Origin: Propioniciclava sp. MC1595
GTDB lineage: Bacteria; Actinomycetota; Actinomycetes; Propionibacteriales; Propionibacteriaceae
DNA length: 64,000 nt
Assembly: GCF_017569205.1 (NCBI RefSeq)
Contig: NZ_CP071870.1
Span: 2,108,001 to 2,172,000, forward strand
Direction: 5' to 3'
The notes below the pieces were generated by a model. That model ran no database searches. It had not been told where the DNA came from and saw only the letters and a program-made list of their open reading frames with translations. Shown piece by piece: positions 1 to 64,000 of the stretch. Within the stretch, counting starts at the first letter, position 1. Each line of letters begins with the position of its first letter. A program made the position numbers and the translations under genes.

Positions 1-633
1 GTACTCCTGCGCCACCACGTAGCCGTCGCGGGCGATCGCCTCGATGATCTGGCTGAGGTTCGGCGACTCCTTGCGGTCCACGAGGAACACGCCGCTGCCG
101 CCGGAGCCCTGCAGGGGCTTGAGCACGGCCTTGCCGCCCAGTTCGTCGATGAAGGACGAGATGAGCGCCTCGTCGCGGGAGATCAGGGTGCGGGGCCGCA
201 CGGTCTTGGGGAAGTGCTGGAAGTACGCCTTGGACAGGGCGTTGGCCAGGGAGCTCGGGTCGTTGACCACCAGCACGCCGGCCTCGGCGAACAGCTGGCC
301 GAAGGCGATGGCCGCGGTGGCCGCCCAGGGCTTCTCGTTGGCGTCCTCGGCCGGGTCGTTGCGGAGCATCACGACGTCGAACTCGCCGATGTCGAGCTGC
401 TTGACGACCTCGGGCTTCTGCACGTCCTCGAGGTAGCGCTCCAGGCTGCGGTACCGCTTGCCCGAGGCCTGGCGCGCCCGCGCGCTCATCGAGCCGTCGG
501 GTTCGTAGGCGAAGTCGCCCAGCCCCATGAGCGAGACCTCGTGGCCGGCCTGGCTGGCGGCCAGGGCGAGCCGGGTGGTGGTGTAGGTGGGCAGTTCGGT
601 GGCGACGTCGTTGACGACGAACCCGATCTTCAT
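1..633 (-). CDS. ATP-grasp ligase, glutathione synthase-like (C-terminus beyond the window edge)
   Basis: The 211 visible codons start at ATG 633 (MKIGFVVNDV) and resemble the N-terminal and central part of prokaryotic glutathione synthase/RimK-type ATP-grasp enzymes. Near the truncated end are the glycine-rich ATP loop (LQGSGGSGVF) and the segment ending VVAQEY. ATP-grasp enzymes join a carboxylate to an amine through an acyl phosphate. The start overlaps the stop of the upstream peptidase gene as ATGA, so the two are translationally coupled. Actinobacteria generally use mycothiol rather than glutathione, so a true gshB role is doubtful. A ligase making a peptide or amino-acid conjugate for the two neighbouring hydrolases is my inference. 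The substrate is unknown. Confidence 0.75.
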   Translation of the reverse strand, partial: MKIGFVVNDVATELPTYTTTRLALAASQAGHEVSLMGLGDFAYEPDGSMSARARQASGKRYRSLERYLEDVQKPEVVKQLDIGEFDVVMLRNDPAEDANEKPWAATAAIAFGQLFAEAGVLVVNDPSSLANALSKAYFQHFPKTVRPRTLISRDEALISSFIDELGGKAVLKPLQGSGGSGVFLVDRKESPNLSQIIEAIARDGYVVAQEY

Positions 634-1787
634 GCGGCGACTCCGATCAATTCGCTGAGGGATTCCAACTGGGACGCCCGGACCATGCGGGGCATCGCGT
701 CGGGGTCGTCGAGGTAGCGGGGGCGCAGGCGGGGCGGGTTGAGGACGCCGCGGTCGCGCAGGTCGGCGATCAGCGGCAGGTCCCGCAGGGAGAACTTGCC
801 CAGGAACAGCAGGTCGAGCTCTCCCCCGTCGCGGACGTGGTGGAGCAGGTCCACCAGGCCGCGCAGGTAGATGGCGTCCTTGGTCAGGCCGCCGGAACGG
901 TAGGCGCGCATGGTCGTGGTGAAGGCGCTGCCCTGCGGGAAGCCGAGCTCCATCAGGGCCTCGAACGACTCCGAGAAGGACGCCCCGGACACCAGCCGGT
1001 GCACGGTCAGGACCCGCGCGGCCAGCTGGCGCAGCCGGAAGGGCGTGAGCCCCCCGCATGCCACCTCGGCGAGGACGGCGAGCCCCTCCTGGGTCTCGTC
1101 GTACCCGGCCAGCCCGGTGCCCAGGACCCGGATGGGCTGCGCGGACCCGTTGACCTGGGTGACCAGGTGGGTGCCGACCTCGTGCTGCAGCAGCGCGTTG
1201 GTGCGCGCCGACTGGACTGCCGAGGTCTCGGCGATCAGCAGCGTGTCCCCCGACACGAGGACGCCGGCGACGTCGTGGCGCACCTCGGCGTTCATCTCGA
1301 TGTCGGGGTCCTGCTCCTTGTAGTGCTCGATCTCGGCGCACGCGAGGGCGTGGAACTCCACCGCGCCCACCTGCTCGCCGCGGCCGGCGCCGCGGGGCAC
1401 GTGCTCGAGCAGGTGCTCGGCGATGTCGCGCAGGGCGGGCGCCACGCCCCCGTACAGCTCCAGCGACAGCGGCAGGAAGTCAGGGGTGTCCCGCGCCCGC
1501 AGCAGGTCGAGCTGCAGGGTCATCTCGCGATGCTTGGCGCGCAGCAGCGCCCCCAGCGTGGGGTCGGACACCGCGTCGAGGTCGATCAGGTCGAGCATGC
1601 CCTGGGCGACGTCGGGGTCGGTCTGCAGGTCGCGGTAGGCGAACCGCGGCATCCGGTCCCCCTCCGCGTAGGCGGTCAGCACCTCGTCGGAGTTGATCGG
1701 CGTCACGTCGAGCAGGAACTGGATCGCACCGCCGACCTGGGCGACCGCGTGGTCGATGACGAGGTCGGTGGTCGCCAGCCCCGTCAT
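630..1787 (-). CDS. DUF1704 / QEGLA-motif zinc carboxypeptidase-like protein
   Basis: A 385-residue protein of the family annotated as 'flavohemoglobin expression-modulating QEGLA motif protein' (DUF1704, PF08014). The family also contains the eukaryotic microtubule tyrosine carboxypeptidase MATCAP. The metallopeptidase motif HEVGTH lies at residues 202-207 and the name-giving QEGLA at 233-237, whose glutamate is the likely third zinc ligand. The start at ATG 1787 overlaps the stop of the upstream amidohydrolase (ATGA), and its own stop overlaps the ATP-grasp start (ATGA). No signal peptide is visible, so it is probably cytoplasmic. Carboxypeptidase activity follows from the family; the bacterial substrate is unknown. 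Confidence 0.8.
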   Translation of the reverse strand: MTGLATTDLVIDHAVAQVGGAIQFLLDVTPINSDEVLTAYAEGDRMPRFAYRDLQTDPDVAQGMLDLIDLDAVSDPTLGALLRAKHREMTLQLDLLRARDTPDFLPLSLELYGGVAPALRDIAEHLLEHVPRGAGRGEQVGAVEFHALACAEIEHYKEQDPDIEMNAEVRHDVAGVLVSGDTLLIAETSAVQSARTNALLQHEVGTHLVTQVNGSAQPIRVLGTGLAGYDETQEGLAVLAEVACGGLTPFRLRQLAARVLTVHRLVSGASFSESFEALMELGFPQGSAFTTTMRAYRSGGLTKDAIYLRGLVDLLHHVRDGGELDLLFLGKFSLRDLPLIADLRDRGVLNPPRLRPRYLDDPDAMPRMVRASQLESLSELIGVAA

Positions 1788-2575
1788 CCGGTGGGCCCTT
1801 CCGCCAGCGCGGCCTCGACCGCCGGCACGGTGCCGGCCAGCGCCGCGATGAGCTCGGCCAGGCGCCCCTCGTCGACCTCGGCGGTCCACTCGTCCATGAA
1901 CGACTTGCGGAACTCCAGGGCCAGGCAGCACCCGGTGCCCGGGTAGCGGGCGTGGATCCACTTGCTCAGGTGGCCGCCCTGGAAGCGGACGTTCTCGCGG
2001 ACGTCCAGCTTGCCCCAGCTTACGGGCGTGCCGGCGAGTGCCTCGGAGAAGGCGTCGACCACGTGCCCGAACCGCTCCCGATCCAGCGAGCCGGTGCCCA
2101 CGTTGACCTCGGGGTTCTCCTCGGGGTCGGACGCCGGCGCCTCGGCCCCGTCGCGGCGGTGGTTGTAGGTGTGGACGTCGTAGAGCACGAACGGACCCTG
2201 CGCGGCGAGGGCGTCCAGGCGCTCGGCAAGGTCGGCGTGGAACGCGTCGTAGAGCTCCAGCGAGCCGTCCACCACGTCGTCGGGCAGCGCGGTGTCGCGC
2301 CAGACCTCGAGGTCCCAGCAGTCCGCGGGCGTCCGGTAGACGGCCTGCTCGCGCGGCCGGTTCAGGTCGACCTCGAAGCGCGAGCGGTGGACGACGAGGT
2401 GGCTGGGGAGCGCGGCGGCGAGGCGCCCGGTGTGCGGGTCCTCCTCACGCAGCCGGTCGGTCTCGGGGAGCACCATCTGCTCGGCCACGTCGGGCCTGAG
2501 GTCGTGTCCGTTGTGGATGGCGGTCGCCACGACGCGAGAGTCCCAGTCGCCGTGGTAGCTGTACGGGCGGCCCAT
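1784..2575 (-). CDS. N-formylglutamate amidohydrolase family protein
   Basis: A 263-residue protein opening MGRPYSYHGDWDSRV. It carries features of the N-formylglutamate amidohydrolase (HutG/FGase) superfamily: an early HNGHDLRP metal-site segment, a VDLNR segment and a YDVHTYNH motif. Classical members hydrolyse N-formyl-glutamate to formate and glutamate in histidine degradation, but no hut genes are nearby. It is the first gene of a three-gene unit with the DUF1704 peptidase and the ATP-grasp ligase. A role in removing or trimming an amino-acid conjugate is therefore as likely as histidine catabolism. The start is set by ATG 2575 with GGGAG just upstream. Confidence 0.8.
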   Translation of the reverse strand: MGRPYSYHGDWDSRVVATAIHNGHDLRPDVAEQMVLPETDRLREEDPHTGRLAAALPSHLVVHRSRFEVDLNRPREQAVYRTPADCWDLEVWRDTALPDDVVDGSLELYDAFHADLAERLDALAAQGPFVLYDVHTYNHRRDGAEAPASDPEENPEVNVGTGSLDRERFGHVVDAFSEALAGTPVSWGKLDVRENVRFQGGHLSKWIHARYPGTGCCLALEFRKSFMDEWTAEVDEGRLAELIAALAGTVPAVEAALAEGPTG

Positions 2576-2580
2576 TCTCC

Positions 2581-2636
2581 CACCGTAGCCAGCCGCACAA
2601 GCCGCTGGCTAGGGGCGGAGCCTGGGTCGCTAGGGT
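2581..2636. promoter_or_regulatory. Divergent promoter region with inverted repeat
   Basis: The gap between the amidohydrolase operon and the DUF6498 gene holds two outward-facing -10-like boxes: TACGGT on the minus strand (2587-2582) and TAGGGT on the plus strand (2631-2636). An inverted repeat AGCCAGC-N10-GCTGGCT (2587-2610) sits between and against them. Such an arrangement could let one regulator control both directions. No regulator gene is adjacent, so the operator role is inferred. Confidence 0.4.
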
Positions 2637-2643
2637 GTGCCGC

Positions 2644-3342
2644 GTGACCCACCCCATTGAGGCCCCCGCCAGGCCCGTCGGGCGCCGCCGCGAGATCGGC
2701 CTCGCCCTCGCCCTCAACCTCGTCTTCGTCGCCGGCGTCCTGTTCTGGGGCTGGCCGGCCGGCAACGTCCTGCTGCTGTTCTGGGTGGAGAACGTGCTGA
2801 TGGGCGTGGGCACCCTCGTCCGGATCCTCACGGCAGAGGTGGAGCCGCAGACGCGGCGTCCGGTCTTCTTCACCCTGCACTACGGGATCTTCTGCGTGGT
2901 GCACCTGGTGTTCGTCGCCGTCCTGTCGTTCTGGATGGGCGCCGAGTTCACCGTCGGCGCGCTGCTCGTGCCGGCCCTGCTCGTGCTCGTGCGGCACGCC
3001 GCCGACCTGGTCACGGTGTGGTTCGGCGCGGGCGTCCGCCACCGGACCACCCCCATGCAGGCGTTCGTGCTGCCCTACCCGCGCATGATCGTGCTGCACG
3101 TGACCACGATCCTGGGCTGGGGCCTCATGCTCGGATCCCTCACCATGCCCGGCATGGAGCCGACCGGCCTGGCCGCGATCCTCGCCCGCCTCCGGGAGGC
3201 GTTCGCCGGCCTCGGCGTCGAGGTCACCTCCGCGGGCCTGGTCGTCGTCCTCCTCGTGCTGGTCAAAATGGCGTTCGAGGCCCTCACCGCGGGCCGCCCG
3301 GTGCAGTGGACGATCGGCGACCAGCGGTTCACCACCCACTGA
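2644..3342 (+). CDS. DUF6498 family integral membrane protein
   Basis: About 232 residues with roughly five to six hydrophobic segments. A WVENVLMG motif after the second segment is typical of DUF6498-containing proteins. Function is unknown. I take GTG 2644 as the start because the TAGGGT -10 box ends 7 bases upstream, which fits a leaderless mRNA; an in-frame GTG at 2635 lies inside that promoter. The gene stands alone, divergent from the amidohydrolase operon and convergent with sdhB, and ends before a shared terminator hairpin. Confidence 0.75.
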   Translation: MTHPIEAPARPVGRRREIGLALALNLVFVAGVLFWGWPAGNVLLLFWVENVLMGVGTLVRILTAEVEPQTRRPVFFTLHYGIFCVVHLVFVAVLSFWMGAEFTVGALLVPALLVLVRHAADLVTVWFGAGVRHRTTPMQAFVLPYPRMIVLHVTTILGWGLMLGSLTMPGMEPTGLAAILARLREAFAGLGVEVTSAGLVVVLLVLVKMAFEALTAGRPVQWTIGDQRFTTH

Positions 3343-3375
3343 CCGACCCGGACGCCGGCGCCCCTCCCAACGCCG

Positions 3376-3407
3376 CAGGCCGGCCCCGCGTGAGCGGGAC
3401 CGGCCTG
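3376..3407. terminator. Bidirectional terminator hairpin
   Basis: A 14-bp stem with one mismatch and a GTGA loop (arms 3376-3389 and 3394-3407) lies between the convergent DUF6498 gene and sdhB. There is no clear T-tract, as is common in GC-rich actinobacteria. Confidence 0.7.
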
Positions 3408-3424
3408 ACGTGTGGCGGGAACGA

Positions 3425-4182
3425 CTACTTGCCGTCCTTCTTGAACAGCGACTTCATGAGGTCGCGGTTCAGGGCGCTGATCGTGTCCAGCGGGATCTGC
3501 TTGGGACAGACCGCCGCGCACTCGCCGATGTTGGTGCAGCCACCGAAGCCGTCGGCGTCGTGCTGGGCCACCATCGTCTTGACGCGGCTGTACCGCTCGG
3601 GCTGGCCCTGCGGCAGCATCGCCAGGTGGGTGATCTTCGCGGCGGTGAAGAGCATGCCCGACCCGTTGGGGCAGGCGGCCACGCACGCGCCGCAGCCGAT
3701 GCAGGTGGCCGCGTCGAACGCGCGGTCGGCCTGGATCTTCGGGGCCGGCACCGAGTGGGCCTCGGGGGCCGAACCGGCGTTGATCGAGATGAAGCCACCG
3801 GCCTGAATGATGCGGTCGAACGCGGTGCGGTCGACGACGAGGTCCTTGATGACCGGGAACGCACCGGCCCGCCACGGCTCGACGTCGATGGTGGCCCCAT
3901 CGGCGAACGAGCGCATGTGCAGCTGGCACGTGGTGGTCGGGACCGGGGAGTTGCCGCGACCGTGCGCGGTGCCGTTGATCACGACGCCACACATGCCGCA
4001 GATGCCCTCGCGGCAGTCGTGGTCGAACGCGATGGGCTCCTCGCCCTTCACCGTCAGGTCCTCGTTCAGCAGGTCGAGCATCTCCAGGAACGACATGTCC
4101 TCGGACACGTTCTCGACCCGGTAGCTGACCATCTTGCCGGCCGACTGGGCGTTGGCCTGGCGCCAGACGCGCAGGTTGATGA

Positions 4183-4186
<4 letters not shown>
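3425..4186 (-). CDS. sdhB: Succinate dehydrogenase / fumarate reductase iron-sulfur subunit
   Basis: A 253-residue subunit that passes electrons from the flavoprotein to the membrane cytochrome. The [2Fe-2S] cysteines are C58, C63, C66 and C87. The [4Fe-4S]/[3Fe-4S] ligands lie in [12 protein letters not shown] (C162, C165, C168, C172) and [12 protein letters not shown] (C217, C223, C227). The start is GTG 4186, which overlaps the sdhA stop as GTGA. This is the third gene of the sdhC-sdhA-sdhB operon. The sequence is of the type found with a single cytochrome b subunit. Direction in the cell (succinate oxidation or fumarate reduction) cannot be read from sequence alone. Confidence 0.95.
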
Positions 4187-6173
<1,987 letters not shown>

Positions 6174-6174
<1 letters not shown>

Positions 6175-6881
6175 TACTTCACCCATCCGAATTGAACGGC
6201 CAGCGGCATGATCATGAAGCCGACGAACAGCACGATCGCGATCACCCAGGCGAGGCCGTTGAGGAACGAGCGGGCCTTGGCGGAGGTGTTCGCGCCGAGC
6301 GTCGTCAGGGCGCTCCAGACGCCGTGGCGGACGTGCAGGCACACGATGGCCACCCACACGAGGTAGGCCAGGGTGACCCACCACTGCGAGAAGCTCGCGA
6401 TGACCATGTCGTACGGCTCGCTACCGGCGCGGAAGCCCGTGGTCACGACCTGCGCGGTGAACTGCAGCAGGTGGAAGACCAGGAAGCCGGCCAGGATGAC
6501 GCCGCCCCAGCGCATGGTGCGCGCGGCGTACGTCTGCGAGAGACGCTTGGTCACGGCGTACTTCGAGCTGCGGGCCGAGTGCGCGCGGCCGGTCAGCACC
6601 GCTGCCGACCAGATGTGCGCCACGATCGCCACGAGCAGGAAGACGCGGAAGATCCAGATGAACGTGCCCGACGGGACGAGCGGGTACAGGATGTCGCCCT
6701 TGAGCCAGTGCGCGTAGTGGTTGAACGCGTCGGCGCCGAGGAACACCTTCAGGTTGCCGTACATGTGCATGAGCAGGAAGCCGACCATGATGAGACCGGT
6801 GATGGCCATCACGACCTTCATGGTCACCGTTGACCGGACTGCTCGCTGGTGAGGAGTCAGTGTTGTTGTCGCCACGGCCAC
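6174..6881 (-). CDS. sdhC: Succinate dehydrogenase cytochrome b558 subunit
   Basis: A 235-residue membrane anchor with five hydrophobic helices. Histidines in HMYGN, HIWSA, HLLQF and HVRHGVW are candidate ligands for two b hemes, as in the single-subunit (B-type) anchors. It passes electrons between SdhAB and quinone. The start is uncertain. GTG 6881 gives 235 residues, but a TAAGTT box at 6887-6882 would place a leaderless transcript start at the in-frame GTG 6875. It is the first gene of the sdhCAB operon, with an 18-bp palindrome about 100 bases upstream. Confidence 0.93.
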
Positions 6882-6978
6882 AACTTAGCCAAGTTCTCCG
6901 CTGAATGTCCCATCGACGTGAGCGTTTCGGACAGCCGTGACCGGTTCGCAGGAATCGGGCGCCCACAGCGGTGAATAC

Positions 6979-6996
6979 CGCAAGCAAATGCTTGCG
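6979..6996. promoter_or_regulatory. 18-bp palindrome upstream of sdhC, downstream of trmD
   Basis: Arms CGCAAGCA and TGCTTGCG are separated by AA. The GCAAGC...GCTTGC core looks like LacI-family operators. It lies in the only AT-richer patch of the trmD-sdhC gap, so it may be an operator for sdhCAB. Alternatively it could fold as the trmD terminator, but the 2-base loop argues against that. Confidence 0.4.
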
Positions 6997-7011
6997 TTAT
7001 TGGGCTTTGCG

Positions 7012-7710
7012 CTATTCCGGCAACAAGTCCGGACGCCGCCCCGCCGTCCGCTCCCACGACTGCTCCCGGCGCCACTGCGCCACCCTCTGGTGGTGGCCCG
7101 ACATCAGCACCTCGGGCACGTCCAGACCGCGCCAGCTCGGGGGCTTGGTGTACACGGGGTACTCGAGCAGCCCCTCCCCCTCCACCGAGTGCGACTCCTC
7201 CACCAGGGAGTGCGGGTTGCCCACGACGCCGGGCACCAGCCGGACGACGGCCTCGACCATCGCGAGCACGGCGACCTCGCCGCCGTTGAGCACGTAGTCG
7301 CCGAGGCTGACCTCGCGCACGGGCATCCGGGACGCCGCGTGCTCGACCACGCGCGCGTCGATCCCCTCGTAGCGGCCGCAGGCGAACACGAGGTGGCGCA
7401 GGGCGGCGAACTCGTGGGCCATCGCCTGGGTGAACGGCTCGCCGGACGGGGTCGGCACGACCAGCGTGGGCAGCGACCAGGCCCGGTCGAGGACGTGGTC
7501 GAGCGCCTCGCCCCACGGCTCGGGCTTCATCACCATGCCGGCGCCGCCCCCGTAGGGGGTGTCGTCGACGGTGTGGTGTCGGTCGTAGGTCCAGCGGCGC
7601 AGGTCGTGGACCTCCCAGTCCACGAGGCCGGCGCGGCGCGCCTTGCCGACCAGGGACAGGTCCAGCGGCGCGAAGTAGTCGGGGAAGATCGAGACGATGT
7701 CGAAGTACAT
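7012..7710 (-). CDS. trmD: tRNA (guanine-N1)-methyltransferase TrmD
   Basis: A 232-residue SPOUT methyltransferase that makes m1G37 in tRNAs with G36, preventing +1 frameshifting. Seen are the start [13 protein letters not shown], the [12 protein letters not shown] segment, and the knot motifs RYEGIDARV and [11 protein letters not shown]. The ATG overlaps the rimM stop as ATGA. It is the last gene of rpsP-khpA-rimM-trmD, the classic order, so its level is tied to ribosome synthesis. Confidence 0.96.
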
Positions 7711-8228
7711 CAGGCGTCCTCGTCGCTCAACAGGCCGCCAATGTCGGCCACGCGGACGTGGCCGGCCTCGAGGTCGACCACCGGGACGACCTCGGACACG
7801 AACGGGACCAAGCGGTCGCCCCCGGACGTGCGCACGACGAGCACGTCGTGGGCGGGGAGGTGCAGCACCTCGCCGATGGTGCCGGCGACCGCACCCGCGG
7901 CGTCCAGCACCTCGAGGCCGACCAGCTGGCGGTCCCAGTACTCGCCCTCGTCGGCGGGGGCCTCGCCGGCGGGCACGTCGGCCCACAGCTCCCGGCCGCG
8001 CAGCGCCTCGGCCGCGGTGCGGTCCGTCACGCCCTCCAGGCCGAGCAGGAGCGTGCCGGAGTGCCAGCGCGCGCTCGCGACCGTGCGGGGCCGGTCGCCC
8101 ACCCGCAGGCTCGCCCCCGGGGTGAAGCGGCGCTCGGGCTCGTCGGTGCGCACGTGCACACTCACCTCGCCGCGCAGCCCGTGCGCGCGCCCGATCGTGC
8201 CGACCAGGACGTCGACGGTCTCGCCCAT
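7710..8228 (-). CDS. rimM: 16S rRNA processing protein RimM
   Basis: A 172-residue two-domain protein: an N-terminal barrel ([14 protein letters not shown]) and a C-terminal PRC-barrel with [11 protein letters not shown]. RimM binds S19 and helps mature the 3' domain of the 30S head. ATG 8228 (MGETVDVL) has an AAGGAG ribosome site about nine bases upstream. It lies 70 bases after khpA, with a strong hairpin in the gap, and overlaps trmD by four bases. Confidence 0.95.
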
Positions 8229-8256
8229 TCCGGGCTCCTTCCCTGGGGGATGAGAA

Positions 8257-8291
8257 CGGTCCCCGGCCCGTTCGAGACGGACCGGGGACCG
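8257..8291 (-). other. Intercistronic hairpin between khpA and rimM
   Basis: A 15-bp stem with one mismatch and a 5-base loop (arms 8257-8271 and 8277-8291) lies inside the rpsP operon. No U-tract follows in the transcript, so it is more likely a processing or attenuation element than a full terminator. It could set the excess of S16 over RimM and TrmD. Confidence 0.55.
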
Positions 8292-8298
8292 GTGTGGT

Positions 8299-8556
8299 TC
8301 AGCGGCGGCGGGGGCGGCGGTCCACGTCGACGAAGTCGACCCGGACCTGCTCACGACCGGCCAGCGCGGTGATGACCGTGCGCAGGGCACCCGCAGTGCG
8401 GCCCTGACGCCCGATCACCTTGCCGATGTCCTCGGGGTTGACGCGGACCTCCAGCGTCCGGACGCGTCGGCGGTCCAGGTCGGACACGACGACGTCGTCG
8501 GGGTTGGACACGAGCCCGCGCACCAGGTGCTCCAGTGCGTCCGCGAGCACGATCAC
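8299..8556 (-). CDS. khpA: KH-domain RNA-binding protein KhpA (YlqC family)
   Basis: An 85-residue single KH domain. The KH loop GKVIGRQGR is at residues 45-53, followed by TAGALRTVI, ending in an arginine-rich tail. KhpA-type proteins bind RNA, commonly with KhpB. The GTG start at 8556 overlaps the rpsP stop as GTGA, so it is made in step with S16. The position between rpsP and rimM is usual in Gram-positive bacteria. Confidence 0.9.
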
Positions 8557-9026
8557 GCCTCGTCGGACGCGGCGTCCTCGGCCTCGGGGGCCTCGGCCTC
8601 GGGGGCGTCAGCCTCGGCGGCGGGGGCCTCCTCGGCCTCCTCGGCCTTCTTCTTGCGCGAGGAGAAGGCGCCGGTGGCCGGCTCGTCGTCGGACTCGGCC
8701 AGCGCCCTGTTGAAGGCGGCCAACTTGTCGGCCTTCTCGGCCTGCGGCTTGATGCCCGACGGCTCGTCGGAGCCCTTGAACTTCTGCCAGTCACCCGACA
8801 GCTTGAGGATCTTCTCGACGGTCTCGGACGGCTGGGCGCCGACGCCGAGCCAGTACTGCGCACGCTCGGAGTTGACCTCGACCACCGACGGGTCGTTCTT
8901 CGGCTGGTAGATGCCGATCTCCTCGATCGCACGGCCGTCGCGCTTGGAGCGCGAGTCCATGACGACGATGCGGTACTGCGCGTTGCGGATCTTGCCCATC
9001 CGCTTCAGACGAATCTTGACAGCCAC
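8553..9026 (-). CDS. rpsP: 30S ribosomal protein S16
   Basis: A 157-residue S16. The conserved core starts at GTG 9026 ([18 protein letters not shown]) and runs to about residue 85. A long Ala/Glu-rich acidic tail of about 60 residues follows, as in many actinobacterial S16 proteins. An upstream ATG-like extension was rejected because it lacks similarity. A small hairpin (9054-9070) sits in the leader. It is the first gene of the rpsP-khpA-rimM-trmD operon. Confidence 0.95.
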
Positions 9027-9213
9027 GTGTGTGGTTCTCCTGTTGGAACATGCCCCTGCGACGCGCAGGGACGGGATCGGGTGAGCGGGGCCTTCGGCGT
9101 GGGACAACCTCACGCCCAACTCGGGTGGACTGCAGCCGAGGGCGTGAGAGGGCACCCGCGGGCACAGCGCATCGGCCATTGTGCCAGACGCGGCCCCGAT
9201 CCGCCCAACCGGG

Positions 9214-10410
9214 TCAGGAGCGCACGACCCGCCCGCGCAGGATCACCAGCCGTGGGTGCCGCACGACCGACAGGTCGGTGCGGGGGTCGGCGTCGTAGAC
9301 GACCAGGTCGGCGGACGCCCCGTCGGCCAGCCCGTCCACTCCCAGCCACTCCCGGGCCCGCCACGAGGCCGCGCCGAGCGCGAACTCCGCTCCCCCGACG
9401 CGGCCCAACAGCTCGACCTCCTCGGCGATCAGCCCGTGCGGGATGGAGGTGCCGGCGTCGGTGCCCGCGTACACCGGGACGCCGGCGTCCACGGCCTTGC
9501 CGATCGTCTCGAACCGGCGCGCGTGCAGGGCCCGCATGTGCGTGGCGTAGGTGGGGAACTTCTCCTCCCCCGCCGCCGCGATCTGCGGGAACGTCTCGAT
9601 GTTGCACAGCGTCGGCACCAGCGCCACGCCGCGCTCGGCCATGGTCGCGATGGTGTCGTCGTCCAGCCCGGTGCCGTGCTCGATGCCGTCGATCCCGGCG
9701 TCCACGAGCTCGGTGACCGACCGCTCGTCGAAGCAGTGCGCGGTCACCCGCGCTCCCTCCTCGTGGGCCGCCCCGATCGCCGCGGCCGCCACGTCGGCCG
9801 GCCAGAGCGGGCGCAGGTCGCCGGCGTCCCGGTCGATCCAGTCGCCCACGAGCTTGACCCAGCCGTCGCCGGCGCGCGCCTGGGTGCGCACCTCCTCGAC
9901 AAGGTCCTCGGGCTCGACCTCCTCGGCCAGGTTGCGGATGTAGCGACGGGGCCGTGCGATGTGGCGTCCGGCCCGGATGATGCGGGGCAGGTCCTCGCGG
10001 TCGTCGACCCAGCGGGTGTCGGTCGGCACGCCGGTGTCGCGGGCCAGCAGCGTGCCGGCGTCGCGGTCGAGCAGCGCCTGGCGCTCGACATCCTCGGCGT
10101 CCGTGGCACCGTTCGGCCCCATCCCGATGTGGCAGTGGGCGTCCACGAGGCCGGGCAGGATCCAGCAGTCGGTCGCCACGGTGACCGCGTCCGCAACCGG
10201 CTCGGACGCCACCACCCCGTCCACGACCCAGACGTCGCGCACCTCGCCCTCGGGCAGGACCGTGCCGCGCAGGTGCAGCCGCGAGGGCGGCCCGGCGGGC
10301 ACGTCGGCGTACACGTGCGTGTGCGTCGACCCGTCGTGGGTGTGGGTGTGGGCGGTCAGGGGCTGGCCCAAAGCGTCCAGCGGTACGTCGTCGTGGTGGT
10401 GGTGCGCCAT
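9214..10410 (-). CDS. Amidohydrolase with histidine-rich N-terminus
   Basis: A 398-residue amidohydrolase-superfamily enzyme of the imidazolonepropionase/prolidase-like group. Metal-site motifs are DAHCHIG, the lysine of GWVKLVG, TAHCFDE, IEHGTG and the aspartate of YAGTDAG. The substrate is unknown. The first 33 residues hold nine histidines (HHHH at 3-6, then [12 protein letters not shown] at 21-32) not seen in the enzyme core, which could bind or deliver metal. The start is ATG 10410 with GGGTGG upstream. It lies 32 bases downstream of ffh on the same strand. Confidence 0.85.
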
Positions 10411-10442
10411 GGCACCACCCTGCCGCACGACGGCGCCCGGCG

Positions 10443-12026
10443 TCAGCCGAAGGGGCCCTTGTTCTGCTGCTGGTTGAACATCTTCTGCAGCTCGGGCGGC
10501 AGCTGGAAGTCGGCCATCGCCTGCTGCATCTCGGCCTCGGTCTGCGGCACGAACTGCTCGGGCGCGGACGCCGCCGCGGGGTTGCCGGAACGCTTGGCCG
10601 GGTTGCCCGACACGCCCTTCTTCCCCTTGGCCGCCTTCTTCGCCTGCTGCTTGGCCGGGCGCCCGGGCAGGCCGGGCATGCCACCCATGGCCCCCATGCC
10701 GGGGGGCATGCCGGGCAGGCCGCCGCCCTTGCCCATCTGGCGCATCATCTTGCGGGTCTCCATGAAGCGGTTGACCAGCCCGTTGACGTCCTGGACCGTG
10801 GTGCCCGACCCGTTGGCGATGCGCGAGCGCCGCGACCCGTTGAGGATCTCGGGCTTGGCACGCTCGGCCGGGGTCATCGAGTAGATGATCGCCTCGATGC
10901 GGTCGATCTCGCGCTCGTCGATGGCGCCGAGGGCCTCCTTGTACTGGCCCATGCCCGGCATCATGCCGAGGATCTTGCTCATCGGGCCCATCTTGCGCAC
11001 GGCCTGCATCTGCTGCAGAAAGTCGTCCAGGCCGAAGTCGCCCGACCCCATGATCTTCTCGGCGGCCTTGCGCGACTGCTCGGCGTCGAAGGTCTTCTCG
11101 GCCTGCTCGATCAGGGTGAGCAGGTCACCCATGTCGAGGATGCGGCTGGCCATCCGGTCGGGGTGGAAGAGGTCGAAGTCCTTCAGCGACTCGCCGTTGG
11201 AGGCGAACATGATCGGCTTGCCGGTCACGCGCGCGATCGACAGCGCCGCACCACCACGGGCGTCACCGTCGAGCTTGGAGAGCACGACGCCGTCGAAGCC
11301 GACGCCCTCGGCGAAGGCGTTCGCGGTGTTGACCGCGTCCTGGCCGATCATGGCGTCGACGACGAACAGGATCTCGTCGGGGTTCACCGCGTCGCGGATG
11401 TCGGCGGCCTGCTGCATCAGCTCGGCGTCCACGCCCAGGCGGCCTGCGGTGTCGACGATCACCGTGTCGTAGTACTTGCGCTTGGCCTCCTCGATGGAGG
11501 CCCGCGCCACCTCGACGGGGTTGCCGACGCCGTTGCCCGGCTCGGGCGCGAACACCGGGACGCCGGCGCGCCCACCGACGACCTGGAGCTGGTTCACGGC
11601 GTTGGGGCGCTGGAGGTCGGCGGCGACCAGCATGGGCGTGTGGCCCTGCTCGCGCAGCCACAGGCCGAGCTTGCCGGCGAGCGTCGTCTTACCGGAACCC
11701 TGGAGACCGGCGAGCATGATGACGGTCGGCGGGTTCTTGGCGAACCGCAGCTGGCGGGCCTGCCCACCGAGGATCTCGACGAGCTCTTCGTTGACGATCT
11801 TGATGATCTGCTGGGTCGGGTTCAGCGCCTGGCTGAGCTCCTCGCCCTTGGCACGCTCCTTGACGGCGGCCACGAAGTCCTTGACGACGCCGAGGTTGAC
11901 GTCGGCCTCGAGCAGCGCGAGGCGGATCTCGCGCGCGGTCGCGTCGATGTCGGCGTCGGTGAGCCGCCCCTTGCCGCGCAGGTTGCGGAACGTGGCTTGG
12001 AGGCGGTCTTGCAGGGTGTCGAACAT
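10443..12026 (-). CDS. ffh: Signal recognition particle protein Ffh
   Basis: A 527-residue SRP54 GTPase that, with 4.5S RNA, delivers membrane proteins to FtsY. The N domain spans about 1-90. The G domain has G1 GLQGSGKTT (107-115), DTAGR (192-196) and the TKLD-equivalent SKLDGDARGG. The M domain is methionine-rich (MMPGMG, MRQMGKGGG), with a Gly/Met linker and a long C-terminal tail. ATG 12026 has GAGAAGG upstream. The leader from a TAGGCT box at 12067-12062 would be about 30 bases. The partner gene ftsY is 0.6 kb away. Confidence 0.97.
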   Translation of the reverse strand: MFDTLQDRLQATFRNLRGKGRLTDADIDATAREIRLALLEADVNLGVVKDFVAAVKERAKGEELSQALNPTQQIIKIVNEELVEILGGQARQLRFAKNPPTVIMLAGLQGSGKTTLAGKLGLWLREQGHTPMLVAADLQRPNAVNQLQVVGGRAGVPVFAPEPGNGVGNPVEVARASIEEAKRKYYDTVIVDTAGRLGVDAELMQQAADIRDAVNPDEILFVVDAMIGQDAVNTANAFAEGVGFDGVVLSKLDGDARGGAALSIARVTGKPIMFASNGESLKDFDLFHPDRMASRILDMGDLLTLIEQAEKTFDAEQSRKAAEKIMGSGDFGLDDFLQQMQAVRKMGPMSKILGMMPGMGQYKEALGAIDEREIDRIEAIIYSMTPAERAKPEILNGSRRSRIANGSGTTVQDVNGLVNRFMETRKMMRQMGKGGGLPGMPPGMGAMGGMPGLPGRPAKQQAKKAAKGKKGVSGNPAKRSGNPAAASAPEQFVPQTEAEMQQAMADFQLPPELQKMFNQQQNKGPFG

Positions 12027-12111
12027 GCGTGCCTTCTCGTCAGGACAGATCGGTGCCGCCCCAGCCTACCCCGACCGCACCCGGACGCCGCGCGCGTGGA
12101 ATCCTTGTGCC

Positions 12112-12593
12112 ATGGCCTGGGCCCTGCTCCCCCACGACACGCCCGTCGGCGACCTCGTCGGCCGCTCCGTGGTCGCACGGGGCACTGTCGAGGGCAGCTC
12201 CGAGGTGGTCCTCGCGGCGCGGGTGACGCGGCTCGGGGACGACGTCGCCGTCCGGTGGTCGACGCTCTCGGCCCGCACCGACCCCCTGCTCGCCGCCGCG
12301 CAGCGCGCCCTGGGCCAGGAGCCGGCCCACGACCCGGCCAAGGAGGCGGAGGTCCACCGGCTCCCCGCCGGGCCACGATCGGGGCCGCCCTGCTGGCGGC
12401 GACCGACGTGCACGTCGAGCGCGTGGCGGTCGCCGACGCGGAGCGGGCGGCGAAGGCGGCCCGGCTGGCCCGAGCCACCGCCTCGGAGGCGGAGCGGCGC
12501 ACCGCGCTGGACCGGGTCACGCGCATCCTGCGCTCGCTGGTGCTGTACTACCTGCCCGACCCCGACGCGGTCGACCGGGCGCTCACCCGCTGA
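12112..12593 (+). pseudogene. Unrecognised small gene interrupted by a -1 frameshift
   Basis: Frame one, from ATG 12112, reads MAWALLPHDTPVGDLVGRSV... and keeps coding character to about HRLP (12366). The coding pattern then moves back one base and continues ATIGAALLAATDVHVERV... to the stop at 12593. Adding one C to the CCCC run at 12363-12366 restores a single reading frame of about 161 residues: an N-terminal part plus an Ala/Arg-rich helical C-terminal part. Both halves show the strong third-position GC of real genes here. I do not recognise the family. It is either a recent pseudogene or a base-count error in the sequence. It sits between ffh and ftsY on the opposite strand. Confidence 0.6.
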
Positions 12594-12602
12594 GCGCGGG
12601 CG

Positions 12603-13766
12603 TCACTCCCCCAGCAGGCCGTCGACGAAGCCCTCGGCGGTGAAGGGGGCCAGGTCGTCGGCGCCCTCGCCCAGGCCGATGAACTTCACCGGGATGCCGA
12701 GCTCGCGCTGCACCTGCACCACGATGCCGCCCTTGGCCGAGCCGTCGAGCTTGCTCAGCACGATGCCGGTGAGGTCGGTCACCTCGTCGAACACGCGGGC
12801 CTGGATGAGGCCGTTCTGGCCGGTCGTGGCATCCAGCAGCAGCAGGCACTCGGTGATCGGGGCGCGCTTCTCGATCACGCGCCGGATCTTGCCCAGCTCG
12901 TCCATCAGGTTGGACTTGTTGTGCAGGCGGCCGGCCGTGTCGACCAGCACCACGTCGACGCCCTTGGCGACGCCGGTGTCCACGGCGTCGAAGGCGACCG
13001 AGGCGGGGTCGGCGCCCTCGGGGCCGCGGACGGTCTCGACGCCCACGCGGTCGCCCCAGGTCTGCAGCTGCTCGGCGGCCGCGGCGCGGAACGTGTCGGC
13101 GGCGCCCAGCAGGACGGTCTTGCCCTCGGCGACCAGCAGGCGGGCCAGCTTGCCCACGGTCGTGGTCTTGCCGGTGCCGTTCACGCCGACGACCAGCACG
13201 ACGGCGGGCAGGCCGTCGGCGCCGGTCACGTTGAGCGCGCGGTCGAGGGTCGGGTCGGCCAGCTTCACCAGCTCCTGGCGCAGCACGGTGCGGGCGCGCG
13301 TGGGGTCGTTGACCCCGTCGATCGACAGCTCCTTGCGCAGGGTATCGACGAGTTCGGTGGTCGGGCCGACGCCGAGGTCGGAGCCGATCAGGGTGGCCTC
13401 GAAGTCGTCCCAGGTGTCGGCGTCGAGCCGGTCGGTGCTGATCAGGCCCAGCAGGGCCTGGGCGAGCACGTTGTTGGAGCCGGCGAGGCGGCGGCGCAGC
13501 CGGGACAGGCGCGTGCCGGCTGCCTCGGGCCGCTCGGTGGTGGGGGCGGCGGGCTCGGTGGGTGCCACCGGCTCCTCGACGAGGACGCCGTCGGACGGGG
13601 TGGCGGGCGGCGCGGTGGGGGTCTCGATCGAGGGGCGGTCCCGGCGCTCCAGCTCGCGGACGCGGCGGTTGCGGACGACCAGCGCGGTGGTCACGATCGC
13701 GGCCAGCGCCACGACGGCGCCGACGATGATCCAGAGCAGCGTGGGGTCGTTGAAGTTCAGCGTCAC
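12603..13766 (-). CDS. ftsY: Signal recognition particle receptor FtsY
   Basis: A 387-residue SRP receptor GTPase. It has an N-terminal transmembrane helix (residues 11-32), an acidic/Pro-rich linker, an N domain from about 85, G1 GVNGTGKTTT (194-203), DTAGR and SKLDGSAKGG. The N-terminal membrane helix, instead of a long acidic A domain, is usual in actinobacteria. It docks ribosome-SRP complexes at the membrane. It lies 23 bases after a membrane-anchored gene and downstream of smc, a conserved order (smc-ftsY). Confidence 0.96.
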   Translation of the reverse strand: MTLNFNDPTLLWIIVGAVVALAAIVTTALVVRNRRVRELERRDRPSIETPTAPPATPSDGVLVEEPVAPTEPAAPTTERPEAAGTRLSRLRRRLAGSNNVLAQALLGLISTDRLDADTWDDFEATLIGSDLGVGPTTELVDTLRKELSIDGVNDPTRARTVLRQELVKLADPTLDRALNVTGADGLPAVVLVVGVNGTGKTTTVGKLARLLVAEGKTVLLGAADTFRAAAAEQLQTWGDRVGVETVRGPEGADPASVAFDAVDTGVAKGVDVVLVDTAGRLHNKSNLMDELGKIRRVIEKRAPITECLLLLDATTGQNGLIQARVFDEVTDLTGIVLSKLDGSAKGGIVVQVQRELGIPVKFIGLGEGADDLAPFTAEGFVDGLLGE

Positions 13767-13789
13767 CCGGCCATCCTAGTGCCGCGGGG

Positions 13790-14455
13790 TCAGGCCCTCG
13801 GCTCGCCCTCCGGCAGGCGTACACGGACCACGGTGTCGCCGTTGACGGCATCCTCACCCGGCTCGCCGGACGCCTCCGCCGAGGTCTCCTCGGCCGGCTC
13901 CGCGAGGTCGTCGGCGGCGGACGCCTCGTCAGCGGAGGCAGCCGGGTCGTGCTCGGGGTCGGTGATGCCGAAGACGCCGTACGGGTCGTCGTCGAGCTCC
14001 TGGGGCGCCGGCGCGGACAGCGCGTCGCTCATGGCCTGTGCCGCCGACTCGTCGACACCGGAGGCCTCCGGGGCGGTCGGTGCCCACACCTCGGGTGCGT
14101 CGACGCCGGTGGGCGCCTCGCCCTCCGGCGCCTCGGGCGGGTTCGCGGACGCCGCGGAGCGGGCAGACAGCGCCGACCAGGCCGAGCGCGCGGAGGCGGC
14201 GGAACGCAGGTTGCGGAGCTTGTCGGGCAGGTCACGCACGTTGAGGTCGGGGACCTCGTCGATCTCGTCGAACAGCTGCACGAGCGCCCGGGGCGGCTCG
14301 CCCTCGCCGTTGAGGTGGCGGGCGGTGCGCGCCATCGCCTCGGCGATCTCGGGGTGCTGCCGGCGGCCGGTGCCCTCCATCCCCATGACCACGACCGCGA
14401 TGATCGCGGCGGCCAGCACCAGCACGATGAGCATCGTGAAGATCATGACGGGCAT
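13790..14455 (-). CDS. Membrane-anchored protein of unknown function between smc and ftsY
   Basis: A 221-residue protein with one N-terminal membrane helix (about residues 5-24). A short conserved-looking region follows (HPEIAEAMARTARHLNGEG ... LVQLFDEIDEVPDLNVRDLP), then a Ser/Ala/Arg repeat stretch (RSAASARSAWSALSARSAAS, about 86-105) and an acidic disordered tail. I do not recognise a function. Its place between smc and ftsY suggests an envelope-linked protein, but nothing ties it to either. The start is ATG 14455 with AAGGAGG upstream. Confidence 0.7.
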   Translation of the reverse strand: MPVMIFTMLIVLVLAAAIIAVVVMGMEGTGRRQHPEIAEAMARTARHLNGEGEPPRALVQLFDEIDEVPDLNVRDLPDKLRNLRSAASARSAWSALSARSAASANPPEAPEGEAPTGVDAPEVWAPTAPEASGVDESAAQAMSDALSAPAPQELDDDPYGVFGITDPEHDPAASADEASAADDLAEPAEETSAEASGEPGEDAVNGDTVVRVRLPEGEPRA

Positions 14456-14500
14456 GGGGGGTCACCTCCTTGGTCGTCGTCCAGTATGCCCGAGGCGGGC

Positions 14501-17500
14501 TCAACCCTCGCGCAGGCGCTGGCTGATGACCGTGGAGATGCCGTCCTCGCGCATCGTGACGCCGTAGAGCGCGTCGGCGATCTCCATCGTCCGCTTCTGG
14601 TGGGTGATCACGAGCATCTGGCTGTTCTCGCGCAGCTCCTCGTAGATGCCGAGCAGGCGGCCGAGGTTGGTGTCGTCGAGGGCCGCCTCCACCTCGTCGA
14701 GGATGTAGAACGGGCTCGGGCGGGCCTTGAACAGCGCGACCAGGAACGCGACCGCCACCAGCGACCGCTCCCCGCCCGAGAGCAGCGACAGCCGCTTGAC
14801 CTTCTTGCCGGCGGGCCGGGCCTCGACGTCCACGCCGGTGGTGAGCCAGGACCCGGGCTCGGTGAGCACGAGGCGTCCCTCGCCGCCGGGGAAGAGCCGG
14901 GCGAAGGAGTGCTCGAAGGCGGCCTCCACGTCGGCGTAGGCCTCGGCGAAGACCTGCTCCACGCGGGCGTCCACGTCGGCGATGATCCCGAGCAGGTCGG
15001 TGCGGGTGCGCTTGAGGTCGTCGAGCTGCTCGGCCAGGAACTGGTGGCGCTCGCTCATCGCCTCGAACTCCTCCAGCGCAAGCGGGTTGACCCGGCCGAG
15101 CAGGTCGAGGTTGCGCTGGGCGGTGCGGAACCGCTTCTCCTGCTCCTCGCGGACGAATGGGCGCGGTTCGGGCTGCTCGTCGTCCTCGGTGAGCGCCGTC
15201 CCGTCCGGGCGGGTCAGCACGGGCACGAGCTGGTCGGGGCCGTACTCGTCCGCTAGCACCTCAGCGGCCAGGCCGAGCTCCTCGAGCGCCTTCTCGGCCA
15301 GCGACTCGATCCGCATCCGCTGTTCGGCGCGGGCGAGCTCGTCGCGGTGGGCGACGTCGACGATGCCCTCGAACTGGCGGGCGAGGTCGCGGCTGCGCTG
15401 CCGGGCGTCGTGGACGCGCCGGTCGGCCTCCACGCGGCGCTCGTCGGCCAGCTTGCGCGCGCGGCCGGCCGCCTCCTGCGAGGTGGCGACCACGCCGAGC
15501 AGCCACTCGGACGCCGCGGCCGCGGCCCGGGCGACCTCGGCCTCGCGGCGCAGCTTCTCGCGGCGGGCGGCGGCCTCGGCGCGCGCGTTGCGCTCGGCGC
15601 GCGCCGCGCGCAGCAGGGACTCGGCGCGGCCGGCCAGCGCGCGGGCGCGCTCCTCGTCGGTGCGCAGGGCGAGGCGGGCCTCCATCTCGGCCTGGCGGGT
15701 GCGGGCGGCCTCGACGGCCAGCCGATCGCGCTCGGACGGGTCGGCCTCGGCGACCTGGCTGGTGTCCTGCGCGACGCGCAGGCGCTCGGTGAGGCCCGCG
15801 AGCGCCTCGGCGTTGCGGTCGCGGCCCTCCTCCGCCTTCGCCACCGACGCGTCGTGACGCTCGGCCTCGGCGATCGCGCCCCGCGCGGACTGGTTCAGCC
15901 GGCTCAGCTGCTCGGCCAGGGCCGAGAACTGGGCGTCCGACTCGTGCAGGCGGGCCAGGGCGGCCTCGGTGCGCTGGGTGGCGGCCTCGAGCTTGGTGAC
16001 GGCGGCCGCGCGCGCGAACGCCAGGCGCTCGACATCCGCCTGCGCCCGCACCAGCGCCTCGGACGCCTCGTCCACCGCCGCCTGCACCTCGATCAGGCTC
16101 GGGCGCGCCGACGAGCCACCCGTGGAGAACCAGCTCGACAGCAGGTCGCCGTCGCGGGTGACGGCGCTCGTGTCGGGCAGGGCCGCGACGAGCGAGCGGG
16201 CCGCGGCGAGGTCGTCGACGACGGCGACCTTGCGCAGCAGCCGGGTCAGGGCGGGCACGAGCCCGGCGTCGGCGGTGACGGTGTCGACCGCGTAACGGGC
16301 GCCGGCGGGGAGGTCGGGCCAATCGGAGCGGTCCCCCACGTCCGCGGCACCACCGAGCAGCAGCCCGGCGCGTCCGAGGTCGTCGGACTTCAGGTGCGCG
16401 AAGGCCTCGATCGCGGCGTCCAGCCCGGTGACGGCGACCGCCTCGGCGGCGCCGCCCAGGGCGGCGGCGACGGCCGACTCGAAGCCCGGCTCCACGCGCA
16501 CCAGCGCGCCCACCGAGCCGAGCACGCCGGACAGCTCGGCCGAGGCCGCCAGCAGCGCCCCCGACCCGTCGCGCCGGTCGAGGCCGACCTTCAGGCCCTC
16601 CAGCCGCGCGGCGATGGACGCCCGCTCCTGCTGCGCGGCCTGCTCCTGCGCCTTGAGCGACTCCAGCTCCTCGGTGGCGGCGACCCGCTCGGCGTCGGCG
16701 GACTCGTGCTCGGCGTCCAGGTCCTCCTCGCCCTCGGTCAGCCCGCCCAACTCGGTCTCGAGGCGGGCGAACGTGGCGCGGGCCTCGTCGGCGCGCTTGC
16801 GGGCCTCGGTACCGGCCGAGCGCAGCCGCTCGATCTCGGCGTCGGCGGCCTCGGTGCGCGACTTCAGCGAGTTGACCTCGCCGGCGAGCCGGGCCAGGCC
16901 CTCGCGGCGGTCGGCGATCGCGCGCAACTGCGCGGCGTACTGCTTCTCGGCCTCGGCGTGGGCCCTTTCGGCCTCCTCGCGCGCCACGGAGGCGGCACGC
17001 AGGGCCTCGGCCCGCTCGGCGACCTTCGCGTTGATCGCCTCCTCGGTCTCGCGCACCCCGGCGGCTTCGGCCTCGATGAGCTCGGGGTCGCGACCCCGGC
17101 GGTCATCGGCCGACACGGTCGCGGCGTTGCGGACCCGCTCCTGCGCGATGCTCAGCGTCGAGGCCGTGCGTTCGCGCAGCGCGGCGAGCGCGTACCAGGT
17201 CTCCTGCGCGCGGTTCAGCTCGGGCGCCACCTCGCGCACGGACGCCTCGGCCTCGGCCTCGGCCTCGCGCGCTGCTTCCAGGGCGTCCTCGAGCGCCTTG
17301 CGCCGGGCCTTGATCTCGGCCTCGGCGGCCAGGTCGGACTCCAGCGCCAGCGACGCCATCACGTAGTCGTCGGCGAGCAGGCGGGCCTTGGCGTCCCGGA
17401 GCTCGGCCTGCACGACCGCGGCCTTGCGGGCCACCTCGGCCTGCCGGCCCAGGGGCTTGAGCTGGCGGCGGATCTCGGCGACCAGGTCGGCCAGGCGGTC

Positions 17501-18064
17501 GAGGTTGACCTGGGTGGCGTCGAGCTTGCGGAGCGCCTTCTCCTTGCGCTTGCGGTGCTTCAGGACGCCGGCGGCCTCCTCGATGAAGCCGCGGCGCACC
17601 TCGGGGGTGGCCTGCAGGATCGTGTCGAGCTGCCCCTGCCCCACGATGACGTGCATCTCCCGGCCGATGCCGGAGTCGCTGAGCAGCTCCTGCACGTCGA
17701 GGAGGCGGGCGGGGTTGCCGTTGATGGCGTACTCCGAGCCCCCGGCGCGGAACATCGTGCGGCTGATCGTGACCTCGGTGTACTCGATCGGCAGCGCGCC
17801 GTCGATGTTGTCGATGGTCAGGCTCACCTCGGCGCGGCCCAGCGGCGCGCGCCCGGCGGTGCCGGCGAAGATGACGTCCTCCATCTTGCCGCCGCGCAGC
17901 GTCTTGGCGCCCTGCTCGCCCATCACCCAGCTCAGGGCGTCGACGACGTTGGACTTGCCCGACCCGTTGGGTCCGACCACGCAGGTGATGCCCGGCTCGA
18001 AGTTCAGGGTCGTCGCCGACGCGAACGACTTGAAGCCGCGCAGCGTCAGGGACTTGAGGTACAC
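14501..18064 (-). CDS. smc: Chromosome segregation ATPase SMC
   Basis: A 1187-residue condensin core. Walker A GPNGSGKS is at 31-38, a long coiled coil follows, the hinge lies around residues 490-640, then a second coiled coil. The C-terminal ABC half has the signature LLSGGERSLVAVAFL and Walker B FYILDEVEAALD. It compacts and aligns sister chromosomes, usually with ScpAB (not in this window). The start GTG 18064 lies exactly 6 bases after TAAGGT, so the mRNA is probably leaderless. It follows a GtrA-family gene with a 9-base gap. Confidence 0.97.
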   Translation of the reverse strand: MYLKSLTLRGFKSFASATTLNFEPGITCVVGPNGSGKSNVVDALSWVMGEQGAKTLRGGKMEDVIFAGTAGRAPLGRAEVSLTIDNIDGALPIEYTEVTISRTMFRAGGSEYAINGNPARLLDVQELLSDSGIGREMHVIVGQGQLDTILQATPEVRRGFIEEAAGVLKHRKRKEKALRKLDATQVNLDRLADLVAEIRRQLKPLGRQAEVARKAAVVQAELRDAKARLLADDYVMASLALESDLAAEAEIKARRKALEDALEAAREAEAEAEASVREVAPELNRAQETWYALAALRERTASTLSIAQERVRNAATVSADDRRGRDPELIEAEAAGVRETEEAINAKVAERAEALRAASVAREEAERAHAEAEKQYAAQLRAIADRREGLARLAGEVNSLKSRTEAADAEIERLRSAGTEARKRADEARATFARLETELGGLTEGEEDLDAEHESADAERVAATEELESLKAQEQAAQQERASIAARLEGLKVGLDRRDGSGALLAASAELSGVLGSVGALVRVEPGFESAVAAALGGAAEAVAVTGLDAAIEAFAHLKSDDLGRAGLLLGGAADVGDRSDWPDLPAGARYAVDTVTADAGLVPALTRLLRKVAVVDDLAAARSLVAALPDTSAVTRDGDLLSSWFSTGGSSARPSLIEVQAAVDEASEALVRAQADVERLAFARAAAVTKLEAATQRTEAALARLHESDAQFSALAEQLSRLNQSARGAIAEAERHDASVAKAEEGRDRNAEALAGLTERLRVAQDTSQVAEADPSERDRLAVEAARTRQAEMEARLALRTDEERARALAGRAESLLRAARAERNARAEAAARREKLRREAEVARAAAAASEWLLGVVATSQEAAGRARKLADERRVEADRRVHDARQRSRDLARQFEGIVDVAHRDELARAEQRMRIESLAEKALEELGLAAEVLADEYGPDQLVPVLTRPDGTALTEDDEQPEPRPFVREEQEKRFRTAQRNLDLLGRVNPLALEEFEAMSERHQFLAEQLDDLKRTRTDLLGIIADVDARVEQVFAEAYADVEAAFEHSFARLFPGGEGRLVLTEPGSWLTTGVDVEARPAGKKVKRLSLLSGGERSLVAVAFLVALFKARPSPFYILDEVEAALDDTNLGRLLGIYEELRENSQMLVITHQKRTMEIADALYGVTMREDGISTVISQRLREG

Positions 18065-18073
18065 ACGGCCACC

Positions 18074-18658
18074 TTACGGAGCGGGCGGCCCGGCCACGGG
18101 GGTGGACGCCGCGTGTCGCCGGCGGACGGCGCGGAACGTCCACAGCTTGTTGACCACGAAGTTGATCGGCATCACGAGCACGATCTGGATCAGCTGCGCC
18201 CAGTACAGGCGCTTGGTCCACCACGGCCCGGCGTCGGTGAAGAACGCGTGGCTCAGGTAGGCGGGCGAGCCCGGGTTGCGCAGCAGGTACAGGATCACGA
18301 AGCCGACGAGCTGGGCCACCGCCCCCACGAGGAGGAACGGGAGGAGTTCCTTCCACACGGGCGCGCGCTCGCCCTGGTTGCGGAACGTCCAGTGCCGGTT
18401 CCAGAAGAAGTTGAACAGGTTCGCCACGACGAAGGCGATGCCGGCGTAGACGATGTAGAACCGCAGGGCCCGCTCGGTGCCGGGCAGGGGGATGAACGCG
18501 TCGTAGTCCTCGACCCCGAAGACGTGGAACCCGATGTTGTGTGCGACCGCGACCGTCAGCATGTTCACGCCGACGCCGGCGCCGCCGACGATGCCGAACT
18601 TCAGCAGTTCGCGGATGCTGTTGCCCCAGCGGGTCCACAGCTTGGTAACGGGGTTCAC
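18074..18658 (-). CDS. GtrA family membrane protein
   Basis: A 194-residue protein with four hydrophobic helices. The conserved GtrA features are FGIVGGAGVGVNM near the start and the paired aromatic motifs FFWNRHWTFR and VVNKLWTFR. GtrA-type proteins are thought to help move lipid-linked sugars across the membrane for wall polymers or O-antigen glucosylation. GTG 18658 is the likely start. It lies between mutM and smc, not its common neighbourhood, so it may have been inserted into the conserved mutM-smc order. Confidence 0.85.
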   Translation of the reverse strand: MNPVTKLWTRWGNSIRELLKFGIVGGAGVGVNMLTVAVAHNIGFHVFGVEDYDAFIPLPGTERALRFYIVYAGIAFVVANLFNFFWNRHWTFRNQGERAPVWKELLPFLLVGAVAQLVGFVILYLLRNPGSPAYLSHAFFTDAGPWWTKRLYWAQLIQIVLVMPINFVVNKLWTFRAVRRRHAASTPVAGPPAP

Positions 18659-18689
18659 GGAGACGAGAGCCTACCGCCTCGGCAGGGGG

Positions 18690-19526
18690 TCACGGCGCCG
18701 GCTGGCAGGTGGGGCACGAGAAGGAGCTGCGGTTCATGAACGACTGCCGCGTCATCGGCGTCCCGCAGCGCCGGCACGGCTGGTCGGTGCGGCCGTACGC
18801 GTCGAGGGTGCGGTCGAAGTAGCCGGACTCGCCGTTCACGTTGACGTAGAGCGCGTCGAAGGAGGTGCCGCCCTGGTCGAGGGCCTCGGCCATCACGGCG
18901 CGCGCGGCCTCCAGCAGCGCGGCGACCGCCGCCGGCGGCAGCGCCGACGCCGGGGTCTCGGAGTGGACGCGGGCCCGCCACAGGGCCTCGTCGGCGTAGA
19001 TGTTGCCGATGCCGGACACGACGGTCTGGTTCAGCAGCACCCGCTTGATCGCGCTGTGGCTGCGCCCGATGCGCGCGACCAGCGCGTCGCGGTCGAGCTC
19101 GGGGTCGAACAGGTCGCGGGCGATGTGCGCCACCTCGTCGGGGAGCTCGGCACCGCCGGGCGACAGCGACAGGCCGCCGAACATCCGCTGGTCGACGAAA
19201 CGCAGCTGGACGCCGTCGGCCAGGTCGAGCAGCACCCGGGCGTGCCGCTGGAGGGGTGCGCCGGGGGCGTCCAGACGGAACTGGCCGGACATGCCCAGGT
19301 GGGCCAGCAGGGCGTCACCGTCGTCGAACGGCAGCCAGAGGAACTTGCCGCGCCGGCGCGGGACGCCGAAGGTGCGGCCGGTCAGGGAGGCTGCGAAGTC
19401 GTCGGGACCGGCCGCGTGACGGCGGACCGGGCGCGGGTGCAGCACCTGGACGCCGTCGATGCGGCGCCCGGTGACCGCGGGCTCCAGACCGCGCCGGACG
19501 ACCTCGACCTCGGGGAGCTCGGGCAC
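18690..19526 (-). CDS. mutM: Formamidopyrimidine-DNA glycosylase (MutM/Fpg)
   Basis: A 278-residue bifunctional glycosylase/AP lyase for 8-oxoguanine. The catalytic N-terminus [16 protein letters not shown] follows the GTG start. The conserved lysine is in RRRGKFLW. The helix-two-turn-helix region has [17 protein letters not shown]. The C-terminal zinc finger is CRRCGTPM...CPTC. It begins immediately after the rnc stop with no gap, in the conserved order rpmF-rnc-mutM-smc. Confidence 0.96.
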
Positions 19527-20225
19527 TCAGCCCGCCTCGGACAGCGCCTCGTGGGCCAGCCTGGCGGCGGCCTGCTCGGCGAGCTTCTTGGACCGGGCCT
19601 TCGCGCCCGGGTAGGTGGTGCCGGCCACGACCGCCACCGCGTGGAACCGCTTGTCGTGGTCGGGCCCGGTCGAGGTGTGCTCGTAGCCGGGCGCGCCCAG
19701 GCCGCGCTCGGCGGCGAGCTCCTGCAGGGCGGTCTTCCAGTCGGTGGAGCGCCCCTCGGCCGACGCGGTGGCGACCACCGGGTCCATGAGCGCATGCACG
19801 AAGGCCTCCGCGGCGTCCCGGCCGGCCGACAGGAACACCGCGGCGATGACCGCCTCGGTGGCGTCGGCGAGGATCGAGTCCTTGTCGTCGCCCCCGGTGC
19901 CGATCTCGCCCTTGCCCAGCTTCAGCAGGCTGCCGAGCTCCAGCCCGCGGGCGACGTCGGCCAGCGCGTACGTGTTGACGACGGCGGCACGCATCTTCGC
20001 CAGCCAGCCCTCGGGCTCGTCGGGGTAGGTGCGGTAGAGGTGCTCGGTCACGACGACCCCGAGCACCGAGTCGCCGAGGAACTCCAGGCGCTCGTTGTGG
20101 GGGGAGCCGCCGTTCTCGTAGGCCCACGAACGGTGGGTCAACGCACGCTCGAACAGCTGGGGATCGATGTCGATCCCCAGCTGGTCGAGTAGGTCATGTA
20201 CGCGGCGTCGCGCCGCGTCGGTCAC
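19527..20225 (-). CDS. rnc: Ribonuclease III
   Basis: A 232-residue dsRNA endonuclease. The catalytic motif [11 protein letters not shown] and the second acidic site [12 protein letters not shown] make up the RNase III domain. A C-terminal dsRNA-binding domain starts near [14 protein letters not shown] and has [18 protein letters not shown]. The start GTG 20225 overlaps the rpmF stop as GTGA. It processes rRNA and structured mRNAs; the hairpin upstream of pnp in this window is one plausible target. Confidence 0.96.
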
Positions 20226-20413
20226 TGGTCGAGGACCTGGCGGCGCGCCGCGCGTGGGCCGTACTGGCCGCACTCGGGGCACGCGGTGTGCGGCAGGTGC
20301 TTCGCACGGCAGGCGGCGTTGGCGCAGGTCACCAGCTGCGGCGCGGACGTCTTCCACTGCGCACGGCGGGCGCGCGTGTTGCTGCGGGACATCTTCCGCT
20401 TGGGAACAGCCAC
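20222..20413 (-). CDS. rpmF: 50S ribosomal protein L32
   Basis: A 63-residue L32 starting [17 protein letters not shown]. Zinc-binding cysteines are C30, C35, C45 and C48. It is of the zinc-containing (C+) type. It lies 38 bases after the DUF177 gene, with which it forms a near-universal pair, and overlaps rnc by four bases. Confidence 0.97.
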
Positions 20414-20451
20414 GTCAAACTCCTCGGTCGTGGGGCGACTGCCCCGGTGTC

Positions 20452-20997
20452 TCAGTCCTGGGTGCCCTCAGCCCAGCCGGCGAGCTCGGCCCAGCGCGGG
20501 TCGATGGCCTCGCCGTGCCCGTGGTCGGGATCGTCGTTCAGGTTGACCCCACAGGTGGGGCACAACCCGGCGCAATCCTCCCGGCACAGGGGGATGAACG
20601 GCAGGTCGAGCATCGCCGCGTCCCGCAGGACGGGTTCGAGGTCGATCATCTCGGCCTCGACACGGCTGGCCTCGGTGTCGTCGGGGTCCGTGCCCGGGAA
20701 GAGGAACAGTTCCTGCAGGTCGATCTCGGCGTCCGCCTCGATCTCGGTCAGGCACCGAGCGCACTCCCCGCGCAGCTGAACCTCAGCGACGCCGGTGGCC
20801 AACACCCCGTCACCCACCCCCTCGAGCCGAAGGTCGAGGTGGATCGGAGACTCGGTCGGCACTCCGATCACGTCGTTGCCGATGCCCTCAGGTGCGGGTA
20901 CGTCGTCGACGATCTCCTTGCTCCCGCCCGCGCGGTGCCCGAATTCGTGGATGTCGAAAACGAGGACCGAGCGAGGGTCGATGGAGCGATTCGTCAT
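20452..20997 (-). CDS. DUF177 (YceD) family metal-binding protein
   Basis: A 181-residue protein with cysteine pairs CARC (79, 82) and C138/C142/C146/C149 ([12 protein letters not shown]), likely a zinc site. DUF177/YceD proteins sit directly before rpmF in most bacteria. They have been linked in plants and bacteria to 23S rRNA accumulation. It is the first gene of DUF177-rpmF-rnc-mutM, with a well-formed promoter 50-80 bases upstream. Confidence 0.9.
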
Positions 20998-21045
20998 CGC
21001 GGGACCCCTTCACTGCTGGCACGACAGCGTCATAACCGAATGGCT

Positions 21046-21075
21046 ACTTTACCTGCTCACGCCCCGAGCGTCCAA
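21046..21075 (-). promoter_or_regulatory. Promoter of the DUF177-rpmF-rnc-mutM operon
   Basis: On the minus strand, TTGGAC (21075-21070), an 18-base spacer and TAAAGT (21051-21046) make a good housekeeping-type promoter. It leaves a leader of about 40 bases before ATG 20997. Confidence 0.6.
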
Positions 21076-21121
21076 ACGGACGCCGTGGGTGTCGTCGCCC
21101 CGCGCGCGGCGGGGTGCCGGC

Positions 21122-21550
21122 TCACTCCTCGTCGTCGATCCGGGACCGCTGGTGGAGGCGCTCCCGCATGGTCTCGATCTGCTCCAGCGTGCGGTGCAGG
21201 CCGGTCTCCAGCTCGGACAGGCGCCCGTCGACCCAGGTGTCGGCCTCGTGCTTGAAGGCGAGGGCCTCCTCCTCGGCGGCGCGGGAGACCTCGGTCTCGG
21301 ACACCAGCCCCTCGGCGCGCCCGCGCGCCTCGGCCACGATGCCCTCGGCCTCGGCCCGGGCCTGCTCGAGGATCGCCTCGGCCTCGGCGGCCGGGACCGC
21401 GCCCTGTGCGGCCACCGCCGACTCGGCCCGGTCGAGCAGTTCCAGCACCTCGGCGCGGGGGACGAGCACGTTGGACGTCATGGGCACGCCCTTGGCCTGC
21501 TCGACGAGCGACCTGATGGCGGACAGGGCCTCGGTTGCGTCGGCGCTCAT
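21122..21550 (-). CDS. SepIVA-like (DivIVA-related) coiled-coil protein
   Basis: A 142-residue, mostly helical, Ala/Glu-rich protein with a conserved-looking N-terminus (IRSLVEQAKGVPMTSNVLVPRAEVLELLD). Two coiled-coil segments follow (about 60-85 and 95-135). In Mycobacterium the gene upstream of the DUF177-rnc-mutM-smc block encodes SepIVA, a DivIVA-like division and elongation factor. This gene holds the same position and style, though it is shorter. Automatic annotation may call it ATP synthase subunit b-like because of the coiled coil. ATG 21550 overlaps the coaD stop. Confidence 0.65.
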   Translation of the reverse strand: MSADATEALSAIRSLVEQAKGVPMTSNVLVPRAEVLELLDRAESAVAAQGAVPAAEAEAILEQARAEAEGIVAEARGRAEGLVSETEVSRAAEEEALAFKHEADTWVDGRLSELETGLHRTLEQIETMRERLHQRSRIDDEE

Positions 21551-22038
21551 GCCGTTCCTCCTTCGACGGGGGCCGTCCTGGCCCGGATGCGGTCCGCGAC
21601 GTCGGCGGTCACGAACTGGGACACGTCACCGCCCAGCTTCGCAACTTCGCGAATCATGGTCGAACTCAGGTGCGCCCAGCGGGCCGCGGTGGGCAGCATG
21701 ATCGTCTCGATGCCGGACAGCGCGAAGTTCATCTGGGCCATCTGCAGCTCGAACTCGAAGTCGCTGGCGAAGCGCAGGCCCTTGACGATCACGTCGATGT
21801 CGCGGTCGCGGCAGAAGTCGACCAGGAGGCCCTCGAGCATCTCCACCCGCACGTTGGGCAGGTGGGCGGTGGCCTCGGCGATCATCGCCGCGCGCTCGTC
21901 GGGGGTGAACAGGTAGTTCTTGGCGCTGTTGCGACCCACGGCCACGACGACCTCGCCGAACATCTGCGCGGCCCGCTCGATGATGTCCAGGTGCCCGTGG
22001 GTGACCGGGTCGAACGATCCCGGGCAGATGGCCCTCAT
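21547..22038 (-). CDS. coaD: Phosphopantetheine adenylyltransferase
   Basis: A 163-residue nucleotidyltransferase that makes dephospho-CoA from phosphopantetheine and ATP, the penultimate CoA step. Motifs are GSFDPVTHGHLDII (the HxGH site) at residues 7-20, VKGLRFASDFEFE and LSSTMIREVAKLG. ATG 22038 overlaps the rsmD stop, and its stop overlaps the SepIVA-like start (both ATGA). The order rsmD-coaD is widely conserved. Confidence 0.97.
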   Translation of the reverse strand: MRAICPGSFDPVTHGHLDIIERAAQMFGEVVVAVGRNSAKNYLFTPDERAAMIAEATAHLPNVRVEMLEGLLVDFCRDRDIDVIVKGLRFASDFEFELQMAQMNFALSGIETIMLPTAARWAHLSSTMIREVAKLGGDVSQFVTADVADRIRARTAPVEGGTA

Positions 22039-22619
22039 CGGTCGTCCTCCTTGCTGGCGAGGTACAGGGTCGTCTCACCGTAACGCCGTGCGCGCTGGTC
22101 AGTGAGGGAATCGGGCCAGCTGGGCGGCGTGTCGCGGGTGGCCCGCTCGACGACGACCAGCCCGTCGGGGGCCAGCCAGCGGTCGACGACGGCCGCCACC
22201 TGGGCGTCCACCACGGCCGTGGGCAGGTCGTAGGGCGGGTCGAACCACACCACGTCGAAGACCTGCGGCGCCCCGGCGAGGTAGGCGTCGACCGAGGATG
22301 CGACCACCTGGACGTCCAGCCCCGTGGCGGTGGCGTTCTCGCGCGCCAGCGCCGCCGTGGACCGGTCCTTCTCGACGCACACGACCGGACCCGCCCCGCG
22401 GGACGCCGCCTCCAGCCCCACCCCGCCGGTGCCGCCGTAGAGGTCGAGGAACGAGAACCTGTCCAGCATGTGGTCTGCGGCCTCCCCCACCGTGCCGGCC
22501 CAGTCCGCGATCAGGTTGAACGCCGATTCCCGCACGAGATCGCTGGTCGGGCGCGTCCGCGCGTGGGACGGGGCGGCCACGCGGTGGCCCCTGGCACGTC
22601 CGGCAATGATCCGACCCAT
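22035..22619 (-). CDS. rsmD: 16S rRNA (guanine-N2)-methyltransferase RsmD
   Basis: A 194-residue Rossmann methyltransferase for m2G966 of 16S rRNA. It has the N-terminal GRIIAGRARGHRV and TRPTSDLVRESAFN motifs, SAM loop FLDLYGGTGGVGLEAASRG, and catalytic DPPY within VVWFDPPYDL. A TAGCCT box ends 7 bases before ATG 22619, so the transcript is probably leaderless. It is the first gene of rsmD-coaD-sepIVA-like. Confidence 0.95.
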   Translation of the reverse strand: MGRIIAGRARGHRVAAPSHARTRPTSDLVRESAFNLIADWAGTVGEAADHMLDRFSFLDLYGGTGGVGLEAASRGAGPVVCVEKDRSTAALARENATATGLDVQVVASSVDAYLAGAPQVFDVVWFDPPYDLPTAVVDAQVAAVVDRWLAPDGLVVVERATRDTPPSWPDSLTDQRARRYGETTLYLASKEDDR

Positions 22620-22654
22620 GGGGACGAGGCTAGCGACATGGGATGATCGGGGTC

Positions 22655-23086
22655 ATGACGACGCCGCACGACACGGTCCAGGAACTCGACGAGGTGCAGG
22701 CCTGGGAGTTCCTCACCGCCCACCGGATCGGGCGCCTGGCCATCGTGATCGGCGGCGAGCCCGACATCTTCCCCGTCAACTACGTGGTCGACGGGCAGTC
22801 CCTGGTGTTCCGCACCGCTGAGGGCAGCAAGCTGCTCGCGGCCTCCCTGGGCGGACGCATGGCATTCCAGGTCGACGAGTGGACGCACGAGGGCGCGGTC
22901 AGCGTGCTGGCCCACGGCACCCCCCACGTCATGGAGGGCGAGGAGCGCGAGTCCGCCACCTCCCTCGAGCTCGACCCGTGGGTGCCGACCCACAAGGAGC
23001 ACTGGGTGCGCCTCGAGGTCGACGAGGTCACCGGACGCCGCTTCCGCTTCGGCCCCAAGCCTGAACCCTTCCACCCGGTCGGCTGA
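22655..23086 (+). CDS. Pyridoxamine 5'-phosphate oxidase-like flavin-binding protein
   Basis: A 143-residue split-barrel protein of the PPOX/nitroreductase-like family that binds FMN, F420 or heme. The family signature is RIGRLAIVIGGEPDIFPVNYVVD, then LVFRTAEGSKL and a long middle strand region. The substrate is unknown. I chose ATG 22655; an in-frame ATG at 22643 lies inside the probable -10 region. It is followed one base later by a half-length copy of itself. Confidence 0.8.
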   Translation: MTTPHDTVQELDEVQAWEFLTAHRIGRLAIVIGGEPDIFPVNYVVDGQSLVFRTAEGSKLLAASLGGRMAFQVDEWTHEGAVSVLAHGTPHVMEGEERESATSLELDPWVPTHKEHWVRLEVDEVTGRRFRFGPKPEPFHPVG

Positions 23087-23087
23087 C

Positions 23088-23327
23088 GTGGGCGCGTTCC
23101 ACCCCGAACCGATCCAGCCGCTCGGTCCGGAGGAGTGCTGGGCCCTGCTGGAGGGCGTCCCCGTGGGTCGCCTGGTGGTGGTCATGGCCGGCGAACCCGA
23201 CGTCTTCCCGGTCAACTTCGCCGTCGACGACCGCGGGCTCGTCGTGCGCACCGACATCGGCACGAAGTTCTCGGGGCGGCGCTTCACCCTCAACGACGCG
23301 GCCCGGGCGGCGCAGGCCGGCGGTTAG
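23088..23327 (+). CDS. Half-length PPOX-family paralogue
   Basis: A 79-residue product whose residues 20-60 (PVGRLVVVMAGEPDVFPVNFAVDD...LVVRTDIGTKF) closely parallel the first half of the preceding gene. After that it loses similarity and stops, overlapping the recG stop. Full-length family members have about 130-150 residues, so the FMN barrel would be incomplete. It may be a decayed tandem duplicate or a short subunit that pairs with its neighbour. GTG 23088 starts one base after the upstream stop. Confidence 0.6.
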   Translation: MGAFHPEPIQPLGPEECWALLEGVPVGRLVVVMAGEPDVFPVNFAVDDRGLVVRTDIGTKFSGRRFTLNDAARAAQAGG

Positions 23328-25537
23328 GCCCGTTCGATCCAGTCGCCGTCGGCGACGAGGTTGGTCTGGGTCACCGCGTCGGCGAACCCCGGCGTCTCCG
23401 CCCCCGGGTCCCGCTCCACCGCGTCGACCGCGATCGTGCGCGCGCTGTCGATGATGTCGGCGTGCTCCAGCACCCGCAGCAGGCGCAGCGTGGACCGGCC
23501 CCCCGACTGGCTGGCGCCCAGCACGTCACCCTCGCGCCGCTGGGCCAGGTCGAGCTCGGCGAGCACGAAGCCGTCGCGGGTCGAGGCGACCGCCGCGAGC
23601 CGCTGCCAGGACTCGGCCTCGGGCTCGGCCGCGCTCACGAGCAGGCACACCCCGGGCAGCCCGCCGCGGCCGATCCGGCCGCGCAGCTGGTGCAGCTGGC
23701 TGATGCCGAAGCGGTCGGCGTCCCAGACCACCATCATCGAGGCGTTCGGCACGTCGACGCCCACCTCGACGATCGTCGTGGCGACGAGCACGTCGAGGTC
23801 GCCGCTGGCGAAGGACCCCATGACGGCCTCCTTCTCCTCCGCCGGCAGCTGCCCGTGCAGGACGCCCAGCCGCACCCCGGCCAGCGGCCCGGAGCGCAGC
23901 TGCTCGGCCAACTGCAGCACGCCGAGCCCCTCACCCTCCTTGGCCGTGGTGCCGATGCGGGGGGCGACCACGAACACCTGGCGCCCCTGGGCCACCTCCT
24001 CGCGGACCCGCTCCCACGCCCGGTCGACCCAGGCCGGGCGGCGCCGGGCGTCGACCACCGTGGTGGTCACGTCGGCGCGCCCCTGCGGCAGCTCGGCCAG
24101 CGTCGAGACCTCGAGGTCGCCGAACACCGTCATCGCCACCGACCGGGGGATCGGCGTGGCCGTCAGCACCAGCACGTGTGGTCGCGCGTGCGCGCGGTCG
24201 GTCAGGACCGCCCGCTGCTCGACGCCGAAGCGGTGCTGCTCGTCGACGACCACCAGGCCCAGGTCGACGAACTGGAGGTGGTCGGCCAGCAGGGCGTGGG
24301 TGCCGACGATGATCCCCGCCTCGCCCGAGGCGATCTTGAACAGCGCCGACTTCTTCACCGCCGCCGGCATCGAGCCGGTCAGGCAGACCACGTCGGTGGC
24401 GTGCTCGGGGGCGCCGAGGACCCCGCCACCCATCCCCAGCTCCCCCATCAGCCCCACGATCGTCTGGTGGTGCTGCTGGGCCAGCACCTCGGTGGGCGCG
24501 AGCAGGACGGCCTGGCCGCCGGCGTCGACCACGGCCAGCATGGCGCGGAGCGCGACGAGGGTCTTGCCCGACCCGACCTCGCCCTGCAACAGCCGCTGCA
24601 TGGGCTGGGTGCGGGCCAGGTCGGCGAACACCTCCTCGCTCACGCGGCGCTGCCCCTCGGTGAGCGTGAACGGCAGGCGGGCGTCGAACGCGTCGAGCAA
24701 CCCGTCCGGACGCCGCGGGCGCGGCCCCGCCGACTGCCGGGCGTTCTCGGCGCGGCGGTAAGCCATCGTGAGCTGGGTGGCGAACGCCTCGTCGAAGCGC
24801 AACCGGTCGTTGCCGCACTCGATGTCGCCGCGGCTGCCCGGCCGGTGGACCGCGGAGTAGGCCTCCAGCAGCCCGACCACGCCCGCCCGCTCGCGCACCC
24901 AGGCCGGCCACGGGTCCTCGACGCCGTCGAGGGTGTGCAGCGCCAGCCGGACCGACTCGGCGATCGTCCACGTCTTCAGCTTCGCCGTGGCGGGGTACAG
25001 CCCGACCAGGCCGGACCGCGCGAGGTCGGCGATCTTCTCCTTCTCCTCCGACCGGCCGACGACCCGGCCCTGGGCGTCCAGCATCACGAAGGCCGGGTGC
25101 GTCATCTGGGGGCGGCCGTTGAAGGCCCCGACCTTGCCGACGAAGATGCCGCGGACGCCCTCGTCCAGCTGCTTGGCCCACCACTTGACCAGGTGGTTGC
25201 CCCCGAAGAAGGTGGCCCGCAGCCGTCCGACGCCGTCGGTCAGGGTGGCCTCGAGACGGGACTGGGGCCCACGCCGCCCGCGCGACGGACCCCCGCGGCC
25301 CTCGTGCACGGCGATCTCGGCGACCCGGGCCATGACGGCCACGTGCTCGCCCTCCTCCAGCGTCGCGAGGTCGGTGAGCTCGGTGCCGGAGAGGTAGTGC
25401 CGGGGCAGGTGGCGCAGCAGGTCACCGACGGTGTGGATGCGCAGCGCCTCGAAGTGCTTCGCCTGGGCGCCCAGGACGGTCGACAGGGGCGCGTTCAGCT
25501 CGGCGAACGCGGCGGTCCTCCACTCCCGGGGTGCCAT
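23324..25537 (-). CDS. recG: ATP-dependent DNA helicase RecG
   Basis: A 737-residue superfamily 2 helicase that remodels stalled forks and Holliday junctions. It has an N-terminal wedge/OB domain (LLRHLPRHYL), Walker A GEVGSGKT, DEQH box VVVDEQHRFG, motif TATPIPR and the C-terminal QLRGRIGRGG. I chose ATG 25537 because TAGGAT ends 7 bases upstream, a leaderless arrangement; an in-frame start 30 bases further out lies in the promoter. It follows the rpmB terminator on the same strand. Confidence 0.96.
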   Translation of the reverse strand: MAPREWRTAAFAELNAPLSTVLGAQAKHFEALRIHTVGDLLRHLPRHYLSGTELTDLATLEEGEHVAVMARVAEIAVHEGRGGPSRGRRGPQSRLEATLTDGVGRLRATFFGGNHLVKWWAKQLDEGVRGIFVGKVGAFNGRPQMTHPAFVMLDAQGRVVGRSEEKEKIADLARSGLVGLYPATAKLKTWTIAESVRLALHTLDGVEDPWPAWVRERAGVVGLLEAYSAVHRPGSRGDIECGNDRLRFDEAFATQLTMAYRRAENARQSAGPRPRRPDGLLDAFDARLPFTLTEGQRRVSEEVFADLARTQPMQRLLQGEVGSGKTLVALRAMLAVVDAGGQAVLLAPTEVLAQQHHQTIVGLMGELGMGGGVLGAPEHATDVVCLTGSMPAAVKKSALFKIASGEAGIIVGTHALLADHLQFVDLGLVVVDEQHRFGVEQRAVLTDRAHARPHVLVLTATPIPRSVAMTVFGDLEVSTLAELPQGRADVTTTVVDARRRPAWVDRAWERVREEVAQGRQVFVVAPRIGTTAKEGEGLGVLQLAEQLRSGPLAGVRLGVLHGQLPAEEKEAVMGSFASGDLDVLVATTIVEVGVDVPNASMMVVWDADRFGISQLHQLRGRIGRGGLPGVCLLVSAAEPEAESWQRLAAVASTRDGFVLAELDLAQRREGDVLGASQSGGRSTLRLLRVLEHADIIDSARTIAVDAVERDPGAETPGFADAVTQTNLVADGDWIERA

Positions 25538-25601
25538 GGCGGCGATCCTAGCGAGCGCCCCGGACAATCCCCGGACCGGGCCGCCGCCCGTGCCCGGGCA
25601 A

Positions 25602-25628
25602 ACGAAAAGACCCGCCGTGGCGGGTCTT
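25602..25628 (-). terminator. Rho-independent terminator of rpmB
   Basis: A 10-bp GC-rich stem (arms about 25607-25616 and 25619-25628) is followed in the minus-strand transcript by TTTTCGTTT. It is the most classical terminator in the window and separates rpmB from recG. Confidence 0.85.
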
Positions 25629-25642
25629 CACGTGGTGGTGCG

Positions 25643-25837
25643 TCAGATCTTGGCGCGCGCGATCTTGCCGGCCTTGAGGCAGCCGGTGCACACGTTCATG
25701 CGCTTGGTGCCGCCGTTGACGAACGCACGGACGGACTGGATGTTCGGGCTCCAGCGGCGGTTGGTCTTCTTCTTCGACCAGGGCACGTTGTGGCCGAAGG
25801 TCGGCTTCTTGGCGCAGACATCGCACACGGCGGCCAT
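25643..25837 (-). CDS. rpmB: 50S ribosomal protein L28
   Basis: A 64-residue L28 (MAAVCDVCAKKPTFGHNV) with zinc-type cysteine pairs C5/C8 and C50/C53, the C+ form. It is preceded by AAAGGAG and has its own promoter and terminator, a single-gene unit beside recG as in many bacteria. Confidence 0.97.
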   Translation of the reverse strand: MAAVCDVCAKKPTFGHNVPWSKKKTNRRWSPNIQSVRAFVNGGTKRMNVCTGCLKAGKIARAKI

Positions 25838-25908
25838 GGGTATCTCCTTTGGTGGTCGGCCCCCGCGACGACACGCGTCGGGACCAATGCTCGAAATGGA
25901 ACCTGCCC

Positions 25909-25938
25909 ATCCTAACCGATGGCGGGCGGACAGGAAAA
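25909..25938 (-). promoter_or_regulatory. Promoter of rpmB
   Basis: On the minus strand, TTTTCC (25938-25933), an 18-base spacer and TAGGAT (25914-25909). It predicts a leader of about 65 bases ending in the AAAGGAG ribosome site of rpmB. Confidence 0.5.
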
Positions 25939-25945
25939 TCGGCGC

Positions 25946-27628
<1,683 letters not shown>

Positions 27629-27728
27629 GGGGTCACTCTAGCCCGGTGGCAACAAAGACAATCTCCCGCCGGGCGGGGCCGCGACGATTAGCATGAACCG
27701 AAAGGAACACCACCCTGAGGAGGACGTG

Positions 27729-28346
27729 ATGGCAGGACAGACCCCGCTCGTGATCACCCTGTGGGAGACGTACGGGTCGAACATGGAGGCGGTCGCGGAG
27801 GCCCTCGCCGCCGACCTCAAGCTCCCGCTGCACAAGCAGGCCTACTCGTCGGAGGCGATCGAGCAGGCCACCGCCGAGCGCGAGCGCGAGGGGGCGCTCG
27901 GACGCCTGCTGCGCAACTTCGCACCCGCCAACTTCACCTACGACGGCGCGGTGTCGGCCGCGGCGACCGCGTCCGAGTCGAACTACGCCGCGATGGCGGA
28001 GGAGAACACCGCCGTGGTCCGCCAGGCCGCCACGGTCGGCGGCGTGATCCAGGGCCGCAACGGGCAGTACATCCTGCGCGACCGGCCCAACACCCTGCAC
28101 GTGAAGCTCGACGGCCCCGTGGCGGGTCGCGTGGCGTTCGCGGCGCAGGCCAGCGGCATCGGTGAGGACCGGGCCCGGAAGCGCCAGGTGATCGAGGACG
28201 AGTTCCGCTCGCAGCTGTCCGACAAGACCTACCACTTCGACCCGCGCACCAACGACTGGTACGACCTCGTGGTGAACGGCTCGCAGCTGCCCGTCGCGGC
28301 CGTCGTGTCCATCATCAAGGCCGCCGTGGAGGCCAAGAAGGCCTGA
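27729..28346 (+). CDS. Cytidylate kinase-like family protein, degenerate nucleotide loop
   Basis: A 205-residue protein of the cytidylate kinase-like (AAA_26) family. The C-terminal half matches family features: QYILRDRPNTLHVKLDGP, an ARKRQVIEDEF helix and a YDLVVNGSQLP segment. The N-terminal loop reads ETYGSNMEAVA, lacking the usual GSGGRE glycines and charge, so kinase activity is doubtful. ATG 27729 has a strong GAGGAGGA site. It is a single gene facing away from rnj, followed by a 15-bp hairpin. Function is unknown. Confidence 0.8.
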   Translation: MAGQTPLVITLWETYGSNMEAVAEALAADLKLPLHKQAYSSEAIEQATAEREREGALGRLLRNFAPANFTYDGAVSAAATASESNYAAMAEENTAVVRQAATVGGVIQGRNGQYILRDRPNTLHVKLDGPVAGRVAFAAQASGIGEDRARKRQVIEDEFRSQLSDKTYHFDPRTNDWYDLVVNGSQLPVAAVVSIIKAAVEAKKA

Positions 28347-28363
28347 CCCGGCCCACGCTCGAC

Positions 28364-28404
28364 CGGCGCCCGGACGCCTCCCCCGTGGGGGCGTCCGGGC
28401 GCCG
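28364..28404 (+). terminator. 15-bp perfect inverted repeat after the kinase-like gene
   Basis: Arms 28364-28378 and 28390-28404 are perfectly complementary. There is no T-tract. It ends directly against the -10 box (TAGCAT) of the next gene, so it may end one transcript and also influence the start of the next. Confidence 0.6.
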
Positions 28405-28417
28405 CTAGCATGTCGGG

Positions 28418-28966
28418 GTGACCGACGCTCCCCGTACGCCCGACTCCTGCCGCCTCGCCCTCCCGGCCGAGGCCGAGCGGATCGCCGCGATCCAGCGCCG
28501 CAGCTGGCAGCAACTGTTCCCCACCGACGTGGCCGAGCACGTGCTCGCGTCGGTCGACCTCGCGAGCATGACCGAGTCGTGGGCGCACGCGATCGCCAAG
28601 CCGCCGCTGGCGAAGTTCCGGGTGCTGGTGGCGATCGAGGACGGGCGCGTGGTCGGGTTCGCGGCCATCGGCCCCTCCGACGACGACGACGCCCACCCCG
28701 GCCAGGACGCGATGGTCGGCGAGTTCATCGTCGACCCGCCCGCCCAGCGCCAGGGCCACGGGTCACGGCTGCTGAACGCCGTCGCCGACACCCTGCGTGC
28801 CGACGGCTTCACCCGCGCCACGTGGTGGGTGCGCTCGACCGACGACCCCCTGCGCCGCTTCCTCGACTCGGCCGGCTGGGCCCCCGACGGCAGCCACCGC
28901 ACCGTCGGCACCGAGGACGAGGCGGCGTCGGTCAAGATGATCCGCCTGCACACCGCGCTGGGCTGA
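28418..28966 (+). CDS. GNAT family N-acetyltransferase
   Basis: A 182-residue GNAT with the acetyl-CoA loop VDPPAQRQGHGSRLL near residue 108 and the usual C-terminal FLDSAGW segment. The substrate is unknown. GTG 28418 lies 6 bases after TAGCAT, a leaderless arrangement. It is a single gene convergent with glpK, with a terminator hairpin between them. Confidence 0.85.
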   Translation: MTDAPRTPDSCRLALPAEAERIAAIQRRSWQQLFPTDVAEHVLASVDLASMTESWAHAIAKPPLAKFRVLVAIEDGRVVGFAAIGPSDDDDAHPGQDAMVGEFIVDPPAQRQGHGSRLLNAVADTLRADGFTRATWWVRSTDDPLRRFLDSAGWAPDGSHRTVGTEDEAASVKMIRLHTALG

Positions 28967-29047
28967 CCCCGCGGCGCTCGCTCCGCCACGTGACCCACCG
29001 ACGGCCAGAACTGACACCTGGACGCCGCTCCGTCCGGCAACGCGGAA

Positions 29048-29081
29048 CGCCGCCCGCGGGAAACTCCCGCGGGCGGCGTCC
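29048..29081. terminator. Terminator hairpin between the GNAT gene and glpK
   Basis: A 13-bp perfect GC stem with a 5-base loop (arms 29048-29060 and 29066-29078, extendable with a bulge). It sits between convergent genes and probably serves both. Confidence 0.7.
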
Positions 29082-29094
29082 GGTCTGATCAGCG

Positions 29095-30609
<1,515 letters not shown>

Positions 30610-30650
30610 GGTGTTCCTTCACATCGTTGTGTTGATCGGTTGGGGTGGCT

Positions 30651-30673
30651 GGCCGGACGCCCGGCGTCCGGCC
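30651..30673 (-). other. Inverted repeat between glpF and glpK
   Basis: GGCCGGACGCC (30651-30661) and its complement (30663-30673) form a hairpin in the 83-base gap before glpK. It is probably an mRNA-stability or partial-termination element setting glpF against glpK. Confidence 0.45.
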
Positions 30674-30692
30674 ACCCGTGGTGCGGGGTGGA

Positions 30693-31457
30693 TCAGGCGG
30701 GGAGCAGCACGCCGCTCATGAGGCCGGCGAGCACGCCGCCGATGATGGGGCCCACAACCGGGACCCAGCTGTAGCCCCAGTCGGAGCTGCCCTTGTTCGG
30801 GATCGGGAGCACGGCGTGCGCAATGCGCGGGCCGAGGTCACGAGCCGGGTTGATGGCGTAGCCGGTGGGGCCACCGAGCGAGGCGCCGATGCCGACGACC
30901 AGCAGGGCGACGCCGAGGGCGCCGAGCCAGCCGAGGCCGGCCGGGGTGTTGGTGGCCGAGTCGCCCCAGTTGCCGGACGCGAGGACGACCAGCACCAGCA
31001 CGAAGGTGCCGATGGCCTCGGTGACGAGGTTCCACAGCGGGTTGCGGATCTCGGGGCCGGTCGAGAAGACGCCGAGCTTGGCGCCCGCGGGGGCGTCATC
31101 GTCGAACTGCTTCTTGTAGGCCAGCCAGCAGAGCACGGCACCGATGAAGGCGCCGAGCATCTGGGCGCTGATGTAGGTGGCGATCGACATCGCGTTCACG
31201 GCGATGCCGGGCACGAACTCCTCGTTGCCCGCGGCGACGAGGCCCAACGTGACAGCGGGGTTCAGGTGGCCACCGGACTTGTACGCCACCAGGACACCGG
31301 CGAAGACCGCGAGGCCCCAACCGAAGTTGACGTGCAGGAAGCCGGTGCCTGCGCCCTTGTTCTTGGGCAGGATGTTGTTGGCGACGACGCCACCGCCGAG
31401 CAACAGCAGCATCGCCGTGCCGACGACCTCCGAGAGGAAGACGGTTCCTAGAGACAC
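30693..31457 (-). CDS. glpF: Glycerol uptake facilitator (MIP/aquaporin family)
   Basis: A 254-residue channel with six membrane helices and two NPA motifs (66-68 in GGHLNPAVT and 203-205 in AINPARDLG). The aspartate after NPAR is typical of glycerol-conducting members. It passes glycerol into the cell for GlpK. It lies between glpD and glpK. A 13-bp palindrome (GCATCGACGATGC, 31474-31486) sits just upstream and may be part of its leader or an operator. Confidence 0.94.
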   Translation of the reverse strand: MSLGTVFLSEVVGTAMLLLLGGGVVANNILPKNKGAGTGFLHVNFGWGLAVFAGVLVAYKSGGHLNPAVTLGLVAAGNEEFVPGIAVNAMSIATYISAQMLGAFIGAVLCWLAYKKQFDDDAPAGAKLGVFSTGPEIRNPLWNLVTEAIGTFVLVLVVLASGNWGDSATNTPAGLGWLGALGVALLVVGIGASLGGPTGYAINPARDLGPRIAHAVLPIPNKGSSDWGYSWVPVVGPIIGGVLAGLMSGVLLPA

Positions 31458-31573
31458 ATGATCTCACTTTCTGGCATCGACGATGCGAGTGCCGAAACGG
31501 CGTCCGCGGAGAGCGGGGTCGCCACTGGTTGGGTGATGGTGGCCCGCCGCGGTTACGACGAGCCAGGGGTGTT

Positions 31574-33301
31574 CTACAACGAGGACGGCGTCACATCCGT
31601 AGCCTCGATGCGGGCCTGCGACGCCGCAGCGTCGTTCGGCTGTTCCTGGGCCGCGAGCTCAGCGGCGGCTCGCGCGGTGTAGTTGGCCTTCTCCGACGCC
31701 GTGCGCTCGTCGTCCCATCCCAACAAGGGAGCGGCGATCTGCGCCACCTCGTCGACCGCGGACGCCCCACGGTCGGGCGTGGTCGAGTTCAGCCGGATGC
31801 GCTGGATGAGGATGTCTTCGAGGTGGAGGGCACCCTCGTACAGGCACGCGAAGGCGACCTCGGCCCGCAGGTACCACGGGCACGCCTCGAGCGGTTGGCC
31901 GAGAGAGGGATCCTCGTCGATGAGGGCGAACAGAGCAGGCAGTTCCGAGCCGTAGCGGTCGAGCAGGTCCTCGACCTGCTCGGAGGTCAGCTCGTACTGT
32001 GCGCCGAGGGACGCCGCCCGCCGCGCGAAGGCTTCGAACCCATCGGCGCCCAGCAGGGGGACGTCCTTGGTGATCGACGGCAGCTCCTTGGCGCGCACCT
32101 TGCCGAGGGCGACGTCGACGGCGTCCGCCGCCATGACGCGGTAGGTCGTGTACTTGCCGCCGGCGATCACCACGAGGCCGGGCGCCGCCTCCAGCGTCGT
32201 GTGCTCGCGCGACACCTTGGCCGACTTGGCCTCGTCGTGCCCGACGGGTTGCAGCAGCGGCCGCAGCCCGGCGTAGGTGCCGATCACGTCGTCGCGGGTC
32301 AGGTTGGCGGACAGGACGGCGTTGGCGTGGTCCAGCACATAGTCGATGTCGGCCGCGGTGGGCACGGGGTGCTTCAACTGCTCGTGCCACGCGGTGTCGG
32401 TGGTGCCGATCACCCAGTAGTGGCGCCACGGGATGATGAACAGCACCGACTTCTCGGTGCGCAGGAACATGCCGGAGCGGGCGTTGATGCGCTCGCGCGG
32501 CACCACGATGTGGATGCCCTTGCTGGCGAGCACCTTCAGGCCCTTGGTGGTCTTGGCGTACGCCTGGGTCGTCTCGGTCCACACGCCGGTGGCGTTGATC
32601 ACGGCCCGCGCCTTGATGGTGAACTCCTCGCCCGACTCGAGGTCCTTGACCGTGGCGCCGCCGACGCGACCCCCGGCGTCCTGCACGAGGCCGACCACCT
32701 GGGCACGCGAGAGCGCCCGGGCGCCGTGGCGCACGGCGCTGCGGACGAGGTTGATGACCATGCGCGAGTCGTCGACGCGGGCGTCGTAGAACTCGATCGC
32801 ACCGATGAGGGCGTCGTCGCGCACGTCGGGGAAGCGCTCCTTGGCCCCCTGCTTGCTGAGGTGCTTCTGGATCGGAACGGTCTTGCGGCCGCCGGCGCCC
32901 GCCACGGCGAGGACGTCGTAGAGGCCCACACCGACCGCGGAGTAGGCGCGCTCGATGACGCGCTGCTTCAGGGGCCAGAGGAACGGCTGGGCCTTGACGA
33001 GGTGGGGGGCGAGCGTGGTCAGCAGGCGACCGCGCTCGGCGAGGGCCTCGGCCACGAGGGCGAAGTCAAGGTTGTAGAGGTAGCGCAGGCCGCCGTGGAT
33101 CAGCCGGCTCGAGCGGCTGGACGTGCCCGAGGCCCAGTCCTGGGCCTCCACGATCGCCACGCTCAGCCCGCGCGTGGCGGCGTCCAACGCGGCGCCGGCG
33201 CCCGTCACGCCGCCCCCGATCACCAGGATGTCGAACGTCTCGTCGGTCACCGCCTCGAGGTCGCGCGCGCGCTGAGTCGGATTAAGGGCAGGAATGGTCA
33301 T
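31574..33301 (-). CDS. glpD: Aerobic glycerol-3-phosphate dehydrogenase
   Basis: A 575-residue FAD enzyme that oxidises glycerol-3-phosphate to dihydroxyacetone phosphate and passes electrons to quinone. It has the FAD loop VIGGGVTGAGAALDAATRG near residue 27, the SSRLIHGGLRYL motif, a C-terminal AGGKYTTYRVMA segment and the GlpD cap region. I chose ATG 33301 (MTIPALNP). It is the first gene of the glp operon, divergent from a SorC/DeoR-type regulator. Confidence 0.96.
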   Translation of the reverse strand: MTIPALNPTQRARDLEAVTDETFDILVIGGGVTGAGAALDAATRGLSVAIVEAQDWASGTSSRSSRLIHGGLRYLYNLDFALVAEALAERGRLLTTLAPHLVKAQPFLWPLKQRVIERAYSAVGVGLYDVLAVAGAGGRKTVPIQKHLSKQGAKERFPDVRDDALIGAIEFYDARVDDSRMVINLVRSAVRHGARALSRAQVVGLVQDAGGRVGGATVKDLESGEEFTIKARAVINATGVWTETTQAYAKTTKGLKVLASKGIHIVVPRERINARSGMFLRTEKSVLFIIPWRHYWVIGTTDTAWHEQLKHPVPTAADIDYVLDHANAVLSANLTRDDVIGTYAGLRPLLQPVGHDEAKSAKVSREHTTLEAAPGLVVIAGGKYTTYRVMAADAVDVALGKVRAKELPSITKDVPLLGADGFEAFARRAASLGAQYELTSEQVEDLLDRYGSELPALFALIDEDPSLGQPLEACPWYLRAEVAFACLYEGALHLEDILIQRIRLNSTTPDRGASAVDEVAQIAAPLLGWDDERTASEKANYTARAAAELAAQEQPNDAAASQARIEATDVTPSSL

Positions 33302-33357
33302 CGTTGGGCTCCAGGTGTGCGTCGTCTTCGTCGCTGACGGGCCCATCTTGTCCCAAC

Positions 33358-33393
33358 TGCACGGATGGTGCACGCTTCTGCACGAACGTGCAG
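33358..33393. promoter_or_regulatory. Candidate operator: phased TGCACG motifs between glpD and its regulator
   Basis: TGCACG occurs at 33358, 33369 and 33379, about one helical turn apart. Its inverse CGTGCA is at 33387. Together they form TGCAC-N5-GTGCA (33358-33372) and CTGCACG-AA-CGTGCAG (33378-33393). This patterned stretch in a 106-base divergent promoter fits an operator for the adjacent regulator. The binding itself is inferred. Confidence 0.6.
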
Positions 33394-33407
33394 CGAGGAG
33401 GCAGGCG

Positions 33408-34358
33408 GTGAACGAGCGCTACGAACAGATGTACCGCGCGGCAACGCGCTACTACGTCCAGGGCGAGACGATGGAGGCGATCGCCCACGGGCTCGACGTT
33501 TCGCGCTCGACGGTGTCGCGCCTGCTGGCCGACGCGCGCGAGACCGGTCTGGTGCGCATCACCATCGCCGAGGGGTCGAGCTCGCAGGCGCCGGTCGCCC
33601 GGTCACTGTCGGACGCCTTCGGTGTCCGGGTTCATCTGGTCGCCCTGCGCGGGGGCCTCGCCCCCATGGCACGCATCGACCAGGTCGCCCAACGCGCCGC
33701 CGGCCTGCTCACGGAGGTCGTCGGCGACTCGATGAACATCGGGGTCGCGTGGGGCGTCACCATGGCGTCGCTGACCAAGCACCTGCGCCACCGGCCGCTG
33801 ACGGGCAGCGCGATCATCCAGATGAACGGGGGCGCCAACCAGCGGTCGTCCGGCGTGCCCTACATCCGCGAAATCATGCAGTCGATCGGTGACGCGTTCG
33901 ACTCCGCGGTGGTCCTCTTCCCCGTGCCGGCGTTCTTCGACTACCCCGACACCAAGGCCGCCATGTGGCGCGAGCGGTCGGTGCGCCATGTGCTGGACCA
34001 GCTCGCCCGCCTCGACGTCGCCATCTTCGGGGTGGGTTCGTTGACCGGCTCCATCCCCTCCCACGTGTACGCCGCCGGCTACCTCGACGAGCACGAGCGC
34101 CTGCAGTTGGCCGCCGACGGCGTCGTCGGCGACATCTGCACGGTGCTGCTGCGCGAGGACGGCAGCTACGCCGACATCGCCGCCAACGAACGGGCCACCG
34201 GGCTCACTCCGGGCGAGCTGGCGCGCGTGTCCCGTCGGATCTGCGTGGTGGCCGACCCGCTGCGAGCGCCGGCGGTGGTCGGGGCCCTGCGAGCCGGGGT
34301 CGCGACCGACCTCGTGCTGGACGAGGCGACCGCCCGGGCCACGCTGCGTCGGCTGTAG
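33408..34358 (+). CDS. SorC/DeoR-type transcriptional regulator, probably of glycerol genes
   Basis: A 316-residue regulator. It has an N-terminal helix-turn-helix (about residues 18-50, GETMEAIAHGLDVSRSTVSRLLADA) and a C-terminal SorC-like sugar-phosphate-binding domain (GVAWGVTMASL; IFGVGSLTGS; GDICTVLLREDG). Such domains sense phosphorylated sugars or polyols; glycerol-3-phosphate or dihydroxyacetone phosphate are likely effectors from context. GTG 33408 has GAGGAGG upstream. It is divergent from glpD, with the TGCACG repeats between. Confidence 0.87.
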   Translation: MNERYEQMYRAATRYYVQGETMEAIAHGLDVSRSTVSRLLADARETGLVRITIAEGSSSQAPVARSLSDAFGVRVHLVALRGGLAPMARIDQVAQRAAGLLTEVVGDSMNIGVAWGVTMASLTKHLRHRPLTGSAIIQMNGGANQRSSGVPYIREIMQSIGDAFDSAVVLFPVPAFFDYPDTKAAMWRERSVRHVLDQLARLDVAIFGVGSLTGSIPSHVYAAGYLDEHERLQLAADGVVGDICTVLLREDGSYADIAANERATGLTPGELARVSRRICVVADPLRAPAVVGALRAGVATDLVLDEATARATLRRL

Positions 34359-34414
34359 AGGTCCCCCGCGGCGAGACGTGGCCGTGGGGCGTCCCGGCGT
34401 GAGACGGTGGTGTC

Positions 34415-35458
34415 ATGGCCGAGCGACCCGAGCACAGCAAGGGCGGTGTGTACTCCCGCAAGGGTGAGGAGTTCGACCGCGACACCCGCTACATCGCCAC
34501 GCGCGTCAAGCGGACCGTCGACGACGGTGAGGACGCCGTGGCCGTCGAACCAGGCCGGTACCGCCTCATCGCCGCGCGAGCCTGCCCGTGGGCGAACCGG
34601 ACGATCATCGTGCGGCGTCTGCTGGGCCTGGAGGACGCGATCAGCCTCGGCCTGCCAGGCCCCACCCACGACGCCGACTCGTGGACCTTCGACCTCGACC
34701 CCGACGGCGTCGACCCGGTGCTGGGCATCGCCAAGCTCAAGGACGCCTACCTCAAGCGCGACCCCGAGTACTCACTCGGCATCACGGTGCCCGCCATCGT
34801 CGACGAGACCACCGGGGCGGTCGTCACCAACGACTTCAACCAGATGACCCTCGACTTCTCCACGGAGTGGAAGCAGTTCCACCGCCCCGGCGCCCCCGAC
34901 CTCTACCCGGAGGAACTGCGCGAGGAGATGGACGAGGTCATGCAGCGGGTCTTCACCGAGGTGAACAACGGCGTGTACCGGTGCGGCTTCGCCGGCACCC
35001 AGCAGGCCTACGACTCCGCCTACGACCGGTTGTTCGAGGCCCTCGACTGGCTCGAGCTGCGCCTGTCGGACCGGCGCTACCTCATGGGCGACTCGATCAC
35101 CGAGGCCGACGTGCGCCTGTTCACCACGCTGGTGCGCTTCGACGCGGTCTACCACGGCCACTTCAAGTGCAACCGGAACAAGCTCACCGAGATGCCGGTG
35201 CTGTGGGCGTACGCGCGCGACCTGTTCCAGACCCCCGGGTTCGGCGACACGATCGACTTCGAGCAGATCAAGCGCCACTACTACATCGTGCACACCGACC
35301 TGAACCCGAACCAGATCGTGCCGAAGGGGCCGGACCCCGTGGAGTGGCTCAGCCTGCACGACCGCGCGAAGCTCGACGGGTCGCCCTTCGGCGAGGGGAC
35401 GCCCCCCGGGCGGGTCCGCAACGGCGAGCGCTCCCCCAACCCGGTGGAGCTGGCCTGA
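34415..35458 (+). CDS. Glutathionyl-hydroquinone reductase-like protein (Xi-class GST)
   Basis: A 347-residue ECM4/YqjG-family protein. The catalytic C57-P58-W59 lies in ARACPWANR. A C-terminal GST helical domain has GDSITEADVRLF and YHGHFKCN motifs. Family members strip glutathione from glutathionyl-hydroquinones. In a presumed mycothiol-using actinobacterium the thiol is more likely mycothiol. It starts 57 bases after the glp regulator on the same strand, with no other partner. Confidence 0.88.
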   Translation: MAERPEHSKGGVYSRKGEEFDRDTRYIATRVKRTVDDGEDAVAVEPGRYRLIAARACPWANRTIIVRRLLGLEDAISLGLPGPTHDADSWTFDLDPDGVDPVLGIAKLKDAYLKRDPEYSLGITVPAIVDETTGAVVTNDFNQMTLDFSTEWKQFHRPGAPDLYPEELREEMDEVMQRVFTEVNNGVYRCGFAGTQQAYDSAYDRLFEALDWLELRLSDRRYLMGDSITEADVRLFTTLVRFDAVYHGHFKCNRNKLTEMPVLWAYARDLFQTPGFGDTIDFEQIKRHYYIVHTDLNPNQIVPKGPDPVEWLSLHDRAKLDGSPFGEGTPPGRVRNGERSPNPVELA

Positions 35459-36166
35459 TCAGCGCGTCGGGAACGTGACGTCGGTCGCGTCCACGACCAC
35501 GTCCAGGCCCTGCTCCCCCGGTTCCAGCGCGCTGAGCTGGAGGCCGTAGGGCAGGGCCACCGGGATCGGCTGGAGGATCGCGTCCACCAGGGCCTGCGTG
35601 GCGTCGGGCGGGATCGCGACGCCGGCCAGGTCGAGCTCGGTGTCGGTCAGCGTGATCGTCTGCGTGGCCCGGTCGAGCGCGGCCCGGCCCACGAGGCGTC
35701 CGGTCAAGGCGACACCGAGGAACTCGACGTCGCGCTCGAGAGCGAGGCGCCCGTCCTCGGTCGGCTGGATCCGTGCCCCGGCCACGGCCGCGAGGTCGGC
35801 GTAGTCGAGCCACCCGCCACCGGTCAGCGAGGCCGCGTGCACGGCGTCCGTTTCGTAGCGGACGCCGGTGAGGGTGAAGTCGACGTCGTACAGCGGGATG
35901 GTGGTCCCCTGCGCCGCCTGCACCGGCATCTCGCGCGCCCGGACGTTCACGCTCGGGAACTCACGCGTGACCAGGTGCAGCGCGAGGGGCTCGCCCTCGA
36001 TGCCCACCGTCGGTCGCGTCGCGAACGGCACGCTGCGCTGCAGCTCGACGGCCACCCGGTCCTCGACGGTCGACCGGATGCGGTCGTCGAACACGTAGGC
36101 GCCCCCCACGACCAGGCCGGCGAGCAGCAGCACCAGCACGACCAGGACCCCGAGGAAGCGCTTCAT
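35459..36166 (-). CDS. DUF2993 (LmeA-like) secreted lipid-binding protein
   Basis: A 235-residue protein with an N-terminal membrane/signal segment (residues 4-27) and a beta-rich DUF2993 domain. Mycobacterial LmeA of this family binds phospholipid and takes part in lipomannan maturation in the envelope. It starts 4 bases after the dapB stop, so it is co-transcribed with it. That pairing gives no functional hint beyond cell-envelope growth. Confidence 0.82.
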   Translation of the reverse strand: MKRFLGVLVVLVLLLAGLVVGGAYVFDDRIRSTVEDRVAVELQRSVPFATRPTVGIEGEPLALHLVTREFPSVNVRAREMPVQAAQGTTIPLYDVDFTLTGVRYETDAVHAASLTGGGWLDYADLAAVAGARIQPTEDGRLALERDVEFLGVALTGRLVGRAALDRATQTITLTDTELDLAGVAIPPDATQALVDAILQPIPVALPYGLQLSALEPGEQGLDVVVDATDVTFPTR

Positions 36167-36170
36167 GGGC

Positions 36171-36902
36171 TCAGATCCCCAGCAGTGACTCGATGCCCAC
36201 GGTCACGCCCGGGAGCGTGGGCACGGCCCGGACGGCGGCCAGGACGCCCGGCATGTACGCGCCGCGGGTGAACCCGTTCTCGGTGATGACGAGCTGCTCG
36301 CCCTCGTTGCCGAAGCGCACCTCCTGGTTGGCGAACAGCCCGCGCTGGCGCACCGAGTGCACGCTGATCCCGTCGACCTTGGCGCCGCGGGCGCCGTCGG
36401 GGTCGAGCTCGGTGGCATCGGGGGTGGTGCCGAGCCCGGCCGCGGCGCGGGCGGCGGCGATCCGGCCAGCGGTGGTCACGGCGGTGCCGGAGGGGGCGTC
36501 CACCTTGTTGGGGTGGTGGAGCTCGATGATCTCGACCGACTCGAAGAAGGGCGCGGCGATCTCGGCGAACTTCATCATCAGCAGCGAACCGATCGAGTAG
36601 TTCGAGGCGACCACGGCGTTCGCGTCCCCGGAGAACAGCTCGCGGATGCGCTCGAGCCGCTCGGCGGTGATGCCGGTCGTGCCCACCACGGCGTGGATGC
36701 CCTGCTCCGCACACCACTCGAGGTTGCCCATGACGGCGTCCGGGACGGTGAAGTCGACGGCCACGTCGGCCGCACGGGCCGGCTCGCGGTCGTCGCCCAC
36801 GTCGAGCGCCGCGACCAGCTCGAGGTCGTCCGCCTCGCCGATCGCCCGGCACAGCTCCTGCCCCATGCGCCCCCGGGCGCCGAACACCGCAACCTTCAGC
36901 AT
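36171..36902 (-). CDS. dapB: 4-hydroxy-tetrahydrodipicolinate reductase
   Basis: A 243-residue lysine/diaminopimelate enzyme. The NAD(P)-binding loop GARGRMGQ is near residue 8. The catalytic and substrate motif ELHHPNKVDAPSGTA follows, with SNYSIG between. I chose ATG 36902 (MLKVAVFG): TAGGAT ends exactly 7 bases upstream, so the mRNA is likely leaderless. The next in-frame ATG (36911) is inside the promoter. Confidence 0.96.
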   Translation of the reverse strand: MLKVAVFGARGRMGQELCRAIGEADDLELVAALDVGDDREPARAADVAVDFTVPDAVMGNLEWCAEQGIHAVVGTTGITAERLERIRELFSGDANAVVASNYSIGSLLMMKFAEIAAPFFESVEIIELHHPNKVDAPSGTAVTTAGRIAAARAAAGLGTTPDATELDPDGARGAKVDGISVHSVRQRGLFANQEVRFGNEGEQLVITENGFTRGAYMPGVLAAVRAVPTLPGVTVGIESLLGI

Positions 36903-36976
36903 GGGTGCCATCCTACGGTGGCCCTCTCGTCCTCGCCCTGCTGTTATCCGGCCACGGAACCGGCCTGCCGACACGT

Positions 36977-36998
36977 AGCTGGCGTTGCAACGGCAGCT
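36977..36998. repeat. 22-bp near-palindrome, copy 1 (3' side of the AbiEi/DUF559 gene)
   Basis: AGCTGGCGTTG and CAACGGCAGCT form a palindrome with one mismatched pair. The 13 bases 36977-36989 recur inverted at 38077-38089 on the other side of the orphan nuclease-like gene. Confidence 0.6.
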
Positions 36999-37034
36999 GG
37001 GTCCGGCTCGGGCGGCGGCTTGACCGAGCGCCGG

Positions 37035-37943
37035 TCAGGACGCACGATCAGAGCGACCCTGTGCCAACGCGGTCCGGATCCTCGCCGCGAGCACGGCCGG
37101 TCGGGCAAGTTCGCCCCAGCCCCAGCGCACCAGCCACCAGCCCTCGTCCCGGAACGCCTGCTCCCGTCGCTTCTCGGCCATGATCACGTCCTCCGGCCGA
37201 CCGTGGGTTCCGTCGTACTTCAGCGCCCCGTCGAACTCGCCGATGACATGGTCGTCCTCCCACCCGAAGTCACCGCGCCCCACGACGAACCCGGACGCCG
37301 TCCTGACCTCGCGCTGGAGCACGGGCGCGGGCACGTCGTGGAGGAGGAACAACGCGCGGCTCAGCGACTCCCCGGGCGACTCGGCCCGGCCGTCGGCGAA
37401 GGCGACGACGCGACGTGCCCGCCGCAGCCCGGGACGCCTCCTCGCACGGTCGAGCGCCTGCTCCAACACGGCGCGACCGATCCCCCCGCGAAGAGCTGCG
37501 TCGGCAGCCGCGACGCCCCACTCGAACGGGACCGTGCGCGCCAGGTCCGCCACGGTGCGGGCCAGTGTCGTGACGGGGACGCCGTGCACCACCGTGCGCT
37601 CGTCCTCGGCGACCGGGGCGCGGACCACCCGCAGCGTCGGCGTCCGCTCGCCGTTGGAACCGGGCCGCGTGGTCCACACGGTCGCGAGCTGGGACTGTCG
37701 CACCGGCAGTCCGTGGAGGACCGCCGCCGAGACGTGGCTCACCACGGAGTGCTCCCCGAGCGTGCCCACCGTCGCCCTGACCCGCGCCTTGTGCGCCTCC
37801 ACGGGTCGCGGCGCGGCGCCCTCGATGAACGACCCGCGTCGGACCCGGGTCAGACGGCCCTCACGGAGGGCACGCCGCACCTCCATGGGGCCCCACCCCT
37901 TGAGCTCGGCGAGGTCGGAGGTGGACCAGATCCGCGGTTCCAT
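37035..37943 (-). CDS. Orphan AbiEi-antitoxin-domain / DUF559 nuclease-like protein
   Basis: A 302-residue protein. The N-terminal part (RIWSTSDLAELKGWGPMEVR... RVRRGSFI) resembles the winged-helix domain of AbiEi-type antitoxin proteins. The C-terminal part (FGWEDDHVIGEFDGALKYDG, then EKRREQAFRDEGWWLVRWGW) is a DUF559/Vsr-like PD-(D/E)XK fold with candidate catalytic Asp and Glu. No AbiEii-type toxin is adjacent. Such orphan genes are common in actinobacteria and their role is unknown. ATG 37943 is the start. It sits alone between dapB and pnp, bracketed by inverted copies of a palindromic repeat. Confidence 0.8.
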   Translation of the reverse strand: MEPRIWSTSDLAELKGWGPMEVRRALREGRLTRVRRGSFIEGAAPRPVEAHKARVRATVGTLGEHSVVSHVSAAVLHGLPVRQSQLATVWTTRPGSNGERTPTLRVVRAPVAEDERTVVHGVPVTTLARTVADLARTVPFEWGVAAADAALRGGIGRAVLEQALDRARRRPGLRRARRVVAFADGRAESPGESLSRALFLLHDVPAPVLQREVRTASGFVVGRGDFGWEDDHVIGEFDGALKYDGTHGRPEDVIMAEKRREQAFRDEGWWLVRWGWGELARPAVLAARIRTALAQGRSDRAS

Positions 37944-38067
37944 GGGACCAGCCAACCCGCTCCGACGGCGATTCGGTGGGTCGAGGTGTTGTCCGTTTGT
38001 TGTCCGTTCGCCCTCCCGGGAACCCACTCGGCTGGCGCTCGTCCAATCCGCTGCCCCAGACGAACTC

Positions 38068-38089
38068 GCCCGGCGCTGCAACGCCAGCT
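38068..38089. repeat. Palindromic repeat, copy 2 (5' side of the AbiEi/DUF559 gene)
   Basis: TGCAACGCCAGCT (38077-38089) is the exact inverse of the 13 bases at 36977-36989. The local sequence GGCGCTGCAACGCC is itself nearly palindromic. The two copies enclose about 1.1 kb. Confidence 0.55.
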
Positions 38090-38171
38090 GAGTGAGTCTC
38101 GGCCAGCCACCTGCCCGGACGCCAGCCGCTCAGGATCGCGACACCCGGTAATCGCCACACCGGGACGCGGA

Positions 38172-38203
38172 ACGGCGCCGCCCCCGGGTGGGAGCGGCGC
38201 CGT
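38172..38203 (-). terminator. Terminator hairpin of pnp
   Basis: ACGGCGCCGC (38172-38181) pairs perfectly with 38194-38203, with further C/G pairing in the loop. It lies 22 bases past the pnp stop. No long U-tract. Confidence 0.65.
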
Positions 38204-38224
38204 CCTTGGTCAGCGGACCGGGGC

Positions 38225-40453
38225 TCAGGCCTCGGCCGGGGCCTCGGCGTCCTCGGCCTTCTTCTCGACCTCGACGACCGGGACCAGCGAGAGCTTGCCC
38301 TTCTCGTCGATGTCGGAGATCTCCACCTGGACCTTCTGGCCGACGGAGAGGACGTCCTCGACGTTCTCGACGCGGTTGCCGTTGTTCAGCGTGCGCAGCT
38401 TGCTGATGTGCAGCAGGCCGTCCTTGCCGGGCAGCAGCGAGACGAAGGCGCCGAACGCCATCAGCTTCACCACGGTGCCCAGATAGCGCTCGCCCTTCTC
38501 GGGCATCGTCGGGTTGGCGATAGCGTTGATCATCGAGCGGGCGGCCTCGGCGGACTCGCCGTTGGTCGCGCCGATGAAGATCGTGCCGTCGTCCTCGATC
38601 GAGATGTTGGCGCCGGTGTCGTCCTGGATCTGGTTGATCATCTTGCCCTTGGGGCCGATGACCTCGCCGATCTTGTCGACCGGGATCTTCACCGTGATGA
38701 TGCGCGGCGCGTAGAGGCTCATCTCGTCGGGGACGTCGATGGCCTCGTTCATCACGTCGAGCAGCGTGTGGCGCGCCTCGCGGGCCTGCTGCAGCGCCGA
38801 GCCGAGCACCTCCGACGGGATGCCGTCGAGCTTGGTGTCGAGCTGGAGCGCGGTGATGAAGTCACGCGTGCCGGCGACCTTGAAGTCCATGTCGCCCAGC
38901 GCGTCCTCGGCACCCAGGATGTCGGTGAGCGCGACGTAGCGCATCTCGCCGTCGATCTCCTCGCTCATGAGGCCCATCGCGATGCCCGCGACCGGGGCCT
39001 TCAGCGGCACGCCGGCGTTCATCAGCGACAGCGAGCTGGCGCAGACCGACCCCATGGAGGTCGAGCCGTTCGAGCCGAGGGCCTCGGAGACCTGGCGGAT
39101 CGCGTAGGGGAACTCCTCGCGGGCCGGCAGCACCGGCACCAGCGCACGCTCGGCGAGCGCGCCGTGGCCGATCTCGCGGCGCTTCGGCGAACCGACGCGG
39201 CCGGTCTCACCGGTGGAGTACGGCGGGAAGTTGTAGTTGTGCATGTAGCGCTTGGTCGTCTCGGGCGAGAGCGTGTCCAGCTTCTGCTCCATGTCGAGCA
39301 TGTTCAGCGTGGAGACGCCCAGGATCTGGGTCTCGCCGCGCATGAACAGAGCCGAGCCGTGGACGCGCGGGAGCACGCCGACCTCGGCCGACAGGGTGCG
39401 GATGTCGCGGGTGCCGCGGCCGTCGATGCGGACGCCCTCGGTGAGGGTCTTGCGGCGGACGACCTTCTTGGTCAGGGCACGGTAGGCGCCGGTGACCTCC
39501 TTCTCGCGGCCCTCGAAGCGGGGGCCCACCTCCTCGCGGACGGCGGCGAGCAGGTCCTCGGTGGAGGTCTCACGCTCGTGCTTGCCGGCGATGCTCATCA
39601 CGGCCTGGAGTCGCTCCGTGGCGGTCTGGGCGACGGCCTCGTAGACGTCGTCCTCGTAGTCGCGGAAGACCGGGAACGACTTCATGGCCTTGGGCAGCTG
39701 GTTGGCCAGCTCGACCTGAGCCTCGCACAGGGCCTTGATGAACGGCTTGGCGGCCTCGAGACCGGAGGCGACGACATCCTCGGTCGGGGCCTTCTTGCCG
39801 GCGCGGACCTGGTCGACGGTGGTCTCGGTGCCACCGGCCTCGACCATCATGATCGCGACGTCGCCGTCGGGCAGGACGCGGCCGGCGACGGCCATGTCGA
39901 AGACGGAGTCCTCCATCTGCTCCACGGTCGGGAAGCCGACCCACTGGTCGCCGATGAGGGAGACGCGGATGCCACCGACCGGGCCGGCGAACGGCAGGCC
40001 GGCGAGCGTGGTGGAGGCCGAGGCGGCGTTGATCGCGAGCACGTCGTAGCGGACGTTCGGGTTCAGCGCCATGACGGTGACGACGACCTGGACCTCGTTG
40101 CGCAGGCCCTTGACGAAGCAGGGGCGCAGCGGGCGGTCGATGAGGCGGCACGCGAGGATGGCGGCCTCGGACGGGCGGCCCTCGCGGCGGAAGAACGAGC
40201 CGGGGATGCGGCCCGCGGCGTACATGCGCTCCTCGACGTCGACCGTCAGCGGGAAGAAGTCGATCGCGTCACGCGGGTTGTTCTGGGCGGTGGTGGCGCT
40301 CAGCAGCATCGTGTCCTCGTCGAGGTACACGGCGGCGGCGCCGTTGGCCTGCTTCGCGAGCAGACCGGACTCGAAGCGCACGACGTGCTTGCCGTACGAA
40401 CCGTTGTCGATGACCGCCTCGGTGAAGCGGACGTCGGGACCCTCCATGGCCAT
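38225..40453 (-). CDS. pnp: Polyribonucleotide nucleotidyltransferase (PNPase)
   Basis: A 742-residue phosphorolytic 3'-5' exoribonuclease. It has two RNase PH-like domains ([32 protein letters not shown]), a helical linker, then KH ([17 protein letters not shown]) and S1 ([21 protein letters not shown]) domains. It degrades mRNA and can add 3' tails. It has its own probable promoter (TAGCCT at 40661-40656) and a long structured leader after the rpsO terminator, as in other bacteria where PNPase controls its own mRNA. Confidence 0.97.
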
Positions 40454-40510
40454 GGAGTCTTTCCTTTCAAGTGTGCGACACCTGAGCTCCGGCCATCTCT
40501 CTCGTAGGGT

Positions 40511-40573
40511 TTCGGTCTTCGATCGAGGCCCACGGGACGCTTCGCGCCCCGGAGGCCACTACCGAGGACCGAA
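40511..40573 (-). ncRNA. Structured pnp leader hairpin
   Basis: Nested complementary arms: TTCGGTC (40511-40517) with GACCGAA (40567-40573), GGCC (40527-40530) with GGCC (40553-40556), and an inner GGGACGC/GCGCCCC pairing. The whole folds into one long stem-loop in the 5' leader of pnp. In Escherichia coli, RNase III cuts such a leader and PNPase then represses itself; here that role is inferred. A 12-bp palindrome, GACACCGGTGTC, lies nearby (40632-40643). Confidence 0.5.
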
Positions 40574-40675
40574 CAGCGCGGGCCAGGTGCAGCGGTGGAC
40601 ATGTCTTCAGTTGTGTCGGGCTCGCCGGTGGGACACCGGTGTCGCCCCGTGGGTCAGGCTAGCGCCTGACATGCG

Positions 40676-40710
40676 AATCAGGGAGTGGCCGCACGGGCCA
40701 CCCCCTGACT
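40676..40710 (-). terminator. Terminator of rpsO
   Basis: A stem of about 14 bp with two mismatches and a 5-base loop (arms 40677-40690 and 40696-40710), 14 bases past the rpsO stop. Its end abuts the likely pnp promoter. Confidence 0.7.
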
Positions 40711-40723
40711 CAGGTCGTGTACG

Positions 40724-40987
40724 TCAACGGCGCAGGCCGAGACGGGCGATCAGCGCACGGTAGTGCTCGACGTCGTTCTTGGCGACGTAGTTCAGCAGGC
40801 GACGGCGCTGGCCGACCAGCAGCATGAGGCCACGACGGCTGTGGTGGTCACCCTTGTGCTGCTTGAGGTGCTCGGTCAGGTGCGCGATGCGCTTGCTGAG
40901 CAGCGCGATCTGGACGTCGGGGGAACCCGTGTCGCCCGGCTTCGTCGCGTACTCCTCGATGATGGCCTTCTTCGTTGCGGCATCCAT
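40724..40987 (-). CDS. rpsO: 30S ribosomal protein S15
   Basis: An 87-residue S15 with the typical four-helix sequence: [20 protein letters not shown], then [29 protein letters not shown]. It binds the central domain of 16S rRNA. ATG 40987. The order rpsO-pnp is almost universal. Confidence 0.97.
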
Positions 40988-41228
40988 GTGCAGCTCCCCT
41001 CGTCCGTTGCGCGGTGCCGTTCCCGGGTGGGCGGCTCTCTTGTTCCGCGGGCGTCCTGACGCCGAGGAGCCACTCTACCGGACGCCGACCGCTTCGGCCG
41101 AATCGTGGCCCGGTCGATGCCGCCCCCGGGTCACGGTCGTCGGAGTTGAAACTTCTCCACGTCGTGAGATTCCTCGAAAACGACGCTGAGTAGTAGCCTG
41201 AGCGCGTCACCAGCGCAAAGGAGTGCAC

Positions 41229-42431
41229 ATGACGGTCGTGATCGGGATCCCCGCCAGTGCGGAACACGAGACCCGCTCCCCCATCGTCGGTGACGTCGTG
41301 AAGAAGCTCGCGGGCCTCGGCGCGCGCGTGCTCGTGCAGCGCGGCGCCACGGACGCCGCGTTCGCCACGCCCGCCTCCCTCGGGGACGTCGACTGGGTCG
41401 ACACCTCGGCCGAGGTCATCGCGGGCAGCGACGTCATCTGGACGATCGGCAACCTCTCCGCGGCCGACCAGGCCGCCCTGCGGCCCGGGCAGGTCCTCAT
41501 GGGCCTGCTGACGCCCTACGCGTCGGTCGAGCACGCCACCGCCCTCGCGGAGAAGGGGGTCACGGCCTTCGCCATGGAGCTGCTCCCCCGCATCTCGCGC
41601 GCGCAGTCGATGGACATCCTGTCCTCGCAGGGGTCGGCCTCCGGCTACCAGTGCGTGTTGATCGCCGCCGCCCGGGCCCCGAAGTTCTTCCCCATGCTCA
41701 CCTACGCCGCCGGCACGATCCGCCCCTCCAGGGCGCTCGTCATCGGCGCCGGCGTCGCCGGCCTGCAGGCCATCGCCACGGCCAAGCGCCTGGGCGCGAT
41801 GGTGCAGGGTTACGACGTCCGCCCCGAGACCCGCGAGCAGGTCGAGAGCCTGGGCGCCAAGTTCGTCGACACCGGTGTCAGCGCCGCCGGCGAGGGTGGC
41901 TACGCCCGCGAGCTCACCGCCGAGGAGATCGACAAGCAGCGCGCCGCGCTGGCCAAGGCGGTCGCCGAGGCCGACGTCCTGATCACCACCGCCGCGGTGC
42001 CGGGCAAGAAGGCGCCGGTCATCGTCACCCGGGCGATGGTCGAGGCCATGAAGCCCGGCTCGGTCGTGGTCGACATGGCCGCCGAGGGCGGCGGCAACGT
42101 CGAGGGCACGGTCGCGGGCAAGGACGTCCTGGTGGGCGGCGCCCGCGTCGTCGGGCCGGTCAACCTGCCCGGCCGGATGCCGGTGCACACCTCGGAGATG
42201 TTCTCCAAGAACCTGCTCAACTTCACCACGCCGATGATCACCGACGGCGAGCTGACGATCGACTGGACCGACGAGGTCATCGCGGGCACCGCGCTGACCC
42301 ACGGCGGCCGGGTGGTCCACGCCGGCGTCGCGAAGGTCCTCGGCCTGCCCGACCCGACCCCCGCCCCAGCCGCACCCGCGGCGTCCGCCCCCGCACCGAC
42401 CACCGACAGCGCCGAGGGCAAGGAGGCCTGA
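41229..42431 (+). CDS. pntAA: NAD(P) transhydrogenase subunit alpha, part 1 (PntAA)
   Basis: A 400-residue NAD(H)-binding domain I of the proton-translocating transhydrogenase. It resembles alanine dehydrogenase (VIGIPASAEHETRSP; RALVIGAGVAGLQAIATAKRLGA). Hydride passes from NADH to NADP+, driven by the proton gradient. The start is ATG 41229, with AAAGGAG just upstream. It is the first gene of pntAA-pntAB-pntB, the three-subunit arrangement in which the alpha subunit is split. The C-terminal Ala/Pro linker is likely flexible. Confidence 0.95.
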   Translation: MTVVIGIPASAEHETRSPIVGDVVKKLAGLGARVLVQRGATDAAFATPASLGDVDWVDTSAEVIAGSDVIWTIGNLSAADQAALRPGQVLMGLLTPYASVEHATALAEKGVTAFAMELLPRISRAQSMDILSSQGSASGYQCVLIAAARAPKFFPMLTYAAGTIRPSRALVIGAGVAGLQAIATAKRLGAMVQGYDVRPETREQVESLGAKFVDTGVSAAGEGGYARELTAEEIDKQRAALAKAVAEADVLITTAAVPGKKAPVIVTRAMVEAMKPGSVVVDMAAEGGGNVEGTVAGKDVLVGGARVVGPVNLPGRMPVHTSEMFSKNLLNFTTPMITDGELTIDWTDEVIAGTALTHGGRVVHAGVAKVLGLPDPTPAPAAPAASAPAPTTDSAEGKEA

Positions 42432-42436
42432 TCGCC

Positions 42437-42739
42437 ATGATGGACCTGTTGTACCTGTACATCTTCATCCTGGCCGCGTTCGTCGGCTACGAGGTGATCA
42501 GCCGCGTGCCGGTGATCCTGCACACGCCGCTGATGTCGGGCTCGAACTTCGTGCACGGCGTCGTGCTCGTGGGCTCGATGTGGGCGCTCGTGCACGCCGA
42601 GACCCCGGTCCAGCTGGTGCTGGGCTTCCTCGCGGTCCTCCTGGGCGCCGCAAACGCAGCCGGTGGCTACGTCGTGACCGAGCGGATGCTCGGCATGTTC
42701 ACCGCCAAGGGCGACTCCAAGAAGGGGGCCGCGGCATGA
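42437..42739 (+). CDS. pntAB: NAD(P) transhydrogenase subunit alpha, part 2 (PntAB)
   Basis: A 100-residue membrane subunit with three hydrophobic helices (LLYLYIFILAAFVGYEVI; FVHGVVLVGSMWALV; LVLGFLAVLLGAANAAGGYVV). It corresponds to the membrane part of the alpha chain. It begins five bases after the pntAA stop, and its stop overlaps the pntB start as ATGA, so the three subunits are made in balance. Confidence 0.93.
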   Translation: MMDLLYLYIFILAAFVGYEVISRVPVILHTPLMSGSNFVHGVVLVGSMWALVHAETPVQLVLGFLAVLLGAANAAGGYVVTERMLGMFTAKGDSKKGAAA

Positions 42740-44136
42740 GCTGGGTCCTCAACGGCGTCTACCTGGTCGCCGCCATCCTGTTCATCTTCGGCCTGAAGGC
42801 GATGAGCTCGCCCAAGACGGCCGCGGCCGGCATCAAGTGGGCCGGCGTGGGCATGGTGCTGGCCACCGTGGCCACCTTCTTCATCCCGGGCGAGGACGGC
42901 GGCCTGGCCTACTTCGCCGCCGACAAGCGCGTCAACCTGATCCTGTGCATCGTGGCCCTCGCCATCGGCGCCGGGGTGGCGGCCTGGCTGGGCAACGTCG
43001 TGAAGATGACCGACATGCCGCAGATGGTCGCCATCTACAACGGCATGGGCGGCGGCGCCGCGGCCCTCATCGCCGCGGTCGAGTTCACCCGCCCCGTGCC
43101 CCCCACCGGCATGCACGCCGTGCTCGCCATGCTGGGCGCCTTCATCGGCTCGGTGGCGTTCTCCGGCTCGGTGCTGGCGTGGGCGAAGCTGCAGGGCGTC
43201 ATGAAGAAGGCCGTGCGCTGGCCGGTCCAGAACTTCGGCAACGTGGTGCACTCGCTGGTCACGCTGGGCCTGGGCATCGCCATCGTCGTGTGGGGCCCGC
43301 ACCCGCTGCTGGTCATCGCGTTCTTCGCCATGGCGCTCATCCTCGGCCTGGCCCTGACCAGCCCGATCGGCGGCGCAGACATGCCCGTCGTGATCTCGCT
43401 GCTCAACGCGTTCACCGGCCTGGCCGTCGGCCTCGAGGGCTACGTGTTGGGAAACCCGGCGCTCATCATCGCCGGCATCGTGGTCGGCGCGGCAGGCACC
43501 CTGCTGACCCAGCTCATGGCCAAGGCCATGAACCGGCCGTTGACCAACGTGCTGTTCGCCCCGATCACGGGCGAGGCGCAGGCCGGGGGCGGCATGGAGG
43601 GCACCATGAAGGAGGTGTCCGCCATGGACGCCGCCGCCATGATGCGCTACGCCGAGAGCGTCATCATCGTCCCGGGCTACGGCATGGCCGTGGCCGGCGC
43701 CCAGCACAAGGTCTACGAGATGACCAAGCTGCTGGAGGCCGAGGGCGTCGACGTGAAGTTCGCGATCCACCCGGTCGCGGGCCGCATGCCCGGCCACATG
43801 AACGTGCTGCTCGCCGAGGCCGGGGTACCCTACGACCAGATCTTCGACCTGGACGAGATCAACTCCGACTTCCCGCTGTGCGACGTGGCCCTGGTCATCG
43901 GCGCGAACGACGTGGTCAACCCCGTCGCCCGCACCGACAAGTCCAGCCCCATCTACGGCATGCCGATCCTGGACGCCGACAAGGCCCGCCAGTGCATCGT
44001 CATCAAGCGCGGCCGCGGGGCGGGCTACTCCGGCATCGAGAACGCCCTGTTCTTCGCCGACAACACCTCGATGCTGTACGGCTCGGCGCAGCAGGCGATC
44101 GCCGAGGTGGTGACCCACGTCAAGGAGCTCAGCTGA
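42736..44136 (+). CDS. pntB: NAD(P) transhydrogenase subunit beta
   Basis: A 466-residue subunit with about nine membrane helices forming the proton channel (residues about 1-260). The C-terminal NADP(H)-binding domain III includes IVPGYGMAVAGAQHKVYE, GRMPGHMNVLLAEA and VIGANDVVNP. It supplies NADPH for biosynthesis and thiol reduction. It is followed by a 13-bp hairpin. Confidence 0.96.
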   Translation: MSWVLNGVYLVAAILFIFGLKAMSSPKTAAAGIKWAGVGMVLATVATFFIPGEDGGLAYFAADKRVNLILCIVALAIGAGVAAWLGNVVKMTDMPQMVAIYNGMGGGAAALIAAVEFTRPVPPTGMHAVLAMLGAFIGSVAFSGSVLAWAKLQGVMKKAVRWPVQNFGNVVHSLVTLGLGIAIVVWGPHPLLVIAFFAMALILGLALTSPIGGADMPVVISLLNAFTGLAVGLEGYVLGNPALIIAGIVVGAAGTLLTQLMAKAMNRPLTNVLFAPITGEAQAGGGMEGTMKEVSAMDAAAMMRYAESVIIVPGYGMAVAGAQHKVYEMTKLLEAEGVDVKFAIHPVAGRMPGHMNVLLAEAGVPYDQIFDLDEINSDFPLCDVALVIGANDVVNPVARTDKSSPIYGMPILDADKARQCIVIKRGRGAGYSGIENALFFADNTSMLYGSAQQAIAEVVTHVKELS

Positions 44137-44152
44137 GCCCCACGACCGTCGT

Positions 44153-44182
44153 CGGCGCCCATCGCGGAAGCGGTGGGCGCCG
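44153..44182 (+). terminator. Terminator hairpin of the pnt operon
   Basis: Arms 44153-44165 and 44170-44182 form a 13-bp stem with a GGAA loop, 16 bases after the pntB stop. No T-tract. Confidence 0.65.
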
Positions 44183-44329
44183 CGGCGTTCCCCCGGGTGG
44201 ACGCGGGGCCAAGGCACCTTCCGGCGACCGTCACGATGGCCTTCCGGCGGGCAAGACGGACTTGCGTTTCGCGCCCCATCCGACAGACTGGGTGGGCACA
44301 CGTCGGTGCACGAGCGAGGGAGGGCGACA

Positions 44330-44839
44330 ATGACCGAGGCACCCAAGACGCCGCAGATCGAGACGAGGCTTGCGACCGCCGAGGACCTGCCCGAGCTGGA
44401 GGCGAACGAGACAGCCAAGACCAAGGGCCACTCGGCGTCCTACCTCGAGAAGCAGGCCGCAGGGGGCTACTACGTCGTGGTCGGCCTGATCGACGGCAAG
44501 GTCTCCGGCCGCGTGATCCTCGACACGGTCGAGGACGACGGCACCCCGCTGGTCCCCGAGATGAAGCTGCTGTGGGTGTTCCCGCAGGCGCGCCGCATGG
44601 GTCTGGGCGCCAAGATGACCCAGCACCTGGAGGAGCTGGCCCGCGAGCTCGGCTACGAGGAGGTCTTCCTCGGCGTGACGCCCGACAACCCCGCCGCCAT
44701 CCCGCTGTACATCGGCCTGGGCTACACGCCCACCGGCGACCACCGCAGCGCCCTGAACATGTCCGTCATCGACGGCGAGGGTGAGGGCACCGACGACCCG
44801 ATCGAGGCCATCTACCGCAAGTCGCTGCTGATGCGCTGA
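44330..44839 (+). CDS. GNAT family N-acetyltransferase
   Basis: A 169-residue GNAT with the acetyl-CoA loop FPQARRMGLGAKMTQHL and the C-terminal TPDNPAAIPLYIGLGY segment. The substrate is unknown. The start is ATG 44330, with GAGGGAGGG upstream. It is a single gene ending at a perfect bidirectional terminator. Confidence 0.85.
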   Translation: MTEAPKTPQIETRLATAEDLPELEANETAKTKGHSASYLEKQAAGGYYVVVGLIDGKVSGRVILDTVEDDGTPLVPEMKLLWVFPQARRMGLGAKMTQHLEELARELGYEEVFLGVTPDNPAAIPLYIGLGYTPTGDHRSALNMSVIDGEGEGTDDPIEAIYRKSLLMR

Positions 44840-44851
44840 CCCGGCGAACGA

Positions 44852-44885
44852 ACAGGGCCCCACCCGTGCGCGGGTGGGGCCCTGT
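44852..44885. terminator. Bidirectional terminator, 15-bp perfect stem
   Basis: Arms 44852-44866 and 44871-44885 are perfectly complementary with a TGCG loop, between the convergent GNAT gene and the gene at 44904-45356. Confidence 0.8.
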
Positions 44886-44903
44886 CGCTCGTCCGGGGCA
44901 GGT

Positions 44904-45356
44904 TCAGGGGACGCCCACGGCGGTCACCCGGACCACCCGGTCCCCCGAGGCGAAGGCCAACACCACGTCGTCACCGACGAAGCGGTGCCCGACGAGGGTG
45001 ACCTCGCCCAGGGTGAGGCAGAGCAGCAGTTCGACCAGGTCGGCCCGCCGGGGGGCAGTGACCTCGACGACCGTGCCGTCGGCGAACGTGAGCCGCCACG
45101 GCTGTCCTTCGGCGACGGGGGCCAGGCCGCGGGGAGGGACGCCCCGGGTCAGGACCAGCCGCAGCCGGGCCGCGAGGGCCGACGACCGCTCGCCCAGGCG
45201 CTCCCACAGGACGCGCTGGGCGATGGCGTCCAGCTCGGCGGCGTCGGCGGGGTCGAGGCCCAGCGGCGTGGCCGAGCGGCGGGCGTGGCGCTTCTTCATG
45301 CGCAGGACGCCCGCGAGCGTCAGGGCCGCGACGGCGAGGAACCCGATGAGCTCCAT
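44904..45356 (-). CDS. Small membrane-anchored protein of unknown function
   Basis: A 150-residue protein with one N-terminal helix (MELIGFLAVAALTLAGVL). A basic stop-transfer stretch (RMKKRHARR) follows, then a helical segment and a C-terminal beta-rich region (RLTFADGTVVEV; VVLAFASGDRVVRV). I do not recognise a family. It lies 49 bases downstream of ribF on the same strand and may be the last gene of that transcript. Confidence 0.65.
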   Translation of the reverse strand: MELIGFLAVAALTLAGVLRMKKRHARRSATPLGLDPADAAELDAIAQRVLWERLGERSSALAARLRLVLTRGVPPRGLAPVAEGQPWRLTFADGTVVEVTAPRRADLVELLLCLTLGEVTLVGHRFVGDDVVLAFASGDRVVRVTAVGVP

Positions 45357-45405
45357 GGCACCAGTGTGCGCCCGGGGCGCGCCGGGCGGAAGACCCTCGT
45401 GGGCC

Positions 45406-46341
45406 TCAGCGACAGGGGTGCTCGGCCAGCGCGGTGCGCACCGCGGCGACGTCGGCGTCCATCTGCTCGATGAGCGCCTCGATCCCGGTGAACTTCACCT
45501 GGCCGCGGATGCGGGCGCAGAAGTCGACGGCGATGGGCGCGTCGTAGAGCTCGAGGTCGTCGCGGTCGAGGACGAAGCTCTCCACGCGGCGGTCGTGGCC
45601 GTCGAAGGTCGGGTTGCTGCCCACGGAGATCGCGGCCGGCCACGTGGGGGCCTCCTGGCCGTCGGGCAGCGGGGCCCCGTGGGCGTCCAGGCCGTCGAGG
45701 CGGGTGACCCAGCCGGCGTACACGCCGTCGGCCGGGCAGGCGTACTCCTTGGGGACCGGCAGGTTCGCGGTCGGGAAGCCGAGCTCGCGGCCGCGCTTGT
45801 CGCCGTGCGAGACCGAGCCGCGGAACCGGAAGGGACGCCCCAGCAGCTCGGCGGCGTGGCGCACGTCCCCGGCCTCCAGGGCCTCGCGGACGGCGGAGCT
45901 GCACGTCTCCTCGTCGCCGACGTGCACCAGCGGGAGCCCGGTGACCTCGAAGCGGCCGCGCCCAAGGTCGGCAAGCGTCCCGACCGTGCCGGAGGCGCGG
46001 TGGCCGAAGCGGAAGTTCTCCCCCACCACGATCCGGACGGGGTCCAGGGGCAGGAGGTGCTGCTCGACGAACTGCTCCGGGCTCTGCTGGGAGAGCTCAC
46101 GGGTGAACTCCAGGACGCGGACCTCGTCGGCGCCGGCGCGACGCAGGAGGGCGACGCGGTCCTCGAGGTTGGTGAGCAGCTTGGGGGCGCCGTCAGGGCG
46201 GATCACGGCCATCGGGTGGGGCCAGAAGGTGACCACGACCAGGGGGGCGCCCGGCTCGGCCTTGCGGGCGGCGGCCAGGACCTGCTGGTGGCCCGGGTGC
46301 ACGCCGTCGAAGTTGCCGATCACCACCACGGACCGTGTCAA
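45406..46341 (-). CDS. ribF: Bifunctional riboflavin kinase / FAD synthetase
   Basis: A 311-residue enzyme. The N-terminal adenylyltransferase domain has VVIGNFDGVHPGHQQ and VVGENFRFG. The C-terminal kinase domain has GRELGFPTANLPVP and GVYAGWV. It makes FMN and FAD from riboflavin, cofactors used here by SdhA and GlpD. The start is uncertain. TTG 46341 begins unusually close to the nucleotide motif; the next upstream in-frame candidate is TTG 46383, which overlaps a promoter-like TACTGT. It follows truB, the classic order truB-ribF. Confidence 0.92.
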   Translation of the reverse strand: MTRSVVVIGNFDGVHPGHQQVLAAARKAEPGAPLVVVTFWPHPMAVIRPDGAPKLLTNLEDRVALLRRAGADEVRVLEFTRELSQQSPEQFVEQHLLPLDPVRIVVGENFRFGHRASGTVGTLADLGRGRFEVTGLPLVHVGDEETCSSAVREALEAGDVRHAAELLGRPFRFRGSVSHGDKRGRELGFPTANLPVPKEYACPADGVYAGWVTRLDGLDAHGAPLPDGQEAPTWPAAISVGSNPTFDGHDRRVESFVLDRDDLELYDAPIAVDFCARIRGQVKFTGIEALIEQMDADVAAVRTALAEHPCR

Positions 46342-46392
46342 CTCCGGTTCCTCTCCCTCGCGATTGCCCCCGCCACAGTACAACGCGCAAGC

Positions 46393-47292
46393 CTAGACCA
46401 GCACCGCGACCGGCACCGACCCGGCGTCCGCGGGCCGGTAGAGGGCCAGCAGGCGGCCGTCGTGGACCAGCGCGGTCGGGTCCGCGGGCACGTCCAGCGC
46501 CAGCGGGCGGCCGAAGCCGACGTCGTGGGCCGCCTCGGCGTCCACCTCGACGGTGGCGAAGGCCAAGGGGGCGATGTCTGCCAGCGGGTAGGAGCGCACG
46601 TCGAAGAGCTCGCCGGGGGCCAGCTCGGGCAGCACGGCGTCCCACGTGGCGTGCTCGAGGCCGAACGGGCCGACCCGGGTGCGCCGCAGCGCGGTGAGGT
46701 GCCCGCCGGTGCCGAGCGCGGCGCCGAGGTCGCGGGCGAGGGCCCGGATGTAGGTGCCCGAGCTGCAGTCGACCACCACGTCGATGTCGACGACCCGCAC
46801 GCCCTCGGCGGCGGTCTCGCGCACGTCGAGCACGTCGAAGCTTGAGACCGTGACCTCGCGGGCGGCGAGCTGGACGTCCTCGCCCTTGCGGGCCAGCGCG
46901 TAGGCCCGCTGGCCGCCCACCTTGATCGCCGACACGCTCGAGGGCACCTGCTGGATCGTGCCCGTGAGGGCGGCGACGGACGCCTGCAGACGCGGCCCGA
47001 CCTCCGCCAGCGTCGCGCCGGGGGCGTCGGTGACCTCGCCGTCGGCGTCGTCGGTGTTGGTGGCCTGCCCGAGGCGGATGGTGGCCTCGTAGGTCTTGGT
47101 CGTCAGGAGCAGGTGACCGAGCAGGCGGGTGCCCTTCTCGACGCCGAGGACCAGCACGCCGGTCGCCATCGGGTCGAGCGTGCCGGCGTGCCCGACCTTC
47201 TTGGTTCCGAGGGCCCGCCGTGCCCGGGCGACGACCTGGTGGCTGGTGATGCCGCCGGGCTTGTCGACGACGAGCAGCGCGGGTTCGGCCAC
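46393..47292 (-). CDS. truB: tRNA pseudouridine-55 synthase
   Basis: A 299-residue enzyme that converts U55 of tRNA to pseudouridine. The N-terminal KPGGITSHQVV, the catalytic aspartate in HAGTLDPMATGVL (about residue 40), the YEATIRLG strand and a C-terminal PUA-like domain are present. It starts 4 bases after the rbfA stop. It belongs to the infB-rbfA-truB-ribF block. Confidence 0.96.
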   Translation of the reverse strand: MAEPALLVVDKPGGITSHQVVARARRALGTKKVGHAGTLDPMATGVLVLGVEKGTRLLGHLLLTTKTYEATIRLGQATNTDDADGEVTDAPGATLAEVGPRLQASVAALTGTIQQVPSSVSAIKVGGQRAYALARKGEDVQLAAREVTVSSFDVLDVRETAAEGVRVVDIDVVVDCSSGTYIRALARDLGAALGTGGHLTALRRTRVGPFGLEHATWDAVLPELAPGELFDVRSYPLADIAPLAFATVEVDAEAAHDVGFGRPLALDVPADPTALVHDGRLLALYRPADAGSVPVAVLV

Positions 47293-47296
47293 CGGC

Positions 47297-47746
47297 TCAG
47301 GCCTCGTCGGGGTCGACGTCGTCGTCCTCGTGGGGCTTCTTGTACGGGTCGGCCTCGCCGGCGTAGGTGGCGCCGGCGGAGCGGGCGGCGAGGTCGGCGT
47401 CCTGCGCCCGGGCGCGGGCGAGCAGGGCCTCCATCTCGGCGGCGCTCTCGGGCACCGCGTCGAGGACGAACGCGATGGTCGGGGTGAACTTCATGCCGAG
47501 CTGCTTGCCGACCGTCGAGCGGATCATGCCGTTGGCGGATGCGAGGGCCGCGGCCGTGCCGGCGCGCTGCTCCTCACCGCCCAGGACGGTGTAGAACACG
47601 GTGGCCTCGCGGCCGTCGCCGGTGAGGCGCACGTCGGTGACGGTCACGAACTCACCCAGGCGGGGGTCCTTGATGCGCCGCTCGAGGAGCTCGGCAACGA
47701 TCACCTTGATCTGCTCGGCCACCTTGATGTACCGGGGGTTCCCCAT
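47297..47746 (-). CDS. rbfA: Ribosome-binding factor A
   Basis: A 149-residue KH-fold 30S maturation factor: [20 protein letters not shown], then [28 protein letters not shown]. An acidic C-terminal tail ([10 protein letters not shown]) follows. It helps mature the 16S 5' end in the cold. It lies after infB but is separated from it by a 215-base gap holding a 25-bp inverted repeat. Confidence 0.95.
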
Positions 47747-47833
47747 GGTCGGGTCCTCTCTTCTCGAACGGAATCAGCAGTCTAGTAGGGGCCCGAGCAC
47801 CCACCCGCACCCGCGCGCCGACGGAAGGGGCAG

Positions 47834-47944
47834 GGGCGGGGCGTCCGGAACACGGGTCAGGGTTCGGTCGGGCATCCTCGCAGTCCGGCGACGAAGGAGC
47901 CGGACGCGCGAGGGGGCGGGACCCGTGTTCCGGACGCCCCGCCC
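47834..47944. repeat. Compound inverted repeat with 25-bp perfect arms between infB and rbfA
   Basis: Arms 47834-47858 and 47920-47944 are exact complements over 25 bases. Inside the 61-base middle are two more nested pairs: CCTCGC/GCGAGG (47875-47880, 47908-47913) and GTCCGGC/GCCGGAC (47883-47889, 47899-47905). The whole can fold into one long rod. No U-tract follows it in the infB direction. It could be a strong attenuator or RNase III site, or a small MITE/REP-type mobile repeat. Confidence 0.7.
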
Positions 47945-47961
47945 CCCAGCACCACTCGAAC

Positions 47962-50841
47962 TCAGTCGCGCGGCTTCTCCACCATCTCGTACGTCTCGAC
48001 GATGTCGCCGTGCTTGATGTCGTTGTAGTTGTGGAGCGTGAGACCACACTCGTAACCCTCGCGGACATCGGTGACGTCGTCCTTCTCGCGCCGCAGCGAC
48101 GCGATGGACGTCTCGGTGATGACCACGCCGTCGCGGAGGAGGCGGGCCTTGGCGTTGCGCTTGATGTGACCCTCGAGGACCATGCAGCCGGCGATGGTGC
48201 CGAACTTGGAGCTCTTGAAGATCTCGCGGATCTCCGCCTGCCCCATGGTCTTCTCCTCGTAGATGGGCTTGAGCATGCCCTTGAGGGCGGCCTCCACCTC
48301 ATCGATCGCGGCGTAGATGACCGAGTAGTAGCGGATGTCGACACCCTCGGCGTCGGCCATCTGCGTGGCCTTGCCCTGGGCGCGGACGTTGTAGCCGATG
48401 ATGACGGCGTCGGACGCCGCGGCCAGCGACACGTTGGTCTCGGTGATGGCACCGACACCGCGGTCGATGACGCGCAGCGAGACCTCGTCGTCGACCTCGA
48501 TCTTGGCCAGCGAGTCCTCCAGCGCCTCGACCGAACCGGCCGAGTCGCCCTTGAGGATGAGCTTGAGCTCCTGCGTCTCGCCCTTCTCCAGCTGCTCGAA
48601 CAGCTGGTCGAGGGTCTTGCGCCGGGTCGTCTTGGCCAGCAGGGCCGCACGCTGGCGGGCCTCCCGCTTGTCGGCGATCTGGCGGGCCATCCGGTCGTCG
48701 TCGACGACCAGGAAGTTGTCGCCCGCGCCGGGGACCGACGTGAGGCCGAGCACCTGGACCGGCATCGAGGGCGGGGCCTCGTCGACGGTCTCGCCCGAGT
48801 CGGTGATCATCGCACGCACGCGGCCGTGGGCCGAGCCCGCGACGATCGAGTCACCGGTGCGCAGCGTGCCGCGGTGCACCAGGACGGTGGCCACGGGGCC
48901 GCGGCCCTTGTCGAGGTGCGCCTCGATCGCCACGCCCTGGGCGGGCATGTCGGGGTTGGCGCGCAGGTCGAGCGCGGCGTCCGCGGTCAGGACGACGGCC
49001 TCCAGGAGGTTGTCGAGGCCCTGGCGGGTGACCGCCGAGACGTCGACGAACATCGTGTCGCCGCCGTACTCCTCGGGGATGAGGCCGTACTCGGTGAGCT
49101 CACCACGAACCTTGACCGGGTCCGCGGTCTCCTTGTCGATCTTGTTGACCGCCACCACGATCGGTACGTCGGCCGCCTTGGCGTGGTTGAGGGCCTCGAT
49201 CGTCTGGGGCATCACACCGTCGTCGGCCGCTACCACCAGGATGGCGATGTCGGTCGACTTGGCACCACGGGCACGCATGGCGGTGAACGCCTCGTGACCG
49301 GGGGTGTCGATCAGGGTGATGCGACGCTCCTCGTCGCCAACCTCGGTCGCGACCTGGTAGGCACCGATGGCCTGCGTGATGCCGCCGGCCTCGCCCGCCA
49401 CCACGTTGGCGTGGCGCAGCGCGTCGAGCAGCTTGGTCTTTCCGTGGTCGACGTGACCCATGACGGTGACCACCGGCGGGCGCGACTCGAGGTCGTCCTC
49501 GTCGCCGAAGTCCTCGCCGAACTCGATGTCGAACGACTCGAGCAGCTCGCGGTCCTCGTCCTCGGGGGAGACGACCTCGATGTCGTAGTTCAGCTCGGCA
49601 CCCAGCACCTGCAGCGTGTCGTCGGCCACCGACTGGGTGGCGTTGACCATCTCGCCCAGGTGGAACAGCACCTGCACCAGCGATGCCGGCTCGACGCCGA
49701 TCTTCTCGGCCAGGTCGGTCAGCGACGCACCACGACGGAGGCGGACCTTCTGGCCGTCACCCTGCCGGATGCGGACGCCACCGATCGTCGGGGCCTCCAT
49801 CTGGTCGAACTCTGCGCGACGCGCCTTCTTGCTCTTCCGACCACGGCGCGCGGGGCCTCCCCCGCGTCCGAACGCACCCTGGGTGCTGCCGGTACGGCCA
49901 CCACGACCGCGACCGCCACCGCCCATCGGCGCCGGGCCACCGCCCATGCCGGGACGAGGACCGCCGCCGCCACCGCCGGGACGCCCACGACCGGGGCCGC
50001 CGGGGCCGCCACCGGGGCGACCCGGACGCGTGCCGGCGGGCGAGAGCTGCGTGGACTGCTGGCGCGGCATCATGGCCGGGTTCGGGCGCGGCATGCCGGG
50101 CAGGCCGCCGGTCCCACCGGGACGGGGCATGCGCGGGGCGCCGCCCTCGGCACCGGGGCGCAGGCCGGGACGTCCGGCACCCGGGGCACCCGGGCGGGGT
50201 GCGCCGGCCGGGCCGTCGGGGCGCGGGCGACGGACGCCCATGCCCTGGCTCGGCGCGAACGGGTTGTTGCCCGGGCGCGGGGCGCCGGACGCACGGCCGG
50301 GCCGCTGGCCGGGGAGGCCACCGGTGCCGCCGGGACGCGGGCCGGGAGCGCCGGGACGCGGACCCGCAGCACCCGGACGGGGGCCGGGCGCGGACGGGCG
50401 GGGAACCGGGGCGGCCGGACGGGGGCCGGGCGCGGGAGCCTGGGCCGCGGGGCGCGGTGCAGGAGCCTGCGGGGCGGGTGCCACCGGGGTCGCGGGGGCC
50501 TGGGCGGCGGGCGCCTGGGGCGCGGGGGCCGGCGGCTGGGGCGCTGCCGGGGCGGGTGCCTGCGGGGCCGCCGCACGGGGGGCGGCCGGGCGCGGTGCCG
50601 GGGCGCCGGGGCGCGGGGCAGCCGCTGCGGGCTTGGGGGACGGGCCGGCCGGGGCCGGGGCGGACGCCTCGGACGCGGGCTGGCTGGACTTCAACTTCTC
50701 CGTCAGTCGCCGGACCACCGGCGGCTCAATCGTCGAGGATGCCGAGCGGACGTACTCCCCCATGTCCTGGAGGGTCTTCAGTACGTCCTTGCTCTCGAGC
50801 CCATGCTCCTTGGCAAATTCGTAGACGCGGACCTTGGCCAC
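47962..50841 (-). CDS. infB: Translation initiation factor IF-2
   Basis: A 959-residue GTPase that brings fMet-tRNA to the 30S subunit. An N-terminal helical motif ([21 protein letters not shown]) is followed by a very long Pro/Ala/Gly/Arg-rich region (about 55-340, typical of actinobacteria). The G domain has [23 protein letters not shown] and NKIDKETA, then domains II-IV. The start is GTG 50841, with AAGGAG five bases upstream. A chain of micro-ORFs lies just before it, and a probable promoter overlaps the end of ylxR. Confidence 0.97.
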
Positions 50842-50875
50842 TACTCTCCTTCAGGCCCGCGAGCGCGCAGGCCAG

Positions 50876-50918
50876 TTAGTTGTTGTTGCTCATTTCTGGG
50901 TACTCATCGAGTGGTCAT
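50876..50918 (-). other. Chain of three overlapping micro-ORFs in the infB leader
   Basis: Reading toward infB: 50918-50904 encodes MTTR, 50907-50890 encodes MSTQK, and 50893-50876 encodes MSNNN with three consecutive AAC codons. Each stop overlaps the next start as ATGA, the same coupling used by real genes here. The last stop is 34 bases before the infB start. AAGGTGG lies 11-17 bases before the first ATG. Whether they are translated is not known. Confidence 0.35.
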
Positions 50919-50976
50919 GAGCGTTAGCCCACCTTCTGGTTGTGTTCGCGCACGAGCTGCGCGAAGCGCGTCCGCC

Positions 50977-51007
50977 AGTCTAGTCGCTGGACCCCTGATT
51001 TGCCCAA
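50977..51007 (-). promoter_or_regulatory. Possible infB promoter overlapping the ylxR stop
   Basis: TTGGGC and TAGACT (50982-50977) on the minus strand are separated by about 19 bases. Transcription would start near 50970 and give a leader of about 130 bases holding the micro-ORFs. Confidence 0.35.
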
Positions 51008-51252
51008 GTGGCGGCCAGCGCGTCCACCTGCGCGACCACGGCGGCGAGCTGGGCCGGGTCCACGGCGCCCGCCCTGAGGGCCCGCGGGATCGCCCGCCGC
51101 TTGAGGGCGGCGGCACCGCAGCCGGGGTGCAGCCAGGCGCCTCGTCCGGGGGCCGTGCGGCTCACCACCAGACCGGATGCCGTGGGGGCCACGCGCACCA
51201 GCTCGGCCTGCTCGGCACTCACGCGGCACCCGACGCACATCCTGATTGGCAC
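50980..51252 (-). CDS. YlxR (DUF448) family RNA-binding protein
   Basis: A 90-residue protein opening MPIRMCVGCRVSAEQAELVRV, with the GRGAWLHPGCGAAALKR motif of the YlxR family (nusA-operon RNA-binding protein, reported as an RNase P modulator in Gram-positives). Normally it directly follows nusA. Here nusA is 3.7 kb away, and GTG 51252 lies 6 bases after a TAGGCT box, so it seems to have its own leaderless promoter. Confidence 0.9.
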   Translation of the reverse strand: MPIRMCVGCRVSAEQAELVRVAPTASGLVVSRTAPGRGAWLHPGCGAAALKRRAIPRALRAGAVDPAQLAAVVAQVDALAATWANQGSSD

Positions 51253-51312
51253 CCCGTCAGCCTACCGATGGAGGATGGGGCCAAGACCTCCCTGTGAGAA
51301 GTTACTCGATAT

Positions 51313-51355
51313 CAACAATCTCGATGTTGAGATTCTTTCGGGGATGCCTTACCGT
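51313..51355 (+). promoter_or_regulatory. Promoter of the symporter genes with overlapping palindromes
   Basis: TTGAGA (51327-51332), a 17-base spacer and TACCGT (51350-51355). Two interleaved inverted repeats cover the -35 box: AATCTC-N6-GAGATT (51317-51334) and CAACA-N7-TGTTG (51313-51329). The AT-rich patch stands out and is a likely regulator binding site. Confidence 0.5.
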
Positions 51356-51407
51356 TCTGCCAGCGGGGCCAAGGAGGGCCCCACGGCCGCCGTGAGGAGC
51401 GCCCTGC

Positions 51408-51839
51408 ATGACGCAACGTGATCAGTCTCCCGACAAGTGGGAAGACGAGACCGAGTTCCACCTTCCCGAGGACCACTGGCCCCTGCCTGAGCTGGTCCAC
51501 ACCGAGAAGCCCCACGAGGCCCCGACCACCGAGTCGTTCGTGGCCGTGTCCAAGACCGCCGAGTACGAGAACCTCCGGTCGACCTTCCGGAAGTTCGCCT
51601 TCCCGATGACGGTCGCCGGCCTGGTGTCCTACTTCACCTTCGTGCTGCTGTCGATCTACGCCGTCGACTTCATGGCGACCCCGCTCATCGGGTCGCTGAG
51701 CATCGGCATGACGATCGGCCTGCTGCAGTTCGCGGTCGTGTACGCGTGGACCTACATCTACGTCAACTTCGCCAACAAGAAGCTCGACCCCGTCTCGGGC
51801 GCGCTGAAGGCCCAGCTCGAGAAGGGGGCGTCCGCATGA
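51408..51839 (+). CDS. DUF485 membrane protein
   Basis: A 143-residue protein with a polar N-terminus and two membrane helices (MTVAGLVSYFTFVLLSIYAV; IGMTIGLLQFAVVYAWTYIYV). DUF485 proteins accompany ActP-type solute:sodium symporters across bacteria and are thought to be accessory subunits. Its stop overlaps the symporter start as ATGA. Confidence 0.88.
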   Translation: MTQRDQSPDKWEDETEFHLPEDHWPLPELVHTEKPHEAPTTESFVAVSKTAEYENLRSTFRKFAFPMTVAGLVSYFTFVLLSIYAVDFMATPLIGSLSIGMTIGLLQFAVVYAWTYIYVNFANKKLDPVSGALKAQLEKGASA

Positions 51840-53458
51840 TGCTCTTGGAGACCGCACAGTACGGCAACCCCGCGATCAACATCGGCGTCTTCGCCCTGTT
51901 CGTGGTCGCCACGATGGCCATCGTCATCATCGTGACCCGCCAGAAGTCCAAGGCCACCGACTTCTACACCGGTGGCGCCGCCTTCTCCGGCCGCCAGAAC
52001 GGCCTGGCCATCACGGGTGACTACCTGTCCGCCGCCGCCTTCCTGGGCGTGACAGGCGCCATCGCCCTGTACGGCTACGACGGCCTGCTCTACTCCGTCG
52101 GCTTCTTCGTCGCCTGGATCGTGGCCCTGTTCCTCGTGGCCGAGCCGCTGCGCAACACCGGCAAGTACACGATGGCCGACGTCCTCAGCTTCCGGATGAA
52201 CCAGAAGCCCGTGCGCACCGCCGCCGCGACCTCGACGCTCGTCATCTCGTTCGTGTACCTGCTGGCCCAGATGGCCGGCGCGGGCGGCCTCGTCGCCCTG
52301 CTGCTCGGTGTCTCCGACCGCAACATGCAGTCGCTCGTCATCGGCTTGGTCGGCCTGCTGATGATCGCCTACGTGCTCATCGGTGGCATGAAGGGCACCA
52401 CCTGGGTCCAGATGATCAAGGCCGTCCTGCTCGTCGGCGGCGCCGCGATCATGGCCCTGCTCGTCCTGCTCGGTGACGGCTTCAACCTGTCCGCCCTCAT
52501 GGCGCAGGCCCAGACTGCCGCCCTCGACCCGGCCTACGGCAACGGCAAGGACCTCCTCGTCCCGATGCAGCAGTACGGCGCCTCCGAGTGGACCAAGCTG
52601 TCCTTCCTCTCCCTGTCGATCGCGCTGGTCGCCGGCCCCTCGGGCCTGCCCCACGTGCTCATGCGCTTCTACACGGTGCCCACCGCCAAGGAGGCCCGCC
52701 GCTCCGCCGTGTGGGCCATCGCCCTGATCGGCGTGTTCTTCCTGATCACGCTGGTCCTCGGCATGGGTGCCGCCAAGCTGGTCGGCCCGGCCGCGATCCT
52801 CGCCGCCCCCGGTGGCGCGAATGCTGCAGCCCCCCTGCTCGCCCTCGAGCTCGGTGGCGAGATCTTCATGGGCATCATCTCCGGTGTCGCCTTCGCGACG
52901 ATCCTCGCGGTCGTCGCCGGCCTGACGATCACGGCGTCGGCGTCCTTCGCCCACGACGTGTACAACTCCATTCTCAAGGGCGGCAAGGCCGACCCCGAGC
53001 AGGAGGTCAAGGTCGCCCGCATCACCTCCATCGTGATCGGCGCCCTGGCGATCGTCGGCGGCATCTTCGCCAACGGCCAGAACATCGCCTTCCTGATCTC
53101 CCTGGCCTTCGCGGTCGCCGCCTCGGCGAACCTGCCGTCGATCCTGTACACGATGTACTGGCGCCGGTTCAACACCCGCGGTTCGGTCTGGTCGATCTAC
53201 ACCGGCCTCATCAGCTCGGTCGTCCTGATCCTGTTCTCCCCCTCCATCTCGGGCTCCAAGTCCGCGATGCTGGGCGAGGCGATCAACTTCGCGTGGTTCC
53301 CGCTCACCAACCCGGCGCTCGTCTCGGTGCCGCTGGCCTTCCTGGCCGGCTACATCGGCACGATCACCTCGCCGGTGCGTGGCGACCAGGAGCTCGCGGC
53401 CGAGATGGAGGTCCGCTCCATGACCGGTGCGGGCGCGGGCGAGGCCATCGCCCACTGA
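51836..53458 (+). CDS. actP: Cation:acetate symporter (ActP-like, SSS family)
   Basis: A 540-residue solute:sodium symporter with about 13 hydrophobic helices. SSS features include TDFYTGGAAFSGRQNGLAITGDYLSAA near the N-terminus, GGMKGTTWVQMIKA and AGPSGLPHVLMRFYTV. It probably imports acetate or another short monocarboxylate. It is paired with DUF485 and lies on the opposite strand to the nusA/infB genes that flank it. It ends at a 15-bp terminator stem. Confidence 0.9.
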   Translation: MMLLETAQYGNPAINIGVFALFVVATMAIVIIVTRQKSKATDFYTGGAAFSGRQNGLAITGDYLSAAAFLGVTGAIALYGYDGLLYSVGFFVAWIVALFLVAEPLRNTGKYTMADVLSFRMNQKPVRTAAATSTLVISFVYLLAQMAGAGGLVALLLGVSDRNMQSLVIGLVGLLMIAYVLIGGMKGTTWVQMIKAVLLVGGAAIMALLVLLGDGFNLSALMAQAQTAALDPAYGNGKDLLVPMQQYGASEWTKLSFLSLSIALVAGPSGLPHVLMRFYTVPTAKEARRSAVWAIALIGVFFLITLVLGMGAAKLVGPAAILAAPGGANAAAPLLALELGGEIFMGIISGVAFATILAVVAGLTITASASFAHDVYNSILKGGKADPEQEVKVARITSIVIGALAIVGGIFANGQNIAFLISLAFAVAASANLPSILYTMYWRRFNTRGSVWSIYTGLISSVVLILFSPSISGSKSAMLGEAINFAWFPLTNPALVSVPLAFLAGYIGTITSPVRGDQELAAEMEVRSMTGAGAGEAIAH

Positions 53459-53500
53459 GAAGGCTGGCGTGCACCGACGTCGTTGCACGCCGACCCACCA

Positions 53501-53534
53501 CGGACGGCCGGCCCCCCCCGGGGCCGGCCGTCCG
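53501..53534 (+). terminator. Terminator of the symporter operon
   Basis: Arms 53501-53515 and 53520-53534 are perfectly complementary (15 bp) with a CCCC loop, 42 bases past the actP stop. Confidence 0.75.
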
Positions 53535-53628
53535 CACATTCACAGGGCGTTGACAGGAACGCCGAAGACCCTCGACAGATCCGAGCGGCTGAATGGTGGT
53601 CATGCAAGGAGCACCGAAAGGAAACACC

Positions 53629-54219
53629 ATGAACAGCATCCAGAAGGTCGGGCTGACCCTCGGCACGGCCGCCCTCGCCCTCGGGGGTGTCGCGGGGATC
53701 TCGACCCTCGCGCAGGCGGCGGACCCGACGGCGGCGCCCACGACGACCACACCCCAGGCGGACCAGTCCGAGCAGGGCGGGCGCGGGGAGGCCGGCGAGA
53801 AGCGCCGCGGCGGCATGCAGGCCGCCGAGCTCGCCGAGAAGCTCGGCCTCGACGAGACGAAGGTGTCCGAGGCCCTCCAGACCGCGCACGACGCGCTGCG
53901 CGAGGCGCACCAAGCCGACGACTCCACCACGCGCCCGACGCAGGAGGAGCGCAGCGCCGAGCTCGCGGCGGAGCTGGCCAAGGCGCTGGGCGTCGACGAG
54001 GCCAAGGTCACCGAAGCACTCACCGCGCTGGAGAACGAGCGCAACGCCGAGCGCGCGGCCGCGCTGCAGGACCGGCTCGATCAGGCCGTCACCGACGGCA
54101 AGCTGACCCAGACCGAGGCCGACGCGGTCAAGAAGGCCGTCGAGGCCGGCGTCATCGGCGGCGGTGGCCCGGGCGGCCCCGGTGGCCACGGCAAGGGGAT
54201 GGGACGCGGCAACCGCTGA
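53629..54219 (+). CDS. Secreted helical-repeat protein of unknown function
   Basis: A 196-residue protein with a clear signal peptide (MNSIQKVGLTLGTAALALGG...AQAADP, cleavage after about residue 31). A Thr/Pro/Gln linker follows. Two copies of a short helical repeat come next (AAELAEKLGLDETKVSEAL and AAELAKALGVDEAKVTEAL), ending in a Gly-rich [20 protein letters not shown]-like tail. Similar repeats occur in uncharacterised secreted actinobacterial proteins. The start is ATG 53629, with AAAGGAAA upstream. TTGACA at 53550-53555 may be its -35. Confidence 0.7.
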   Translation: MNSIQKVGLTLGTAALALGGVAGISTLAQAADPTAAPTTTTPQADQSEQGGRGEAGEKRRGGMQAAELAEKLGLDETKVSEALQTAHDALREAHQADDSTTRPTQEERSAELAAELAKALGVDEAKVTEALTALENERNAERAAALQDRLDQAVTDGKLTQTEADAVKKAVEAGVIGGGGPGGPGGHGKGMGRGNR

Positions 54220-54253
54220 TCCTCTCCCCCGGTGACCGTCACCCGTTGACCCG

Positions 54254-54871
54254 TCACCCCGCGAGCCCGACCGGCCCTTCTCCCAGCCACCCGGACTCGC
54301 ACCGGCACCCGCACGCCGGCAGGGACCGCGCCTGCTCCTCACACCCGACCGGGCAGGAGCAGGGCGGTTCCTCCGTATGCGGGTGCCCGCACGTCCCCCG
54401 CCGTGCGTGCAGTTCTGCCACCCGCTGCGCGCATCGCTCCTCCCGCCCCCGGCGCCGCGCCGCGTCCAACTCCGCCCGCGTGGGGTGGTCAGCCACGCAC
54501 AGGGTCCGGCGCGCGTCCCGGCGCCGCCGGTGGGGCGTGGTGAGCCGCAGTTCCCAGGTCACCGGGTGGTATTCCTCCCCCAGGTCCAGGTGCGCCGGGT
54601 AGTGCCGGCCCTGACCGTCGCGCGGCGGCGCCTCCGACATCGGCACGGCCGGTTCGCCCTCGGCGTCGAGCACTGCGAGGTCGAGACCGCCCAGCGCCAG
54701 CACCCGCGCGAATGTCAGCACGTCGGGCACGGCCTGCCCCGTCTCCCACCGCGACACCGTCGCCTGGTCCACGCCCAGGAGCGCCGCCAGCTCGCGCTGG
54801 CTCAGATCACCCTCGCGCCGCGCACGGCGCACCAGCCCGGGAACGTCCACCAGCAGCTTCGTCTCACCCAT
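54254..54871 (-). CDS. XRE-family regulator with cysteine-rich C-terminal tail
   Basis: A 205-residue protein with an N-terminal helix-turn-helix (LSQRELAALLGVDQATVSRWETG, about residues 23-45), a middle region without recognised family, an arginine-rich helix and a short tail. The tail holds seven cysteines and several histidines (CGHPHTEEPPCSCPVGC and CGCRC), suggesting a zinc or redox-sensitive site. ATG 54871. Its targets are unknown. A 20-bp perfect inverted repeat lies 49 bases upstream. Confidence 0.75.
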   Translation of the reverse strand: MGETKLLVDVPGLVRRARREGDLSQRELAALLGVDQATVSRWETGQAVPDVLTFARVLALGGLDLAVLDAEGEPAVPMSEAPPRDGQGRHYPAHLDLGEEYHPVTWELRLTTPHRRRRDARRTLCVADHPTRAELDAARRRGREERCAQRVAELHARRGTCGHPHTEEPPCSCPVGCEEQARSLPACGCRCESGWLGEGPVGLAG

Positions 54872-54919
54872 GGCGGCAGCTTCGCGCGAGCCTCCGACAG
54901 TCCTTGACCTCCACACGAC

Positions 54920-54965
54920 GATCGCTCCCAACCTGATGCGTGGCTGCATCAGGTTGGGAGCGATC
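54920..54965. repeat. 20-bp perfect inverted repeat between nusA and the XRE gene
   Basis: Arms 54920-54939 and 54946-54965 match exactly with a 6-base loop (GTGGCT). It lies 47 bases past the nusA stop and upstream of the XRE gene. It could end nusA transcription, bind the XRE protein, or mark the edge of inserted DNA. Confidence 0.7.
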
Positions 54966-55011
54966 CGTGTCAGTACTGCTCGGCCGCCCGCGGCGGCGGT
55001 CGAGCGGCCGG

Positions 55012-55980
55012 TCAGGCCTGGGTGTCGGGGCGGATGTCGATGCGCCAGCCGGTGAGGCGTGCGGCGAGGCGCGCGTTCTGGCCCTCGCGGCCGATCGCCA
55101 GCGAGAGCTGGTAGTCGGGGACGATCACCCGGGCGGCCTTGGCGAACTGGTCGGTCACCGTGACCGAGGACACCTTGGCCGGCGAGAGGGCCTCGGCGAC
55201 GAAGCGCGAGCCGTCCTCGGACCAGTCGATGATGTCGATCTTCTCCCCGCCCAGCTCGTTCATCACCGCGCGCACGCGCTGGCCCATGGGGCCGATGCAC
55301 GCGCCCTTGGCCGAGACGTTCGCGTCGTGGCTGACGACCGCGATCTTGGTGCGGAACCCGGCCTCGCGGGCGAGCGCCTTGATCTCCACGACGCCCGAGG
55401 CGATCTCGGGCACCTCGAGGCGGAACAGCCGCTGCACGAGGTTGGGGTGCGTGCGCGACACCACTACCTGCGGGCCCTTGGGCTCGCGGCGCACGGCCAC
55501 GACGTAGACACGGATGCGGTCCCCGTGGTTGTACTTCTCGTTGGGCACCTGCTCGGCCAGCGGCATGATCGCCTCGAGCGGGCCGAGGTCGACGCGCACG
55601 GTGCGCGAGTCGCGGTCGGCCTGGACCACGCCGGTGACGATGTCACCCTCCTTGGCGGAGAAGTGGCCGAACTTCTGCTCGTCCTCGGCCTCGCGCAGGC
55701 GCTGGAAGATGACCTGGCGCGCCGTGGCGGCCGCGACGCGGCCGAAGCCCTCGGGCGTGTCCTCGTACCAGCCGACGACCTCGCCCTCCTCGTCACGCTC
55801 CGGGGCGTACACCGCGAAGCGGCCGGTCTTGGTGTCGAGCTCCACGCGGGCACCCTTCACCTCGGTGCCGGACTTCTCGTAGGCGTTGAGGATGGCCTCC
55901 TCCATCGCCCCGACGAGCACCTCCATCGGGATGTCCTTGTCCCGCTCCAGGGCGCGCAGCGCCGCCATGTCGATGTCCAT
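55012..55980 (-). CDS. nusA: Transcription termination/antitermination factor NusA
   Basis: A 322-residue NusA without C-terminal acidic repeats. The N-terminal RNA polymerase-binding domain ([18 protein letters not shown]) is followed by an S1 domain ([23 protein letters not shown]) and two KH domains ([49 protein letters not shown]). It modulates pausing and rRNA antitermination. It starts 3 bases after the rimP stop. The usual next gene, ylxR, is displaced by 3.7 kb. Confidence 0.96.
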
Positions 55981-55983
55981 GTC

Positions 55984-56493
55984 TCACTCCTCGTCGAAAA
56001 GGTCCACACCCTCGGCGTCGGCGTCGTCCGCAGGGGAATCCTTGCGGAGCTCGGCCTGCACGACGGCCTTGCTGATGCGGGCGAGGTCGACGCGCCGCAC
56101 GGCGCCGTCGACGTCCAGGTCGATCCCGTCGCCGTCGGCGGCGCTGATGCGCCCGGTCACCGAGCCGTCGGCCAGGGTGAGGGCCACGAGGCGTCCGACG
56201 TTGCGGCGGAAGTGCTTGGGTTCGGTGAGCGGGCGGCTCACCCCACGCGAGGAGACCTCGAGCGTGTAGGGGGCGTTGCCCGTGGCGTCCGACTCGTCGA
56301 GGGCCGCCGACACCGCGCGCGTCGCGTCGGCGATCTCGTCGAGGCTGGGGCCGCGGCCCTCGGGGCCGTCACCGTCGAGGTAGACGCGCAGGACGCTGCG
56401 CTTGCCGGCGCTCGCGATCTCGATGCGGTCGACCTCGAGGCCACACTGCTCCACAACGGGGCCCACGACTGCTTCGATGGCTTGCTGCTTCAT
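55984..56493 (-). CDS. rimP: Ribosome maturation factor RimP
   Basis: A 169-residue 30S assembly factor: an N-terminal domain with VVGPVVEQCGLEVDRIEI and GPSLDEIADATRAVSAALD, the YTLEVSSRGVSRPLTEPKHF motif, then a C-terminal Sm-like barrel and an acidic tail. ATG 56493. It is the first gene of rimP-nusA, the head of the classic nusA operon. Confidence 0.95.
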   Translation of the reverse strand: MKQQAIEAVVGPVVEQCGLEVDRIEIASAGKRSVLRVYLDGDGPEGRGPSLDEIADATRAVSAALDESDATGNAPYTLEVSSRGVSRPLTEPKHFRRNVGRLVALTLADGSVTGRISAADGDGIDLDVDGAVRRVDLARISKAVVQAELRKDSPADDADAEGVDLFDEE

Positions 56494-56581
56494 GGTGCTC
56501 CGTTCCTGTTGTGGTCGTGCAGTTGTTCGCGCCAGTCTAGCCAAGGCCCCCGCCCCCAGCCACCGGTGTAGCCTCGCTGGC

Positions 56582-57487
56582 GTGCTGAGCCGCCGCGTCC
56601 TGCTGGGTGGCGTCGCGCTGGCGACGCTCGCCGGCTGTGGCGTGCTCCCCGAGCAGGGCGAGCCCCGCATCGCCCCCACCCCCGACCCGTCGGTCCCCGG
56701 CCACCGCGCCCTGCAGGCGCTGCGCAACGCCCTGACGGCCGCGGCGTCCGGCCCCCTCGACCGCGCCCAGGCCGACCTGTTGGCGTGGGCGCTCGACGTG
56801 AACGACGACCAGTACGAGGCGACGTCCCTGGCCCCGCCGGCCGACCCCCGCCCCACACCGAGTCCGGCGGCCACGCCCGCCGACCTGGGCTCCCTGACCG
56901 GTGCCCTCGGCACGGCCCGGACCGCGTTCACCGAGCAGGCCCTCGACCCGACCACCGCCCGGCCGCTGGTCTGGGCGTCCATGGCCGCCTGGTGCGTCGC
57001 GGTCGCCGCCCAGCTCCCCGACGCGCCGGGGGCGCGTGAGCCGGCCCGGGGCGTCCGGCTGCCGGCCCCGCAGGAACCGCAGGCCGCCGCGCAGGCCGCC
57101 CTCGACGCGGCGTCCGCGGCCGTGTACGGGCTGCAGGTCGCCGCCGGTGCGCCGGGGCTGTCCGAGGCGGAGGTCGGCGCCCTGCGCGCCCGGCTGACGT
57201 CGTGGACCGGCCTGCGCGACGACCTCACCGCCCAAGCGCGGGTGGCGTCGGCGTCCCCCACGCCCGGTCCCCCGTGGTACGCGGTGCCGCCCGTCGCCGA
57301 CGCCTCCGCCGGGCGGGCCCTCGCCGCGCGCGTCCAGGCCGCGGCGCTGCCCGTGCTGGGCCGCACGATCGCCCACGGGCCCGCGGACCTGCGCCCGCTC
57401 CTGATCGACGCGCTGGGCGCCACGGCCGCCGACGTCCCCGTGTGGGGCGGGCTGCTGGAGCGCTGGCCGGGGCTGCCCTCGACCTGA
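56582..57487 (+). CDS. DUF4439 lipoprotein
   Basis: A 301-residue predicted lipoprotein. The signal RRVLLGGVALATLAGCG has the lipobox LAGC with a twin arginine near the front. An Ala-rich helical region resembling DUF4439 (ferritin-like fold) follows. The function is unknown; actinobacteria often keep this gene divergent from rimP. GTG 56582 lies 7 bases after TAGCCT, a leaderless arrangement. Confidence 0.78.
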   Translation: MLSRRVLLGGVALATLAGCGVLPEQGEPRIAPTPDPSVPGHRALQALRNALTAAASGPLDRAQADLLAWALDVNDDQYEATSLAPPADPRPTPSPAATPADLGSLTGALGTARTAFTEQALDPTTARPLVWASMAAWCVAVAAQLPDAPGAREPARGVRLPAPQEPQAAAQAALDAASAAVYGLQVAAGAPGLSEAEVGALRARLTSWTGLRDDLTAQARVASASPTPGPPWYAVPPVADASAGRALAARVQAAALPVLGRTIAHGPADLRPLLIDALGATAADVPVWGGLLERWPGLPST

Positions 57488-57491
57488 CGCG

Positions 57492-58286
57492 TCAGGCGAA
57501 CAGCGGGGCGACCATGTCCCAGCTGAGCTTGAGGCCGAGGGCGACGATCACGACCAGGAACACCTTCCGGACGAATCCGTTGCCGTGCTTGAGCGCCATC
57601 GTGGCGCCGAGGAAGCCGCCCAGCAGGTTGGCCACGCCCATCGCGGCGCCGAGCCCCCACAGGATGTTGCCGGACAGGCCGAAGACGACGATCGCGGCGA
57701 CGTTGGTCGTCAGGTTGGCGATCTTGGCCAGCGCGGTGGAGGTGAGGAAGTCGAAGCCCATCACCGCGACGATCAGGATCAGGAAGAACGAGCCGGTGCC
57801 GGGGCCGATGAAGCCGTCCCACAGGCCGACGACCAGCCCGATCAGCGCCAGCCACGCGAAGCCGCGCCAGCCGCTGTGCCGCACCTCGTGGTGCAGGCCG
57901 AGCTGCGGACGCCGCCACGTGTACCAGCCCACCCCGACGATGGCCGCCAGCACGAGGGGGGTGAAGGCGGCGCGGTCGAGGAAGTGCGTCAGCTGGGCGC
58001 CCAGCGAGGACCCGAGGTAGGAGAAGGCGATCAAGGGCAGGAGCGCCGCCCACGGGATGCGCACCCGCCGGAGGTAGGTGATGACCGCGACCGCCGTGCC
58101 CATCGCGCTGGGCAGCTTGTTGGTGCCGGCGATCGTCGGCACGGGCGTGTCGGCGGGCAGGCCGATCAGCAGCGATGGCAGCTGGATGAGCCCGCCACCG
58201 CCGACGATCGAGTCGACCCACCCCGCCAGGAACGAGGCGGCGACGAGCAGGGCGATCGTCAGCAGGGGCAGCTCGAGGCCGGTCAC
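57492..58286 (-). CDS. TauE/SafE (TSUP) family membrane permease
   Basis: A 264-residue permease with about eight membrane helices and family motifs [19 protein letters not shown] and [18 protein letters not shown]. Members export sulfite or organosulfonates or import related anions. The GTG start at 58286 overlaps the proS stop as GTGA, so it is translated with proS. Confidence 0.88.
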
Positions 58287-60058
58287 CCCTTGACGAGCGC
58301 GACGACGTGGTTGGCCACGACGTCCACACCCACCTCGGTCTTCTCGCCACTGGCGCGGTCACGCACCTCGACGACCCCGTCGGCCAGCGTGCGGCCGACG
58401 ACCACCGAGGTCGGCATGCCGAGCACCTCGGCGTCGGCGAACTTCACGCCCGGGGACGCCTTGCGGTCGTCCAGCAGCACGCTCACGCCCGCCTCGTCCA
58501 GCTCGTGCGCCAGCGCGGTGGCGAAGTCGAGCGCGGCGGCGTCCTTGCCCGTGGCGACGATGTGCACGTCGAACGGCGCCAGGTTGCGCGGCCAGGCCAG
58601 GCCCTTGTCGTCGCAGGTCGTCTCGGCCACGGCGGCGACGGCGCGGGACACGCCCACGCCGTAGGAGCCCATGGTGACCGTGACCAGCTTGCCGTTGGGG
58701 TCGAGCACCTTCAGGCCCAGCGCGTCGGCGTACTTGCGGCCGAGCTGGAAGATGTGGCCCATCTCGATGCCGCGGGCCAGCGTCAGCGGGCCGGAGCCGT
58801 CGGGGGCGGGGTCGCCCTCACGGATCTCGGCGACGTCCAGCACGCCGTCGGAGGTGAAGTCACGGCCGCAGACGAGGTCGTACACGTGCCGGCCGGGCGC
58901 GTTGGCGCCGGTGATCCAGCGGGTGCCGGGCACGACGGCGGGGTCGGTCAGGTACCGCACGCCCTTGCCGTCGGCGTCCAGGCCAAGGGCGCCGCCGGTG
59001 GCCGCGCCGGGGCCGATGTAGCCCTTCACGAGCTGGGGGTACTTCTCGAAGTCGGCGTCGCCGAAGGCCTCGACCTCGGCCGGCTCGACGGCCGCCTCGA
59101 GCCGCTTGGCGTCCACCTCGCGGTCACCGGGCAGGCCGACGGCCAGGGGCGTGCGGGTGCCGTCGGGGTGCTTGAGCATGAACAGGACGTTCTTCAGGGT
59201 GTCGGCGGCCGCCCAGGCCCGGTCGGCGCGCGGGAAGCGCTCGTTGCTCAGCGCGACGAGAGTCTCGATGGTCGGCGAGTCGGGGGTGTCCTCGACGTGG
59301 GCTGCGGGCACGCCGGAGGCGTCCTGCTCGGGCGCGAGCGGGCGCTTCACGGCCTCGACGTTGGCCGCGTACCCGCCGGGGCTGCGGACGAAGGTGTCCT
59401 CGCCGATCTCGGCGACGGCCAGGAACTCCTCCGAGGCCGAGCCGCCCATGGCGCCCGAGGTGGCGGACACGATGACGTACTCCAGACCCAGGCGGTCGAA
59501 GATCCGCTGGTAGGCGATCCGGTGGGCGTCGTAGGACGCCGCGAGCCCGGCGTCGTCGATGTCGAAGCTGTAGGAGTCCTTCATCACGAACTCGCGCCCG
59601 CGGAGCAGCCCCGCGCGGGGCCGGGCCTCGTCGCGGTACTTCGTCTGGATCTGGTACAGGCTCAGCGGCAGGTCCTTGTACGAGGAGTAGAGGTCCTTCA
59701 CCATCAGGGTGAACATCTCCTCGTGCGTGGGCCCGAGCAGCATGTCGGCGCCCTTGCGGTCGGTCAGGCGCAGCAGGTTGGGGCCGTACTCGGTCCAGCG
59801 GTCGGTCGCCTCGTAGGGCTCGCGGGGCAGCAGGGCGGGGAACCGAACCTCCTGCGCGCCGATGGCGTCCATCTCCTCGCGGACGATCTGCTCCACCTTG
59901 TGCAGCACCTTCAGGCCCAGCGGCAGCCAGCTGTAGATGCCCGGGGCGACGCGGCGGATGTAGCCCGCGCGGACGAGCCAGCGGTGGCTCGGCACCTCGG
60001 CGTCGGCGGGGTCCTCGCGGAGGGTACGGACGAACAGCTCGGACATGCGTGTGATCAC
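58283..60058 (-). CDS. proS: Prolyl-tRNA synthetase
   Basis: A 591-residue class II synthetase of the bacterial type. Motif 1 is around [26 protein letters not shown]. Motif 2 is around [26 protein letters not shown]. An editing insertion domain follows, with motif 3 [13 protein letters not shown] and an anticodon-binding C-terminus. I chose GTG 60058 ([21 protein letters not shown]), the usual opening of the family. A TAGGCT box ends 8 bases upstream. It is coupled to the TSUP permease. Confidence 0.96.
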
Positions 60059-60088
60059 GAGGGCCAAGCCTAAACGATGCGGGCGGCC

Positions 60089-61300
60089 TCAGCCGACCTC
60101 GGTCACCTCCGCGCCGAGCATCCCGACCGCCTTGGCGACCTGCTGCTTGGCGACCTTGAGCCGTTCGGCGTCCCCGCGGCCCTCGGCCAGCGCCTTGTTG
60201 ACGTCGAGCACGCGGGCGGGCGCCCCGGGGCGGCTCAGCGTGACCAGCAGCGGCACGTACTCGGCCTCGACGGCCACCCAGGCCTCGCCCTGCCGCTCGA
60301 ACGTGAGGCGGCCCAGGTACTGCTCCCAGGAGCGGGGCGTGGCGACCCTCATCTGGCCGATCAGGTTGCCACCGCCGTAGACGACCCACGTGTCGTTGAT
60401 GCGGTCCCACGGCTGGGCGACGTGGGCGTGGTGGCCGTAGACCAGGTTGAACACGCCCGATTCGGCCAGGGTGGTGGCCGCCGCCACCTGCTGCCCGTTG
60501 GGCTGGTGCTGCTGCTCGGTCCCGGCGTGCATGGCGGCCAGCACGATGTCGGCGCCGGCCTCGCGCGCCGCCTCACCGCGGGCGACCATCGCCTCGGCGT
60601 CGAGCAGGTCCAACGCCCAGGTGCGGCCGCCCGGTGCCTTCAGGTTCGAGCCGTACGCCCCGGCCACGACGGCCACCTTCACCCCGGACGCCGTGGTCAG
60701 GATGGCGGGCTTGCCCACGTCCGCCTGCTCCCGGTAGGCGCCGGTGTGGACGATGCCGGCCGCATCGAGGGCGTCCAGCGTGGCGTCGATGCCGGCCATG
60801 CCCTGGTCGAAGGTGTGGTTGGACGCCGTCGTGCAGTAGTCGAAGCCCACCTCCTTGGCCGCCTCGATCGTCTCGGGCGGCGCGGCGAACACGGGGTACC
60901 CGACCGGCTTGACGCCCGGCGGCGCGACCGGGACCTCGACGTGGCAGATCGACACGTCGGCGTCCTCGATGAGGGGACGGATGTGCTCGAAGACCGGCAC
61001 GAAGTCGTACGCGGCACCGACGTCCTTGCCGGCCTGCGCGGCGTCGGCGATGAGGCCGCGGTGCCAGAGCAGGTCGCCGCTGACCGTGATCGTCAGTCGC
61101 TCGGGCTCGGACGTGGGCGTGGGCGTCGGGGTGGGGCTGGGCGTCGTGCTCGGAGTGGGTGCCGCCTGCGTCGGTGTCCCGGACGCCGCGGGCTGCGGCC
61201 GGTCGGGCGTCGGGGCGGGCGCGGGCTGCACCTGGGCGCACCCGGCCACCGCCAGGGCGAGGGCGCACGCCAGCGGGGCCAGGGAACGGGAGGTGAGCAT
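60089..61300 (-). CDS. CapA-family lipoprotein (metallophosphatase-like)
   Basis: A 403-residue predicted lipoprotein: a signal with lipobox AVAGC (C21), a Thr/Pro-rich linker (about 30-62), then a CapA/PgsA-like domain with SGDLLWHRG, DADVSICHVEVPV, TTASNHTFDQG and YGHHAHV. The CapA/PgsA family takes part in poly-gamma-glutamate synthesis, but no capB or capC genes are near. The start is ATG 61300, 7 bases after TACAAT, so leaderless; ATG 61309 lies in the promoter gap. Confidence 0.85.
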   Translation of the reverse strand: MLTSRSLAPLACALALAVAGCAQVQPAPAPTPDRPQPAASGTPTQAAPTPSTTPSPTPTPTPTSEPERLTITVSGDLLWHRGLIADAAQAGKDVGAAYDFVPVFEHIRPLIEDADVSICHVEVPVAPPGVKPVGYPVFAAPPETIEAAKEVGFDYCTTASNHTFDQGMAGIDATLDALDAAGIVHTGAYREQADVGKPAILTTASGVKVAVVAGAYGSNLKAPGGRTWALDLLDAEAMVARGEAAREAGADIVLAAMHAGTEQQHQPNGQQVAAATTLAESGVFNLVYGHHAHVAQPWDRINDTWVVYGGGNLIGQMRVATPRSWEQYLGRLTFERQGEAWVAVEAEYVPLLVTLSRPGAPARVLDVNKALAEGRGDAERLKVAKQQVAKAVGMLGAEVTEVG

Positions 61301-61350
61301 CCCGCCCATTGTAGGTCGGCCCGCTTGGGTCGACCCAACCGGACCGGCCC

Positions 61351-62178
61351 TCAGAACAGCACGGTGGTGAGCTCGCCGACCACGTCGTAGCCGACGCGTT
61401 CGTAGCAGGCGATGGCGGGGGCGTTGAAGTCGTTCACGTACAGCGAGGCGATCCGCCCGCCCGCGAGGATCGCGTCGGTCACCCCGGCCATGGCGGGCAC
61501 GGACAGGCCGCGGCCGCGCAGGTCGGGGGCCACCCAGACGCCCTGGACCTGCGCCACCCGCCGGGACATGGCCCCGAGGTCGGCCTTGAACACCACGCGC
61601 CCGTCCTCGACGATCGCGAAGGCGCGCCGGTCGTCGATGAGCGAGCGCACGTAGCGCCGGTACCCGACGGGGTTGGTGGTGAGGGGGTCCTCCTCGAGCT
61701 CCTCGCGGTACATGTGGACGGCCCCCGCGAAGTAGGAGTCGAAGTCCTCGGCCCGGGCGGGGCGCAGGCGCGGGTCGGCGTCCACCGCCGTCGGGCCGGT
61801 GCAGGCCATCAGCAGCTGGCGCTCACGGACGACACGGGCGTCGGCGTAGGCGTGCGGCCACTCCGCCGACAGGCGGTCCCACAGCCCGAAGACCTGGGCC
61901 ACGGGCCCGACGATCGCGACGAAGGAGCGCCACCGGCCGATGTCGAGGGCGAAGGCGTCGAGGGCCTCGGCATCGGCGGCGACGGGGACGATGTTGGCGC
62001 CGACGTGTAGCAGGGAACGGGGCGCGTGCGCAGGGTAGCCCCACAACTCCCCCACCTCGGAGGGATCGAGCACGCCCGCCTCGACGCGCGAGGCCACGAA
62101 GCAGTTGCCGACGGGGTCGGCGTCGAGCAGCCGGGTGACGAGGGCCCGATCGCCCGCGTCGAGCACCCGGCTCCGCAT
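61351..62178 (-). CDS. GNAT family protein with DUF4081 domain
   Basis: A 275-residue protein. An N-terminal DUF4081 region (VTRLLDADPVGNCFVASRVE) is followed by a GNAT domain with acetyl-CoA loop VAPDLRGRGLSVPAM and the C-terminal VNDFNAPAIACYERVGY. The substrate is unknown. In actinobacteria it commonly follows ispG, as here: the start overlaps the ispG stop as TGATG. Confidence 0.86.
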   Translation of the reverse strand: MRSRVLDAGDRALVTRLLDADPVGNCFVASRVEAGVLDPSEVGELWGYPAHAPRSLLHVGANIVPVAADAEALDAFALDIGRWRSFVAIVGPVAQVFGLWDRLSAEWPHAYADARVVRERQLLMACTGPTAVDADPRLRPARAEDFDSYFAGAVHMYREELEEDPLTTNPVGYRRYVRSLIDDRRAFAIVEDGRVVFKADLGAMSRRVAQVQGVWVAPDLRGRGLSVPAMAGVTDAILAGGRIASLYVNDFNAPAIACYERVGYDVVGELTTVLF

Positions 62179-63323
62179 CAGACCACGCTCACCGTCGGGG
62201 ACTCGCCCGTGTGCTCCATCTCGGCGGCCAGCTTGTTGGCCTCCTCGATGAGCGTGGCGACGATCTCGGACTCGGGCACGGTCTTGATGACCTCGCCCTT
62301 GATGAAGATCTGGCCCTTGCCGTTGCCGGCGGCCACGCCGAGGTCGGCCTCGCGGGCCTCGCCGGGGCCGTTGACGACGCAGCCCATCACGGCGATGCGC
62401 AGCGGGGCGGTCAGGCCCTCCAGACCGTCGGTGACGTCGTTGGCCAGGCCCCAGATGTCGACCTGCGCGCGGCCGCAGCCCGGGCAGGAGACGATCTCCA
62501 TCTGGCGCTGGCGCAGGTTCAGGGCCTCCAGGATCTTCTGGCCGACCTTGACCTCCTCGACCGGCGGGGCCGACAGGGAGACGCGGATCGTGTCGCCGAT
62601 GCCCTCGGCGAGCAGGACGCCGAAGGCGACCGAGCTCTTGATGGTGCCCTGGAACGCCGGGCCCGCCTCGGTGACCCCGAGGTGGAGCGGGTAGTCGCAC
62701 TGGGCGGCGAGCTGGCGGTAGGCGTTCACCATGACGACCGGGTCGTGGTGCTTGACCGAGATCTTGAAGTCGCCGAAGCCGTGCTCCTCGAACAGGGACG
62801 CCTCCCACAGCGCCGACTCGACCATCGCCTCGGCGGTCGGGCCGCCGTGCTTGGCCAGCAGGCGCTTGTCGAGCGAGCCGGCGTTGACGCCGATGCGCAG
62901 GCTGACGCCCGCGTCGGCCGCCGCCTTGGCGATCTCGCCCACCTTGTCGTCGAACTGCTTGATGTTGCCCGGGTTGACGCGCACCGCGGCGCAGCCGGCG
63001 TCGATCGCGGCGAACACGTACTTCGGCTGGAAGTGGATGTCGGCGATGACCGGGATCTGGCTCTTCTTGGCGATGATGTGCAGCACGTCGGCGTCGTCCT
63101 GGCTGGGGACGGCCACGCGCACGATGTCGCACCCGGTCGCGGTGAGCTCGGCGATCTGCTGCAGGGTGGCGTTGATGTCGGTGGTCTTCGTCGTGGTCAT
63201 CGACTGCACCGAGACCGGCGCTCCCCCACCGACGGCCACCTTGCCCACGTTGATGCGGCGCGTGGGTCGGCGCGGCGCCAGGACGGGGGCCGGCGTGGCG
63301 GGCATGCCCAGGTTCACGGTCAT
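62178..63323 (-). CDS. ispG: 4-hydroxy-3-methylbut-2-enyl diphosphate synthase IspG (GcpE)
   Basis: A 381-residue [4Fe-4S] enzyme of the MEP isoprenoid pathway. N-terminal MTTTKTTDI and [10 protein letters not shown] segments belong to the TIM barrel. Iron-sulfur ligands lie in SCPGCGRAQ and GCVVNGPGE. It supplies precursors for quinones and polyprenyl carriers. ATG 63323 lies 8 bases after the site-2 protease stop, in the common order protease-ispG-GNAT. Confidence 0.96.
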
Positions 63324-63331
63324 GGTTCTCC

Positions 63332-64000
63332 TCAGAAGATCTTCACCGGTGTGACGATATCGGCCACGATCAACACGATGCCGCACAGCAGGAGGAATCC
63401 TCCCACCGCGTAGGCGACCGGCACCATCTTGGCCGTGTCGACGGGGCCGGGGTCGGGGCGTCCGGTCAGGCGGGCCGCGGTGCGGCGCAGCCACTCCCAC
63501 AGCGCCCCGACGATGTGGCCGCCGTCCAGCGGCGGCAGCGGGACCAGGTTGAACAGCGCCAGGAACAGGTTGATCGAGCCCAGCAGGCTGGCGAACATGG
63601 CGGCCTTCTCCAGCACCGGGGCGTCCTGCACGGCCGCCTCGCCGGCGATGGCGCTGGCCCCGACGATCGAGATCGGGCCGTAGACGTCGCGCGGCTGGCC
63701 GGTGACCATGTCGACGGCCACGTTCCACACCTTGACCGGGAACTGCGCCAGCGCCACCGCGGACTGCGCGGTCATCTGGCCCATGTGGCGCAGCACCCCC
63801 ACCGGCCCGGCGTGCTCGCGCGCGAGCTGGGGGTAGAGCCCCATCCAGCCGGCGGGCACGAGCTTCGAGGGGTCCAGGTCGTCGCGGACGCCGCTGATGA
63901 TGGTGTTCACGGTCGGCAGCGTCACCTGCTGGCCGCCGCGCTCGACCACGAACGTCGCCGGGCCGTCGAGGTTGCGCCGGATCAGGTCGGTCAGCTCGGC
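63332..64000 (-). CDS. Site-2 protease (RIP metalloprotease), N-terminus beyond the window edge
   Basis: The visible 222 codons are the C-terminal half of an intramembrane metalloprotease of the RseP/Rip1 family. They include part of a PDZ domain ([16 protein letters not shown]), membrane helices, and the second zinc motif [19 protein letters not shown], where the aspartate of LDG is a ligand. The HExxH motif lies outside the window. Such proteases cut anti-sigma factors. It is coupled to ispG, as in many actinobacteria. Confidence 0.88.

Follow-up and report, generated by a model that had tools for sequence, protein, structure and literature searches.

A GshB-like ATP-grasp ligase encoded with MATCAP-like and FGase-like enzymes in Propioniciclava sp. 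MC1595: a candidate make-and-trim cassette for amide conjugates

What is the function of a locus in which the gene of a putative ligase overlaps with those of two putative hydrolases that may act on the same kind of bond? Such a locus lies at the start of the 64,000-nucleotide stretch of Propioniciclava sp. MC1595 DNA analyzed in this study (the window). As the initial annotation had noted, the three genes are coupled by two ATGA overlaps: on the minus strand, both the junction of FGase stop and MATCAP start and that of MATCAP stop and ligase start read as ATGA (Table 1). The ligase gene runs past the window edge after its first 633 bases, and the remainder lies at genome positions C1:2107590-2108000. 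A profile scan identified a signal peptidase, RNase HII and DUF6498 in the flanks.

Table 1. Features of the three-gene locus. Coordinates are window positions unless a locus or the genome is named.
Feature	Coordinates	Strand	Remarks
FGase-like zinc amidohydrolase	2575..1784	-	263 aa, gene 1 of 3
MATCAP/DUF1704 (QEGLA) metallocarboxypeptidase homologue	1787..630	-	385 aa, gene 2 of 3
GshB-like ATP-grasp ligase, PRK12458 subfamily, 5' part	633..1	-	gene 3 of 3, last
Complete ligase gene	L070:9590-10633 = genome C1:2107590-2108633	-	347 aa

The initial annotation had conceded that the ligase might prove to be an ordinary glutathione synthase. This identity was rejected for several reasons. First, the ligase scored 437.4 bits against NF009110 (PRK12458 subfamily, cut-off 408) and fell under the cut-offs of both GshB models, TIGR01380 (181.2 bits, cut-off 299.05) and PRK05246 (198.5 bits, cut-off 272). 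Secondly, the glutamate-cysteine ligase families PF04107 and PF04262 had no match in the host genome, where an unrelated supplier is possible. Among 20 cassette genomes, a glutamate-cysteine ligase family member of at least 100 bits was found in 12, and partial GCS2 matches over the Pfam cut-off of 21 were found in 3 more. Third, a true GshB coexists with the cassette ligase in two genomes (G397 and G150). Lastly, the 24 GshBs tested formed their own clade, with no cassette ligase inside it (0.993); the cassette ligases themselves were not one clade under RimK rooting. The ligase has PF02955 homology in common with GshB and, in an alignment with E. coli GshB, conserves the core residues K, R, R, N, E and N. 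However, among the sequences compared, six cassette ligases carry the signature [FL][ST]PGG, whereas five GshBs carry TSPT. Thus, the ligase is a member of a distinct subfamily and not an ordinary glutathione synthase. Its sequence predicts that it probably joins an amino acid onto a substrate.

The MATCAP protein belongs to PF08014 (273 bits, cut-off 27). The HEVGTH and QEGLA motifs that had been reported in it were both located, at residues 202-207 and 233-237 in the numbering of our 88-sequence comparison, in which H202, E203, H207 and E234 are kept in at least 97% of sequences. The metal-site motifs, HExxxH and a downstream third-ligand glutamate in an EG motif, are intact and align with human KIAA0895-like, which was identified in the PDB as a remote sequence match (7z5g, E 9.8e-09, 37.9 bits). 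The proposed structural comparison with MATCAP was run on a model of the L067 homologue and not of the window protein, and its best Foldseek match was human apo MATCAP; the L067 protein is long, and pLDDT stayed mostly below 50 in its N-terminal domain. Kinship with the tubulin carboxypeptidase, as first proposed, is thus real homology, and it says nothing on the bacterial substrate. Eukaryotic PF08014 members, the MATCAP/TMCP enzymes, are described in the available portion of PMC10499314 as carboxypeptidases in tubulin-tail processing and deglutamylation, whereas the cassette protein is bacterial and its gene shares an operon with those of the ligase and the FGase. It is predicted to cut amino-acid amide bonds and is probably metal-dependent. 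Against TIGR02421, the QEGLA model named flavohemoglobin-modulating, it scored 294.4 bits; this is under the cut-off of 338.65, and the label is therefore formally inapplicable.

The FGase-like protein was placed among the N-formylglutamate amidohydrolase and AstE-AspA zinc hydrolases by its PF05013 score (86 bits, cut-off 28.9), its fold and its D-x-H and E residues. H21, D133, H135 and E221 are invariant in 47 FGase sequences, and the last three would be the metal-binding residues. The AF2 model (pLDDT 93.8) matched N-formylglutamate amidohydrolase 2q7s best in Foldseek (E 7.3e-12), which makes this the nearest solved fold; weaker PDB matches were to bacterial metallo-carboxypeptidases (E 3.2e-4) and CCP5 (E 5.4e-3). 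The protein differs from HutG-type enzymes in its score against TIGR02017 (28.6 bits, far under the cut-off of 278.75) and in having ligase and MATCAP genes as its partners. It is likewise a probable metal-dependent enzyme predicted to cut amino-acid amide bonds. In the family holding Vibrio and Photobacterium, a single open frame contains both FGase and MATCAP in 63 of 197 genomes. Both domains were confirmed in all 30 of the fused loci retrieved, and the ligase adjoins in 27 of these, the exceptions being L229-L231. Their fusion in some lineages suggests that FGase and MATCAP act together, probably in one complex.

Adjacency in related genomes had been set beforehand as a point on which the proposal could fail. 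Of 68 related loci, 66 contain FGase, MATCAP and ligase, and the trio is also present in Alphaproteobacteria, Acidobacteria and Gammaproteobacteria, with the same gene order on rhizobial replicons. The recurrence of the pairing in other bacteria, as first suggested, is borne out in 299 Pseudomonadota genomes, in which 9 of 10 genes of the ligase subfamily adjoin MATCAP and the tenth lies where a contig ends. Wherever FGase and ligase were found near MATCAP, they share its strand. Across loci L002-L066 (65 in all), the upstream stop codon coincides with an in-frame ATGA or GTGA in 53 FGase-MATCAP junctions (30 GTGA, 23 ATGA) and 54 MATCAP-ligase junctions (52 ATGA, 2 GTGA), counts which represent the motif at the stop codon rather than determined starts and in which GTGA alone may occur by chance in GC-rich DNA. 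Chance neighbours were ruled out by the trio loci, the ligase-MATCAP linkage and the start-stop overlaps. An open-licence literature search gave no paper on the trio among the matches listed, and a search with Sinorhizobium locus tags gave a match that, in the part available, is about D-galactosamine and not the cassette. Such gene neighbourhoods were reportedly discussed by Iyer et al. in 2009 in connection with ATP-grasp amidoligases, and the trio may have been mentioned before.

Not every MATCAP has both partners. A search of the 3 kb around MATCAP gave no FGase in 10 of 88 clade A loci (L136, L147, L083, L155, L154, L068, L140, L143, L146 and L144). Contig ends truncate two of these loci (L144 and L146), and L083 contains FGase pieces split by introns. 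The same search gave no ligase in 5 of the 88 (L136, L147, L140, L058 and L156, the last two being one place). From these absences and those in the fused loci, neither partner of MATCAP is obligatory in this sample. In clade B, none of 24 MATCAPs had an FGase or cassette ligase within 3 kb, and ten proteins near them (including a release factor, a class II tRNA synthetase, an amidohydrolase, an aminotransferase and RsgA) revealed no common theme. The clade B result bears on the reading that follows the database names, in which the genes would serve thiol or nitric-oxide stress through a glutathione-like thiol pathway or a flavohaemoglobin regulator. This reading has in its favour the names, the PF02955 homology of the ligase and the strong glutamate-cysteine ligase family members in 12 of 20 cassette genomes, but it is highly improbable given the isolation of clade B, the host genome without PF04107 or PF04262, and the scores of the ligase and MATCAP under the GshB and QEGLA cut-offs.

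A conserved fourth partner was sought in 65 actinobacterial loci and rejected: once ORF clusters overlapping the three genes in other frames are set aside, no further gene keeps a constant position, and the most frequent ones occur in 25 of 65 at variable distance. This result bears on two readings. GshB-like ligases normally act on small substrates, and the trio might be purely biosynthetic, with the enzymes acting one after another to make a small peptide or amide metabolite (an osmolyte, signal or cofactor) and the hydrolases maturing or editing an intermediate. The shared strand and the overlapping starts in most actinobacterial loci fit such a pathway, but these 65 loci hold no precursor-supply gene at a fixed place and two hydrolases per ligase would be unusual for synthesis; we regard this reading as rather unlikely. 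Catabolic salvage, in which imported acyl-amino acids or peptides are broken down and the ligase traps or recycles the product, is very unlikely in our view: the same loci hold no conserved transporter gene, and an ATP-spending ligase is hard to account for. It would accord with HutG, a catabolic precedent in the FGase family, with the sugar ABC transporter that follows the cassette in Sinorhizobium and with the AstE/AspA-type amidohydrolase that adjoins L140.

We give about an even chance to the reading that the trio is a self-contained make-and-trim cassette for an amide conjugate, linked to osmotic adaptation. The PRK12458-type ligase would activate a carboxylate as an acyl phosphate and couple an amino acid to it, giving a peptide or amino-acid conjugate other than glutathione. 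The MATCAP-like metalloenzyme would take off the C-terminal residue and the FGase-like enzyme would hydrolyze N-acyl amino acids at their amide bond, which would allow the conjugate to be dismantled again. The role would most likely be to adjust a pool of acidic peptides or an acidic tail, perhaps containing glutamate, as osmolarity falls. This chemistry is predicted from family membership, and the opposing directions of ligase and hydrolases are assumed. The initial annotation had suggested a peptide or protein-tail modification or a small conjugate pathway; this is supported in part, by the neighbours in near and distant genomes, the FGase-MATCAP fusion and the distinct ligase, and the protein tail is a possible substrate.

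The osmotic part of this make-and-trim reading came from two leads. In four genomes of one order, RloA-RloB-RloC genes directly follow the cassette ligase; the 8 ligase loci of that order comprise 4 full rlo sets and 1 remnant, and the rest of the 159 loci examined gave no rlo homologue. The rlo genes, as presented in the available sections of PMC12239564, govern hypo-osmotic growth in Pseudomonas aeruginosa, and RloA cleaves RimB substrates. In addition, the accessible part of PMC10308900 gives an increase at low salt in Photobacterium damselae of 38.4-fold for RS17020 ('GshB'), 27.5-fold for RS17025 ('QEGLA') and 52.2-fold for RimK, the first two being equated with the cassette by annotation and adjacent locus tags rather than by sequence. 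From the rlo linkage and this one transcriptome, the cassette may be tied to osmotic stress.

The same sections of PMC12239564 describe the RimK/RimB system, which glutamylates and trims ribosomal protein S6 with an ATP-grasp ligase and a protease that removes what the ligase adds. By the genes scanned in and beside it, the cassette belongs to neither the RimK/RimB nor the Rlo system and can, by analogy, be considered a variant that is kin in kind to both. It has the ligase-plus-hydrolase logic of Rlo; however, Rlo comprises a secreted aspartic peptidase (RloA) and an inactive membrane transglutaminase (RloB), and the window cassette and its flanks gave no gene of either kind (no RloA-like ORF in locus L070). 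Unlike RimK/RimB, the cassette combines a PRK12458/GshB-type ligase with hydrolases of two metalloenzyme families and no retropepsin. Another possibility is that the ligase extends a protein C-terminus, as RimK does that of S6, and that MATCAP and FGase trim it. The tubulin-tail carboxypeptidases in PF08014 (PMC10499314, in the portion available), the weaker matches of the FGase model and the rlo neighbours point in this direction, but we consider it unlikely since the ligase is nearest to PRK12458/GshB, with 87.1 bits against rimK_fam compared to 437.4, no substrate gene was found, and the likeness to eukaryotic enzymes is at the level of fold and family. A bolder version, which we regard as a long shot, is that the cassette represents a bacterial writer-eraser code for C-terminal tails, with an ATP-grasp writer and two erasers tuning proteins or peptides as osmolarity changes. 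The folds of the two erasers resemble those of the two metalloenzyme classes of eukaryotic tubulin-tail trimmers, MATCAP and, more weakly, M14 cytosolic carboxypeptidases such as CCP5. On this view, a bacterial ancestor that trimmed conjugates would have given rise to the eukaryotic MATCAP branch.

Bacterial DUF1704/QEGLA proteins form a large group under a misleading database name, and the make-and-trim reading offers them a context that can be tested. A second subfamily of GshB-like ligases is set apart, annotated as glutathione synthetase, yet located beside this peptidase. Lastly, with a bacterial relative of human MATCAP beside a ligase and a second metallohydrolase, and with osmotic hints, the question of its substrate becomes approachable.

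The start of the window falls inside a three-gene minus-strand unit, in which the FGase-like, MATCAP/DUF1704 and ATP-grasp ligase genes are linked by two ATGA overlaps. The initial annotation had described this arrangement, and the coordinates in the table bear it out. The next minus-strand gene beyond the ligase encodes a signal peptidase and starts about 500 bases further on. A divergent DUF6498 gene lies at 2635, only about 60 bases (window:2576-2634) from the start of the cassette. The host genome, a single contig of 3.43 Mb, contains one PF08014 (MATCAP) gene, and the closest named relatives by its protein are Propionibacteriaceae assemblies (92% identity).

Genes of the window cassette (L070, the genomic locus around it)
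Feature	Coordinates	Strand	Remark
FGase-like gene	2575..1784	minus	first gene of unit
MATCAP/DUF1704 gene	1787..630	minus	second gene of unit
ATP-grasp ligase gene	from 633 (first part only in window)	minus	third gene of unit
Complete ATP-grasp ligase gene	L070:9590-10633	minus	347 aa

The FGase-like protein scores 86 bits against PF05013 (FGase) and only 28.6 bits against HutG (cut-off 278.75). Its predicted structure (47-row alignment, pLDDT 93.8) best matches the N-formylglutamate amidohydrolase 2q7s in the PDB (E 7.3e-12), and bacterial metallo-carboxypeptidases follow next after the FGase entries (E 3.2e-4). The MATCAP protein scores 273 bits against PF08014 and 294.4 bits against TIGR02421 (QEGLA), under the latter's cut-off of 338.65. 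The MATCAP fold was predicted on a 635-residue homologue (L067, 44-row alignment), not on the window protein; its carboxypeptidase domain gives a confident model matching human apo MATCAP 7z5g (E 6.2e-08, TM-score 0.70 on the target), and pLDDT is below 50 over most of the first 230 residues. The kinship with tubulin carboxypeptidase stated in the initial annotation is upheld. MATCAP H202, E203, H207 and E234 are conserved in at least 97% of 88 sequences, as are FGase D133, H135 and E221 in at least 97% of 79; FGase H21 and these three residues are invariant in 47 sequences. By analogy with their families, these metal-motif residues would be catalytic.

The genes stay together in related genomes, a point on which the initial annotation had made its proposal depend: of 68 related loci, 66 carry the whole trio. 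FGase and the ligase each occur in 67, FGase being missing from L068 and the ligase from L058. At 65 actinobacterial loci (L002-L066), an in-frame ATGA or GTGA overlies the upstream stop at 53 of 65 FGase-MATCAP and 54 of 65 MATCAP-ligase junctions; at the latter, ATGA is in frame in 52 and out of frame in none. No conserved fourth gene was found beside the cassette at these 65 loci. The cassette is patchily distributed: 6 of 149 host-phylum genomes have PF08014 (three of the six belonging to clade B, below), as do 18 of 147 from the host family and, among those listed, 3 of 13 from the host genus. The trio is complete at 15 of the 18 host-family loci; MATCAP is broken at L269, and L267 and L268 have far weaker PF08014 matches and lack the partner genes. 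Two frames share the FGase signal at L265 and L266. In Tessaracoccus antarcticus, two tandem FGase-like genes precede MATCAP (L043:6333-7980).

Co-occurrence of PF08014 with ATP-grasp and FGase genes, a pairing said in the initial annotation to recur in other bacteria, was surveyed on a tree of 112 domains (one place, L058 = L156, being counted twice). Of these, 88 belong to clade A and 24, mostly drawn from the sample of Pseudomonadota, to clade B. A partner was counted when its HMM score reached 150 bits no further than 3 kb away; on this basis the ligase adjoins 83 of 88 clade A domains and FGase 78 of 88; in clade B each adjoins 0 of 24. Two actinobacterial loci of another family (L154, L155) have the ligase and lack FGase. 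At L083:2593-7266, on a Sinorhizobium medicae plasmid, the FGase signal lies in two pieces around two group II intron reverse-transcriptase genes. A long clade A MATCAP at L140:5661-8619 has neither partner and is adjoined by an AstE/AspA-type amidohydrolase (PF24827), possibly an FGase replacement. A clade B MATCAP lies divergently beside a RimK-type ligase at L128:3046-5614, the only clade B locus of 24 with any ligase-profile match. In the reverse direction, the PRK12458 ligase profile gave 10 matches over its cut-off, in 8 of 299 Pseudomonadota genomes (at least 418.7 bits; next-best score 240.9). PF08014 adjoins nine of them, and the tenth starts 48 bases from a contig end.

The initial annotation allowed that the ligase might prove an ordinary glutathione synthase. 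This was rejected, since it scores too low for either glutathione synthase equivalog model and lies outside the clade of the GshBs compared; it scores 437.4 bits against PRK12458/NF009110 (cut-off 408). When 36 cassette ligases and 24 GshBs were placed on a tree with one RimK as root, no cassette ligase fell among the GshBs, which group as a single clade (0.993). Seven fused-type ligases are closer to GshB (0.867) than the other 29 cassette ligases, which form their own clade with support of only 0.667. The motif [FL][ST]PGG is present in six cassette ligases inspected, and TSPT occupies the same place in five GshBs inspected. A profile search of the host genome found neither PF04107 nor PF04262, and its single PF02955 protein is the cassette ligase. 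Of 20 cassette genomes, 12 contain a member of the glutamate-cysteine ligase family scoring 100 bits or more, a threshold set by us. The other 8 do not; several of them are draft assemblies, and three have partial PF04107 matches (22.8-25.5 bits, over the Pfam cut-off of 21). Two genomes (G397, G150) carry both a true GshB and the cassette ligase.

FGase and MATCAP are also found fused. At L139, a single 674-residue frame encodes both and the ligase adjoins. Among 197 genomes of that family, which includes Vibrio sp. HDW18 and Photobacterium sp. DA100, 78 match the fused frame, 63 of them covering almost all of both domains in an open frame 660 or more residues long; some rows of the match list report stop codons. 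All of the 30 fused loci retrieved from the family carry both domains. A DUF413 gene lies beside 28 of them and the ligase beside 27 (in one case cut by a contig end). L221, L229, L230 and L231 have the fusion and DUF413 with no adjacent ligase (L221 and L231 are apparently the same record). Loss of the ligase in part of this family is suggested. Tessaracoccus sp. SD287 carries an independent in-frame fusion (L047:7188-9122).

An N-terminal domain some 250 residues long is found in fourteen long MATCAP proteins from elsewhere, with no Pfam match to it in the three scanned. Profile comparison gave probabilities of 73% against nearly all stand-alone FGases, 83% against an FGase set including fused L139, 93% against 32 fused N-termini and 97% against both sets combined; 20 control comparisons with ten column-shuffled profiles gave at most 0.7%. 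Homology to FGase is rated only probable because the reverse single-profile search found nothing significant (best E 0.08). In the alignment, E-x-W replaces the FGase D-x-H, which suggests that the domain is non-catalytic and that FGase may associate physically with MATCAP.

Two leads concern osmolarity. First, RloA-, RloB- and RloC-type genes follow the ligase in four genomes of one Pseudomonadota order (L142, L144, L146, L218; upstream genes are complete in L142 only, the others being cut by contig ends), and a remnant occurs at L143/L220, giving four full sets and one remnant among eight ligase loci of that order. They were not found at the other loci of 159 examined in all. RloA peptidases are described as required for hypo-osmotic growth, similar to RimB and able to cleave RimB substrates; RimB counteracts the RimK ligase, and rlo protease mutants are rescued by loss of RloB or RloC (PMC12239564). 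Secondly, Photobacterium damselae at low salinity is reported to raise RS17020 ('GshB') 38.4-fold, RS17025 ('QEGLA') 27.5-fold and RimK 52.2-fold (PMC10308900). RS17020 and RS17025 are putative cassette genes, an assignment based on their annotation, their adjacent tags and the order of the Photobacterium genes in L222. A divergent LysR-type regulator gene lies upstream of the cassette at L138, L142 and L221, and related ORFs (cluster c42) occur near L141, L143 and L147.

Of the make-and-trim system proposed in the initial annotation, the gene set, its coupling and a ligase distinct from GshB are observed features of the cassette architecture; its chemistry, direction and role we infer. Eukaryotic TMCPs are described as having HExxxH and EEG motifs and processing tubulin tails, including by deglutamylation (PMC10499314), and action of the cassette on protein tails is one possible alternative. 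Small-peptide biosynthesis and salvage are also possible. Because the ligase is tightly linked to two metallohydrolases, is not tied to glutathione and is twice connected with low osmolarity, the cassette is best read as a make-and-trim system, which would make, then trim, an amide conjugate (perhaps one rich in glutamate) as part of osmotic adaptation.
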